Shown piece by piece: positions 1 through 64,000 of a DNA stretch of 64,000 bases. The position numbers and the translations under genes were made by a program. A model generated the notes under the pieces. That model ran no database searches, had not been told where the DNA came from, and saw nothing but the letters and a program-made list of their open reading frames with translations. The first letter of the stretch is position 1. Every line of letters starts with the position of its first letter. This DNA comes from an uncultured Pelagibacteraceae bacterium (GTDB lineage: Bacteria > Pseudomonadota > Alphaproteobacteria > Pelagibacterales > Pelagibacteraceae): positions 1 to 64,000 of the forward strand of contig CACGWQ010000006.1 of assembly GCA_902576815.1 (NCBI GenBank). Reading direction: 5' to 3'.

Positions 1-273
1 TTTCTGTGAAATTTTAATTTTAGGAGATCCTTTTTTATTATTGTATATTTCTATATCATTAAAATTAATATTATTTCTAAATCCTATACCTAATGATTTT
101 ACGAAAGCTTCCTTAGCAGCAAATCTTTTTGCAAAAAAATTTGTTTTGTTTCTATATTTTTTTGATTGAATAATCTCATTTAATGTAAAGAGTCTTTTCT
201 TAAAACCTTTAATTTTTAAGGATTTTTCTATTCTTTTATTATCAATAATATCAACACCGTTACCAATTATCAT
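1..273 (-). CDS. acpS: holo-[acyl-carrier-protein] synthase (partial, C-terminus cut by window start)
   Basis: Reverse-strand translation from the ATG at 273 reads MIIGNGVDIIDNKRIEKSL...FFAKRFAAKEAFVKSLGIGF, with the AcpS motifs GxDI and FAAKEAxxKAxG; precedes pdxJ as is common in proteobacteria. Confidence 0.9.
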   Translation of the reverse strand, partial: MIIGNGVDIIDNKRIEKSLKIKGFKKRLFTLNEIIQSKKYRNKTNFFAKRFAAKEAFVKSLGIGFRNNINFNDIEIYNNKKGSPKIKISQK

Positions 274-992
274 TAGTTTAATATTTTTCTAAAATTGCTG
301 ATTACCTTTTTCATGCCAAACATGATGGACTCTCCTATTATAAAATGACCAATATTAAATTCCTCTATAGATTTAATCTTTCTCAAAATTTTAGTTGATT
401 TATAATCTAAGCCATGACCTGCATGAACCTCCATTCCTAGTTTTTTCGCTAACACGGCACAATTCTTTATTTTCTTAAACTCGACTAAATAATTTTTTTT
501 GTTCTTAACTCTTAATGCAAATTTTCCTGTATGAAGTTCCACACATTTCGCATTTAATTCTTTTGATGTTAAAACATCTTTAATATTTGGATTGATGAAA
601 AGACTCGTTCTAATTTTTTTTGAATTTAATTTACTAATTACTCTTGAAATTTTTTTTTTATTTTTTTTTAAATTAAGACCACCTTCAGTAGTAACTTCAT
701 TTCTTTTTTCAGGAACTATGCAAACAAAATTAGGTTTATATTTTAATGCAATTCTAAGCATTTCATTGTTAGCAGCCATTTCTAAATTTATTGGTACTCT
801 TTTAATTTTTGAAAATATAGCCACATCTTCATCTCGAATATGTCTACGATCTTCTCTTAAATGAATAGTTATAGAATTAGCTCCAAAATTCATAACTCGT
901 TTTGCATAAGAAATTGGATCAGGATGTCCTTCTCCTCTAGCATTCCTTAATGTTGCTATATGATCAACATTTACACCTAATCTAGATTTCAT
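273..992 (-). CDS. pdxJ: pyridoxine 5'-phosphate synthase
   Basis: LGVNVDHIATLRNARG N-terminus and VHAGHGLDY motif. Confidence 0.96.
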   Translation of the reverse strand: MKSRLGVNVDHIATLRNARGEGHPDPISYAKRVMNFGANSITIHLREDRRHIRDEDVAIFSKIKRVPINLEMAANNEMLRIALKYKPNFVCIVPEKRNEVTTEGGLNLKKNKKKISRVISKLNSKKIRTSLFINPNIKDVLTSKELNAKCVELHTGKFALRVKNKKNYLVEFKKIKNCAVLAKKLGMEVHAGHGLDYKSTKILRKIKSIEEFNIGHFIIGESIMFGMKKVISNFRKILN

Positions 993-1579
993 TTTAAATA
1001 TCTACTTCCAGGTTTTGTGATTGGAATCTTTTTCAACTCAATTGGTAAATCATTTTTTTTATAAGTTGGTATTTCTAATTTAATTTGAGAAATTATATTT
1101 TTATTTTTAATTTTTAAATTTGATTTATTTGATCTATCAATCATGCATGCATACCCGATAACTTTTGACTTAAATTTTTTTACTAGTTTTGCACATTCCA
1201 AACTTGATTTGCCTGTTGTAATGACATCTTCTACAATCAAAACTTTAGAATTTTTTTTTATTGAAAAACCTCTTCTTAAAGCAAATTTCCCATTAACTCT
1301 TTCACAAAAAATTGTCTCCTTATTCAATAAATTTCCGACGATATAACCTATTACAATGCCTCCCATAGCAGGTGACAAAATTATATCAATTTTTTTGAAT
1401 TTTTTTTTTATTTTAGTACTTAAAGATTTACAAAATTTTTCTGATTTTTTTGGATAACTTAATAATTTTGCACACTGAACATATTTAGGTGAATGTAAAC
1501 CTGAAGATAGTATAAAGTGTCCCTCTAAAAGCGCCTCAGTTTTTTTTAAAACCGCTAAAGAATCTTTTAAAGAAAGCAT
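989..1579 (-). CDS. pyrE: orotate phosphoribosyltransferase
   Basis: GHFILSSGLHSPKYVQ and the PRPP-binding VLIVEDVITTGKS motif. Confidence 0.94.
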   Translation of the reverse strand: MLSLKDSLAVLKKTEALLEGHFILSSGLHSPKYVQCAKLLSYPKKSEKFCKSLSTKIKKKFKKIDIILSPAMGGIVIGYIVGNLLNKETIFCERVNGKFALRRGFSIKKNSKVLIVEDVITTGKSSLECAKLVKKFKSKVIGYACMIDRSNKSNLKIKNKNIISQIKLEIPTYKKNDLPIELKKIPITKPGSRYLK

Positions 1580-3278
1580 ATTTTTTGTTTTTATGTCTAA
1601 TTATTTTGAAGTTATATTCTTTCTGTTTTAGCTCACTAATAAGTTTTGTAAAGTTTTTCAAATCTTGAATAATTAGGTTGAACCTAAAATTAATGGTTCT
1701 TTTAGTCTTTTCTACCATTTCAACACTTGAAATGTTGACATTATTGGTTCCGATCATTGTTGTGACATCACCTAATATACCGGGTCTATCAGGTAAAGAC
1801 ATCCAAAGGGTAGTATTATATTTTTTTTCTGTAGGCTTACTATCTTCTTTGTATTGCCAGTATCTTCTTATAGCAGCTCTAGCCTTGCCTGTCTTAGCAC
1901 TAGTTAACCAATGCAAAGAAGGTGAGTCTTTTTTTGATGTTAATATTTTAACTACATCTCCATTTCTTAATATCGACTGTAAGGGGCTTTCTTTTCCGTT
2001 TATTTCACAACCGATCGCGGTATCACCTACTTTAGTATGAACAGCATAAGCAAAATCAATTGGGCTTGCCTCTTTTGGTAGTTTTATAACTGAGCCCTTT
2101 GGTGTGAAACAAAAAACATTTTCTTGAAACATTTGAAGTTTTGTGTACTCAAAATAATGTTCAGGATTTTCATTTTTATCTATAATTTCTACAAGATCAG
2201 CAAGCCAGTCATATTCCTTCCATGTCAAAGAATTAAATTTTTCTGACGATTTATATTTCCAATGTGAAGCTATACCTCTTTGTGCAAATTCATGCATTTG
2301 TTGAGTTCTTAGCTGAATTTCGATCGGTCTTTTGTTTGGACCAATGACTGCTGTATGTAGTGATTTATAATTATTTATTTTCGGAGATGAAATGTAATCT
2401 TTAAATCTACCAGGTATACAATTCCATTTATTATGTAAAAATCCCAGTGTTTTATAACAATTTTCAACATTATCTAAAATTATTCTAAAACCAATTATGT
2501 CTGTAATTTGCTCTAGTGAGGTTCTTTTTTTTTGTATTTTTCTCCAAATAGAAAAAGGTGTTTTTTCTCTAGAATAAATTTTAAAATCAATATTATTTTC
2601 ATTTAATAGATTTTCAAATTCATTAAGAACAGAATTATAATTAATCAAATTATTATCTTTAATTGTGTCTAATCGATCTTTTATCATTTTTCGCGCCTCC
2701 GGATTTAAAACATCAAATGATAGATCTTCAAGTTCATCTCTGATTCTATTCATACCCATCCTATCAGCTAAAGGAGCATAAATTTCCATAGTTTCTTTAG
2801 CAATTCTTTTTCTTTTTTCTTCCTTATCAATAGCTTTTAAAGTCCGCATATTGTGCAAACGATCTGCAAGTTTTACAAGAAGGACTCTTATATCTTTAGA
2901 TGTTGCTAAAATCAGTTTTCTAAAATTTTCAGCTTTAGAGTTAGAAATAGCTTGGTTTTCAAAAACTGAAATTTTTGTAACTCCATCGACTAGGTCAGCA
3001 ACTTCTTTTCCAAATTGTTCCTCTATTGTTTTATAAGTTGCATAAGTATCTTCTATTGTATCATGAAGTAAACCAGTTGCTATTGTTGCGCTATCTAACT
3101 TAAGTTCGGTTAAAATATTTGCAACAGCAACAGGATGAATAACGTAAGGATCTCCTGATTGTCGTTTTTGATCTTTATGAACTTTAACTGCAAAATCATA
3201 TGCTTTGCTTAGAGTTTCTGGATTAAGAAACTTATTGTATGATTTAACTTTATTTATTAATTCGTCAGAATTTAACAT
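1536..3278 (-). CDS. bifunctional (p)ppGpp synthetase/hydrolase (RSH family)
   Basis: HD hydrolase (LLHDTIEDT), synthetase (YKSLHTAVIGP, EIQLRTQQMHEFAQRGIASHWKYK), TGS and ACT-like C-terminus. Confidence 0.95.
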   Translation of the reverse strand: MLNSDELINKVKSYNKFLNPETLSKAYDFAVKVHKDQKRQSGDPYVIHPVAVANILTELKLDSATIATGLLHDTIEDTYATYKTIEEQFGKEVADLVDGVTKISVFENQAISNSKAENFRKLILATSKDIRVLLVKLADRLHNMRTLKAIDKEEKRKRIAKETMEIYAPLADRMGMNRIRDELEDLSFDVLNPEARKMIKDRLDTIKDNNLINYNSVLNEFENLLNENNIDFKIYSREKTPFSIWRKIQKKRTSLEQITDIIGFRIILDNVENCYKTLGFLHNKWNCIPGRFKDYISSPKINNYKSLHTAVIGPNKRPIEIQLRTQQMHEFAQRGIASHWKYKSSEKFNSLTWKEYDWLADLVEIIDKNENPEHYFEYTKLQMFQENVFCFTPKGSVIKLPKEASPIDFAYAVHTKVGDTAIGCEINGKESPLQSILRNGDVVKILTSKKDSPSLHWLTSAKTGKARAAIRRYWQYKEDSKPTEKKYNTTLWMSLPDRPGILGDVTTMIGTNNVNISSVEMVEKTKRTINFRFNLIIQDLKNFTKLISELKQKEYNFKIIRHKNKKYAFFKRFFSGFKKN

Positions 3279-3298
3279 TAATTTATTATATCATTTAT

Positions 3299-3886
3299 TT
3301 AGATAACTTTAATACTTCTTAAATTTTTTTTTTTTAAATTAGATAAGAGTTTTACTATATTTTTTTTCAATTTTGGGTGAGACCAATTCTTACATACTTC
3401 AAACAACGGCATAAGAACAAAGTTTCTATTATGCATTCTTGGATGTGGGATCTCTAAATTGATTGAGCCTCTATTTAATTTAATAAACTTTCCATTAAAA
3501 TCCAAAATATCAATATCACAATTTCTTGGATGATTTTGTGGTGCTGATTTTCTTCCCAATTTTTTTTCTATAGACTTAATTAATTTAAACAGCTCAAATT
3601 GATTTAATTTTGTCTTTATCAGTAATACAGAATTAATAAATTTTGGAAAACTAGGATCTGGCCATGATTCACTCTCATAATAGCTAGATGTTTTGACAAT
3701 TTTAACATTTTGAGCCTCCAATAAATATTTAGATTTTTCTAAAAAATGTAATCTATTTCCTAAATTAGATCCTATTGATAGATAGACATAATTAACTTGA
3801 GCGTCTGAAATATCTTGCTTTTTCACGATTCCAATCTTTGGTTTTTTTAGTTTGTCGCTTATCGTATTGTTTTTTACCCTTTGCAA
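3299..3886 (-). CDS. folK: 2-amino-4-hydroxy-6-hydroxymethyldihydropteridine pyrophosphokinase; true start uncertain
   Basis: [11 protein letters not shown] and [12 protein letters not shown] / [16 protein letters not shown] motifs; the listed ATG overlaps smpB by 95 nt. Confidence 0.9.
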
Positions 3887-4265
3887 CTGCTATTTCAACT
3901 TTAGCTTTACCTTTTTTAAAATACATTTTAGTTGGCACTAAAGTTAAGCCATCCTCATTAATTTTACCAATAAGTTTATTGATTTCCTTTTTATTAAGTA
4001 AAAGTTTTCTCTCAGAATAAGGATTGTGATTTGAATAACTGGCTTGTTTATATATAGGTATATGTGAATTTATTAAAAAAATTTCACCTTCTTTTTCTAT
4101 AGCGTATGATTCTGCAATATTTATTTTTCCGTCTCTTACAGATTTTATCTCAGATCCCTTAAGTACAATTCCGGCCTCAAAAATTTCCTTAAAGAAAAAA
4201 TTGAAAGAAGCTTTTCGATTTATTGTAATGATCTTGATACCAGATGTAAATTTATCACTCATCAA
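3792..4265 (-). CDS. smpB: SsrA-binding protein
   Basis: [35 protein letters not shown]. Confidence 0.95.
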
Positions 4266-5142
4266 TAAGATTTGCTACTTTCAATGCTTTCTCGACTTCC
4301 TTTTTTGTATTTTCAGTTATTTTTACTAAAGGTAATCTTACAGCATCATCACATAGACCAAGTAATTTAGCAGCATACTTAACTGGTGAAGGATTGCTTT
4401 CAATAAATAAATTTTTATGCAACGGCTGCAACATATCATCAAGCGCTTGGGCTTTTTTTAAGTCATTCTCATTTGAAGATTTTGATAATTTTTGAAATTC
4501 AGAACATAATTTGGGAGCGACGTTTGCTGTAACACTAATTGTTCCAACTCCTCCTCGTTTATTAAATTCAAATGCATTATCATCATTTCCAGTAAGTTGA
4601 ATAAAATCATTACCCATTTTTTCTTTTTGTTGATCAACACGATTTAGATCACCCGTTGCATCTTTAACCCCAACTATATTTTTTAGTTCATATAATCTAG
4701 CCATTGTTTCAACACTCATATCAATAACTGAACGGCTAGGAATATTATAAATTATAATTGGAATTCCACAGTTATCATTAATCGATTTATAATGTTGATA
4801 TAATCCTTCTTGAGTAGGTTTATTATAATATGGTGTAACAACTAAAGCGCCATCTGCACCGGCTTTTTCAGCATGTTTGGTTAATGAAACAGCTTCTTCT
4901 GTAGAATTAGATCCCGTACCAGCTATTATAGGAAGTTTTCCACTAGCTTCTTTTATACATAATTCAATTGTTCTCTCATGTTCTTCATGAGATAACGTTG
5001 GTGACTCGCCTGTTGTTCCGACTGGAACTAGCCCGTTTGTTCCATTTTCCAAATGATGATTAATAATTTTTATGTAACTTTCTTCGTCAAGCTTGTTGTC
5101 TTTAAACGGTGTTATTAAAGCTACATTTGATCCTTTAAACAT
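4255..5142 (-). CDS. dapA: 4-hydroxy-tetrahydrodipicolinate synthase
   Basis: [39 protein letters not shown]. Confidence 0.95.
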
Positions 5143-5177
5143 AATTATTTATAACATAAGTTGTTTGATTTAATAAA

Positions 5178-7376
5178 ATGTATTTAAAATTATTAACAAC
5201 AATTATCCTTTATTTCTTATCGTTTCAATCTGCTTTTTCAAATGAAGCTATACTTCCTATTAAAAAACCAGATTTAAATGAACAAAATGCAACAAAAAAA
5301 ATAGCTGAAATCATTCCTCTACCGAAACCATCTAAAAAAGATGAAATTGAAAAAGAAATTAAAGTTTCAACAACAGAGATATTTAAAAAAATTGATGGTG
5401 TAATAATTCCAAAAAATAAGCCTCTTGTAGTTAAAGAAAAGTTAAGAAAGATTAAAAAACAGAAGTTTTATAGCGATAGAGATTTGAAGTATGCAAAACA
5501 GGCAATTTCTTTTATGGAAAAGAGCAACTGGAAAGATGCGAAAAAAGCCGCAAGTAAAGCAAGAGCAAAATCTATTTATGATTTTATTCAATGGAGGCAT
5601 CTTCTCACAGTAGGTAACAGGGCTACTTTTACAGAATATAAACAGTTTATCGAAAGAGTAAAAAATTATCCAAGAATAGATAGAGTTCGTTACTTAGGAG
5701 AACACAAAATAAATTCTAAAAATCACACTAAAAATGAAATTATACAGTGGTTTGATAAATACCCTCCTTTAAGTGGATATGGAAAAATGATGCTTGGAGA
5801 TAGTTTGTTATCAAAAAATAAAGAGAAAGCTATAAATTTCATAAAAGAGGGATTTATAACAGCTGATTTAAGTAAAAATGATCTTATTTTTTTCAGAAAG
5901 AAATTTAAAAAATATTTGAACACTAGTGATTATATTAAAAGAGCTGATTATTTAGCTTGGGAGAACAAGTATTGGGACCTTAAAAGAATGTTAAGATATC
6001 TTCCAAAAGATTATCAACTTTTATACACAGCAAGGCAATTGTTAATGAGCAGATCTTATGGAGTTGATAGCGCTATCTCGAATGTGCCTGCAAGTTTAAA
6101 AAAAGATGCAGGTTTAAATTATGATAGACTCAAATGGAGAAGGAAAAGAGGAAGAGTTGATAGTTCTTTAGAAATTTTACTAAGTATCAAAAATAATAAA
6201 GGCTATATGGTTCGCCCAGATAAATGGTGGGTTGAAAGATCAATAATTGCGAGATCACTTATTTATAAGAAAAGATATGAGCAAGCTTATAAAATTACAA
6301 GTAAACATGGCCTATCAGAGGGTGCCGAATTAGCTGAGGCTGAATGGATGAGTGGATGGATTGCTTTAAGTTTCTTAAAAGATCCAATATTAGCAAAAAA
6401 TCATTTTACTAAATTTTATAATAATGTTGGATATCCAATTAGTTTATCAAGAGGTGCTTATTGGCTTGGAAAAGCGAACTTGGCACTAAATAATAAGGAA
6501 GAAGCAGATAAATGGTTTAAAGAAGGTTCAAAATATCTAACAACCTATTACGGTCAATTATCTCATATGAAAATATATCCAAATAAAACTTTTGTACTGA
6601 AGGAAACGACACAAGTTGATAAAAATTACGCAGAGAGTTTTTACAAAAATAAATTAGTCGCAATTGTCCATTTATTAGATGAGGTAAAAAAAGACAAATA
6701 CACAAAGCACATTCTAAGATTTTTAGCTAACGACAATGTCTCTGCAGGGAGTGAAGTATTGGCAGCAAAATTAGCAACTGACATCTCTAGATTTGATTTT
6801 GCTATTCAGATTTCTAAAATAGCATCTTATCAAAAAAGGTTTCATAACAAATATAATTATCCAGTTATAAGTACTCCGAATAAGATTGGATCTCGAAAAA
6901 TCCCAGAGCAGGCTTTAATTTTATCTATTATAAGACAAGAAAGTGAGTTTGATATATCTGCTAGAAGTAGGGTTGGAGCACAAGGCTTAATGCAGTTGAT
7001 GCCTTACACAGCAAAGACAGTCGCAAAGCAAGCGAAGGTTTCTTATTCAAAATCCCGTTTAACAACAAGTCCTGAATATAATATAAATTTAGGATCTTTT
7101 TATATTGCTGGTTTAATTCTTGATTATGATGGGTCCTACCCTTTCGCAGTAGCGGCATATAATGCAGGACCAAAAAGAGTGAAGTATTGGAAAAAAATTA
7201 ATAAAGATCCGCAAAAAAAACAAATCGATTATGTTGATTGGGTTGAACTTATTAAGTTTAAAGAGACCAGAAATTATGTTCAAAGGGTTATGGAAAACTA
7301 TAATGTCTATAGATATATTTTGTCTCAAAAACCGATATTTTTAAAAGATTTTTTTAGAAATAATCCGCTCTATTAA
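5178..7376 (+). CDS. lytic murein transglycosylase (Slt70-like)
   Basis: Signal-like N-terminus; SLT domain ALILSIIRQESEFDISARSRVGAQGLMQLMPYTA...VAAYNAGPKRVKYW. Confidence 0.9.
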   Translation: MYLKLLTTIILYFLSFQSAFSNEAILPIKKPDLNEQNATKKIAEIIPLPKPSKKDEIEKEIKVSTTEIFKKIDGVIIPKNKPLVVKEKLRKIKKQKFYSDRDLKYAKQAISFMEKSNWKDAKKAASKARAKSIYDFIQWRHLLTVGNRATFTEYKQFIERVKNYPRIDRVRYLGEHKINSKNHTKNEIIQWFDKYPPLSGYGKMMLGDSLLSKNKEKAINFIKEGFITADLSKNDLIFFRKKFKKYLNTSDYIKRADYLAWENKYWDLKRMLRYLPKDYQLLYTARQLLMSRSYGVDSAISNVPASLKKDAGLNYDRLKWRRKRGRVDSSLEILLSIKNNKGYMVRPDKWWVERSIIARSLIYKKRYEQAYKITSKHGLSEGAELAEAEWMSGWIALSFLKDPILAKNHFTKFYNNVGYPISLSRGAYWLGKANLALNNKEEADKWFKEGSKYLTTYYGQLSHMKIYPNKTFVLKETTQVDKNYAESFYKNKLVAIVHLLDEVKKDKYTKHILRFLANDNVSAGSEVLAAKLATDISRFDFAIQISKIASYQKRFHNKYNYPVISTPNKIGSRKIPEQALILSIIRQESEFDISARSRVGAQGLMQLMPYTAKTVAKQAKVSYSKSRLTTSPEYNINLGSFYIAGLILDYDGSYPFAVAAYNAGPKRVKYWKKINKDPQKKQIDYVDWVELIKFKETRNYVQRVMENYNVYRYILSQKPIFLKDFFRNNPLY

Positions 7377-7471
7377 TGGCGGAAGGAGAGGGATTCGAAC
7401 CCTCGGTACACCTTTTCAAGCGTACGGCGGTTTAGCAAACCGCTGGTTTAAACCAGCTCACCCATCCTTCC
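7377..7471 (-). tRNA. tRNA-Ser (anticodon GCT)
   Basis: Reverse complement GGAAGGATGGG...TTTGCTAAACC...GGTTCGAATCCCTCTCCTTCCGCCA; long variable arm; encoded CCA. Confidence 0.95.
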
Positions 7472-7487
7472 ACGATAATATGTGTAA

Positions 7488-7520
7488 CTTGAAATCATTG
7501 AATATTCAATCATATTCAAG
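7488..7520. promoter_or_regulatory. 33-nt near-perfect inverted repeat (candidate operator) in the tRNA-Ser/soxB divergent region
   Basis: CTTGAAATCATTGAATATTCAATCATATTCAAG: arms CTTGAA/TTCAAG and core TTGAATATTCAA, with one mismatch and one bulge. Confidence 0.5.
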
Positions 7521-7535
7521 TAATTTCTCCAGAAT

Positions 7536-8789
7536 ATGAAAAACAAATATTCAGTATTCTCTCTAATAAAAAATGCTTTATCACAGCATGAGAATTGGCA
7601 ACAAGCTTGGGGAAATCCAGAGCCAAAAAAAGAATACGATGCTATTATTGTGGGTGGTGGCGGACACGGTTTAGCTACTGCTTATTATTTGGCAAAGAAA
7701 CATAATTTAAAAAATATTGCAGTCTTAGAAAAAGGTTGGATTGGTGGTGGAAATACAGGGCGTAACACTACAATCATTAGATCAAATTATTTATGGGATG
7801 CTAGTGCTGGATTATATGATCATGCGCTTAAACTATGGGAAAATTTATCTCAAGAGTTAAATTACAATGTGATGTTCAGTCAAAGAGGTGTAATGAATTT
7901 AGCTCACAATCTTCAAGATGTAAGAGATTTAAAAAGAAGAACACATGCTAATAGACTAAATGGAATTGATGCAGTTTGGTTAAATACTGAGGAAGTTAAA
8001 AAATTTTGTCCAATTATAAATACATCACCTGATATCAGATATCCAGTTTTGGGTGGAACATTACAAAGAAGAGCTGGAACAGCAAGACATGATGCTGTTG
8101 CCTGGGGTTATGCAAGAGGCGCAAGCGATATGGGTGTTGATATAATTCAAAACTGTGAAGTTAAAGGTATAAAAAGAAATGGTGATAAAGTTGAAGGAAT
8201 AGAAACAACTAAAGGATTTATAAAAACTAATAAAATTGGGGTTGTTGCGGCAGGCCACTCAAGTGTGATTGCAAATATGGCTGGATTAAAACTGCCTCTT
8301 GAAAGTAAACCATTACAAGCGTTAGTTTCAGAGCCAGTAAAACCAATTATTGATACTGTTGTAATGTCAAATGCAGTTCATGCTTATGTAAGTCAATCGG
8401 ATAAAGGCGAATTAGTTATAGGCGCGGGAACAGATTCATATGTTTCATATACTCAAAGAGGAAGTCATAATATTGTCGAAGAAACTTTAAAGGCTATTTT
8501 AGAACTCTACCCTATTTTTAGTAGAATGAAGATGTTAAGACAATGGGGAGGAATTGTTGATATATGTCCAGATGCAAGCCCTATTATAAGTAAAACTAAT
8601 ATAAAAGGTTTATATTTTAATTGTGGTTGGGGTACCGGTGGTTTTAAAGCTACCCCAGGATCAGGAGATTTATTTGCTCACACAATCGCAAATGATGAGC
8701 CACATAAATTAAATGCAGCATTTAATTTAAATAGATTTGTAAGCGGTGATCTTGTCGATGAACATGGTGCTGCAGCAGTTGCACATTAA
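7536..8789 (+). CDS. soxB: sarcosine oxidase subunit beta
   Basis: FAD-binding [49 protein letters not shown]. Confidence 0.95.
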
Positions 8790-8791
8790 TA

Positions 8792-9073
8792 ATGTTTTTA
8801 ATTAATTGTCCATTTTGTGGAGATAGAGATCAAAGTGAATTTTCTTCAGGTGGCGAAGCTCATATAGTTAGACCAAAACAACCAACTGAACTTAGCGATG
8901 ATGAATGGGCGGAATATCTATTTATGAGAAAAAATATTAAAGGTATTCAATTTGAAAGATGGAATCATGTTCACGGATGTAGGAAATGGTTCAATGTTGT
9001 TAGAGATACATCTAATGATAAAATACTATCTGTTTATAAAATGGGTGAAAAGCCTCCTGTAAATTATAAGTAA
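8792..9073 (+). CDS. soxD: sarcosine oxidase subunit delta
   Basis: CPFCGDRDQSEFSSGGEAHIVRP; WNHVHGCRKWFNVVRDT; sits between soxB and soxA. Confidence 0.95.
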   Translation: MFLINCPFCGDRDQSEFSSGGEAHIVRPKQPTELSDDEWAEYLFMRKNIKGIQFERWNHVHGCRKWFNVVRDTSNDKILSVYKMGEKPPVNYK

Positions 9074-12000
9074 TGCCCAATTATAGAATACATAAAACTG
9101 AATATATTGATGAAACTAAAAGAGTTTCATTTAAATATGATGGTAAGACTTATTTTGGATATGAAGGTGATACCTTAGCGTCAGCACTTTTAGCAAATGG
9201 TATTCATTTAGTCGGCAGAAGTTTTAAATATCACAGACCAAGGGGCATAGTTTCTTGTGGAGCAGAAGAACCTAATGCAATTTGTCAAATTGGTAGTAAA
9301 AAAGACTTAACCGAACCAAATGTAAGAGCAACTGAGTTAGAATTGTATGAAGGATTAGAAGCAAGTTCTCAAAATTGCTGGCCTAACGTAAAATTTGATA
9401 TTGGGGGTATTAATAATTTTATATCACCATTAATTCCTGCAGGCTTTTATTATAAAACATTTATGTGGCCTAAGAGTTTTTGGAAAAAAGTATATGAACC
9501 ATTAATACGATTATCTGCAGGCTTGGGAAAATCTCCTACAGAACCAGATCCTGATATCTATGATCACAAACATGTTCATTACGATGTATTAGTTATTGGT
9601 GGTGGAGTTTCAGGTATTATTTCTGCAAAAATGGCTGCAAAAAATAATTTAAAAACTTTATTAATAGATGACAAAAAAATACTAGGTGGTTCTACAATTT
9701 ATCAAAACAATGAGTCTATTAAGATTGATGATAAATTATCAAGTGAATGGTTAAAAAATGAAATTCAAGAAATTAAAAAATTAAGTAATTTAACAATTAA
9801 GACAAGAACAAGTATTGCAGCTTATCATGGATACAATTTTCTTTTAGCTAAAGAAAATTTAACAGATCATTTACCAGAGGAAAAAAAGAAAAATAAGATT
9901 AGACAACGATTATGGAAAATAAGAGCAAAAAAAGTTGTAATTGCAACTGGATCAATTGAAAGACCACTTGTATTCAATAATAATGATAGACCAGGAATAT
10001 TATTATCTAATTCTATAAACAAATATTTAGATTATTACGGCGTTACCTGTGGAGAAAATATAATATTATTTACGAATAATGATAGTGCATACGAAACTTC
10101 AATTTCACTTCATAAAAAAGGTATAAAGAATATAATTGTTGATTTAAGAAAATCTGCTAGCTCTGAATTAATCAAACAAGCAGAAAATCTAGGAATAAAA
10201 ATCTACTTCAATCATGTTGTAACAAATACTTTTGGATACAGAAAAATTAATTCATTAGAAATCATGAAACTATCGGAAGATGGAAATACAACTGTAGGCA
10301 ATAAAATTAGATTAAGTTGTGACTGTTTAGGAATGAGTGGTGGATGGACACCTATGGTGCATATGCATACTCAATCTGGGGGTAAATTAGATTTTAGAGA
10401 TGAAGACCAAGTATTCTTACCAAAAGAAAATAGTGAAGATCAAATTTCTGTTGGTTCATGCAATGGAGATTTTGATTTAGAAAATATTATAGATAAAACA
10501 GTCAATAAAATTAATAAATTCTTAGATATAGATAATCAAGATTACCAGGATACAAATATAATTTGCTCTAAAGAAAATGATAAAAGAAATATATGGCTTT
10601 TACCAAATAAAATACCTTTAGGTAAAACAAAATGCTTTATAGATTTTCAAAATGACTCAACTGCAAAAGATATAAAATTAGCCTTAAAAGAAGGTTTTAG
10701 ATCAATTGAACATGTAAAAAGATATACAACGACTGGTATGGCAACAGATCAGGGAAAGTTATCTAATATGCACGCACTTGGGATTATAGCTGATACAGCT
10801 GGTGTAAAAATGGGTACATTGGGAACAACTACATTTAGGCCTCCATTCACGCCATTAACTTTCGGAACACTAGTTGGGAGAAATGTTGGAAAATTTTTTG
10901 AAGTAGTAAGAAAAACATCCATGCATGAATGGCATGTGGAAAATAATGCAGAATTTGAAAATGTTGGTCAGTGGAAAAGACCCTGGTACTATCCAAAAAA
11001 CAGTGAAAATATGCATGATGCTGTTCAAAGAGAAAGTAAAGCGGCACGTGACAGTGCGGGAATCTTGGATGCATCAACTCTAGGAAAAATTGATATCCAA
11101 GGAACAGATGCATCAGAATTTTTAAATCGAGTTTACACAAATGCTTGGTCAAAACTTGCAATCGGAAAATGTAGATACGGACTTATGTTAAACGAGGATG
11201 GTATGGTTTATGACGACGGTGTTACTACAAGAATATCTGAAAATCATTATCTAATGACAACCACCACTGGGGGGGCCGCAAATGTATTAAGCAAACTTGA
11301 GGATTATTTACAAACGGAGTGGCCAGAGTTAGATGTTTATTTAACATCAGTGACAGATCATTATTCTACAGCAAGTATTTGTGGTCCAAATTCAAAAAAA
11401 ATCCTTAACAAACTTTTTCCAAATTTAGATTTAAGTGATGAAAACTTCCCTCATATGTCATTTAAAGAAGATAAACTTGAAAATATAAATTGTAGAATAA
11501 TGAGAATAAGTTTTACAGGTGAACTAAGCTATGAAATTAACATAGAGTCGAAATATGGACATTCATTATGGAAAATGTGTATAGAATCTGGGAAAGAGTT
11601 TAATTTGACACCTTATGGTACCGAAACAATGCACCTACTCAGAGCTGAAAAAGGTTTCATTATTGTTGGACAAGATACAGACGGCACAATGACTCCTTCA
11701 GACTTACAGATGGATTGGATTGTAAGTAAAAAGAAATATGACTTCATTGGTAAAAGATCTTTATATAGAAGTGATACTATTAGAGAAGATAGAAAGCAAT
11801 TGGTAGGACTACTTACAGATGATCCAAAAGAAATTTTGGAAGAAGGTGCTCAAATTGTTTCAGACGTTAAATCAAAGCCTATAGATATGCTAGGACATGT
11901 AACTTCCAGCTATTTTAGTCCAAACCTAAATAAATCAATTGCCTTAGCTGTAGTTAGGAGTGGAAAAACAATGAAGGGTCAAAAATTAATTATTCCAATG

Positions 12001-12075
12001 GAAAACAAAAATATTAATGTGACCGTTTCTGACACAATTTTTTTAGATAAGGAGAATAAAAGACTAAATGCTTGA
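9073..12075 (+). CDS. soxA: sarcosine oxidase subunit alpha
   Basis: N-terminal 2Fe-2S-like region, GGGVSGIISAKMA FAD motif, C-terminal GcvT/aminomethyltransferase domain; about 1000 aa. Confidence 0.95.
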   Translation: MPNYRIHKTEYIDETKRVSFKYDGKTYFGYEGDTLASALLANGIHLVGRSFKYHRPRGIVSCGAEEPNAICQIGSKKDLTEPNVRATELELYEGLEASSQNCWPNVKFDIGGINNFISPLIPAGFYYKTFMWPKSFWKKVYEPLIRLSAGLGKSPTEPDPDIYDHKHVHYDVLVIGGGVSGIISAKMAAKNNLKTLLIDDKKILGGSTIYQNNESIKIDDKLSSEWLKNEIQEIKKLSNLTIKTRTSIAAYHGYNFLLAKENLTDHLPEEKKKNKIRQRLWKIRAKKVVIATGSIERPLVFNNNDRPGILLSNSINKYLDYYGVTCGENIILFTNNDSAYETSISLHKKGIKNIIVDLRKSASSELIKQAENLGIKIYFNHVVTNTFGYRKINSLEIMKLSEDGNTTVGNKIRLSCDCLGMSGGWTPMVHMHTQSGGKLDFRDEDQVFLPKENSEDQISVGSCNGDFDLENIIDKTVNKINKFLDIDNQDYQDTNIICSKENDKRNIWLLPNKIPLGKTKCFIDFQNDSTAKDIKLALKEGFRSIEHVKRYTTTGMATDQGKLSNMHALGIIADTAGVKMGTLGTTTFRPPFTPLTFGTLVGRNVGKFFEVVRKTSMHEWHVENNAEFENVGQWKRPWYYPKNSENMHDAVQRESKAARDSAGILDASTLGKIDIQGTDASEFLNRVYTNAWSKLAIGKCRYGLMLNEDGMVYDDGVTTRISENHYLMTTTTGGAANVLSKLEDYLQTEWPELDVYLTSVTDHYSTASICGPNSKKILNKLFPNLDLSDENFPHMSFKEDKLENINCRIMRISFTGELSYEINIESKYGHSLWKMCIESGKEFNLTPYGTETMHLLRAEKGFIIVGQDTDGTMTPSDLQMDWIVSKKKYDFIGKRSLYRSDTIREDRKQLVGLLTDDPKEILEEGAQIVSDVKSKPIDMLGHVTSSYFSPNLNKSIALAVVRSGKTMKGQKLIIPMENKNINVTVSDTIFLDKENKRLNA

Positions 12076-12616
12076 CATTTTACATCCAAATATTTCGAAT
12101 ATTAATAAAAACAATATCGATATTAATTTATCTGAAGAAAAAATTAAAATTAATATCAGGGGAAAAAATAAAGAATTTTTTACCAAAGTGGGTAAAATTC
12201 TATCTATTATTTTACCTTCTGAATCAAATACCAGTTCATCAAATGAAAACTATGATGTTTTGTGGCTAAGTCCGGATGAATGGATGATATATTTTGATGA
12301 AAATAAAAATTCAAATATTTTTGATCAACTTTATAAAGATATTTCGTCTTTAAATTTTGGATCAATTACTGATATCTCTTCACAATTAATTTGCATAAAT
12401 ATAAAAGGAGAAAATATATTTGAATTATTATCATCTGGATCACCTTTTAATTTCGAAAAATTTAAAAATAATATTGGTTCATCAACACAAACAATAGTAA
12501 ATCATATTGATGTAATTCTTCATCACAAATCAAAGAATAATGTTAATTTATTTGTAAGAAGATCGTTTTCAGAACACCTTTATGAATGGTTAGTTGATAG
12601 CTCTAATTTTGCCTAA
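12068..12616 (+). CDS. soxG: sarcosine oxidase subunit gamma
   Basis: Position after soxA; WLSPDEWMIYF...DISSQ pattern. Confidence 0.85.
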   Translation: MLDILHPNISNINKNNIDINLSEEKIKINIRGKNKEFFTKVGKILSIILPSESNTSSSNENYDVLWLSPDEWMIYFDENKNSNIFDQLYKDISSLNFGSITDISSQLICINIKGENIFELLSSGSPFNFEKFKNNIGSSTQTIVNHIDVILHHKSKNNVNLFVRRSFSEHLYEWLVDSSNFA

Positions 12617-13939
12617 TTTATAATTCAAATAAAAATAAGTATAACCAAGATACATCATAGAGAAAATCCAATTGAATATTACCCATAACCAAAAAAATTC
12701 AGAAAAGTCAGAATTAAAATAAATTGCAGTATAAAATACGACAAATGGAAAAATTCCATTTCGGCAAATATTAGCAATTAATGCGTTTTCAGCTTTTTTT
12801 AATGCCATAAAAAAACCATTTGATAAAAAAAATATTGGATAAGCTGGTAGCACAAAGGCTGAAATCTCTAAATATAATTTTCCAAATTCAACGACCTCTA
12901 AATCTTTTGAAAATAATTTTGTTATCATTTCAGCACCAAAATAAATAATAAAAGAAGAAATAATCATTATAATGAAAGCATATTTTATAGCTTGGAAGTA
13001 CGTTTCTTTAATTCTTAAAATATTTCGTGCACCAAAATTTTGAGCAATAATTGTGATAATTGCTGTATTTATTCCCAAGATTGGCAATAAAACCACTTGT
13101 TCTATTTTGGTGCCAGCTCCATAACCAGCTGCTGCATATTCTCCTGATAAACCTGCATATTTGAATACAATAGCAGAAGCAATAGAATAACCGCAAATTG
13201 AAATTATTATTGGCATAGATTGAAAAAAAATATTTTTTAAAAAAAAAAATTTAGGAATAAAATAAGAAATAAGTATGCTTTTAATTAATTTACTTTTTAA
13301 AACTTTTTTAAATATGATTAAAAAAGCGACCGTTTGAGCAATTAGAGTTGCTATTGCAATACCTTTCATACCCAAAGCTGGTATGAAATAAAATCCAAAT
13401 ATTAAAATTGGATTTAACAATATGTTTAAAAAAAAAGATAATATTAAAGCATTTCTATAAGTTTTCGTATCACCTTCTGCATGAAGTAATGAATTTAATG
13501 CAACAACTAAAATAAAAATAAACGAACCAAGGAAAATGATATCTGTATATTGTAAGCCAAGATTTATTACCTCATTAGTTGAACCCATTATTGAAAAAAG
13601 GTCTGATGCATAATTTAAACCAATAAAAGTAATCAACAGAATTATCAAAAAAGAAAAGAAAATTAATTGGCAGAAATAAATTGAAGCATTTTTATTATTT
13701 TTTTCTCCAATGCTATTGCCTATCAGTGATGTACCTGCAACTGTGATACCAATAGATGAGGCAATAATAATAAAATAAATTGGAAAAGATTTTGTTAAAG
13801 CTGACAAAGCTTCAGGTGATATTTTTCCTGCAAAATATGTATCAGCAATATTATATAACGTTTGAAAGAGTGTGCCTACAGATGCAGGTATCGCTAATTT
13901 TTTAATTAATTCTTTGATGTCATCACTTAATATATTCAT
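12590..13939 (-). CDS. MATE family efflux transporter
   Basis: 12-TM-like hydrophobic pattern; SVGTLFQTLYNIADTYFAGKIS...ALTKSFPIYFIIIASSIGI. Confidence 0.9.
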   Translation of the reverse strand: MNILSDDIKELIKKLAIPASVGTLFQTLYNIADTYFAGKISPEALSALTKSFPIYFIIIASSIGITVAGTSLIGNSIGEKNNKNASIYFCQLIFFSFLIILLITFIGLNYASDLFSIMGSTNEVINLGLQYTDIIFLGSFIFILVVALNSLLHAEGDTKTYRNALILSFFLNILLNPILIFGFYFIPALGMKGIAIATLIAQTVAFLIIFKKVLKSKLIKSILISYFIPKFFFLKNIFFQSMPIIISICGYSIASAIVFKYAGLSGEYAAAGYGAGTKIEQVVLLPILGINTAIITIIAQNFGARNILRIKETYFQAIKYAFIIMIISSFIIYFGAEMITKLFSKDLEVVEFGKLYLEISAFVLPAYPIFFLSNGFFMALKKAENALIANICRNGIFPFVVFYTAIYFNSDFSEFFWLWVIFNWIFSMMYLGYTYFYLNYKLGKIRAIN

Positions 13940-13943
13940 GATA

Positions 13944-14828
13944 TTATTTTTTTGAATTTATCATTTGATTGTGCCTCATTGTGAAACGTTTTATTTGATC
14001 ATTTGTCAATTTATCAAAACAATTTGGACATGATAGGCCTACTTTATACTTTTTTGATTTGGTTAGTTTTTTATGCAATGGCATTCTACAACCACCACAA
14101 ACAGTATAATTTCCAATTTCTAAGTTTTTTTTAATAGTAACTCTTTTATCAAAAACAAAACATTCACCATTCCACTTACTTTTTTTTGGATCAGTTTTGT
14201 TAAGATAATTTAAGATACCACCCTTAAGCATATAAACATTTTTAAAACCTTTATTATTAAGATAATTAGACGCTTTTTCACACCTGATGCCTCCGGTGCA
14301 AAACATCCCTATTGATTCATCTTTATTAAATTTTGATAAATAATTTTTAAAATCTCTAAAATTTTTAGTTTCTGGATTAAGAGCATTTTTAAATGTACCA
14401 ATCTTATATTCAAAAGGTTTTCTGGCATCAATCAGTTTAATATTTTTTTTAGATATAAATTCGTCCCATTTTTTAGGTGATAAATATTTCTTATTAAAAA
14501 AATTCTTAAAATTAATTTTTTCATTAATTGGAACTACTTCATCTTTTATTTTAACTTTATTTTTTGAGTATGGTAATATTTTTGAGTTAAATTTATTTTG
14601 AATATCAAATCCATCAATTGATAAGATATTCTTTATTTTTGTAATTGTAAGTTTAATTTTTTTATGACTACCTGATATTGTACCATTAATTCCTTCAGGA
14701 GATAATATTATAAGACCTTTGATATCAAGCTTATTAGTTTCTTTTAAAATATTTTTTTTAATAATTTTTAATTTATTAAGTTTTGATATTTTATAAAAAG
14801 ATAGGATTTCAAACATAATTACCAACAA
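13944..14828 (-). CDS. trhO: rhodanese-like tRNA uridine hydroxylase (TrhO/YceA family)
   Basis: Rhodanese CTGGIRCEKASNYL, KLIDARKPFEYKIGTF, C-terminal zinc-type cysteines CGGCRMPL...CPNC. Confidence 0.85.
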   Translation of the reverse strand: MLVIMFEILSFYKISKLNKLKIIKKNILKETNKLDIKGLIILSPEGINGTISGSHKKIKLTITKIKNILSIDGFDIQNKFNSKILPYSKNKVKIKDEVVPINEKINFKNFFNKKYLSPKKWDEFISKKNIKLIDARKPFEYKIGTFKNALNPETKNFRDFKNYLSKFNKDESIGMFCTGGIRCEKASNYLNNKGFKNVYMLKGGILNYLNKTDPKKSKWNGECFVFDKRVTIKKNLEIGNYTVCGGCRMPLHKKLTKSKKYKVGLSCPNCFDKLTNDQIKRFTMRHNQMINSKK

Positions 14829-15466
14829 ACTGTAAAACCATCACCAATTGGTAAAATATACTTATTAATAGGTGATTTTTTTATGTATTTATTAAATTCT
14901 CTTAATTTTATAGTTAATTTGTCTTTTATCTTTGGATTTGCAACATCTCCTTTCCAAAGTGTATTATCAATTAAAATTATACCCTTTTTGCTTTTTAATT
15001 TAAGAGACTGATTAAAATAATTTATATAATTTTCTTTATCTGCATCAATTAATATCACATCATATTTTTCCTTTTTCTTAATAAGATTTTCAAGAGCAAT
15101 TTTTCCATTTTCACAAAGAAGATTTATTTTTTTATCTTGCTTTGCTTCTTTAAAAAACTTAATTGCCTCATTGTTAGTTTTTAAATTTTTATCTATACCA
15201 ATTAATTTGCAATTCTTAGGTAAGGCAAGAGCTGCAGATAAAATGCTGTAACCTGTAAAAGTGCCAATTTCCAAATATGATTTATAGTTATTAATTTTTA
15301 TGATAAATTGTATGAAGTTAGCTTGTAGAATTGAAATTTGTAATTTTTTAATATGACCAAGTTTTTCGTTATATTTTAATAATTTTTTTTGTACTTTGTG
15401 AAGATTATTTGTATGTGAAAAAATATAATTGATCATATTTTGATCAATTATGAAATTTTTATCCAT
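14819..15466 (-). CDS. O-methyltransferase (SAM-dependent, CCoAOMT-like)
   Basis: [20 protein letters not shown]...[19 protein letters not shown]...[17 protein letters not shown]. Confidence 0.9.
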
Positions 15467-16925
15467 TCAACTTTTCTTTTAATATTTTGTTTATTAATTG
15501 AGGATTGCCTTTTCCTTTACTTTCTTTCATGGCTTGACCAACAAAGAAACCAAATAATTTATCTTTACCAGATTTATATTCAGCAACCTTATCTGAATTA
15601 TTTTCAATAACTTTATTTATCAATTCCTCTATCGCTTTTGGATCGCTTTCTTGTTTTAAACCTTTTTCTTTTACTATTATTAATGGATCTTGATCTCCAT
15701 CTATCATTTGTTCAAAAACCGTTTTAGCTATTTTTCCTGATATGGTTCCATCTTTTATAAGGTTTATAAGTTTAGATAGATTTTTAGCACTAACTGGGCT
15801 TTGAGATATTTCTAAATTTTTTTCATTTAAAACTGCAAATAATTCACCTGTAATCCAGTTTGTTGCTAATTTAACATCTGAATTTTTTATAACTTCTTCA
15901 AAGAAATTTGATGTTTCAATATCAGAAACCAAAATTGTTGCTTCATATGGTGAAAGATTAAATTTATCTATAAATCTTTTTTTCTTTTCATCTGGTAATT
16001 CAGGTATATCTGATTTTATTTTTTCAATTAACTCTTGGCTTATTTCAAGCGGTAATAGATCTGGATCAGGAAAATATCTGTAATCATGCGCGTCTTCTTT
16101 TGATCTCATAGATCTTGTCTCATTTCTTTTAGTGTCAAAAAGTCTTGTCTCTTGATCTATTTCTTTCCCCTCCTCTAACAAATCTATTTGTCTATTTGCT
16201 TCGGATATTATTGCCATTTGCATAAATTTTATTGAATTAACATTTTTAATTTCACACCTGGTGCCGAATTCAGTCTCCCCTTTTAATCTTACTGATACAT
16301 TAACATCTGCCCTCAAAGAACCTTCTTGCATATTGCCATCACATGTTCCTAAATATCTCATTATCGATCTTAATTTTTTTATATAAACGTTGACTTCATC
16401 TGGAGATCTTAAATCAGGCTTACTTACAATTTCCATTAAAGCCACTCCAGATCTATTTAAATCAACTAATGTATTATTTGGATCAATATCATGAATACTT
16501 TTACCTGCATCTTGCTCTAAGTGTAATCTTTCAATTCCAATTTCTTTTTGACCATTCGGCATATCCAAAATTACTTTTCCTTCACCAACAATTGGATATT
16601 TGTATTGAGAGATTTGATATCCTTGGGGTAAATCTGCATAAAAATAATTTTTTCTATCAAAGACAGATTTTTTATTTATTTTGGCTTTAAGTCCTATTCC
16701 AGTTTTAATTGCTTGTTCAATACAAAATTCATTTATAACTGGTAACATTCCTGGAAATGCTGCATCTACGAGACTAACTTGTGTGTTTGGTTCTGCACCA
16801 AATTTTGTTGATGATTGAGAGAAAAGTTTTGACTCTGAAGTAACTTGAGCGTGCACTTCTAAACCAATTATCACTTCATATTGTTTATTTTCTCTTTCAA
16901 TAAGATATTCACTATTTTTACTCAC
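15459..16925 (-). CDS. gatB: Asp-tRNA(Asn)/Glu-tRNA(Gln) amidotransferase subunit B
   Basis: [42 protein letters not shown]. Confidence 0.97.
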
Positions 16926-18378
16926 TTAACCACCAGTCTGAAATATCATTTTTAAAATTAATCTTATCTTCTAATGCATAAGAAATATTAAGTATATTTT
17001 GCTCATCAAAAGGTTTTCCAATTACTTGAAGGCCTAAAGGATAATTATTTTTATCTTTACCAGCTGGTATAGAAATACCTGGTAAGCCTGCTAGATTTAT
17101 TGGAACTGTAAATATATCATTTAAATACATTGATACTGGATCATTTGTTTTTTCACCAATTTTAAATGCTGAGCTTGGAGTAGAAGGAGTTAAAATTGCA
17201 TCAACTTTAGAAAAGGCATCATCAAAATCTTTTTTTATTAATTGTCTTACTTTCTGCGCTTTTAGATAATAGGCGTCATAGTAACCAGAAGATAAAACAT
17301 AAGTTCCAATCATAATTCTTCTTTTAACTTCATCACCAAAACCTTCAGATCTAGTTTTTTCGTACATTTCTATTAAATTTTGACCAGAAGATCTAAATCC
17401 ATATTTAACACCATCATATCTTGCTAGATTTGAAGATGCTTCAGCCGGTGCAACAATATAATAAGTTGGTAATGCGTAATTAGTATGTGGAAGCGAAATA
17501 TCGATAATTTCTGCTCCACAATCTTTTGCATATGAGATACCATTTTTCCATAGCTGTTCAATTTCGTCAGGCATATTGTCAACTCTATATTCTTTAGGAA
17601 TACCAATTTTCTTTCCTTTAATATCTTTTGATAATTCTTTTGAATAACAATTTCTTTTGTAATCAATTGAAGTTGAATCTTTTTGATCAAATGAAGAGAT
17701 CACCTCTAAAAGCATAGAACAGTCTCTTACATTTTTCGTCATAGGTCCTGCTTGGTCTAAAGATGAAGCAAATGCTACAATTCCATAACGAGAACAACTT
17801 CCATATGTAGGTTTAAGTCCAACAGTTCCTGTAAATGATGCTGGTTGACGAATAGATCCACCTGTATCTGTTCCAATGGTAACTGGAGTTAAATTTGCAG
17901 CGACAGCTGCAGAAGAACCTCCTGAAGATCCACCAGGGACTAAATTTTCTCCTACCGGATTTTGAACATTTCCAAAAAAACTAGTTTCATTTGAAGAGCC
18001 CATAGCAAATTCATCACAATTAAGTTTACCAAGAAGTATTGCTCCTTGACTCCACAAATTTTGAGTAACTGTAGACTCATATGTGGGAACGAAGTTATTT
18101 AATATTTTGCTACCTGCTGTTGTTCTAACTCCATTTGTACAAAATAAATCTTTAACAGCAATAGGAATACCTGGTAGTTTAAAATCTAAATTCGGATTAG
18201 AGTCAAATTTTTTTGATTGATCTATTGCTTTTTCAAAATTATCTGTAATATAAATATTTAATTTTTTCGATTTTTCAGCGCGGTTTATGTAAGCTTTTGT
18301 AATTTCCTCTGAAGATAGTTTTTTTTCTTTTATATTCGATGTTAATTCGAATAAACTTTGACTTGTTATATCTGACAT
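16918..18378 (-). CDS. gatA: Asp-tRNA(Asn)/Glu-tRNA(Gln) amidotransferase subunit A
   Basis: Amidase signature AVKDLF...[16 protein letters not shown]...[12 protein letters not shown]. Confidence 0.97.
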
Positions 18379-18665
18379 TATTCAACAACCTTTGGTACAA
18401 CAAAAAAATCTTTATTTTCTTCAGGTGAGTTTTTTAAAATTTTTTCTCTGATATTTTCTGATTTAATTTCATCTTTTCTAAATCTTAGGGTGGTCTCAGC
18501 AATTGATGTTAAAGCTTGAACATTATCAGTATTTAATTCATTTAATTTTTCTATAAATTCAAATATATTATTTAAGTCGCCCTTTAATTTGTTAGCTTTT
18601 TCATCATCAACAGAAATTCTTGCTAATTTCGAAATGTGCTTTACTGTTTTAAGATCTATACTCAT
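18378..18665 (-). CDS. gatC: Asp-tRNA(Asn)/Glu-tRNA(Gln) amidotransferase subunit C
   Basis: [23 protein letters not shown]; start chosen at the internal ATG (18665) rather than the ORF-track start at 18722. Confidence 0.92.
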
Positions 18666-18714
18666 ATGGTAAAAATATTGCCGCAAACTATCACTTAAGT
18701 AAATAATATACAAT

Positions 18715-19170
18715 ATGATCACAATTGAGGAATTTAAAAAGAAACAGCTAAATACATCTAGATTAATTGGTCTTGATTTAGGTTCAAAGAGAATTGGTGT
18801 AGCTATATGTGATGAAAATCAAAAAATTGCCACACCGCTTAAAACAATAAACAAATCCAAATTTGAAGATCTTATCAATGAATTAGAGGATATTATTAAA
18901 GAAAATAATATTAAAGGAATAATTATTGGCAATCCAATTAATATGGATGGTAGCTTAGGTAAATCCTCTCAATCAGTAAATGATGTGTCAAAAGCAATAT
19001 CAAAAGAAATTGATATTCCAATAAGTCTTTGGGATGAAAGATTATCAACAGTTGGAGCGTTTAAATTAACCGAAAATTTAGGTATTAACGTAACTAAAAG
19101 AGAAAAAAATATAGATAAAAATGCTGCTGCATTTATCTTACAGGGTGCCATAGATTTTATTAATAATTAA
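18715..19170 (+). CDS. ruvX: YqgF/RuvX family Holliday junction resolvase-like protein
   Basis: LIGLDLGSKRIGVAICDE...IIIGNPINMDGSLGKSSQ...WDERLSTVGA. Confidence 0.93.
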   Translation: MITIEEFKKKQLNTSRLIGLDLGSKRIGVAICDENQKIATPLKTINKSKFEDLINELEDIIKENNIKGIIIGNPINMDGSLGKSSQSVNDVSKAISKEIDIPISLWDERLSTVGAFKLTENLGINVTKREKNIDKNAAAFILQGAIDFINN

Positions 19171-19173
19171 TAC

Positions 19174-19202
19174 TTGCATTAATCAACCTTTGTGGCTATA
19201 GA
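19174..19202 (+). promoter_or_regulatory. sigma70-type promoter for pyrB
   Basis: TTGCAT at 19174-19179, 17-nt spacer, TATAGA at 19197-19202. Confidence 0.5.
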
Positions 19203-19212
19203 GTTGGTTTTA

Positions 19213-20151
19213 ATGGCAACTAAAACCAAAGCTATTAAAATTTCTCAAAAACATCTCCTAGGTATTCAAGATTTATCAATAAATGATGTTAATTTAATCT
19301 TAAAAGAAGCTGAAAAATTTATTGAATTAAACAAAAGCAAAAATAAAAAATTAGATTTACTTGAGGGGAAAACTCAAATTAACCTCTTTTTTGAACCATC
19401 AACAAGAACACAAAGCTCATTTGAACTAGCAGGAAAAAGATTAGGTGCAGATGTTATGTCAATGAATATAACAAACTCAGCAATTAAAAAAGGTGAAACG
19501 CTTATAGACACTGCAATGACATTAAATGCAATGCATCCTGATATAATAGTTATTAGACATCAAGATTCAGGAGCTTGTAATCTTTTATCTCAAAAAGTTA
19601 ATTGTGCTGTTTTAAATGCTGGTGATGGAAGGAGAGAGCACCCTACCCAAGCATTACTTGATGCATTAACTATATTGAATAGGAAAAAAAAAATTCAAGG
19701 ATTAAAGGTTGCAATTTGTGGAGATATTCTACATTCAAGAGTAGCAAGATCTAATATTTACTTGCTAAACATGTTGGGTGCCGAAGTTAATATTGTAGCT
19801 CCTTCAAACCTTTTACCAAAAGATATAGAGAAATTTGGGGTTAATATTTTTTCAAATATGAAGAAAGGTGTAAAAGATTGCGACATAGTAATGATGCTTA
19901 GACTTCAAAATGAAAGAATGAGTAGTTCATTCCTGTCATCTAATAGAGAGTATTATGAATACTATGGACTAACACAGGATAAATTAGAATATGCAAAATC
20001 AGATTCAATTATTATGCATCCTGGTCCAATGAACCGCGGTATTGAAATTGATACGAAACTAGCTGATGACACCAATATGAGTGTTGTAAAAGAGCAAGTT
20101 GAATTAGGTGTTGCGATAAGAATGGCTTGTTTAAAAATTTTTTGTGAATGA
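19213..20151 (+). CDS. pyrB: aspartate carbamoyltransferase catalytic subunit
   Basis: [37 protein letters not shown]; start moved to the ATG at 19213 because the GTG at 19192 lies inside the predicted promoter. Confidence 0.95.
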
Positions 20152-21437
20152 TGAAAAAAAAATACTTTATTAACGCAAATATAATTGATCCTCATAACAA
20201 CATAAGTGAGATAGGAGGATTAATAATAGGTGAAGATGGAAAAATTGAAGGTGTTGGAAAAAAGGTGAATAAAAACAACATTCCTAGTAGAGAAAAAGTT
20301 ATTGATTTAAAAGAGAATTATATTTTCCCAGGTATAGTTGATATGAGAGTATTTGTGGGTGAACCAGGTTATGAATATAAAGAAAATTTCAGAACTTTGA
20401 GCAATGCTGCATTATCCGGGGGAGTAACCTCAGTTGTAACTATGCCTAATACTGATCCAATAATCGACAATGTTTCAATAGTAGATTTTTTAAAAAGACG
20501 AGGCAGAGATAAATCAAAAATAAATATATTTCCCACAGCATCTTTAACAAAGGGTACTCAAGGTACAAATATGACAGAGTTTGGTCTTCTGCAAAGTAAA
20601 GGGATAATAGCATTTACAGATGGAATTAGAACAATTCAGAATACAAGAGTTATGTCCAGAATAATGAATTCAGCAAAAGATTTGGGATCTTTAATAATGC
20701 AACATGCGGAAGATCAAGAATTAGCTGAAAATGGCATGATAAATGATGGAATAATTTCGACAAAACTTGGTTTGCAAGGCATCCCAGAAATAGCTGAACT
20801 AATAATTATAGAGAGAGATTTAACATTATTAGAAGAATATAATTGTCGTTATCACATTTCTCAGATTTCATCAGGAAAAGCAGTTGAAATTATCAGAGAT
20901 AGAAAAGATAAAGTAAGATTTTCCTGTGGGGTATCAATAAATAATTTATCTTTAAATGAAAATGATATTGGTGACTTTAGAACTTTTTTAAAATTGTCTC
21001 CGCCACTCAGGACTGAAGACGATAGATTAAGTTTAGTGCAAGGATTAAATGATGGTACAATCGATGTAATAGTTTCAGATCACAAACCTGAAGATGAAGA
21101 GCAAAAAAGATTAACATTTGCTCAAGCCGCAACAGGAGCAACTGGTATTGAAACGTTATTATCCTTGTCATTAGAATTATATCACAATGGATCTGTAAAA
21201 CTTGAAAAAATTATTGCTGCATTAACCTCCAATCCAGCAAAAATTTTGAAAATTAATAAAGGTAATTTATCTGTAGGTAATGATGCAGATTTCTGTATTG
21301 TGGATATAAATAAACCTTGGATAGTAAAGCAAGAAAATTTGGTTTCTAAATCAAAAAATACCTCAATTGAAAATAAGAGATTACAAGGAAAAGTAACCAA
21401 TACATTCGTAAAAGGACAAGAGCTTTACAATATTTAA
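20148..21437 (+). CDS. pyrC: dihydroorotase-like protein (PyrC family), probably non-catalytic
   Basis: Amidohydrolase-type dihydroorotase homolog following pyrB; HAEDQEL and SDHKPED motifs; metal-binding HxH replaced by RVF. Confidence 0.88.
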
Positions 21438-22010
21438 ATGGAAATATTTATTTTATCACTTTTATCATATTTATTAGGTTCCATTCCTTTTGGTTTTTTA
21501 TTAACAAAAATTTTTTTAAAAAAAGACATAAGAGAAACAGGATCGGGTAATATAGGCGCCACCAATGTTTTAAGAACTGGTAATAAATTTTTAGGTTACT
21601 CAACTTTATTACTAGACATTTTAAAAGCGGTTTTGCCAATAATTTATGTTAAATTAAATTATCCAGAATTTATTTACATTTGTTCATTATCTGTTTTTTT
21701 AGGACATGTTTTTCCAATATGGTTAAAATTTAAAGGTGGTAAGGGTGTTGCAACATATGTTGGAATATTGATTATTTTAAATTATTTTTTGGGTATTGTT
21801 TTTGGTATTGTTTGGATAATCACATATTTAATTTCTAAATACTCATCATTAGGATCAATTCTTGGATCATTAAGTGTTTCTATTTTTATATTTATTTATA
21901 GCAATGATAACATTATGTTTTACTTCATAATGTTTATTTTAATTTTTTACACTCACCGAGAAAACGTTAAACGCTTGATAAATAAAGAGGAAACTAAGAC
22001 AAAAATTTAA
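21438..22010 (+). CDS. plsY: glycerol-3-phosphate acyltransferase PlsY
   Basis: LLGSIPFGFLLTK...IRETGSGNIGATNVLRTG...KFKGGKGVATYVG. Confidence 0.95.
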   Translation: MEIFILSLLSYLLGSIPFGFLLTKIFLKKDIRETGSGNIGATNVLRTGNKFLGYSTLLLDILKAVLPIIYVKLNYPEFIYICSLSVFLGHVFPIWLKFKGGKGVATYVGILIILNYFLGIVFGIVWIITYLISKYSSLGSILGSLSVSIFIFIYSNDNIMFYFIMFILIFYTHRENVKRLINKEETKTKI

Positions 22011-22050
22011 TAATTTGACAGTTTAACTGTTTTAAGTACGTTCTCTAAAT

Positions 22051-24618
22051 ATGAATCTAGTAATTGTAGAAAGTCCAGCAAAAGCAAAAACAATAAATAA
22101 ATATTTAGGATCAGATTATACAGTTCTTGCAAGCTATGGGCATATAAGAGATCTACCTTCAAAAAATGGTTCTGTTGATCCTGAAAATGATTTTAAAATG
22201 ATTTGGGAAGTAGATAGTTTTTCAAAAAAATATTTAAAAGAAATTACAGATAGTGCTAAAGATTCAAAAAAAATTATTCTAGCAACCGACCCTGACAGAG
22301 AAGGTGAAGCAATAGCTTGGCATGTAAAAGAGTTTCTTGAAGAAAAAAAATTATTAAAAGATAAAGAAGTTGAAAGAGTTGTTTTCAACGAAATAACAAA
22401 AAAAGCAGTAACAAATGGAATAGATAATCCAAGAAAAATAGAGCCGCATTTAGTTGATGCTTATATGGCAAGAAGAGCTCTAGATTATCTAGTAGGATTT
22501 AATATCTCCCCCATTCTATGGACAAAATTACCAGGTTCTAAATCTGCTGGTCGAGTTCAGTCTGTAGCTCTAAGACTTTTAACCGAAAGAGAACAGGAAA
22601 TAGAAGTTTTTCAACCAAAAGAATATTGGACTTTAAATATAATTTTTAAAAATAACAAAAATGAAAAAATAAGTACAACTATTTCACAATTAGATGGAAA
22701 TAAGGTTGAAAAATTTTCATTTAAAAACAAACAAGATATTAACGAAGCTTTATCAAAAATAAAAAATAAAAAATATAACATAACAGATATAAGTTCAAAA
22801 ACTTATAACAGAAATCCATCAGGACCTTTTACTACATCAACATTACAACAAACAGCATCGAGTAAACTTGGTTTTGGAGCATCAAGGACAATGCAAATTG
22901 CTCAAAGACTATATCAAGGAATTGATATTGAAGGTGAAACCGTAGGATTAATTACTTACATGAGAACTGATGGAACTAATATTTCAAAAGATGCGATAAC
23001 ATCTTTTAGAGATTTTATAATGCAGAATTATGGTGATAAATATTTACCAGAACAACCTCTAAATTATAGTGGCAAAAAAGCAAAGAATGCTCAAGAAGCT
23101 CACGAAGCTATACGTCCAACAGAAATTATTCGAAAACCAGAAGATATGAAAAAATACTTAAGTGCTGATCAATATAAACTTTATAATTTAATATGGTCTA
23201 GATCTTTATCATCACAAATGCAGTCAGCAAAATTTGATAGAAAAACTATTACCATCAACTCAGATGATAATAAAAATATATTCAAAGCTAGTGGTTCAAC
23301 ATTAAAATTTGATGGCTTCCTTAAACTATATAAGATCGATGAAAATGATGATGACAATGAAAATATTTTGCCAGATGTTGAAAAAGGTGATGTAATGTTT
23401 GAAGATCATATTGATGAACAGCACTATACACAACCACCACCTAGATATTCAGAGGCAAGTCTAGTTAAAAAATTAGAGGAGCTAGGAATTGGAAGACCAT
23501 CTACTTATGCAAGTATTATTTCAGTAATAGCTAATAGAGGTTATGCTGATATAAATAATAAAAGATTTTTCCCAACTGATAGAGGAAAATTACTTTCTGC
23601 GTTTTTAGAAAAATTATTTACCAAATATGTTGATTATGATTTTACTGCAAAATTAGAAGATCAATTAGATGATATAACATCAGGTAAAGAAAATTGGATA
23701 AAAGTTTTAGAGAACTTTTGGAAAGACTTTAATTCTAATGTTGCAGGTGTGAAAGAAAAAAGAACCAGAGAAGTATTAGACCTATTAAATGAAAGTCTTG
23801 GATCACTAATATTTGAGGTCGATAAGGATGGAAATATTGATAGAAAATGCAAGCTTTGTGAAACCGGGCAATTAAGTTTAAAAAATAGTTTTAGAGGTGG
23901 TGCTTTTATTGGTTGTTCAAATTATCCGGACTGCAAATTTACAAGACCACTATCAAAATCTAAAGCAGCACAACAATTGACACTAGCAGAACCTAAATTC
24001 ATTGGAAAAAATGATAAAGGTAAAGATATTTTTCTTAAAAATGGAAGATTTGGTCCATATTTGCAATTTGAAAAGGAAATCATAGAGGAAGATGAAAAAA
24101 CTATAAAGAGAAAAAGAAAATTAAAGAAAGAAGAAAATAATTTAAAAAATGTCTCTATCCCTAAAGGAATTGAGATTGAAAATATTGATTTAGAAAAGGC
24201 AAAATACTTATGCTCATTACCATTAAGTTTAGGTAAAAATCCTGAAAATGAAAAGGATATTACTGTGAATGTTGGAAGATTTGGTCCTTACCTTAAATGT
24301 GAAAATAAATCTGCTAGACTAGAAAATGTGGACGAATTATTCACTATTGGATTAAATAGAGCTGTTACATTAATTGCTGAAGCTAAACCAGGAAGAATTT
24401 CATCATCCATGATAAAAGATTTAGGAGAACATCCTGAAGATAAAAAGCCAGTTAGAGTCATGAAAGGTCAGTATGGTCCTTACATTAAATACAAATCTTT
24501 AAATGCGACTATACCTGAAGAAAAGGATCCTGTTGAATTAACTATGGAAGAAGCATTAATTTTAATTGAGAAAAGAAAAGAATACGATAGAAATAAAAAG
24601 AAAAAGAAAAGCAAATAA
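22051..24618 (+). CDS. topA: DNA topoisomerase I
   Basis: NLVIVESPAKAKTINKYLG; TYMRTDGTNIS catalytic Tyr; zinc ribbon CKLCETG...CSNYPDCKF; GRFGPYL repeats. Confidence 0.97.
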   Translation: MNLVIVESPAKAKTINKYLGSDYTVLASYGHIRDLPSKNGSVDPENDFKMIWEVDSFSKKYLKEITDSAKDSKKIILATDPDREGEAIAWHVKEFLEEKKLLKDKEVERVVFNEITKKAVTNGIDNPRKIEPHLVDAYMARRALDYLVGFNISPILWTKLPGSKSAGRVQSVALRLLTEREQEIEVFQPKEYWTLNIIFKNNKNEKISTTISQLDGNKVEKFSFKNKQDINEALSKIKNKKYNITDISSKTYNRNPSGPFTTSTLQQTASSKLGFGASRTMQIAQRLYQGIDIEGETVGLITYMRTDGTNISKDAITSFRDFIMQNYGDKYLPEQPLNYSGKKAKNAQEAHEAIRPTEIIRKPEDMKKYLSADQYKLYNLIWSRSLSSQMQSAKFDRKTITINSDDNKNIFKASGSTLKFDGFLKLYKIDENDDDNENILPDVEKGDVMFEDHIDEQHYTQPPPRYSEASLVKKLEELGIGRPSTYASIISVIANRGYADINNKRFFPTDRGKLLSAFLEKLFTKYVDYDFTAKLEDQLDDITSGKENWIKVLENFWKDFNSNVAGVKEKRTREVLDLLNESLGSLIFEVDKDGNIDRKCKLCETGQLSLKNSFRGGAFIGCSNYPDCKFTRPLSKSKAAQQLTLAEPKFIGKNDKGKDIFLKNGRFGPYLQFEKEIIEEDEKTIKRKRKLKKEENNLKNVSIPKGIEIENIDLEKAKYLCSLPLSLGKNPENEKDITVNVGRFGPYLKCENKSARLENVDELFTIGLNRAVTLIAEAKPGRISSSMIKDLGEHPEDKKPVRVMKGQYGPYIKYKSLNATIPEEKDPVELTMEEALILIEKRKEYDRNKKKKKSK

Positions 24619-25079
24619 TGACGGCAGATAAAAATTTAAAGAATTTAAATATCAAATTACCAAAAGCTAATGATCCTGTTGGATCATATGCTGCTACTAG
24701 AATATCTGGAAATTTACTATACATATCTGGACAAATATCAATTGATGAGAATGGAAATTTAATTAAGGGAAAACTAGGAAAAGATTATAATACTGAACAA
24801 GGTTATGAGGCAGCTAAAAGATGTGCATTAAGTATAATATCTCAAGCAAAGAAAGCATGTGGTGATGATTTATCCAAAATTAAATCATGTTTGAAACTCA
24901 CTGGATATGTTAATTCTACTGATGATTTTACTGAACAACCGAAAGTCATAAATGGAGCCTCAGATTTAATTAAAAATGTATTTGATGAAGCTGGTTCACA
25001 TGCAAGAGCTGCTGTAAGTACTAACAGCCTACCATTGGGCGTTGCGGTTGAAGTTGATGCAATATTTGATCTAAATTAA
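24618..25079 (+). CDS. RidA family protein
   Basis: GNLLYISGQISIDENG...GSHARAAVSTNSLPLGVAVEVDAIF. Confidence 0.92.
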   Translation: MTADKNLKNLNIKLPKANDPVGSYAATRISGNLLYISGQISIDENGNLIKGKLGKDYNTEQGYEAAKRCALSIISQAKKACGDDLSKIKSCLKLTGYVNSTDDFTEQPKVINGASDLIKNVFDEAGSHARAAVSTNSLPLGVAVEVDAIFDLN

Positions 25080-26369
25080 TTATCTACCAATACTAAAATA
25101 ACTTATTTTATTTTTTTTCATTTCTGAAGTTGAATAAAGATTTCTCAAATCATAAACTTTAAAATTTCTTTTTTTAGTAATTTTTTTAAAGTTGAGTTGT
25201 TTGAATTCATTCCATTCTGTATGAATAATTATCAAATCAGCACTTTTACAAGCATCTTTTACATTTTCAAAATAGTTTACATTTTTTGATTTAAATTCCT
25301 TTTTCTTGCCTGTTGGCTCATAATAATTAACACATGCACCTTTTCTTAACAAAGCTGGTATCATTTTTAGTGAAGAAGACTCTCTCATGTCGTCAGTGCC
25401 TGGTTTAAAAGTAACACCTAAAAATGTGATATTTTTATTTTTAATTTTGTTGTTCATTATTTTGCTAATTTTATTTAATAATAAATTAGATCTTTTATCG
25501 TTTGAATTAATTACTGATTTTACAACAGAAAGATTTGTATTAAACATTCGACCAGTTGCAACAAGTGCCCTTGTATCTTTAGGAAAACATGATCCACCAT
25601 AAGCAGGACCGGCACGTAAAAATCTACCTCCAATTCTTTCATCTAAACCCATACCAATTGCAATTTCTTTAACATCAATGTTTGATTTTTCACATAAATT
25701 AGCAATTTCATTAATAAAAGTAATTTTAGTAGCTAAAAAAGCATTTGATGCGTATTTGATTAATTCAGCTGACCTTCTGGAAGTATGAAAATATCTTCCA
25801 CCTTTTTTAATTAACGGTAGATATAATCTTTTCATAATTTTATTTGCTTTTTTACTGCTAGTACCTATGACAACTCTATCTGGAAATTGAAAATCTCTAA
25901 GAGCTTCACCTTCTCTTAAAAATTCAGGATTAGAAACAACGTCAAATTTGTTTTTATTTTTACTTGATTCTAACATATTTTGAATTTTGTCACCTGTAGT
26001 GACAGGAACAGTGGATTTTGTAACAATTATTTTATACCTATTAAGATTAGATTTAATACTTTTAACGACATTAAATACGTATTTTAATTCAGCTTTATTA
26101 TTTTTAGTAGGAGTTCCAACGCAAATAAATATGATATCTGACTTTTTTATTGAGCTAGAAATATCTGTTGAAAAAAAAAGCCTTTTTTTTTTTAAATTTC
26201 TAACAACCAATTCTTGAAGACCTGGTTCATAAATTGGTATTATGCCTCTATTTAATTTTTCTATAATTTCTTTATTAACATCAACACATGTAACCATATT
26301 ACCTAAATCAGAAAAACAAGCTCCACTAACTAAACCAACGTAACCAGATCCTATCATGCAAATTTTCAT
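25080..26369 (-). CDS. UDP-glucose 6-dehydrogenase
   Basis: KICMIGSGYVGLVSGACFSDLG...GPAYGGSCFPKDTRAL...GVTFKPGTDDMRES. Confidence 0.95.
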   Translation of the reverse strand: MKICMIGSGYVGLVSGACFSDLGNMVTCVDVNKEIIEKLNRGIIPIYEPGLQELVVRNLKKKRLFFSTDISSSIKKSDIIFICVGTPTKNNKAELKYVFNVVKSIKSNLNRYKIIVTKSTVPVTTGDKIQNMLESSKNKNKFDVVSNPEFLREGEALRDFQFPDRVVIGTSSKKANKIMKRLYLPLIKKGGRYFHTSRRSAELIKYASNAFLATKITFINEIANLCEKSNIDVKEIAIGMGLDERIGGRFLRAGPAYGGSCFPKDTRALVATGRMFNTNLSVVKSVINSNDKRSNLLLNKISKIMNNKIKNKNITFLGVTFKPGTDDMRESSSLKMIPALLRKGACVNYYEPTGKKKEFKSKNVNYFENVKDACKSADLIIIHTEWNEFKQLNFKKITKKRNFKVYDLRNLYSTSEMKKNKISYFSIGR

Positions 26370-27181
26370 AACTTAGAAATTTCAATTCCAGATTTAATAT
26401 AACCTTTCATAGATCCACAATCTAAATAATTACCTCCAAATTTATGTCCAATGAATAAATATTGATCTAATATCATTCGTCTTATTGCATCTGTAATATG
26501 TATTTCACCACCTTTACCTTTTTTTTGATTTTGCAGATAATGAAAAATTTTCTTTGATAAAATGTATCTACCTATCACTGCGTTATTTGAAGGAGCATCT
26601 TTAGTATTAGGTTTTTCAATTACATCTGAAATTTTAAAATTTAATTTGTCAATATTTTTTTTAATTGAATAAATTCCCCAACGATCTACGGTGTTCTTCT
26701 TAACTTTCATACTAGCCATTACAGATCCTTTTAATTTTTTATGAATTTTTATCATATCTTTTGAACAATTTTTTTTCATAATCAAATCATCAGGTAATAA
26801 CATTAAAAAATAATTATTTTTTATAAACTTTTTAGTTTTGAGTACGGCATCACCGGTACCCATGGGTTTATTTTGATAAACAAATTTAATTTTTTTTCTA
26901 AAAAAAAGAATTTTTTTATACTCTTTAATTATTCTGGGATCTTTCTTTTTTTTTATAATTGATTTGTAAAAATTATCATTTTTGAAATATTTCTTTATCA
27001 TCTCTTTTTTTTTAGAAATAATAAAAATTATTTCACTTACACCAGCCTCAATACATTCATCTAAAATATACTCAATTCCTGGTTTTCCATTTATTGGAAG
27101 CAGTTCTTTAGGAAAAATACTTGTCAAAGGTAGCAAACGTGTACCCAAACCAGCAAGAGGAATAATAGCTTGTTTAATCAT
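26366..27181 (-). CDS. galU: UTP--glucose-1-phosphate uridylyltransferase
   Basis: IPLAGLGTRLLPLTSIFPKELLPINGKPGIEYILDE. Confidence 0.93.
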   Translation of the reverse strand: MIKQAIIPLAGLGTRLLPLTSIFPKELLPINGKPGIEYILDECIEAGVSEIIFIISKKKEMIKKYFKNDNFYKSIIKKKKDPRIIKEYKKILFFRKKIKFVYQNKPMGTGDAVLKTKKFIKNNYFLMLLPDDLIMKKNCSKDMIKIHKKLKGSVMASMKVKKNTVDRWGIYSIKKNIDKLNFKISDVIEKPNTKDAPSNNAVIGRYILSKKIFHYLQNQKKGKGGEIHITDAIRRMILDQYLFIGHKFGGNYLDCGSMKGYIKSGIEISKL

Positions 27182-27215
27182 TAAGATGTTTTACTTATAA
27201 TCATATTTATTAAAA

Positions 27216-28019
27216 ATGAAAATTTTAAAAAATGTTTTTGAACTAAATAAGGCAGTAAAAAATTACAAAAATGTTGGATTTGTACCTACAATGGGGGGAA
27301 TTCATAAAGGCCACATATCTTTAATAAAAATTTCACAAAAAAATAACAAAGAAACAATAGTAAGTATTTTCGTCAATCCAACGCAATTCAATAAAAAACA
27401 AGATTTTAAAAATTATCCTAGGAATACAAGAAAAGATATTTCGATATTAAAAAAACTTAAAGTTAATTATTTATTTTTACCAAAGGTCAATGAAATATAT
27501 AAAAATAAAATGAAAAATTTTAAACTTAATAAATCTGATAAAATTTTATGTGCTAAATATAGAAAAGGTCATTTTGAGGGTGTATTAAACGTGATGAATA
27601 GATTGTTATCTATTATTAAATCTAAGCATGTTTATATGGGTGAAAAAGATTTTCAACAATACATGCTAATAAAAAGAATATTAGGAAAAAAATATAAAAT
27701 AAATATTGTTGGTTGTCCTACTATTCGAGAAAATAATAAAATTGCTTTATCTACAAGAAACAAATTGTTAAATAAGTCATCCATAAAAAAAGCATCAAAA
27801 ATAGCCATCAAATTGGATAAGATTAAAAGACTATCACAAACTAATAAATTTGTAGATTTGACAAAATCTAAATATGAGCTTGAAAATAAATTTAAAATAA
27901 AAATTGATTATCTTGAATTTAGAGATGAGAAAAAAATGAAATTAGATAATTTTAAATCTAAATATAGACTATTTATTGCCTATCATATTAATGGAGTAAG
28001 ATTGATAGATAATTTTTGA
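27216..28019 (+). CDS. panC: pantothenate synthetase
   Basis: VGFVPTMGGIHKGHISLI, IFVNPTQF, MGEKDFQQYMLIKR, IALSTRN. Confidence 0.92.
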   Translation: MKILKNVFELNKAVKNYKNVGFVPTMGGIHKGHISLIKISQKNNKETIVSIFVNPTQFNKKQDFKNYPRNTRKDISILKKLKVNYLFLPKVNEIYKNKMKNFKLNKSDKILCAKYRKGHFEGVLNVMNRLLSIIKSKHVYMGEKDFQQYMLIKRILGKKYKINIVGCPTIRENNKIALSTRNKLLNKSSIKKASKIAIKLDKIKRLSQTNKFVDLTKSKYELENKFKIKIDYLEFRDEKKMKLDNFKSKYRLFIAYHINGVRLIDNF

Positions 28020-29393
28020 TTATAAAAAATAAGCTCCAACACCTAAGAAAGATACAAATCCAATTACATCTGTTATTGTTGTAACAAATACGCTAGAAGA
28101 AATTGCAGGGTCAATTTTCATTTTATTTAATGTTACAGGTACTAAAATACCAAAAAGACCAGCAACTATCATAGTTAAAACCATTGAAATTGAAATTATT
28201 AGGGAGAGCTGAATATCATTAAACCATAGTTGAACTATCAAAGAACTTATAATTGCAAAAATAACTCCATTTAAAACTCCAATATTAAATTCTTTTATAA
28301 TGTTATTCGTAAAATTATTTTTTGTTAAATCCTGTGTTGCTAAAGATCTTACTGTGACAGCTAATGTTTGCATGCCCGCGTTACCACCCATTGATGCTAC
28401 GATTGGCATTAAAAAAGCCAATACTACCATTTGCTCTATAGTAGCACCAAATAGACTAATGCAATAAGTTGCTAGAAAAGCAGTAAACAAGTTTAATAAC
28501 AACCAATTAAATCTTCTCTTAGTTTTTGTTATTACTCCATCAGTTATTTCTTCATCACCTACTCCAGCTAATCTAAGTGCGTCCTCTTCAGCTTCCTCTT
28601 TTAATACTGTTAGAACATCATCATAAGCTATCATCCCAACTAATTTGTCAGACTTATCCACTACAGCTGCAGAACTCAAATTATAATTTTCAAATAAATT
28701 ACCAACTTCCTCTCTATCCATATCAACTGGTATTAAAGTTTGAGACTCAGCCATTATAGACATCATTTTTGTGTCTCTTGGAGTTCTTAATACTCTTGAT
28801 GAAGGAACTGTGCCAATGGGTTTGAATTCTTGATCAACAATAAATATTTCTAGAAATTCTTCAGGAAGCTCTTTATTTTCTCTTAGATAGTCTATCGTTT
28901 GTCCTACAGACCAATTACTTGGTATAGCTGTAAATTCACGCTGCATTAATCTAGCAGCAGAGTCCTCTGGATAACTTAAGCTTTCAAGTAATGCAAATCG
29001 ATCTTTTGGAGGTAATGAACTAAGGATTGTATTTTTTTCTTTTTCATCAACATTTTCTAAAATCTTAATTGCATCATCTGACTCTAAATTTTTTAGTATG
29101 TTCACTATTGAATCAGATGATAAATAAGTAATCATCTCAGACTGAATTGATTCATTTAATTCAACAAAAACTTCAGGATCAACTTTGAAACTATTTAATT
29201 TTATTAAATTTTCTCTATCATTTTGACTTAAATGTTCAATTATGTCAGCAGCATCTGCTGGATGCATAGCATTGAACGAATTTGTAATAAATCCGGCATC
29301 ATTTGAGGCAATTTTATCTGTGACAACTTTGATAAATTCTTTGTTAAATTCAAAGTTAACTTTTTTATCTTTTATTTTTTTCACTATAGTCAT
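28020..29393 (-). CDS. mgtE: magnesium transporter MgtE
   Basis: MgtE N-domain (HPADAADIIEHLS), CBS domains, TM domain MPIVASMGGNAGMQTLAV. Confidence 0.94.
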   Translation of the reverse strand: MTIVKKIKDKKVNFEFNKEFIKVVTDKIASNDAGFITNSFNAMHPADAADIIEHLSQNDRENLIKLNSFKVDPEVFVELNESIQSEMITYLSSDSIVNILKNLESDDAIKILENVDEKEKNTILSSLPPKDRFALLESLSYPEDSAARLMQREFTAIPSNWSVGQTIDYLRENKELPEEFLEIFIVDQEFKPIGTVPSSRVLRTPRDTKMMSIMAESQTLIPVDMDREEVGNLFENYNLSSAAVVDKSDKLVGMIAYDDVLTVLKEEAEEDALRLAGVGDEEITDGVITKTKRRFNWLLLNLFTAFLATYCISLFGATIEQMVVLAFLMPIVASMGGNAGMQTLAVTVRSLATQDLTKNNFTNNIIKEFNIGVLNGVIFAIISSLIVQLWFNDIQLSLIISISMVLTMIVAGLFGILVPVTLNKMKIDPAISSSVFVTTITDVIGFVSFLGVGAYFL

Positions 29394-29454
29394 AAAATTT
29401 ACCTATAATTTAGTTGGCACTATTAATACAAAATAAAAATAATACAAATTTATA

Positions 29455-30078
29455 ATGACAATAGAGATCAAAAAGTCAGCAAAACCAATAAAATATAAAT
29501 CAGCGATAGATACACTTGAAGATAGGTTGGAGCAAATCAAAGCAAATAAAAATAAAGAACTTATTTGGATACTTGAACACGAAGAGATTTATACTGGTGG
29601 AACAAGTTTTAGTGATAATGAGATTTTAGATAAATCTATAAACTTTATTAAAACTAATAGAGGTGGAAAAATAACATATCATGGTCCTGGTCAATTAGTT
29701 TTTTATTTTGTTATTGACTTAAACAAAAGAGGTAAGAACATAAAAAAAATTATAACTGCAATCGAAAAGACAATTATAGATACTTTAAAAAATTACAATA
29801 TAAAATGTTTTGCCGATAGAAAAAATATTGGTGTTTGGTATGAACACAAATCTGGTAAAATAGATAAAATTGCAGCAATAGGCATAAAAGTTAAAAAATG
29901 GATTGCTTATCACGGATTTGCATTAAATATCTCTAATGATCTTGATGTATATAGAAAGATAGTTCCTTGTGGAGTTAGAGATAGAGGAGTTTCAAATTTA
30001 AATAAGATAAAAAAACAAAATTATAAAAATATTGAGAATGATTTAATAAAAAATTTTTTATCATATATTAAAAATTAA
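29455..30078 (+). CDS. lipB: lipoyl(octanoyl) transferase
   Basis: [39 protein letters not shown]. Confidence 0.95.
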
Positions 30079-30976
30079 GTCTTTTAGTTTTTAACATATT
30101 TCTAAAATAATCTGGAGGGGTAGCTCTAAAAGTGTATTTTTTCTCATTAATTTTAAATTTTATTTCATAAGAATGTAACATTAGATTTTTATTATTTATT
30201 TTTGAGCTATTTGTTGAATTATATTTTTTGTCACCAATAATTGAACTTCCTAAATTAAATAATTGTTTTCTCAGCTGGTGTTTTCTTCCTGTAATTGGAT
30301 TTAGCTGAATGAAGGTCGCATTATTATTTTTATCTAAAATTTCATATTTTGTTTCAGCTTTTTCAACAATTTTTTTTTTATTTTCAAATCTTATCAAATC
30401 ATCTTTTATTACACCTTTATCGATTAAAATTAATTCTCCATTACATATTGCTAAATAGGTTTTATAAACCTTTCTTAATCTAAAAAGTGAAGTTAGCAGT
30501 TGAGCTGTTTCCCTATTCTTTGCAATTATAAAAACACCTGAAGTATCCTTATCTAATCTATGAACAGAATAAGGTTTCTCATCTCTAAATAAATTACTTT
30601 TTGCAAATATATCAATTATATTCTTTTTAGATTTTGTGCCACCCTGAACTGAAATTCCTGATTGTTTATTTAGAACAACAAAATTGTCATTATTCTCAAT
30701 AATTAAATCTTCATTTTCTTTTATAATTTCATTACTAGGATTGTATTTTTTTTTGAGTTGCTCAATTTTTTCCTCAAAATTTAAATTATAAATATTAAGT
30801 TTATCACCAGTTTTAACTTTTTGAGAGCTTTTAACTTTTTTTTGATTTAATTTTAATTTTCCATTTCTTAAATTCTTTTCAATTAGTCCTTGAGGAATTT
30901 TTCCTAAATGATTTCGAATAAACCTATCAATACGCATACCATTAAAGGATTTATCTACATTAATTGATTTTTTCAT
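30068..30976 (-). CDS. RluA/RluC family pseudouridine synthase
   Basis: S4-like N-terminus; [20 protein letters not shown] catalytic motif; [10 protein letters not shown]. Confidence 0.9.
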
Positions 30977-31048
30977 TTTTTATTTCATTAATTTAAAATA
31001 TTAGATAATTGTTTTACAACATCAATTAAATAAAGTATGAATTTAAGA

Positions 31049-31492
31049 TTAAGCTGTAGCTTGCTTTTTGTCTTCTACTTTTGGTGTGTCTTTATTAGGA
31101 CTCTTTTTCTTTTTATCAACTCTTTTTGCTTCAACATCCCTATCTACAAACTCAATTACTGCCATTGGTGCATTATCACCATATCTAAATCCAGCTTTGA
31201 TAATTCTTGTATATCCACCTTTTCTATTTTCATATCTTTTAGAAAGAGTTTTTTTAACTTTATTTGTAGATTTAATGTCTTGCAACTTTGAGATTAAAGT
31301 TTTTGTATTAGATAATGTATCTTTCTTACCTAATGTAATTATTTTGTCTGCTTGAGGCTTTAAAACTTTTGCTTTTGGTAATGTAGTTGTAATTTGCTCA
31401 TACTTTATTAATGAATTAAGCATGTTTTTAATTAGTGCTTTTCTATGCTCTGAGGTTCTATTGAGCTTTTTATAGCCCATTTTATGTCTCAT
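31049..31492 (-). CDS. rplQ: 50S ribosomal protein L17
   Basis: [24 protein letters not shown]. Confidence 0.97.
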
Positions 31493-32520
31493 TAGATTGC
31501 TTCCTCTAGTTTTTTTGATAGTTCTGCAATATTATCTGGTGGCCAGTTTGGTATTTCCATACCAAGATATAATGACATTCCAGTTAACACTTCTTTAATC
31601 TCATTTAAAGATTTTCTACCAAAATTAGGTGTTCTTAACATTTCTCCTTCAGATTTTTGCACTAAATCTCCTATATAAATAATATTATCATTCTTCAAAC
31701 AATTCATGGATCTAACTGAGAGTTCTAATTCATCTACTTTTCTTAACAAGTTTTTATTAAATTCTGGTTCAGCAGGCTGTTCACGGATTACCACTTCTTG
31801 TGGCTCGTCAAAATTTACAAACATTCCAAGTTGATCTTGAAAAATCCTTGCTGAGTATGCAACTGCATCTTCAGCAGAAATTGAGCCGTTTGTCTCTACT
31901 TCCATTGTTAATTTATCATAATCTAAAGCTTTTCCCTCTCTAGCAGTACTTACTGAATATGATACTTTTTTTACCGGGCTAAATAGTGAATCAATTGGTA
32001 TTAGACCAAGCGGTGGTTCTTCAGGCTTATTTAGATCTGCTGAAACATAACCTTTACCTGTGCCAACTGTCATTTCCATATGAAAATGTGTATTTTCATC
32101 AAGATTGCAAATTACAAGGTCCGGATTTAAAATTTCAATATCACCATCATTTGAAATATTTGAAGCTTTTATTTCACCTGGGCCTTTGGCATCTAATATC
32201 AATTTTTTCTGACCTTCAGAATTACTTTTTAATGCCAATGATTTAATATTCAACACTATATCAGTTACATCTTCTCTTACACCTTTTATAGATGTGAATT
32301 CGTGCAAAACACCATCTATTTGTACAGCAGTTACTGCAGTACCTCTTATTGAGGACAAAAGAATTCTTCTTAATGAATTACCTAATGTAAGGCCATAACC
32401 TTTTTCGAGTGGTTCAGCAATTATTTTAGCGTATGATTTATCATCACTTAATTTCACATCTAATTTAGTCGGTTTAATTAAGGATTTCCAATTTTTTGTG
32501 TTTACTTCGGTTTGCTCCAT
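31492..32520 (-). CDS. rpoA: RNA polymerase alpha subunit
   Basis: [22 protein letters not shown]; alpha-CTD. Confidence 0.98.
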
Positions 32521-32964
32521 TTAAACTCTCCTTTTTTTTGGTGGTCGCGTTCCATTATGTGGCATTGGCGTAGTATCTTTGATTGATATAATCTTAAAAC
32601 CCCGAGCCTGTAATGCTCTCAAAGCTGTTTCTCTACCTGACCCAGGTCCTTTTACTTCTACAGATAAAACTTTCATACCAGATTCTAAGGCTTTCGCAGC
32701 AGCTGCATCAGCAGCAACTTGTGCAGCATATGGTGTGGATTTTCTTGATCCTTTAAAACCTTTTTGTCCAGCTGAAGCCCAAGAAATTACGTTACCATTT
32801 GTATCTGCGATTGAAACTATAGTATTATTAAATGTAGATTGAACATAAGCAATTCCATTTAAAATATTTTTTTTTCTTCCCTTTTTTTTTGAATAAGAGC
32901 TTTTTTTTGTTTTTGTTTCTTGAGATTTTGTTAAATTTTTACTGTCTGATGTTTCTTTCTTCAT
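32521..32964 (-). CDS. rpsK: 30S ribosomal protein S11
   Basis: [36 protein letters not shown]. Confidence 0.98.
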
Positions 32965-32967
32965 AAA

Positions 32968-33351
32968 TTATTTCTTCAGAGGAGTTAATTTTTTTCCAGC
33001 TATTGCAATTGCTTTTCCTTTTCTTGTTCTTGCATTACATCGTGTTCTTTGACCTCTAACAGGTAATTTTTTTCTATGCCTTGAACCTCTATAACTAGCA
33101 AGATCAATTAATCTTTTTATACTTAATGAGTTTTCTCGTCTTAAATCTCCTTCCACAGTAAATTTTTGATCAATAAACTCTCTAATTTTTAATATTTGAT
33201 CATCAGTTAATTCGTTTACTCTTTTTGAATTAGGTATATTGAGAGAGTTACAAATTTCTTTTGAAAATTTGTTTCCGATACCATATATATAGGTTAGTCC
33301 AACATGAACTAATTTGTTTTGTGGAATGTTTACACCTGCAATACGAGCCAT
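32968..33351 (-). CDS. rpsM: 30S ribosomal protein S13
   Basis: [26 protein letters not shown]. Confidence 0.98.
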
Positions 33352-33373
33352 AATTTTGTGATAAATTGTGCCT

Positions 33374-33401
33374 TTTATATAAGAAGATAAATCAAAGTCA
33401 A
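33374..33401 (-). promoter_or_regulatory. sigma70-type promoter for the alpha operon (rpsM-rpsK-rpoA-rplQ)
   Basis: Reverse strand TTGACT - 16 nt - TATAAA inside the 54-nt region between rpsM (start) and adk (end). Confidence 0.5.
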
Positions 33402-33405
33402 TGTC

Positions 33406-33969
33406 TTAAACATTCAGAAAAGTGTCTATTTTCCTCGTTATTTGGTCAATTTCTAATGTTCCATCAATCTCATAAAAGTTTGAGTTTTTAGAATAGAAAT
33501 CTAGCACAGGTTTTGTTGTCTCCATATAAGTGTCGTATCTCTTCAAAAGAGTATTAAGATCATCATCAGATCTATTTTCTTGAGTTTTTCTTTTTTGTAC
33601 TCTTTTTAGAATTATATTTTTATTTACATTTAAAAAAAAAATCAGATTTATTTTTTGGTTTGTGCTATTTAATAAAGAATCTAAATTATTTGCTTGGGCA
33701 ATTGATCTTGGGTATCCATCGAAGATTAGTTTATTTTTTTTTTGAGGGTCAAAAACTATTTTTTTAATTAATTGATTAACTATATCATCACTTACAAATT
33801 TGCCATCATTCATATTGTTTATAATTTTTTTTCCTATTTCAGATTTTTTTTTTATTTCTTCTCTAAGTATATCGCCAGTAGATACTTGAAATAAATTTAA
33901 TTTTTTTACTAAGTGCTTTGCTTGAGTACCTTTACCGGCGCCCGGAGGACCAAATAAAATAATATTCAC
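33406..33969 (-). CDS. adk: adenylate kinase (short, lidless-type)
   Basis: IILFGPPGAGKGTQAKHLV; FDGYPRSIAQA. Confidence 0.97.
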   Translation of the reverse strand: MNIILFGPPGAGKGTQAKHLVKKLNLFQVSTGDILREEIKKKSEIGKKIINNMNDGKFVSDDIVNQLIKKIVFDPQKKNKLIFDGYPRSIAQANNLDSLLNSTNQKINLIFFLNVNKNIILKRVQKRKTQENRSDDDLNTLLKRYDTYMETTKPVLDFYSKNSNFYEIDGTLEIDQITRKIDTFLNV

Positions 33970-35250
33970 TTATCTACCAAATTTTGATTTTTTTATAAGT
34001 TGCTCGTATTGTGAGCTCATCATTCTAGTCTGTACTTGAGTAACAGTATCAATCGCAACAACAACAACAATTAATACTGATGCACCACCTAAATAAAAAG
34101 GAATAGGATAATTTGCAATTAGAAATTCAGGCATCAAACAAACTAGAGTTAAATATAATGCTCCTATAGTTGTTAACCGTGTTAATATAGTATCTATGTA
34201 TGCAGCAGTAGACTCACCTGGTCTAATTCCTGGAATAAAACCTCCATATTTTCTCAAATTGTCAGCAGTTTCTGTTGGATTAAAAGTAATTGAGGTATAG
34301 AAAAAGGTGAAAAAAATAATACCCGAAGCATATAGTAACATATATAAAGGCTGACCTTGAGAAAAATAAGATGAAATATTCAAAAAAGTTTCATTTGAAG
34401 AAATATTAAAATTTGAAAATGTTACTGGAAGTAATAAAAGCGCTGAAGCAAATATAGCTGGTATAACTCCAGCTGAATTTATTTTTAGAGGTAAATGTGA
34501 TGAATCTCCTCCATACATCTTATTTCCCATTTGTCTTTTAGGATAGTTTATTAAAATTTTCCTTAGTGCTCTTTCCATAAATACAATAAACATTATGGTT
34601 AACACTAATAAAACAAATATTCCTATAATCATTACAGTGGAAATTGCTCCTGTTCTTCCTAACTCAAATGTAGTTACTAAAGCTCTAGGAATTTCTGCAA
34701 CTATTCCTGAAAATATTATTAGTGAAATACCATTTCCTATTCCTCTTTGAGTGATTTGTTCTCCAAGCCACATTAAAAATATAGTTCCTGCAACGATTGT
34801 TGTTACTGTTGATATTTTAAAAAAAATTCCTGGATTTAATACTAAATCTGCAGATGACTCGAGGCCAACAGCTAAACCATAACCTTGGACTGTTGCTAAT
34901 AGAACTGTTCCATATCTGGTTATTTGGGTAATTTTCTGTCTACCAATTTCACCTTGTGCTTTTAAATTTTTAAAATAGTCAGAAACTCCAGTTAGTAATT
35001 GCACTATAATAGATGATGAAATATATGGCATTATACCTAATGCAAATATTGCCATTCTACTCACTGCACCTCCTGCAAAAACATTAAACATACCTAAAAG
35101 ACCCTTTTGATTTCCCTGCATCATAATTTGAAGTTGTTCAGGATCTATTCCTGGTAAAGGTATAAATGTACCCAATCGATATATTGAGAGTAATAAAATT
35201 GTAAAGATTATTCTATTTCTTAAATCATTGGTTTGAGACGATGAACTCAT
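33970..35250 (-). CDS. secY: preprotein translocase subunit SecY
   Basis: YRLGTFIPLPGID; GIMPYISSSIIVQLL; multi-TM. Confidence 0.98.
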   Translation of the reverse strand: MSSSSQTNDLRNRIIFTILLLSIYRLGTFIPLPGIDPEQLQIMMQGNQKGLLGMFNVFAGGAVSRMAIFALGIMPYISSSIIVQLLTGVSDYFKNLKAQGEIGRQKITQITRYGTVLLATVQGYGLAVGLESSADLVLNPGIFFKISTVTTIVAGTIFLMWLGEQITQRGIGNGISLIIFSGIVAEIPRALVTTFELGRTGAISTVMIIGIFVLLVLTIMFIVFMERALRKILINYPKRQMGNKMYGGDSSHLPLKINSAGVIPAIFASALLLLPVTFSNFNISSNETFLNISSYFSQGQPLYMLLYASGIIFFTFFYTSITFNPTETADNLRKYGGFIPGIRPGESTAAYIDTILTRLTTIGALYLTLVCLMPEFLIANYPIPFYLGGASVLIVVVVAIDTVTQVQTRMMSSQYEQLIKKSKFGR

Positions 35251-35260
35251 ATTTAATAAT

Positions 35261-35710
35261 TTATTTATTTAATATTAATTTACCGCCCAACTTCTCTATT
35301 TTAGATTTTGCAGTATTAGATATATAATCAGTGTTCACATCAATTTTTGACTTAAGTTCGCCATTCCCAAGTATTTTGAATTTTTTAATTGAGTTACTAA
35401 TGACTTTAGCTTTTTTTAAAATATTTAGTGTTATTGTTTCATTTATATCTATTTTATCTTTCTCAATAAGTTTTTGGATATTATCTAAATTTATTGTTAC
35501 AATCTTATTTTTTCTTATTGAATTAAAGCCTCTTTTAGGTAAACGCCTAAACAAAGGCATTTGTCCTCCTTCAAAGCTTTTTATAGCAACACCAGATCTG
35601 GATTTTTGTCCTTTTACACCTCTTCCAGATGTTTTTCCTTTTCCTGAACCGATGCCACGACCAACTCTTAATTTTTTCTTTTTAACTGATGAGAGTTTAT
35701 TCAAATTCAT
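35261..35710 (-). CDS. rplO: 50S ribosomal protein L15
   Basis: [38 protein letters not shown]; internal ATG start leaves 1 nt to the rpsE stop. Confidence 0.96.
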
Positions 35711-35711
35711 T

Positions 35712-36212
35712 TTAACCCCTTTTTTCAATAATTTCTGAAATTTTTTTATTTCTTATGGTTGATATATGTTTTGGAGAATTTTGTTTAGACAAAGCTTTCA
35801 TGCAAGCTCTTATAACATTATGAGGATTTGCCGTTCCAAGTGATTTTGCGACTATGTCTTTAATACCTAGTACTTCACACACAGCTCTCACAGGTCCTCC
35901 CGCAATAATTCCAGTTCCCTTTGGTGCAGCTCTTAATTTGATTTTTCCTGCCCCATCTTTTCCAAATATATCGTGATGTATTGTTCTTCCTTCTCTTAGA
36001 GGAATATGTTTTAAATTTCTTTTTGCTAGTTCATTGGCTTTTTTAATAGCATCAGGTACTTGTTTAGCTTTAGCATGAGCTACTCCAATTTTACCATTTT
36101 GATTTCCAACAACAACTAAAGCCGAAAAACCAAATCTTCTTCCACCTTTTACAACTTTTGTAATTCTATTTATATGAACTAATTTTTCAACAAATTCAGA
36201 GTTTTTATCCAT
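35712..36212 (-). CDS. rpsE: 30S ribosomal protein S5
   Basis: [26 protein letters not shown]. Confidence 0.98.
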
Positions 36213-36565
36213 TAAAATTCAAGTCCTTTTTTTCTGAGAGTTTCTGCAAAAATTTTAACTCTCCCATGATATTTGTATACTCCTCTATCAAAATATATTT
36301 TTTTTATATTTTTATCTTGAGCTTTTTTTGCTAATAGCTCAGCCACCATAAGTGACATCTCAGTTTTGTTTTTCTTATCCTGTTTAAATTCTTTACTCAT
36401 TGATGAAGCTGAAACTAAAGTAATATTTTGACTATCATCAATAATTTGGGCACTAATATTTTTCGAAGACCTAGAAACACTAAGTCTATATCTATCCTTA
36501 GGAGAATTTTTTTTTAATTTATTTCTAATTCTATATTTTTTCTTAATTTCTGGATTTAGTTTCAT
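36212..36565 (-). CDS. rplR: 50S ribosomal protein L18
   Basis: [19 protein letters not shown]...[19 protein letters not shown]. Confidence 0.97.
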
Positions 36566-37104
36566 TATTTTTTCTTTCCTTCTTTTCTTAAGATGTATTG
36601 TCCTTGCTCCCTGATACCTTTTCCCTTATAAGGCTCTGGTGGTCTCAAACTTTTAATTTGTGCAGCAATCATACCAACCTGTTGCTTATCTGCACCCGAA
36701 ATCTTAATAATAGTCTGTTTTTCAACTAAGATTTTTATTCCTTCTGGGATATCAAAATTAATATCATGACTAAAACCTAATTGTAAATTTAATTGCTTGC
36801 CTTTTATTGAAGATCTAAAACCTACACCAGAAAGTTCTAGGATTTTTTCATATCCTTTACTTGTACCAATTATTGCATTATTTAATAAGCTTCTATTCAT
36901 ACCCCAAAGTCTTTTTGATACTTGGTCAATTTTTTTTGGTTTAATTGACAAATCTTTTCCCTCATTAATTTTTACATCAAACATTTCTAAGTCAAGATTT
37001 ATTGACTTTTTACCTAATGGACCTTCAATATTTATATTGCTTCCTGATAATAAAACTTTAACTTTTTCAGGAATTTGTATGTTAATTTTTCCTATTTTTG
37101 ACAT
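36565..37104 (-). CDS. rplF: 50S ribosomal protein L6
   Basis: [36 protein letters not shown]. Confidence 0.98.
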
Positions 37105-37496
37105 TAAAACACCTTACAAATAATTTCCCCACCAACTTTTTGTTTTCTTGCATCTATATCTGTCATAACACCCCTAGGTGTAGATACAATTGCAATACCA
37201 AGACCATTATTAATTTTATTTAAACTCTGGGCGCTAGAAAAAATTCTTCTACCTGGTTTGGATACTCTTTCAATGGTACTTATGACCGGATTCCCTGAAT
37301 TATATTTTAGATCAATTATTAAAGTTGGTTTTGTTTCATTTTCAACTTTGTAACCGATTATGTAACCTTCATTTTTTAAAACTTCAGCAATTTTAGTTTT
37401 AAAACTTGATGAAGGTAACTCTACTTTTTTATGATTTCTCATTTGAGAATTTTTAATTCTTGCTAACATATCTCCAATTGGATCACTTAAACTCAT
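37104..37496 (-). CDS. rpsH: 30S ribosomal protein S8
   Basis: SDPIGDMLARIKNSQMRNH; GIAIVSTPRGVMTD. Confidence 0.98.
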   Translation of the reverse strand: MSLSDPIGDMLARIKNSQMRNHKKVELPSSSFKTKIAEVLKNEGYIIGYKVENETKPTLIIDLKYNSGNPVISTIERVSKPGRRIFSSAQSLNKINNGLGIAIVSTPRGVMTDIDARKQKVGGEIICKVF

Positions 37497-37506
37497 ATTT
37501 TCCTTT

Positions 37507-37812
37507 CTACCAACTTGATTTTACCATACCTGGAATTTTTCCTTCAAGACCAAGCTGTCTTAAAGCAATTCTTGAAATTTTTAATTTTCTGTAGACGCCA
37601 TGAGGTCTACCAGTGATTTGACATCTATTCATAATTCGATTTTTTGCTGAATTTCTAGGAAGTTTTGATAATTTTTGTTGTGCCTTAAATCTTTCTTCTA
37701 AAGATAATTTTTTATCCATAACGATTTTTTTTAACTTTTTTCTTTTTTCACTAAATTTTTCTGACATTTTAATTCGTTTATTGTTTTTATTTATTGCACT
37801 TAATTTAGCCAT
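37507..37812 (-). CDS. rpsN: 30S ribosomal protein S14
   Basis: [25 protein letters not shown]. Confidence 0.98.
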
Positions 37813-38366
37813 TAATTGCTCCTTTTTTCTTTAAATGGAAAATTTAATTGTTTTAGTAATTCAAAGCTATGTTCTTTCTTTTGTGATTTTATAGAAATTG
37901 TAATATCAATACCTCTTATTTTATCTACTTTATCAAAGTTCACTTCGGGGAAAACTATATGCTCTTTTATTCCAAAAGAATAATTTCCAAATTTATCAAA
38001 TCCATCAGGGTTGAGACCTCTAAAATCTTTTATTCTAGGTAGAGCAATATTTACTAATCTGTCTATAAATTCATACATCATATTTTTTCTTAAAGTAACT
38101 TTTATTCCAGCGGTTGTATTTTTTCTTGTTTTGAAATTAGCTATAGATTTTTTAAATTTAGTAATTACAGGTTTTTGTCCAGCAATATTAGACATATCAT
38201 CCATACATGATTTGAGGATCTTATCGTTATTTCCATCTAGTCCTAATCCCATATTCAATACAACTTTATAAATATATGGACCCATATATAAATTTTTGTA
38301 TCCAAATTTTTCTTTTAAATTTGGTTGGATTTGATTTTTTATAATATCTTTCAATCTTGGTTGCAT
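37812..38366 (-). CDS. rplE: 50S ribosomal protein L5
   Basis: [42 protein letters not shown]. Confidence 0.98.
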
Positions 38367-38602
38367 TATTTTTTAGCCTCTGCTTTTTTTTCAGTTATAT
38401 TTTTAAGATTTGATAAATGTAAAAAGTTTTCTTTTGATATAATTCCACCTTTTTTTTCTTTTGTAGTTTTAACATGTTTTTTTACAAGATTTATGCCTTT
38501 CACTTTTGCTCTATTACCCTTTCTATCTAACTCTATTATTTCACCTTCTTTATTTTTATCTTTTCCAACTAAAACTTTGACTTTTGTACCTTTTTTTATC
38601 AT
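38366..38602 (-). CDS. rplX: 50S ribosomal protein L24
   Basis: [39 protein letters not shown]. Confidence 0.96.
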
Positions 38603-38971
38603 TTATAATACCTCTGGAGCTAATGAAATAATTTTCATTTGTCCTCTTGTTCGTAATTCTCGAGTTACAGGTCCAAATATTCTAGTTCCAATTGGTTCAC
38701 CTTTATCATCTGTTAGTACAGCAGCATTATTATCAAATCTTACTTTTGAACCATCATTTCGGTGTATTCCCTTTTTAACTCTTACAACTACAGCTTTATG
38801 AACTGAACCCTTTTTTACTTTACCTTTTGGAATTGCTTCTTTTACAGCTACTACAATTACATCACCAATACTAGCATATCTTCTTTTTGAGCCACCGAGA
38901 ACTTTTATACATTCAATTTTTTTTGCTCCTGTATTGTCGGCAACAAAAAGTTCTGTTTGTACTTGTATCAT
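38603..38971 (-). CDS. rplN: 50S ribosomal protein L14
   Basis: [33 protein letters not shown]. Confidence 0.98.
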
Positions 38972-39204
38972 TTGATATCTCCAATTACTTCAAATTTTTT
39001 AGACTTAGAGTACGGTCTACACTCTTTAATTAAAACTTTATCACCATTTTTATATTTATTTTTTTCATCATGAACACTATATTTTTTTCTTGCTTTGATG
39101 ATTTTTTTTAAAACTGGATGTTGATATTTTCTTTCAACTAAAACAGTAATAGTTTTGTTAGGTTTATCACTTACAACAATTCCATTTAATGTCTTTTTAG
39201 GCAT
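38968..39204 (-). CDS. rpsQ: 30S ribosomal protein S17
   Basis: [29 protein letters not shown]. Confidence 0.97.
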
Positions 39205-39385
39205 TTATTTCTCTCAATTTAGTTTTTAATCTAGCTATGTTTTTTTTAGTTTCATTTATTTGGGCTGTATTCTTAACCTGACCATTTATTTTTTGAAATC
39301 TAAAATTAAATAAATCTTTTTTAAATTTGTCTATATTTTTTAAAAGTTCGTCTTTACTCATTTTCTTTATTTCGTTTTTTTTCAT
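39197..39385 (-). CDS. rpmC: 50S ribosomal protein L29
   Basis: LFNFRFQKINGQVKNTAQINETKKNIARLKT. Confidence 0.95.
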   Translation of the reverse strand: MKKNEIKKMSKDELLKNIDKFKKDLFNFRFQKINGQVKNTAQINETKKNIARLKTKLREINA

Positions 39386-39793
39386 TTAAATCCTTTTAAT
39401 AAATTTACATTTTATTGGAAGTTTTGCTGATGCTTTATATAGAGCTTCTCGTGCTATTTGTTCTGATACACCATCAACTTCAAAAAGAATTCTACCTGGT
39501 TTTACCCTACATGCCCAAAATTCAGGTGAACCTTTTCCTTTACCCATTCTAACTTCAGTTGGTTTTTTTGAAACTGGGATATTGGGAAATACTCTTGTCC
39601 AAACTCTACCTTGTCTCTTCATATGTCTGGTTAATGCAACTCTCGCTGCTTCAATTTGTCTAGATATGACTCTTTCTGGTTGAATTGCTTTTAAACCAAA
39701 AGATCCATAGTTCATGATATTACATCTAGAAGCAGTACCGTGAATTCTACCTTTGTGTGCTTTTCTAAATTTAGTTCTTGTTGGTTGAAGCAT
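39386..39793 (-). CDS. rplP: 50S ribosomal protein L16
   Basis: [19 protein letters not shown]. Confidence 0.98.
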
Positions 39794-39795
39794 TT

Positions 39796-40455
39796 TTAAG
39801 TTTTATTCCTTTCTTGACTAAATTCTTTTGTAAAAATTTCTCCTTTATATATCCAAACCTTGATACCAATAATCCCGTATGTTGTTAGTGCTTCTGCTTC
39901 TGCATAATCTATGTCTGCTCTTAATGTGTGCGATGGTATACTTCCATCTCTAAGCCATTCTGTTCTTGCTATTTCATTTCCTCCTAATCTACCACTACAA
40001 GAAACCTTTATTCCTTTAGCTCCTAATCTTAAAGCAGATTGCATTGATCTTTTCATAGCTCGTCTATATGATACCCTTTTAACCAATTGTTGTGCTATAT
40101 TTTCAGCAACTAAGTATGAATTAGTTTCAGGCTTTTTAACTTCTTTTATATTTAAAACAACTTCATTAGATGTCAGTCTAGATAGCTTATTTTTTATTTT
40201 TTCAATATCAGAACCTTTTTTTCCAATAACAAACCCTGGTCTTGATGTATATATAGTTACAAAACACTTTTTTGATGTTCTTTCAATCATAACTTTTGAA
40301 ACACCAGAATTAATTACATTTTTCTTTATAAAATCTCTTATCTTATGGTCTTCAATTAAATACCTTCCAAAATCTTTTTTCTTGGCATACCAAACGGAGT
40401 CCCATCCTCTATTTATACCCAATCTTAAACCTACGGGATTAACCTTTTGACCCAT
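39796..40455 (-). CDS. rpsC: 30S ribosomal protein S3
   Basis: [26 protein letters not shown] domain. Confidence 0.98.
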
Positions 40456-40831
40456 GTTTTGACTCCTCTTTAACTTTTTCTCTTAAAATAATTGTTATAT
40501 TAGAATAAGGTTTCATTATTTCAGCAGCTCTTCCTTTGGCTCTAGCTCTAAACCTTTTCATTGTTATCTGTTTTCCACAAAATGCCTCTTTAACAAATAA
40601 ACTATCGATATCATATTGGTAGTTATTTTCAGCATTAGAGATTGCTGAAGAAATTGTCTTTTTTATATCTTTAGAAATTCTTTTTTCTGAAAAAGATAAA
40701 TCTCTTATTGCAATATCTACCTTTTTTCCAACAATTGATTTAAGTAATGGTTTAAGTTTTCTTACGCTAGATCTAACATTTTTATTAACTGATCTAACTT
40801 GTTTTAAATCAATATCTTTTTTTTTAATCAT
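40439..40831 (-). CDS. rplV: 50S ribosomal protein L22
   Basis: Position in S10 operon; [25 protein letters not shown]. Confidence 0.97.
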
Positions 40832-40834
40832 AAT

Positions 40835-41143
40835 TTATTTTTTTACATCTCCTTTTGAGCCACCCTCAACTTTTGCTTTTTTATCAGCTGGGGTATGTCC
40901 AAAAAATTGTCTTGTTGGAGCAAACTCTCCAAATTTATGTCCTACCATATCTTCTGAGATTGTTATTGGAATAAATTTTTTGCCATTATGAATTAGAAAA
41001 CTGATACCAACAAAGTCTGGCAATATAGTAGATTTTCTTGACCAAGTTTTTATTGGTTTTTTATTTGGATCATTTTTTATTTTTTCAACTTTTTTGATCA
41101 AACTTTCTTCAACAAATGGTCCTTTCCAAACAGATCTTGCCAT
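40835..41143 (-). CDS. rpsS: 30S ribosomal protein S19
   Basis: [36 protein letters not shown]. Confidence 0.98.
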
Positions 41144-41145
41144 AT

Positions 41146-41979
41146 TTATGCTCTCTTTTTCTTCCTTCTTCTAATTATAAATTTATCAGTTCTTTTATTA
41201 TCTCTTGTTTTTAATCCTTTAGCAGATTGACCAGTTGGAGAGACTGGATGTCTTCCACCTGCAGATTTACCTTCACCTCCACCGTGTGGGTGATCTACGG
41301 GATTTTTAACTACTCCTCTAGTATGAGGTCTTCTTCCTAACCATCTAGATCTTCCAGCTTTCCCAATTTTCATATTTTTTTGATCTGGATTAGATAAAAC
41401 TCCAATTGTTGCTAGTGCTCTTGAGTCAATTTTACGAACTTCTCCTGAGCTCATTTTTATAATTGAGTAATTTCCATCTATTCCTGAAATACTTACAGAA
41501 GAACCTGCGGCTCTAGCAATCTTTCCACCTGCTCCAGGCTGTATTTCGACATTATGAATATCTATTCCTACAGGTATATCTTTCAGCGGTAAGCAATTTC
41601 CAATTTTAATTTCTGATGCAGAGCCATTCTGAATTTGGTCGCCTATTTTAATATTTTGTGGTGCTAAATAATAAAACATTTGATTATCCTCGAATTTAAC
41701 CAACATAATATGACATGATCTATTTGGGTCATATTCTATTCTCTCAATTGTAGCTTTCATATCATTCTTTTTTCTATAGAAATCTATATTCCTATATTTG
41801 TGTTTATGGCCACCACCATGATTTCTAGAAGTAATTCTTCCGTAATTATTTCTCCCTTTTGAAGAATAATTTGCACTTGTAAGTGATTTATATGGTTTGC
41901 CTTTCCATAATCCATCTCTACTTGTTAATATAGTTCCTCTAGTTGATTTAGTGTAGGGTTTAAAAGTTTTTAGCGCCAT
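41146..41979 (-). CDS. rplB: 50S ribosomal protein L2
   Basis: [29 protein letters not shown]. Confidence 0.98.
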
Positions 41980-41981
41980 AT

Positions 41982-42275
41982 TTAAATACCAGTTGTTAAG
42001 TCTATACTTTGACCTTTTTTAAGAGTTATTATTGCTTTTTTAAAACCTTTCTTTTTTACCTTCTTGCCTCTTGCTGATTTAACAAGAGTTTTTTTATTTA
42101 TTACATTAATTTTTATAACGTTTACTTTAAAAATTTTTTCTATTGAGCCTTTTAATGTTTTTTTATTCGCAGTAGCTGGTACTTTGAAAATTATTTTATT
42201 TTGCTCAGATAAATTTGTTGATTTTTCTGTTACAACAGGAGATAAAATTTTATCAAATAAATTTAATTTATCCAT
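41982..42275 (-). CDS. rplW: 50S ribosomal protein L23
   Basis: ILSPVVTEKSTNLSEQNKIIFKVPATANK. Confidence 0.97.
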   Translation of the reverse strand: MDKLNLFDKILSPVVTEKSTNLSEQNKIIFKVPATANKKTLKGSIEKIFKVNVIKINVINKKTLVKSARGKKVKKKGFKKAIITLKKGQSIDLTTGI

Positions 42276-42898
42276 TATTTATACCTTTTTTCTAATTCTT
42301 TTACTGAACTTTCTGTAAAGATTATTTTTTTATATTTGATTATATCAAATGCACTAAAATGATTTGCATCGGTTATTTTTACATTTGGAATATTTTTAAT
42401 CGATCTTAAAATATTATCTTTTGATTTAGTATCAGCTATAATCAGTGAATTATTAGCATCAAATTTATTTAACAATTCAAACATTTCTTTTGTTTTTTTT
42501 ATTTTATTGGCAAAATCTTCAAAAATAATAATATCATTTGATTTATTTTTTTCAGTTATAAGTGATGCAATACTCATTTTTTTTTCACTTTTATTTAATT
42601 TTCTTATTTTGTATTTATCCTCACCTTTTGGTCCATGAGCAATACCACCACCAACAAAGATAGGTGCCTTTTTGCTAGAATGTCTAGCGTTACCTGTTCC
42701 TTTTTGAGAATAAATTTTTGAAGTAGAGCCTGTAATTTCATTTCTTTGTTTAGTCTTTGCTTTTCTTCCTTTGAAATTTGCATTTAGTTTATAAATTACA
42801 CTACTTACTAAATGATTATTAACTTTGGCACTAAAGATTTTGTCAAGAACCTCTATGCTTTGTTTTTTACCATCAACGCTTAATTTATCTATTTTCAT
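42275..42898 (-). CDS. rplD: 50S ribosomal protein L4
   Basis: TGSTSKIYSQKGTGNARHSSKKAPIFVGGGIAHGPK. Confidence 0.97.
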   Translation of the reverse strand: MKIDKLSVDGKKQSIEVLDKIFSAKVNNHLVSSVIYKLNANFKGRKAKTKQRNEITGSTSKIYSQKGTGNARHSSKKAPIFVGGGIAHGPKGEDKYKIRKLNKSEKKMSIASLITEKNKSNDIIIFEDFANKIKKTKEMFELLNKFDANNSLIIADTKSKDNILRSIKNIPNVKITDANHFSAFDIIKYKKIIFTESSVKELEKRYK

Positions 42899-43609
42899 TT
42901 ACTTTTTCTTTTTGTCAGCTGATTTTTTTTGTTTTTCTATTTGCTCTATTTTTTCGTTAATTGTCATTCTATTAATATTTTTTACAGATTTTCTAATTAA
43001 AACTTCTGTATTCTTTGATCCTGGGATTGATCCTTTTAAATACAAAAGATTATTTTCTTTGTCTGTTTTTATAACTTCTATATTTTGAATTGTTCTAATT
43101 TTGTCTCCCATATGTCCCGCCATTTTTTTTCCTTTAAAAACTTTACCTGGATCTTGTCTTTGACCAGTTGAACCATGCGATCTATGAGAAATTGAGACAC
43201 CATGCGTAGCCCTTAGTCCTCCGAAATTATGTCTTTTCATTGAACCTGCAAACCCCTTACCAATTGTTTTAGATTTAACATCTACAAATTTTACATTCTC
43301 AAAGATCTCTAATCCAATTTCATTTCCTTCTTTAAAATTTTCAATATTTTCAAGCCTAAATTCTTTTAATGTTTTCTTTGGTTCTGTATTTTTTTTGGCA
43401 AAATATCCTTTCATTGATTTTGACAATTTTGAATTTTTTATTTTACCAAATCCTATTTGAATAGCATTGTAGCCTCGGTTTTCTTTGTTAATAATGCCAA
43501 CTACTCGTCCTGTTTCCATTTTTAAAACAGTAACAGGCACTGATTGTCCAGTTTTAAAAAACTCTCGCGACATGCCTATTTTCTTTCCTATTAATGCTAA
43601 ATTCGCCAT
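42899..43609 (-). CDS. rplC: 50S ribosomal protein L3
   Basis: [52 protein letters not shown]. Confidence 0.98.
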
Positions 43610-43917
43610 TATATTTTTATCTCCACATCCACACCAGAAGCTAAATCAAGCTTCATTAAAGCTTCAACAGTTGCTGGGGTAGGTTCAATGATATCAATTA
43701 GTCTTTTATGTGTTCTAGTTTCAAATTGTTCTCTACTTTTCTTATCAATATGAGGTGATCTTAAAACAGTGTATCTCTCTATTTTTGTAGGGAGAGGTAT
43801 TGGCCCTTTGATATTTGCACCTGTTCTTTTAACAGTATTTACTATCTCTTCAGTTGATTGATCTAAAACTTTATTATCATAAGCTCGCAATTTAATTCTA
43901 ATATTCTGTTTATCCAT
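43609..43917 (-). CDS. rpsJ: 30S ribosomal protein S10
   Basis: [29 protein letters not shown]. Confidence 0.98.
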
Positions 43918-43919
43918 AA

Positions 43920-46007
43920 TTATCCTGTTTTCTTGGTTACTTCATCTTGTACATTTTGAGGAACTTTATCATAATGATCAAAGAACATAGAATATTGGGC
44001 TCTACCCTGAGACATAGATCTTAAACTATTAATGTAACCAAACATATTAGCTAATGGAACCATAGCTGTTATTACAGTTGCATTTCCCCTTTGCTCTTGG
44101 GTACTTATTTGTCCTCTTCTGCTGTTTAAATCTCCAATAACATCACCCATATAATCTTCTGGTGTAACAACTTCTACTCTCATAACAGGTTCTAACAGTT
44201 TAAGAGTTCCACGTGCACATGCCTCTTTAAAACATTGTCTTGAAGCAAGTTCAAAAGCTAATACACTTGAGTCAACATCATGATGTAAACCATCTAAGAT
44301 TGTAACTTTATAATCAATAAGAGGGAAACCAGCTAAAATTCCTCCATCAGCTATCGTTTCTACACCTTTTTCTACACCTGGGATAAATTCTTTAGGTATC
44401 GCACCACCTTTAATTTTACTTTCAATTTCCCTACCTTTGCCTGGTTCTAAAGGTTCAACTGATAATTTTACTCTTGCAAACTGTCCAGCACCACCACTTT
44501 GTTTTTTATGAGTATAATCAAATTCAGCTGAATTTAATATAGTTTCTCTGTAAGCAACCTGTGGAGCTCCAACATTAGCTTCAACTTTAAATTCTCTTTT
44601 CATTCTATCTACAATGATATCTAAATGCAGCTCACCCATACCTTTAATTATTGTCTGTCCTGACTCTTCATCTGAAGAAACTCTAAATGATGGATCTTCT
44701 TTTGCCAATCTTCCTAAAGCTTCACCCATTTTCTCTTGATCAGCTTTTGATTTTGGTTCAACTGCGATTTCTATTACTGGATCTGGAAATTCCATTGGTT
44801 CTAATAATACAGGTTGATCTTTATTTGCTAATGTATGTCCTGTAATTGTATTTTTTAATCCTGCAAGTGCTACTATATCACCTGCACTAGCTTCTTTAAT
44901 ATCTTCTCTAGAATTAGCATGCATTAAAAGCATTCTTCCAACTCTTTCTTCTTTATCTGATGAAGTATTGTAAACACCAGTTCCAGACTTAACAGTTCCT
45001 GAATAAATTCTTATAAATGTGAGGCTTCCAACAAATGGATCTGTCGCAACTTTAAACGCTAAAGCTGAAAATGGAGCGCTATCTTCAAATTTCATCTCAA
45101 TTTCTTGATCAGATCCAGGTTTTGTTCCTTTTATTGATCCAAGATCTTCGGGACTTGGTAAATAATCTACAACAGCGTCTAGCAAAGGCTGAACTCCTTT
45201 ATTTTTAAACGCTGAACCGGTTAACACTGGAACAAAATCGAAATTTAAACAACCTTTTCTTACACATTTTATTAAGTCTTCATTCTTTATATCTTCTCCA
45301 CTAAGGTAGGCTTCCATTAATTTTTCATCTTGCTCTACAGCAGTTTCAACTAATTCTTTTCTATATTTTTCGCAGATATCAATAAGATCATCAGGAACAT
45401 CTTTTTCTTCCCATTCAGCTCCAAGATCTTCGTTTTTCCAAACTATAGCTTTCATTTTTACCAAATCTACAACCCCTTGTAATGAAGATTCAATTCCAAT
45501 TGGAATCTGCATTACCAATGGTTTTGCTCCAAGTCTGTCTTTGATCATTTCAACACATCTAAAAAAATCTGCTCCAGTACGATCAAGTTTGTTTACAAAA
45601 CAGATTCTCGGAACTTTATATTTGTCAGCCTGTCTCCATACAGTCTCAGATTGTGGCTCAACTCCAGCAACCCCATCAAACACTGCAACAGCTCCATCTA
45701 AAACTTTTAAAGATCTTTCTACTTCAATCGTAAAATCAACATGTCCTGGAGTATCAATAATATTTATTCTATGGTCATTCCAAAAACAAGTTGTTGCAGC
45801 AGAGGTTATTGTGATACCACGTTCTTGTTCTTGTTCCATCCAATCCATTGTTGCGGCACCATCATGTACTTCTCCGATTTTATGACTTTTTCCAGTGTAA
45901 TATAAAATTCTTTCTGTAGTTGTAGTTTTACCAGCATCAATATGTGCCATGATACCAATATTTCTATATTTATTTAATGGATGAGATTTAGCCATAAGTT
46001 TTACCAT
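43920..46007 (-). CDS. fusA: elongation factor G
   Basis: [50 protein letters not shown] start probably at 45995. Confidence 0.98.
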
Positions 46008-46471
46008 CTGAAATGAGCAAAAGCTTTGTTAGATTCTGCCATTTTATGTGTATCTTCCTTTTTTTTTATTGCTGATCCTTTATTTTGAAAAGCATCAAAT
46101 ATTTCATTAAATAATTTATCAGACATTTTTTTATCTTTTCTTTTTCTTGATGCATCTATTATCCATCTTAACGCCAAAGCCTGAGAACGTTTTGATTTAA
46201 CTTCAACAGGTACTTGGTAAGTAGCACCACCTACTCTTCTAGACCTTACTTCTACAGTTGGTCTAACATTATTAATTGCTTCATTAAATACTGATATTGG
46301 TTCATCTTTAGATTTTGATTTTATTTTATCCAGTGCATCATAAACAATTTTTTCAGCAGTAGTTTTTTTCCCATCAAGCATTATAGAGTTAATTAATTTT
46401 GGTATTATTACTGATTTATATTTTGGATCTACAAGAGGAATTTTCTTGGGAGCTTTTCTTTTTCTAGACAT
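46001..46471 (-). CDS. rpsG: 30S ribosomal protein S7
   Basis: [23 protein letters not shown]. Confidence 0.98.
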
Positions 46472-46476
46472 TGATA

Positions 46477-46848
46477 TTATTTACCTTTTTTTGTTCCATA
46501 CAAAGATCTTCTTTGTTTTCTGTTAGCAACTCCTTGGGTATCCAAATTTCCTCGGAGTATATGATATCGTACTCCTGGTAAATCTTTTACTCTCCCTCCT
46601 CTTATCATAACTACTGAGTGCTCTTGTAAATTATGACCTTCTCCCGGAATATAAGCAGTTACTTCAAATCCATTTGATAATCTCACTCTTGCAACTTTTC
46701 TAAGAGCAGAGTTGGGTTTTTTTGGTGTCGTGGTATATACTTTAACACAAACACCTCTTTTAAGAGGTTGTTTTTGAAGCGCAGGAACTTTATTCCTACT
46801 TAAAGGTCTGATCCTTTTTTTTCTCAGCAATTGATTAATTGTAGGCAT
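46477..46848 (-). CDS. rpsL: 30S ribosomal protein S12
   Basis: [31 protein letters not shown]. Confidence 0.98.
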
Positions 46849-46901
46849 AATTTTAAATTAATTTTTTTAGGAATTGACTGACTTAATTATGTGGCAGCGT
46901 T

Positions 46902-46918
46902 TAGAGATCAAGTCTCTA
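46902..46918 (-). promoter_or_regulatory. hairpin in rpsL 5' leader
   Basis: Reverse strand TAGAGA-CTTGA-TCTCTA, perfect 6-bp stem. Confidence 0.45.
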
Positions 46919-46946
46919 CATTCCAACCAAAAATTATCGCCAAACT

Positions 46947-46974
46947 ACTATAGAAATTGTATTTGTCAAATCAA
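46947..46974 (-). promoter_or_regulatory. sigma70-type promoter for rpsL-rpsG-fusA
   Basis: Reverse strand TTGATT - 16 nt - TATAGT; an overlapping perfect TTGACA lies at 46964-46969. Confidence 0.5.
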
Positions 46975-46977
46975 AAT

Positions 46978-46990
46978 GCTTAGAATAAGC
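46978..46990 (-). terminator. short hairpin downstream of rpoC
   Basis: GCTTA-loop-TAAGC followed by ATTTT on the reverse strand; only a 5-bp stem. Confidence 0.3.
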
Positions 46991-46998
46991 TTTATTTT

Positions 46999-49900
46999 TT
47001 ATTGATTTACTTGACTTTCTGAAGCCTCAAGCTTTTCTTGTTCTGAGAGGAATTTATTGTCATCATCAACAGCTTTTTTGTTCCACAAGTTTTTAACGGA
47101 ACCAGTGCCAGCAGGTACTAATCTACCTACAATAACATTTTCTTTTAATCCTGATAGTTTATCAACTTTACCTTTAATTGCAGCATCAGTTAGCACTCTT
47201 GTCGTCTCTTGGAAAGAAGCGGCTGAAATAAATGACTCCGTTTGAAGCGAGGCTTTAGTTATTCCCATTAAAACTCTTTCTCCAACAGCAGGATTTTTGC
47301 CATCTTTAACTAATTGCTCGTTAATATTTTCAAATCTTATCCTGTCAATAACTTCTCCAGGAAGTAATGAACTATCACCTTGGGTTTTTACTTCAACTTT
47401 TTTAAGCATTTGTCTTAAGATAACTTCGATGTGCTTATCATTGATGATTACACCTTGTAATCTATAAACATCTTGTACTTGATTTACAAAATATTCTGTT
47501 AATTCTTCTATACCTAAAATTCTAAGAATATCATGAGGTAATGGTTGACCATCCAACAAATATTCCCCTTTTTTAATTTTTTCACCTTGGTTAAAATTAA
47601 TGTGTTTTCCTTTTGGTATTAAATAACTTGAACTGTCACCATTTTCCGACTCTATTGTTACTCTTTGTTTGCCTCTGACTTCTTTACCAAATATAACTTT
47701 ACCATCATTCTCTGCAATAATTGCACTATCTTTTGCTTTTCTTGCTTCAAACAATTCTGCCACTCTTGGTAGACCTCCTGTAATATCTTTAGTCTTCGTA
47801 GTTTCTTTAGGAAGCCTAGCTATTACATCTCCAGCCGAAATTTTTTGACCATCTTTAACAGATAAAATTGAATCTGGTACCAAGTAATATCTTGCTTCAT
47901 TGTCATCAGCTTTTTTTATAACATTGCCTTTTGCATCTCTTAAAGTAATTCTTGGTTTTAAATCCGTATTTTTAGATTGAGTTTTCCAATCAACAACAGC
48001 TTTTGTAGAAATTCCAGTTGCATCATCAGTTGTTTCTGCAATTGATACACCATCTATTAAATCTACATAATTTGCTATTCCATCCTTTTCAGCAATAACT
48101 GGAGTTGTATATGGATCCCATTCGCATATTTTTGATCCTTTTTTAATTTTATCTCCATTCTCAAAGAAAAGTTTCGATCCATATGGCACTTTATATGATG
48201 CTACTTGTAATCCATTATCATCTTCTATTGAAAGCTCAGTATTTCTTCCCATAACAATTAAATTCTTTTTTGAGTCTACTAACAAGTTCGTGTTAACAAT
48301 TTTCAAAGTACCGTCATTATTTGACACTATTTGAGAGTCTTGCTTGACTGATGCAGTTCCTCCAACGTGGAAAGTTCTCATTGTAAGCTGAGTACCTGGT
48401 TCTCCTATTGATTGAGCTGATATCATTCCAATCGCTTCACCAACATGAACCATTTTTCCTCTAGAAAGATCTCTTCCATATGAAGTGGCACAAACACCTT
48501 CCTTCATTCCACATGTCATTACCGAATAAACATTAAGACTCTTCACACCAGCTGAATCTATTTTTTCACATCCTGCTTCATCAATCATTTGATCTTTTTT
48601 GATTAAAACATCTCCAGTTAATGGATTTTTTACATCTTTTGCTACTACTCTTCCAAGAGCTCTTTCGGATAAACTAACCATAATATTTCCACCTTCTAGT
48701 ACTTCCGTTAGTTTTATTGAACCACATTTGGCAGTACACTTAGAAGAAGTTATGGTTAAATCTTGCGCAACATCGCAAAGTCTTCTTGTTAAGTAACCAG
48801 AACTCGCTGTCTTTAATGCAGTATCAGCTAGTCCTTTTCTTGCGCCGTGTGTTGAATTAAAATATTCTAATGCTGTCAAACCTTCTTTAAAATTTGATGT
48901 AATTGGAGACTCAATAATTTCACCAGATGGTTTAGCTATTAAACCTCTCATTCCAGCTAATTGTTTCATTTGAGCTGCAGAACCTCTTGCTCCACTGTCT
49001 GCCATCATAAACACTGAATTAATTTTTAAACCATCTTCAGTCATCTCTGTAGCAGAAATTCTTTTCATCATTTCAGATGCAACTTTATCTGTACATTTTG
49101 ACCACGCATCAATAACTTTATTGTATTTCTCACCTCTAGTAATTAATCCTTCAGCATATTGATTTTCATAATCAGAAATTAGTTTTTTAGTTTCATCAAT
49201 TAATTGTTGTTTGTTATCTGGAATAACTAAATCGTCTTTACCAAATGATATTCCAGCTTTGAAAGCATGTTTAAATCCAAGATCCTTTAATTTATCACAA
49301 AATATTACTGTACTTTTTTGACCAGAAAATCTGAAAACATGGTCGATAACCTCAGATACTATTTTCTTAGGCAATAATCTGTCAACTAAAGAGAATTTAT
49401 TATTTACATTTTTTGGAATTAGGTTTGCTAATAGAAATCTTCCTGCTGTACTAATATGTTTTTCATATTTATTATTACCCTTTTCATCAACTGTCGAAAA
49501 TCTTGATACAATTCTTGAATGAACTTTTATTTGTCCGATTTCTAAGGCGTGCTCAATTTCTGAAGTATTAACAAAATATCCCTCAACTCTATCAGTTTGA
49601 TATGGTGGTTGAGAAAGATAATATATACCTAAAATCATATCCTGACTTGGGACAATTATAGGTTTTCCATTTGATGGGCTTAAAATATTGTTTGTAGACA
49701 TCATCAAAACTCTTGCCTCTAATTGTGCCTCTAAACTTAATGGTACGTGTACTGCCATTTGATCACCATCAAAATCAGCATTAAATGCAGCACAAGTTAG
49801 CGGATGTAACTCTATTGCATTACCCTCAATTAATTTTGGTTCAAATGCCTGAACACCTAGTCTGTGAAGTGTTGGTGCTCTATTTAATATAACTGGATGT

Positions 49901-51165
49901 TCTCTAACAATTAATTCTAAAGCATCCCAAACTTCATTTCTTTCTCTTTCAACAAGTTTTTTAGCCTGTTTAATTGTAGATGCTAATCCCAACTTATTTA
50001 ATCTTGCATATAAAAATGGTTTAAATAATTCTAGTGCCATTTTTTTTGGTAAACCACACTCGTGTAATTTTAAATCTGGACCAACAACAATTACTGATCT
50101 ACCTGAATAATCAACTCTTTTTCCTAACAAATTTTGTCTAAATCTACCCTGCTTACCTTTTAGCATTTCAGCAAGAGATTTTAATGGTCTTTTTCCAGTA
50201 CCTGTAATTACTCTTCCTCTTCTTCCATTGTCAAATAATGCATCAACAGACTCTTGTAACATTCTCTTTTCATTTCTTACAATTATATCAGGAGCTTTGA
50301 GATCCATTAATCTCTTTAATCTATTATTTCTATTAATAACTCTTCTATATAAATCGTTTAAATCAGAAGTCGCAAATCTACCTCCATCTAAAGGAACCAA
50401 TGGTCTTAATTCAGGAGGGATAACTGGTATGGTAGTCAAAATCATCCACTCTGGTTTATTCCCTGTTTCGATAAATGACTCAATTAACTTCAATCTTTTA
50501 ATAGATCTCTCCTCAGAAACTTTTGATTTAGTCTCTTTGATTGATTTAATCAAATTTTCTTTTTCTATTTTCAAATCTATTGATCTTAAAATTTCTAATA
50601 TCGCCTCTGCTCCTATTCCAGCAGTAAAAGATTCTTCTCCAAATTCATCTTGATATTTAATTAGTTCTTCCTCTCCTAGTAGTTGATTTTTCTTAAGTCC
50701 TGTCAATCCAGGCTCTATAACTATAAAGTTTTCAAAATATAAAACCCTCTCTACTTCTTTAAGTTTCATATCAATAGCAAGTGATATTCTGCTAGGTAAA
50801 GACTTTAAAAACCAAATATGAGCCACAGGTGTTGCTAAATTAATATGACCCATCCTCTCTCTTCGAACATTTGATTTGGTTACTTCAACTCCACATTTTT
50901 CGCAAATTATACCTCTAAATTTCATCCTTTTATATTTTCCACACAAACACTCATAATCTTTAATTGGGCCAAATATTCTTGCACAAAATAAACCGTCTTT
51001 CTCTGGTCTAAATGTTCTATAATTTATAGTTTCAGGTTTTTTTATTTCTCCATAAGTCCACGATTTTATCTTCTCAGGACTAGCAAGAGTTATTTTGATA
51101 CTATTAAAATTTTGAGCATCGGAAATTTCTGTTCCTTTAAATAAATCTGATAATTCTTTACTCAT
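46999..51165 (-). CDS. rpoC: RNA polymerase beta' subunit
   Basis: [16 protein letters not shown]; zinc site CLCGKYKR...CEKCGVEV. Confidence 0.99.
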
Positions 51166-51168
51166 ATT

Positions 51169-54100
51169 CTAATTTAACTCCACATTTAATGCTAAAGATT
51201 TAATCTCTTTTACTAAAACATTGAAGGACTCTGGTATTCCAGATTCAAAATTTTCCTCACCTTTTACAATTGTTTCATATACTTTAACCCTTCCAGCAAC
51301 ATCATCAGATTTAACAGTTAATATCTCCTGTAAAGTATAAGATGCTCCGTATGCTTCAAGAGCCCAAACTTCCATTTCTCCAAATCTTTGACCACCTAAT
51401 TGAGCTTTTCCACCTAAAGGCTGCTGTGTTACAAGACTGTAAGGGCCTGTCGATCTAGCATGTATTTTATCTTCAACTAAGTGATGAAGTTTAAGCATAT
51501 ATATAGTTCCAACAGTAACTGATCTATCAAACTTTTCGCCAGTTCTTCCATCCCACAATGAAGTTTGACCTGAATTTGGTAAACTTGCTAATTCTAACAT
51601 ATTTGTTACATCTTTTTCTTTAGCTCCATCAAATACTGGGGTGGAAATTGGTACACCTTCTTTAATATTATCACATAGATCTTCAAATTCTGTATTTGAT
51701 AACTTATCTATATTATTATTGAAAACATCGTCTCCATATACTGATTTCAAAAATTTTTTAATCTTATCTGTTTTTTCTACTATCTTCTGGTTGTCATTAA
51801 TTAGATCTTTCAACTTTTCTCCTAATTCTGAACAAGACCATCCAAGGTGAGTTTCTAAAATCTGACCAACATTCATTCGGCTTGGAACTCCCAATGGATT
51901 AAGGACTATATCCACAGGCTTTCCATTTTCTCTATATGGCATATCTTCAATAGGTACTATTTTACTAACTACTCCTTTATTTCCATGTCTACCTGACATT
52001 TTATCTCCAGGTCTAAGTCTTCTCTTTATCGCAACAAAAACTTTAACCATTTTCATAACACTAGGTAGCAAATCATCACCTTGTCTAATTTTTAAAACTT
52101 TATCTTCAAACCTATTTTGAATATCTTCTTTAGCACTATCATATTGATCTTTTAATTTACTTAGAGCATCTGATTTTGTTGGGTCCTTAACGTTGATTTT
52201 AAATATTTCAGATACTAATAATTTATTTATATTATTATTATCGATTTTATCTCCAATTTTTAAATCTTTTGTTTTTTGATTTATTATCTCACCCTCAAGA
52301 ATTGTGAAGGCTCTTTGTTTTATACTTCTCTCTAGGATTTCCTCTTCTACAATTTTGTCTTCTTGAACACTTTCAATTTCTGCTCTTTCTATTGTAATTG
52401 ACCTTTCGTCTTTATCTATACCATGTCTATTAAACACTCTAACATCTACTACTGTTCCACCGCTTCCACTAGGCATTTTTAATGATGTATCCGTAACATC
52501 TATTGCTTTTTCACCGAATATTGACCTAAGTAATTTTTCCTCAGGACCAGAGGCAGTGTCACCTTTTGGCGTAACTTTACCGACTAGAATATCACCTGGC
52601 TTAACTTCAGCACCAATATAAACTATACCAGACTCATCAAGGTTTTTTAGAGCTTCTTCATTAACATTTGGTATATCTCTAGTAATATCTTCTTCACCAA
52701 GTTTCGTATCTCTGGCCATAACTTCATATTCCTCGATATGTATCGAAGTAAATACATCATCAGTTACACATCTCTCTGATATCAAAATTGAGTCTTCAAA
52801 GTTATATCCTTGCCAAGGCATAAAAGCCACCGTAACATTTTTTCCTAAAGCAAGTTCTCCAATTTTAGTTGAAGGACCATCAGCAATTATATCCCCCTCT
52901 TTTACTTTATCTCCAACCCTAACCAATGGTTTTTGATTTATACAAGTATTTTGATTTGATCTTTTAAACTTTTGAAGATTATAAATATCAACTCCAGATT
53001 TTGAATAATCTTTTTCATTTGAAGCCTTAATAACAATTCTTTTACCATCTATCTTGTCTACTACACCATCTCTTCTAGCTACAATAGTAACTCCAGAGTC
53101 TAATGCAACGTCACTTTCAATTCCTGTACCTACCAACGGAGCTTCAGGTTTTAATAAAGGCACAGCTTGTCTCATCATGTTAGATCCCATTAAAGCTCTA
53201 TTAGCATCATCATTTTCTAAAAATGGAATTAATGAAGCTGCAACAGAAACTAATTGTTTAGGTGATACATCAATATAATCTATACTTTCTGGTTTCGCTA
53301 AAATAAAATTTAAATTTTGTCTACAGGAAACAAGTTGTTCTAAAAATTTACCTTCTTTATTAATAAGTGAGTTTGCTTGAGCTATTGTAAATTTCGTTTC
53401 TTCCATAGCAGACAAATACTCTATTTTGTCTTGGACAATTCCATTATCTACTTTTTTATAAGGGCTTTCTATAAAACCATACTTATTAATTTTTGAATAT
53501 GTTGATAAACTGTTAATTAAACCAATATTTGGTCCCTCTGGTGTTTCTATGGGGCATATTCTTCCATAATGTGTCGGATGAACATCTCTAACTTCAAATC
53601 CAGCTCTTTCACGAGTTAAACCACCTGGTCCTAGTGCTGAGACTCTTCTTTTATGAGTAATTTCTGATAATGGATTTGTTTGATCCATAAATTGCGAAAG
53701 TTGTGATGTCGCAAAAAAATCCTTTAGAGAAATAGTTAATGGCTTGGCATTAATTAAATCTTGAGGCATAGCAGACTCAACATCTAAAGTTGTCATTTTT
53801 TCTTTAATTGCTCTTTCCATTCGGTAAACACCAATTCTTGCTTGATTCTCAACTAACTCACCAACAGATCTAACTCTTCGGTTGCCTAAGTGATCAATAT
53901 CGTCAACCTCATCTTTGCCATCTCTTAGATCAAGCATTTTTTGAATTATTGCTAAAATATCATCATTTCTTAAGATTGTTATCTTATCAGAGCAGGTTTG
54001 ATTTAATCTTGAATTCATTTTCACTCGCCCAACATCAGATAAATCATATCTATCGGAACTAAAAAATAAATTATTAAAAATTTGGTTAGCTATTTCTATA

Positions 54101-55251
54101 GTTGGTGGTTCTCCAGGTCTGAGTACTTTATATATCTCTGTAATCGCGTCATTTTTATTATCATTTTTATCATTAAATATACTTAACAATAGATAAGGTC
54201 CTTTATTAATTGAATTGGTTTTAGAAACTTCAATTGATTTAACTCCAGATTCAATAATTTTTTCAATAATTGTGTCGTTTAATTCAGAGCCAATCTTAAA
54301 AATATCTTCATTTATTTTTATCTCTCTGTGCAAAAATTTACCATTAAGGGACTCGTTTGATACAAATATTTCTTTTAATCCTTCTTTTGAAAGTTTCATG
54401 GCAGTAAGAAAATTTATTTTTTCACCTGCTTTCACGACTACTTTATTACTTTTAGCATCTATTACTTCCTCTGAAAAATTTTTTGCTTTATAATTTTCTG
54501 GATCAAATTTTGTTCTCCATTTATTTAAATTTTTATCAAAGCTTAAAGTTTCTTTTTGGTAAAATTCATCAACGATGTCATTTTTAGAATATCCTAATGC
54601 TTGAAGGAGTGTAGAAACTAAAATTTTTTTCTTTCTATCTATTCTGAAATATAAAAGGTCTTTAACATCAAATTCAAAATCTAACCATGAGCCTCTGTTT
54701 GGAATTACTCTACAATTAAATAATAGTTTACCACTTGCGTGAGATTTTCCTTTATCATGATCAAAAAATACGCCTGGGCTTCTATGCATTTGATTAACAA
54801 CAACTCGTTGGACTCCGTTAGTTATAAAGGTACCGCTGTTTGTCATCATGGGAACTTCACCCATGTATACTTCTTGTTCTTTAGCGGAAAGAATATCTTT
54901 AGTATTATTCTCCTGATCTATTTCGTATACGACTAACCTTAAAGTACATTTTAAGGCTGCTGAGTAGGTTAACCCTCTTGTAATGCACTCTTCAACATCA
55001 AATTTTGGCTTTTCTAATTTATATGAAACATATTCAAGTGTTGATTTTTCATTAATATCTTCAATTGGAAATATACTTTTGAAAACTCGGTCAAAACCTT
55101 TTACTAAATGTTGCTCAACATCATGCTTAAATTCAGTTAATTCTTTATAAGAATTTTTTTGAACCTCAATAAGATTTGGTATCGATAAACTTTCCTTAAG
55201 TTTACCAAAGCTTTTTCTAATATTTTTTTTCTCTGTAAAAGATAATTGCAT
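51169..55251 (-). CDS. rpoB: RNA polymerase beta subunit
   Basis: [68 protein letters not shown]. Confidence 0.99.
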
Positions 55252-55258
55252 CTCAACT

Positions 55259-55279
55259 ACTGATTAAAATTTAACCAGT
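55259..55279 (-). promoter_or_regulatory. rplL-rpoB intergenic hairpin
   Basis: Reverse strand ACTGGTTAAATTTTAATCAGT forms a 9-bp stem (one G-T). Confidence 0.45.
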
Positions 55280-55295
55280 AAAAATCCTATCTAAT

Positions 55296-55667
55296 TTATT
55301 TTAGTTCTACTTTTGCGCCAGCCGCTTCGAGTTTTTGTTTTATCTCTTCAGCCTCTTTTTTATTAACACCAGATTTGACTTCTTTAGGTGCTCCTTCAAC
55401 TAAATCTTTTGCTTCTTTTAGACCTAAAGCTGTAATTGCTCTAACTTCTTTAATTACATTAATTTTTTTATCACCTGCTGCTGTTAGCATTATTGTAAAT
55501 TCATCTTTTTCTTCTGCTGGTGCAGCTCCTCCTGCTGCTACCGGAGCTGCCGCTACAGCCGCAGCTGCAGTTACACCCCATTTTTCTTCAAGTTGTTTTG
55601 AAAGTTCAGCTGCTTCTACAACAGTTAAACTTGATAATTCCTCTATAATTTTATTTAAGTCAGCCAT
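55296..55667 (-). CDS. rplL: 50S ribosomal protein L7/L12
   Basis: [44 protein letters not shown]. Confidence 0.98.
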
Positions 55668-55685
55668 AGTAAATCTTGTCCCTGG

Positions 55686-56195
55686 TTATTTTTTTGATTT
55701 TTCGAGCGCTAAAATAGCGATTTTTGACGCCGGCGCAAGTAAAATACTTGCTATTTTTTGAGCTGGTGACCTTAATATTCCTACTATTTTAGCTCTAGCT
55801 TCATCTAATGAAGGCAGTGTAGCTACATTTTTGACGCCAGCAACATCTAAAATGTCGGAACCCATGATTCCACCTAGAATCTTAAGATTTTGATTTTCTT
55901 TTGAAAAATTTGTTAAAATCTTAGCAGATGTAATTGCATCCTCTGAAAGAGCTACAGCAGTAGGTCCTGAAAACAGATTTGATAGATCTTTACATCTTGT
56001 TTTTTCTAATGCCAATTTTGTTATTCTGTTATTTGTAATTTTAAATTTTATACCATGCTCTCTCATTTTAGCTCTTAATTCATCAAGTTGGTTCATTGTT
56101 AAACCTTGATAGTGAGTAACAATAACAGCTTCAGAATTTTCAAACTGATTTGTCATATCAGATATGTACTGCTTCTTTTGTTCTTTATTCATCAT
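55686..56195 (-). CDS. rplJ: 50S ribosomal protein L10
   Basis: VIVTHYQGLTMNQLDELRAKMREHGIKFKITNNRI. Confidence 0.97.
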   Translation of the reverse strand: MMNKEQKKQYISDMTNQFENSEAVIVTHYQGLTMNQLDELRAKMREHGIKFKITNNRITKLALEKTRCKDLSNLFSGPTAVALSEDAITSAKILTNFSKENQNLKILGGIMGSDILDVAGVKNVATLPSLDEARAKIVGILRSPAQKIASILLAPASKIAILALEKSKK

Positions 56196-56197
56196 AA

Positions 56198-56887
56198 CTA
56201 AATACTCTTACCTAATTTGATTTTATATGAAACGCCCATTGTAGAAGTCATAAAAGCTTGTTTAATTAAATCACCTTTAACCGTATTATTTGATTTTTCT
56301 TTTTCTAAAGCGTCAATTACTGCATTAAAATTCATTATTAGCTTATCATCTGAAAATGATTTATTTCCTATACTTACACCTATGTTTCCATCTTTATCAT
56401 TTCTTATTTCAACTTGACCAGACTTAGCATCCGTTATAGCTTTTTTTACATCATTAGTTACTGATCCTAATTTCGGATTAGGCATTAATCCTTTTGGTCC
56501 AAGAACTTTTCCTAATTTTGAAAGTTTAATCATCATATTTGGGGTGCAAATTAATTTTTCAAATCTTATATTTCCAGACTTTATTTCCTCAATAAGTTCA
56601 TCGCCACCAACAATCTCAGCTCCAGCGTCTTTTGCTTCTTGGGATTTGTTTTCTTCACAAACAACCCCTACTTTTACTTTTTTTGAACTTCCGCCTGGTA
56701 AATTAATAACAGTTCTAATATTTATTTCACTTTTTTTTTGCTTGTTATTAATTTGCAAATTTAGATCTAAAGACTCATCAAATTTTGTTGTGCAATTTTG
56801 CTTTAAAATATGAATTAATTTATCAATAACCTCTGAGTCTAAATCTCTAGTTTTCTCTGGTAAATTTCTATATCTTTTTGATGTCAT
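56198..56887 (-). CDS. rplA: 50S ribosomal protein L1
   Basis: TPNMMIKLSKLGKVLGPKGLMPNPKLGSVT. Confidence 0.98.
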   Translation of the reverse strand: MTSKRYRNLPEKTRDLDSEVIDKLIHILKQNCTTKFDESLDLNLQINNKQKKSEINIRTVINLPGGSSKKVKVGVVCEENKSQEAKDAGAEIVGGDELIEEIKSGNIRFEKLICTPNMMIKLSKLGKVLGPKGLMPNPKLGSVTNDVKKAITDAKSGQVEIRNDKDGNIGVSIGNKSFSDDKLIMNFNAVIDALEKEKSNNTVKGDLIKQAFMTSTMGVSYKIKLGKSI

Positions 56888-57315
56888 TATTCAATTACCT
56901 CGATACCCATAGATCTTGCAGATCCTGCTATTATTTTAGCAGCTTCATCCACATCATGTGCATTTAGATCCTTCATTTTTTTTTCTGCTATTTCTTTTAA
57001 TTGTTTTTTTGAAATTTTTGCAACGATGTTTCTCCCTGGCTCTTTAGATCCACTTTTTAGCTTTACTGCTTCCTTGATAAAATGCGATGCAGGTGGTGAT
57101 TTAATTATAAAATCAAATTTTTTGTCTTTATATACAGTAATTATTACTGGAACTGGTTTTCCTGCAAAAGATTTTGTCTTTTCATTAAAAGCCTTGCAAA
57201 ATTCCATTATATTTATTCCTCTTTGTCCTAGTGCAGGGCCGACTGGCGGAGCGGGGTTTGCTTGGCCACCATTAATTTGTAATTTTATATATCCACTTAT
57301 TTCTTTTTTTGCCAT
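56887..57315 (-). CDS. rplK: 50S ribosomal protein L11
   Basis: [31 protein letters not shown]. Confidence 0.98.
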
Positions 57316-57845
57316 TAGCTAGATTTCTCCACTTGATTATATTCCAGATCTACAGGTGTAGGTCTTCCAAATATTGAAACTGAAACTTTTAATCTTAATT
57401 TTTCTTCATCTATATCCTCTACCATTCCACTAAACGAGGCAAAAGGACCATCTATTACTTGAACTTTTTCTCCGACAGAATATTCAATTCCAGTTTTGGC
57501 TTGAGCAACTCCATCTTTAATGTTGCCAAGGATTTTATCTATTTCTTTTTGTGAAACAGGAACTGGTGAACCTTTTGAACCTAAAAAGCCACTTACTTTT
57601 TTTAGGTTTTTTATTAAATGATATAATTGATTATCCATTTCTGATTTTATAAGTATGTAGCCAGGAAAATACTTTTTTTTTCTTTGAACCCTTTTTCCTC
57701 TCTTAACTTCTGTAATATCGTGAGTTGGTACTATTATATCCTCAATTTTATCCAATATTTTTGATTTCTCTGCCTCTTCTCTAATTTGTGAAGCAACTTT
57801 ATTTTCGAAACTTGAGTGTGATTGAATAATGTACCAATTCTTCAT
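57315..57845 (-). CDS. nusG: transcription termination/antitermination protein NusG
   Basis: [41 protein letters not shown] motif. Confidence 0.97.
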
Positions 57846-58036
57846 TAAAAACTCACTTTTAAAATGATATCTAAAAAAAACTTAAAAAATTGGTCAATTA
57901 ATAGAAAAAAAAGTGCTGCTATAATTGCCATTGCAACTACCATTAAAGAACCTTGAATTACCTCTTTGCTCGAAGGCCAAGTAACTCTAAAAGCCTCTTG
58001 TTTTACATCTTGAATAAATTTTAAAGTTTTTTTCAT
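57845..58036 (-). CDS. secE: preprotein translocase subunit SecE
   Basis: MKKTLKFIQDVKQEAFRVTWPSSKEV; start set at 58036 because the longer ORF reads into tRNA-Trp. Confidence 0.93.
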   Translation of the reverse strand: MKKTLKFIQDVKQEAFRVTWPSSKEVIQGSLMVVAMAIIAALFFLLIDQFFKFFLDIILKVSF

Positions 58037-58045
58037 AATAAATAA

Positions 58046-58121
58046 TGGCAGGAGCGGAGGGAATCGAACCCCCAACCTCCGGTTTTGGAGACCGGCGCTC
58101 TACCAATTGAGCTACACTCCT
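58046..58121 (-). tRNA. tRNA-Trp (anticodon CCA)
   Basis: AGGAGTGTAGCTCAATTGGTAGAGCGCCGGTCTCCAAAACCGGAGGTTGGGGGTTCGATTCCCTCCGCTCCTGCCA. Confidence 0.96.
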
Positions 58122-58128
58122 AAGGAGT

Positions 58129-59319
58129 TTACTCTATAATTTTTGTTACTACTCCAGCTCCTACTGTTCTACCACCTTCTCTAATTGCAAAGTTTAATTT
58201 TTCTGCCATAGCAATTGGTGTAATTAATTTTACTGTAAATTTAGCATCATCACCTGGCATTACCATTTCAGTGCCAGCTGGCAATTCTACTTCACCTGTT
58301 ACATCAGTTGTTCTGAAATAAAATTGTGGTCTGTATTTTGTAAAGAAAGGAGTATGTCTTCCCCCTTCTTCTTTTTTTAATACATAAGCTTGAGCTTCAA
58401 ATTTAGTGTGAGGGGTAATAGAGCCAGGTTTGCATAAAACTTGACCACGCTCAACATCTGTTCTTTCAACACCTCTTAAAAGTGCACCTATATTGTCCCC
58501 AGCTTCACCTGAATCTAGTAACTTCCTAAACATTTCAACACCAGTACAAACAGTTTTTTTTGTTTCTCTAATCCCAACAATTTCAATCTCATCACCAGTT
58601 TTAATTACTCCAGACTCAACTCTTCCTGTTACAACAGTACCTCTTCCAGAAATTGAAAATACATCTTCAACGGGCATTAAAAAATCTTTATCTTTTGGTC
58701 TATCTGGTTGTGGGATAAACTCATCAACAGATTTCATAAGTTCCATGATAGAATTTTTACCAATCTCATCGTCTCTTCCTTCAACAGCAGCTAATGCTGA
58801 GCCTTTGACAATTGGAGTTTTATCTCCTGGAAATTTATATGATGTTAATAAATCTTTTATTTCTTCTTCGACAAGTTCTATCATTTCTTTATCGTCAACC
58901 TGATCAACTTTATTTAAATAAACAACTATAGCTGGCACACCTACCTGTCTAGCTAATAATATATGTTCTCTTGTCTGAGGCATTGGTCCATCTGCAGCAT
59001 TAACAACTAATATTGCTCCGTCCATTTGTGCAGCACCTGTAATCATATTTTTTACATAGTCTGCGTGGCCTGGGCAATCTACATGAGCATAGTGTCTTTT
59101 TTCCGTTTCATATTCTACGTGAGCAGTTGAAATTGTAATACCTCTCTCTTTTTCCTCAGGAGCTTTATCTATTTGATCATAAGCAGTAAATTGTGCACCG
59201 CCAGACTCTGCTAATACTTTTGTGATCGCAGCAGTTAATGTTGTTTTACCATGGTCGACGTGTCCTATAGTACCAATATTACAGTGCGGTTTATTTCTTA
59301 CGAACTTTTCTTTTGACAT
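58129..59319 (-). CDS. tuf: elongation factor Tu
   Basis: [25 protein letters not shown]. Confidence 0.98.
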
Positions 59320-59359
59320 TACTTGTTTACCTCTTTTATTTTTCTTGTTTTAATTTTTT

Positions 59360-59433
59360 TGGAGCGGGTAAAGGGAATCGAACCCTTACATCCAGCTTGG
59401 AAGGCTAGCGTTCTACCATTGAACTACACCCGC
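59360..59433 (-). tRNA. tRNA-Gly (anticodon TCC)
   Basis: GCGGGTGTAGTTCAATGGTAGAACGCTAGCCTTCCAAGCTGGATGTAAGGGTTCGATTCCCTTTACCCGCTCCA. Confidence 0.96.
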
Positions 59434-59474
59434 AACACCCAAGTACACTCCGTGTCATAAAAAAAATTATTGAA

Positions 59475-59560
<86 letters not shown>

Positions 59561-59587
59561 TTAATATAATTCTAGGGGGAAGCACCC

Positions 59588-59615
59588 CATGTTCAATAAA
59601 GCTTTAAACAACATG
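59588..59615. promoter_or_regulatory. 28-bp dyad just upstream of tRNA-Tyr
   Basis: CATGTT-N4-AAAGCTTT-N4-AACATG. Confidence 0.4.
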
Positions 59616-59617
59616 CG

Positions 59618-59646
59618 TTTTATATATTTTTATTGTACAAATGCAA
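59618..59646 (-). promoter_or_regulatory. sigma70-type promoter for the tRNA-Tyr/tRNA-Gly/tuf operon
   Basis: Reverse strand TTGCAT (59641-59646) - 17 nt - TATAAA (59618-59623). Confidence 0.55.
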
Positions 59647-59699
59647 TACGTGAAATATAGGAAAATAGCTTAAAAAATAGAGTAAATTCAACATTTATT

Positions 59700-60443
59700 A
59701 TGAACAAATCATCTTTTTTTATAGTTGGAAAACATGCAGTTATAGAGGCATTAAAAAATCCCAAAAGAAAAGTTTTGAAAATTTTTCTTACAGAAGAAAG
59801 TAAAAAAAATATACACAGAGTAAGTTCAAGAAAAAATCTTCTTAAAGATTTAAAAATTTATTACAAAACTCGAAAAGAACTTGATAAATACTGTTCGAAA
59901 GACGGTATTACTCACCAAGGATATGTTGCTGAAATAGAACATTTTGAAAAAAATAACTTAAAACAATTTATTAAAATAAAGAACGATTTAACTTTTGCTT
60001 GCTTGGATGAGGTAACAGATCCTAGAAATATAGGCTCTATAATTAGAAGTGCTGCATCCTTTGATATAGATGGTATAATTATTAAAGAGAGACATTTTCC
60101 GTCAGAAAGCAAACTTATGTACAAATCTGCAAGTGGATGTATGGAGCATATAAATATATTTGAAGTATCAAATATAAATACTACTCTTAAATATTTAAGG
60201 GAAAATAATTTTTGGATTTATGGTTTTGAAGCAAAAAGTGAAAAAAAATTTAATGATATTAAATGGGATGGAAATAACATTTTACTTTTTGGTTCAGAAG
60301 GATTTGGTATGAGAGAACATACAAAAAAATATACTGATTTTTCAGTAAAAATAGATATAAACAAAAATATAGAGAGTTTAAATATATCCAATAGTGCTGC
60401 AATAGTTTTTCATCACATAAATCAATCTAAAAATAAAACTTGA
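59700..60443 (+). CDS. TrmH/RlmB family rRNA (guanosine-2'-O-)-methyltransferase
   Basis: SPOUT motifs LDEVTDPRNIGSIIRSAASFDIDGII; LLFGSEGFGMRE; NISNSAAIVFH. Confidence 0.92.
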   Translation: MNKSSFFIVGKHAVIEALKNPKRKVLKIFLTEESKKNIHRVSSRKNLLKDLKIYYKTRKELDKYCSKDGITHQGYVAEIEHFEKNNLKQFIKIKNDLTFACLDEVTDPRNIGSIIRSAASFDIDGIIIKERHFPSESKLMYKSASGCMEHINIFEVSNINTTLKYLRENNFWIYGFEAKSEKKFNDIKWDGNNILLFGSEGFGMREHTKKYTDFSVKIDINKNIESLNISNSAAIVFHHINQSKNKT

Positions 60444-60476
60444 TAATATTAAAAATCGTACTACAAAACTCTACGT

Positions 60477-60552
60477 GCCCTTGTAGCTCAGCTGGTAGAG
60501 CAATTGATTTGTAATCAATAGGTCCGCGGTTCGAGTCCGTGCGGGGGCACCA
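60477..60552 (+). tRNA. tRNA-Thr (anticodon TGT)
   Basis: GCCCTTGTAGCTCAGCTGGTAGAGCAATTGATTTGTAATCAATAGGTCCGCGGTTCGAGTCCGTGCGGGGGCACCA. Confidence 0.96.
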
Positions 60553-61323
60553 CTACTTAGTATCTTTTCTTAATTGCTCAATTTTAATTTTTTTTTGAAG
60601 ACTTCTATTTTTATCAAATAATAAATTAAATTTAATTTTTTTGTTCGTTTTTATGTGTATAGATTTAGCATTTCTAACTTCTATATTATCAGAGACAGCA
60701 CTGATTGGTCTTTTTATAGGATTTAAATTTTTAATTGTTATTTTAGATTTATCGCTTACTATTTTTCCTTTCCATCTTCTTGGCCTAAAAGCACTTATCG
60801 GACTAATCGATAATTGATTAGAGTCTAAACTAAGAATAGGACCATGCACTGAAAGGTTATAAGCTGTACTTCCAGCGGGTGTTGAGACCAGAACACCATC
60901 AGAAATTAAATGTTTTATAATCTGTTTCTTGCCATTTAAAATACTTAAAGATGCAGTTTGTCTACTTTGTCTTAAAACTGAAATCTCATTAATTGCAATA
61001 GATTTTTTAATAGAGTTTGATTTAGTTTTTACGCTCATCTCTAAAGGTGATATTGAAACTAATCTTGTTTTACCAAAATATTTATTATTTATTTTTTCTG
61101 AAAATTTATTCATTAGAAAACCATAGTTTCCTGAATTTATTCCGTAGAAAGGTTTTTTAAATTTGTTATATTTCTTTAGTGTTTCAAGCATGAAACCATC
61201 CCCACCTATAACAATTATTAAATTAGATTTTGCTAAAGAATGTGACTTTATTTTTTTTAATACTGCATTTTTAATTTTAGATGATCTAGAATTTTTGTCC
61301 GAAACTATAAAAGGAATAAACAT
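60553..61323 (-). CDS. nadK: NAD kinase
   Basis: LIIVIGGDGFMLETLKKY; YGINSGNYGFLMN; SDGVLVSTPAGSTAYNLSVHGPIL; start MFIPFIVSD at 61323 because the longer ORF reads through tRNA-Leu. Confidence 0.93.
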   Translation of the reverse strand: MFIPFIVSDKNSRSSKIKNAVLKKIKSHSLAKSNLIIVIGGDGFMLETLKKYNKFKKPFYGINSGNYGFLMNKFSEKINNKYFGKTRLVSISPLEMSVKTKSNSIKKSIAINEISVLRQSRQTASLSILNGKKQIIKHLISDGVLVSTPAGSTAYNLSVHGPILSLDSNQLSISPISAFRPRRWKGKIVSDKSKITIKNLNPIKRPISAVSDNIEVRNAKSIHIKTNKKIKFNLLFDKNRSLQKKIKIEQLRKDTK

Positions 61324-61326
61324 TAG

Positions 61327-61412
61327 TGGTGCCCTCGGCCAGACTCGAACTGGCACTCCCAAAAGGGCAAGGATTTTAAGTCCTTTGTGTCTACCAATTT
61401 CACCACGAGGGC
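61327..61412 (-). tRNA. tRNA-Leu (anticodon TAA)
   Basis: GCCCTCGTGGTGAAATTGGTAGACACAAAGGACTTAAAATCCTTGCCCTTTTGGGAGTGCCAGTTCGAGTCTGGCCGAGGGCACCA. Confidence 0.96.
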
Positions 61413-61479
61413 ATTTGTAAATTTCATGAGTTTTTATGCTAATATTTATAATTCAACAAGTCTAATAAATAAAATTTTT

Positions 61480-61516
61480 TTATTTTATCTCTCTGGTTTC
61501 TAGTTTGTTTCTAGTT
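61480..61516. repeat. flanking direct repeat, copy 1 (downstream of the alginate-lyase-like gene)
   Basis: TTATTTTATCTCTCTGGTTTCTAGTTTGTTTCTAGTT; about 32/37 identical to 63881-63917; contains two TTTCTAGTT units with 11-nt period. Confidence 0.65.
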
Positions 61517-61563
61517 ATCCTATAAAGTCCGATAACCCAGTATCACGATCCGAAAAAGTTTTT

Positions 61564-62697
61564 TCATTTTATACAATTAGCATTAAATCCAATTAGATTG
61601 TCTATGCCATACTTTGGTCTTTTGGCTAAATAAGTAATATCTTTTTCATGTTTTATTCCAGTTACCATTTCCATTAAGGTATCAATAGCTAAAGCCTCTT
61701 GATGTGTGTGCTTTCTAGCATTATGTTTTTTATATTGATTATTTTTTTGCTTACCATCGTATTTTCTTGAGGAGAAACTTTCATAATCAGTGATCCCTAA
61801 ATTTAATACTTCCGCTGCTTTAGTAATTCTATTCATAACTAGGTCTGGAACTTTAGCCCCCCAATTTTTAGCTAAATAGATGTATCCTAAAGCTGAATTT
61901 AAACCATAAGAGTGATACCATAAGGCTCGAAACCCTCTAAAAGAATTATTATTGATATAGCCATCATCATAAAACACTTCCTCTATATTTTTAAATCTAA
62001 AATTGAATTCTTTTGCTGCTAGTTTTTTATTGTTTGTCCAATGAGCATAAGCTAAGTTTGGAATTCCTCCGTTTCCCATCGCATAAAATCCTTTTTCTTT
62101 CTCTAAAAATTCTTCAGGCTTAATAAATTTTTTATGCATTTTTTTAATATACTTGTTAACAATTTTAATTTCTTTATCACTTAAGTAATCTTTAAGATAA
62201 ATTGCTATCAGCAAATAATTTGTAAAAGCATCCCTTGCAAATTCATATGCATGATACCAGCAAGGTGCTTCGGGATTTCCATCTTTCCAACATTTTGGTT
62301 TCTTTTTTAACTCTTCTTTACCGATTGTTTCTAGTAAAACATTTGCTTTAGCAATTTTAATCAATATTCCTTTAGCGGCATCAATGTCAGTTATATCATT
62401 ATCGCCAATTGCATTATGGGTAGCAACAGCAAACATGCTCATTGGACCAGTTAGATTTAAGTGATTTACACTTCTAGAATTTCCCAGCGCCCATTCACTC
62501 ATCCAATCTAAACGTATTAAGCTTTCAATTCTAGCTTTTTTATATTTAGATTTAAAAGTCTCACTACCCACATAAGAGCATGATTTAATCTTATCTGTAT
62601 AAAAATGTTTTGGAAAAGATATATCTTTAGATTTAACTTTTGCTTCAGCAGATAAACATAAAAATATGCTAAATAAAGTTAAAAGAATTTTTTTCAT
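61564..62697 (-). CDS. secreted alginate lyase-family (PL5-like) protein
   Basis: Signal peptide MKKILLTLFSIFLCLSAEA; alpha-helical toroid-type pattern with INNNSFRGFRALWYHSYGLNSALGYIYLA; four Cys consistent with periplasmic export. Family call is by resemblance only. Confidence 0.55.
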   Translation of the reverse strand: MKKILLTLFSIFLCLSAEAKVKSKDISFPKHFYTDKIKSCSYVGSETFKSKYKKARIESLIRLDWMSEWALGNSRSVNHLNLTGPMSMFAVATHNAIGDNDITDIDAAKGILIKIAKANVLLETIGKEELKKKPKCWKDGNPEAPCWYHAYEFARDAFTNYLLIAIYLKDYLSDKEIKIVNKYIKKMHKKFIKPEEFLEKEKGFYAMGNGGIPNLAYAHWTNNKKLAAKEFNFRFKNIEEVFYDDGYINNNSFRGFRALWYHSYGLNSALGYIYLAKNWGAKVPDLVMNRITKAAEVLNLGITDYESFSSRKYDGKQKNNQYKKHNARKHTHQEALAIDTLMEMVTGIKHEKDITYLAKRPKYGIDNLIGFNANCIK

Positions 62698-62700
62698 TTT

Positions 62701-63867
62701 TTATTGTTTGCCAACAATTAAAGGTTGATTAAGATTAATTTTAAAAAGTTTAGCTGCATTTTTATATGCAATCTTTTCTTGTACATCTGGGCTTAAAGAT
62801 CCAATCATCAAACGAACATGCTTCATATAGTGTTCAACAAAAACATCATGTGCTGGGCTTTTACCTAATTTATGATCAGAACCAAAAAAATATCTATCGG
62901 AATATTTTTCCATCGATTTTGCCCAAACCTCATGTAATTTAAATCTATAATCATTTGGGATATGCAAATCCTCAAAGCCCCAAAGAGAAGACCAATGAAA
63001 TGCTATTTTCCAGTCAGTATATGTATTAGGACAATAATCAAAAATTTCTTCAAGGTCTTTTGTTGGCATCATTCCTGTATGAGCTATCACAATTTTTGCG
63101 TTGGGGTATTTTTCACATTTTTTTTTATAAAAATTTTTAAACTCTGTTAATCTATCTATCCCATCTATTTCATGAAAAGGCTCCAGGTGTAAATTAATCG
63201 GCATACGGTGTTCATTGACAAATTTGAACGCCTTATCAATAATTGGGTTTTTAAGATCTAAATCTAATTGGGGTTGATACCCACCATAAGGGGGATTTTT
63301 TTTCTTTTTATTATAGTGAACCAGTCCAGCTTCTCCCAATCCATAACATTGTCCTTTTTTAAATCTTCTAATAGTTTCTTTAAACTCTTTATTAACTTCT
63401 GAGTTCTTATATTTTTTTTTATTTGCTGACATTCCAATAAAATTGGAATGACAATTAGTTAAAACATTCTGATGCTCTGCAGCAAAATCATAATAATAAT
63501 TCCAATTATCTTCTGATTTGTAAGTATTTGGAGTTCCCATAATTACAGACATAAAAACATTTGCCTTATTTGTTAACATTGGCAAATCTTCTATAAAATA
63601 CTCAGTACCTATATCTAAAGCTCTTCCGGTGGATTTTCTAGGATGTGCATGACCATCTATTATAGGTCCTAAATAAGGTTTATTTGTATCTCTTACCTCA
63701 AGATTATTAAGTTTATAACTGTCTAAAAGTTTTTTTGCTTCTTCACGACTTTCAGTTTTTCCAAACATAATTCTTTCATAAGCCCAGTGATCGAATCTAT
63801 AGTGTTCGTCAAAACTGTTGGCAAACGTTGGTAAAATTAAAAAAATAAAAAACAAAATTATTTTCAT
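62701..63867 (-). CDS. secreted amidohydrolase-family (Amidohydro_2-like) protein
   Basis: Signal peptide MKIILFFIFLILPTFANS; metal motif IIDGHAHPR, GLGEAGLVHY, INLHLEP, IVIAHTGMM, FGSDHKLG, NAAKLF. Confidence 0.75.
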   Translation of the reverse strand: MKIILFFIFLILPTFANSFDEHYRFDHWAYERIMFGKTESREEAKKLLDSYKLNNLEVRDTNKPYLGPIIDGHAHPRKSTGRALDIGTEYFIEDLPMLTNKANVFMSVIMGTPNTYKSEDNWNYYYDFAAEHQNVLTNCHSNFIGMSANKKKYKNSEVNKEFKETIRRFKKGQCYGLGEAGLVHYNKKKKNPPYGGYQPQLDLDLKNPIIDKAFKFVNEHRMPINLHLEPFHEIDGIDRLTEFKNFYKKKCEKYPNAKIVIAHTGMMPTKDLEEIFDYCPNTYTDWKIAFHWSSLWGFEDLHIPNDYRFKLHEVWAKSMEKYSDRYFFGSDHKLGKSPAHDVFVEHYMKHVRLMIGSLSPDVQEKIAYKNAAKLFKINLNQPLIVGKQ

Positions 63868-63880
63868 TATTAAAATTATA

Positions 63881-63917
63881 TTATTTCATCTCTTTAGTTT
63901 CTAGTTAATTTCTAGTT
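63881..63917. repeat. flanking direct repeat, copy 2 (upstream of the amidohydrolase gene)
   Basis: TTATTTCATCTCTTTAGTTTCTAGTTAATTTCTAGTT; about 32/37 identical to 61480-61516. Confidence 0.65.
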
Positions 63918-64000
63918 TGGTAGAATTTATAATTCATATTGCAATAAAAATAATTAAAGTTTTTTTAAAATTTAGAATTTAATGGGATTTAAGACTATAT

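Follow-up and report, generated by a model that had tools for sequence, protein, structure and literature searches.

Cargo-only integrative cassettes with matched end iterons in a probable tandem array at the tRNA-Leu(TAA) gene of Pelagibacteraceae

We analysed a stretch of 64,000 nucleotides (the window) from an uncultured Pelagibacteraceae bacterium, and found that the region around two secreted-protein genes near its right end is probably one of several cargo-only integrative cassettes that form a tandem array at the tRNA-Leu(TAA) gene of this SAR11 family. The tRNA-Leu(TAA) gene, which is the integration target, lies at 61327..61412 on the minus strand, as do all the cassette features given below, and according to ARAGORN and a search of its own genome it is the sole full copy in a 76%-complete assembly. 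The first 39 nt of this gene, its 5' half (61374..61412), form the left copy of the attachment (att) core, as deduced from the alignment of units from 23 genomes, and an exact second copy is found at C6:64040-64078, 40 bp outside the window, on the same contig (C6, which ends at 64,999). The positions of both half-sites delimit an integrated cassette of 2,666 bp, from 61378 to C6:64043, the last 43 bp being past the window. These borders are also backed by the same unit with the same borders in two other genomes (L128 and L150) and by empty sites. Cargo gene 1 (61564..62697) encodes a secreted protein of 377 aa with weak similarity to an alginate lyase profile, below its cut-off (E 2.6e-4, 19.9 bits against a cut-off of 429), and cargo gene 2 (62701..63867) encodes a secreted Amidohydro_2 protein of 388 aa (PF04909, E 2.2e-9, above cut-off). 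The stretch at 61534..61570 looks like the start of a secreted-protein gene, with a signal peptide of the MKK-LGIVVL type, and recurs in other arrays; it may be the remnant of such a gene start. This type of stretch was also seen at cassette ends in both the tRNA-Leu and the tRNA-Thr arrays of other genomes, and it may constitute a deletion or recombination hot spot.

A preliminary description of this DNA had proposed that two imperfect 37-bp direct repeats bracket the two genes. Both copies are confirmed at 61480..61516 and 63881..63917, where they have the same orientation, agree at 32/37 positions and each contain two TTTCTAGTT units with an 11-nt period. They bracket the cargo as inner boxes of both element ends and not as outer borders, since the left copy begins ~100 bp inward of the element border and the right one stops ~127 bp before the right border. 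The left box has a fixed position in the family and the right box was located by motif search and family position; their element-specific iteron pairs, at 61497-61516 and 63898-63917 respectively, have the same sequence, or key. Adjoining the right core there are three 10-bp AGTCT repeats (63987 to C6:64016) which, given their position, are possible excisionase sites. A search of the window for AACTAGAAANNAACTAGAAA gave exactly two perfect matches, compared with an expected mean of 0.68 even allowing up to 3 mismatches. The genome-wide check of the motif found exactly three perfect matches in the 1.02-Mb assembly, the third one at C6:64163-64182, 163 bp beyond the window end. As all of them are confined to this locus, a chance or dispersed motif was ruled out. 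Copies 1 and 3 of the box sit within a 198-bp direct repeat (92%) that includes part of the tRNA-Leu 5' half. In this sense, the earlier statement that this is not a classic tRNA-derived att pair was wrong, the crossover core being the 39-bp 5' half of tRNA-Leu(TAA), and the tRNA origin had been missed because the evidence lies beyond the window end. The 37-bp boxes are accessory, arm-type-like sites. The neighbouring unit (C6:64041-64376; 4042-4377 in L021) looks chimeric, in that its left end is that of a tRNA-Leu cassette and its right end, which terminates in a tRNA-Thr 3' half, is that of a tRNA-Thr element; an assembly error is possible.

Matches to the 198-bp unit were present in 61/81 genomes (counting its own genome, and with only the tRNA part matched in many distant ones), and genomes of the same genus often had several copies beside the NAD-kinase gene. 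A scan of public genomes anchored on NAD kinase retrieved Pelagibacteraceae genomes, mostly from single cells. Of the 69 Pelagibacteraceae loci whose sequence extends 5 kb or more to the right of the tRNA, 37 (about half) have at least one extra tRNA half-site and show the same architecture, and 14 have at least two. The shared layout consists of a tRNA half, an end box, cargo, an end box and a tRNA half, in tandem arrays of 1-3 cassettes with sizes mostly of 1-6 kb. In cassette-free genomes a single tRNA is directly joined to the same flank, which constitutes an empty site. For example, L123 aligns with L128 at 92-93% on both sides and the two cassettes of L128 are missing from it, and the pattern is likewise observed in L139 compared with L133 and L129, and in L127 compared with L132. 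The prediction that loci lacking the cassette keep exactly one copy of the repeat is borne out by the tRNA core; the 37-bp box, in contrast, is absent from empty sites.

Regarding the cassette of the window, the whole 2,666-bp unit is found in L128 and L150 at 99% identity, a lyase-only version of 1,495-1,496 bp in L129, L133 and L159, and a version with only the amidohydrolase region (1,537 bp) in L182, while the amidohydrolase also occurs within a composite unit of L135. The ends are near-identical across these versions, except for the left end of the L135 composite. In L182, the amidohydrolase-only version (cassette 1) is 99% identical yet read as two ORFs, and the gene may be broken in this host. 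No second amidohydrolase copy had been found in 80 relatives searched, a negative result that reflected sampling, given that the scan anchored on NAD kinase did find copies. The cargo of the window is 98-99% identical between hosts whose NAD-kinase DNA is 75-86% identical and whose left flank is 79-88% identical. Similarly, L148_2 and L173_2 share 98.8% identity in cargo versus 76% in the NAD-kinase region, and L174_1 and G064_1 99.8% versus 80%. Judged from these sequence comparisons, the cassettes have spread horizontally between hosts. A second array was observed between tRNA-Thr(TGT) and NAD kinase in L129, L132, L143, L146, L154, L168, L180, L186, L192 and others, whose elements are bounded by copies of the tRNA-Thr 3' half and have repeats with an 11-bp period close to each end. 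Within an element, the repeats of the two ends tend to agree. This array has the same layout as the tRNA-Leu array, which speaks in favour of the cassette reading.

The ends of the cassettes follow a fixed plan. A clear repeat pair with an 11-bp period is seen at both ends of 63 of the 73 units measuring 400 bp or more, against a background of 0.9% of random cassette-DNA windows that hold such a repeat. The iteron pairs are located 118.2 +- 0.6 bp past the core start and 149.2 +- 1.7 bp ahead of the next core, and a second repeat set of the AGTCT type, with three units at 10-bp spacing, lies ~27-57 bp from the right core. The key is alike at the two ends of a unit and variable between units (TTTCTAGT, CGTCTAGT, GTGCTGGT, GTACCAGT, ATCCGAGA and others). 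The end-to-end identity of keys has a mean of 0.89 within units and of 0.61 +- 0.019 when partners are shuffled, and 0/2000 shuffles reach 0.89; the shuffle was run on 46 distinct key pairs, some of them related by descent, hence it gives no strict probability. The suggestion that the repeats are remnants of a duplication, in the simple form of a duplicated 37-bp box, is rejected, as matched but different boxes recur in 63 units. On the other hand, the suggestion of a boundary or recombination motif for cassette exchange gains support: dozens of exchangeable cassettes have the motif pair at either end, at fixed distances from the crossover core, and divergent hosts share the same cassette.

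Another explanation would see the cassettes as dead elements, derived by deletion from satellites or prophages, that homologous recombination between tRNA halves and conserved ends, rather than an integrase, spreads and reshuffles. The composite and partly deleted versions are in line with it, and so are the few units with unlike keys at their two ends (L199_1 and G067_1) and the lack of an integrase in any unit. We consider it unlikely, as both end boxes are intact and at fixed positions in 63/73 units, units 98-99% identical reside in hosts with only 75-88% core identity, and the empty sites are precise.

Cassettes mostly contain 1-6 genes. Counting ORFs of 80 aa or longer, the cargo amounts to 151 in 98 families, and 137 of these lie on one strand and read from the right end towards the tRNA. 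Among the functions recognised are type I restriction-modification, GmrSD- and Mrr-type restriction proteins, a Schlafen-group helicase, a polysaccharide lyase, a trypsin-like protease, parts of ABC transporters and a GIY-YIG/NUMOD endonuclease. Cassette 1 of L176 has a single ORF above this length threshold, which encodes a GIY-YIG/NUMOD homing-endonuclease-like protein. Neither a search with a satellite integrase nor the cargo ORF families revealed an integrase in any array unit, the window cassette included, and matches to PF00589 in its own genome are on another contig and not at the array. An integrase encoded inside the cassette was thus ruled out.

A search of viral contigs with the tRNA core led to L202 (IMGVR_UViG_3300025897_001356), a circle of 7,700 bp with a 99-bp terminal repeat from a viral collection, which encodes a divergent tyrosine integrase beside the core, an AEP primase/helicase and a RusA-like protein, and is probably a complete 7.7-kb circular SAR11 satellite. 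In L202 the integrase gene overlaps the right iterons, which lie within its first codons. Two SAR11 genomes carry a related element at tRNA-Leu, of 8.8 kb in L227 and of 7.8 kb in L228, with a cassette-like att layout and matched keys. The key of L227 is GTGCTGGT, and the left end of L228 carries GTTTCTAGTTTGTTTCTAGTT, which equals the left iterons of the window, though the spacer from core to box has diverged. These integrases are rare: a profile search matched 9/399 genomes of the genus, far fewer than the cassette carriers, and a search with a single query found relatives in 6/300 genomes. Cargo-only cassettes, that of the window included, were not found in the viral contigs searched. The exact tRNA-Leu half core was also present in other IMG/VR contigs (L203-L206, L208-L210, L212, L215 and L217) with different flanks and no detectable iteron pair, which may be phages that share the site via another integrase.

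A comparison of eight integrases relates the key to the N-terminal domain (N-domain) of the enzyme. L202 and L218 have the same key, and their integrases show 97, 95 and 93% identity in the N-domain, the core-binding part and the catalytic part, respectively. With a key difference of a single base, N-domain identity falls to 77% (L202 vs L211; the rest at 96/94%) or 53% (L213 vs L235; the rest at 94/99%). Furthermore, L214 and L228 have similar keys, with 77% identity in the N-domain and 49% in the core-binding part, and L214 and L202 have different keys, with 87% in the core-binding part and 45% in the N-domain. In the near-identical pairs the DNA from core to iteron is still 88-95% identical, indicating that the att region was not swapped as a block. 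The rank correlation with the key is 0.85 for the N-domain and 0.83 for the catalytic part, and it is the near-isogenic pairs, not the rank correlation alone, that tell the domains apart. Because key and N-domain change together while the catalytic part stays steady, we read the iterons as sites bound by the integrase N-domain, and conclude that they are putative arm-type sites. N-domains may also evolve faster in general. The AlphaFold model of the integrase is of low confidence and predicts a three-stranded sheet plus a helix for the N-domain. No significant PDB sequence or fold match was obtained for the integrase or its N-domain; weak, non-significant fold matches of the N-domain include the arm-domain structures 3jtz, 3rmp and 3ju0.

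Iterons could have other functions. One of them would be as operators of a transcription regulator acting on cargo and tRNA promoters, instead of integrase sites. PhoB-type regulators use 11-bp direct repeats, and the placement of the boxes is suggestive: the right box is just upstream of the first cargo gene to be read, followed by AGAGATAAAAT and a TATAAT-like sequence, and the left box is upstream of tRNA-Leu. However, the same key pair flanks the core in the integrase-bearing satellites, with the right pair of L202 within integrase codons, the key changes along with the N-domain, and no regulator gene accompanies the annotated cassettes. A purely regulatory function is thus very unlikely, and operator and integrase-site roles could coexist. 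The other would be as replication or packaging sites that recruit the replication initiator of a helper, considering that 11-bp direct repeats resemble replication iterons and that satellites encode a primase/helicase. This is the least probable of the readings and hardly credible, as two copies flank the att core rather than form one origin cluster, the primases of L211 (88.6%) and L218 (89.3%) are about equally similar to that of L202 and only L218 shares its key, and again it is the integrase N-domain that follows the key.

We therefore return to the iterons as arm-type sites, for which the following model may be proposed on the basis of sequence data. The attachment site of a cassette would be the tRNA 5' half, with the crossover core near the anticodon loop, the same element-specific 11-bp iteron pair on both flanks and three AGTCT repeats on one side. 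The cassette would be excised as a circle, with right box, AGTCT repeats, core and left box following one another as in a lambda-type attP. Upon recombination of the circle in the tRNA core, the resident tRNA 5' half and upstream region would be exchanged for the incoming ones, so the tRNA would stay intact and the att core available. Insertion could be repeated because the core is kept, giving rise to an array. Rare satellites integrated at this tRNA would provide the integrase in trans; the N-terminal domain of the enzyme would read the iterons and its C-terminal domain would cut the tRNA core. The iteron sequence would be the address that dictates which integrase can move which cassette, and an integrase-less cassette would depend, for its mobilisation in trans, on a satellite whose integrase reads its key. 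In this sense, we lean, with some reserve, towards SAR11 having an open, integron-like exchange port at tRNA-Leu and a second one at tRNA-Thr, where a diverse pool of integrase-less cassettes circulates with duplicated arm-site addresses, each usable only by integrases with the matching N-domain, and where satellites and cargo undergo a lock-and-key diversification.

Several known systems resemble parts of this array. Additive flexible genomic islands with direct repeats of tRNA fragments were described in Ca. Actinomarinales (PMC7771536), and in Ca. Methylopumilus tRNA-fragment repeats lie at cassette ends at tRNA-Lys (PMC10872708). According to the passages compared, cassettes pile up beside a tRNA in these islands and every insertion leaves a partial tRNA copy. 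In agreement, the SAR11 locus has cassettes at a tRNA, partial-tRNA repeats at the junctions, gain and loss of whole cassettes, and empty sites. It differs in that the 5' half is copied here and in the matched, cassette-specific end iterons, an end code that goes unmentioned in those passages. Tycheposons and VEIMEs are marine tRNA-integrating satellites with host-useful cargo and ties to virus particles, as presented in papers that cite them (PMC10803314, PMC11389934). Compared through these citing papers, L202, L227 and L228, which have their own tyrosine recombinase and a primase, look like elements of this kind, whereas neither a recombinase nor a replication gene is present in the window cassette or the other cargo units, which are also much smaller (mostly 1-6 kb). 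The array is also reminiscent of integrons, with tandem, mostly co-oriented small cassettes that each have a recombination site and would depend on a tyrosine recombinase encoded elsewhere. Integrons use a folded attC; the junction here consists of a tRNA half with direct repeats as putative double-stranded arms, and insertion takes place at a tRNA gene. Since no integron integrase (IntI beside attI) was found at the array, we do not classify it as an integron despite its similar way of working. With lambda-type attP it shares a core between two arms with close direct repeats, arm-type repeats being found on both sides of the core, and an extra repeat set on one arm. Like the integrases compared here, lambda-type (heterobivalent) integrases have separate N-terminal, core-binding and catalytic parts, with arm domains of the P4 type represented by 3jtz and 3rmp. 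The differences are that here the arm sequence diversifies among elements with one core and that integrase-less elements retain the arms. No account of integrase-less cassettes with matched, diversifying end keys was found in the literature searched, which was mainly open-access and covered tycheposons and VEIMEs through papers that cite them. Arrays of tRNA half-sites and marine satellites were already known; what appears to be new are cargo-only cassettes whose arm-site code is matched at both ends and diversifies.

The acquisition of defence systems, secreted enzymes and transporters has been poorly explained so far. The tRNA-Leu locus offers a testable route, by which single genes or small operons would cross between distant lineages as standard addressed cassettes. 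How arm-site specificity evolves could be revealed by natural integrase pairs whose main difference is in the presumed DNA-reading domain. Furthermore, if the model is true, sequence alone could predict which satellite moves which cassette.
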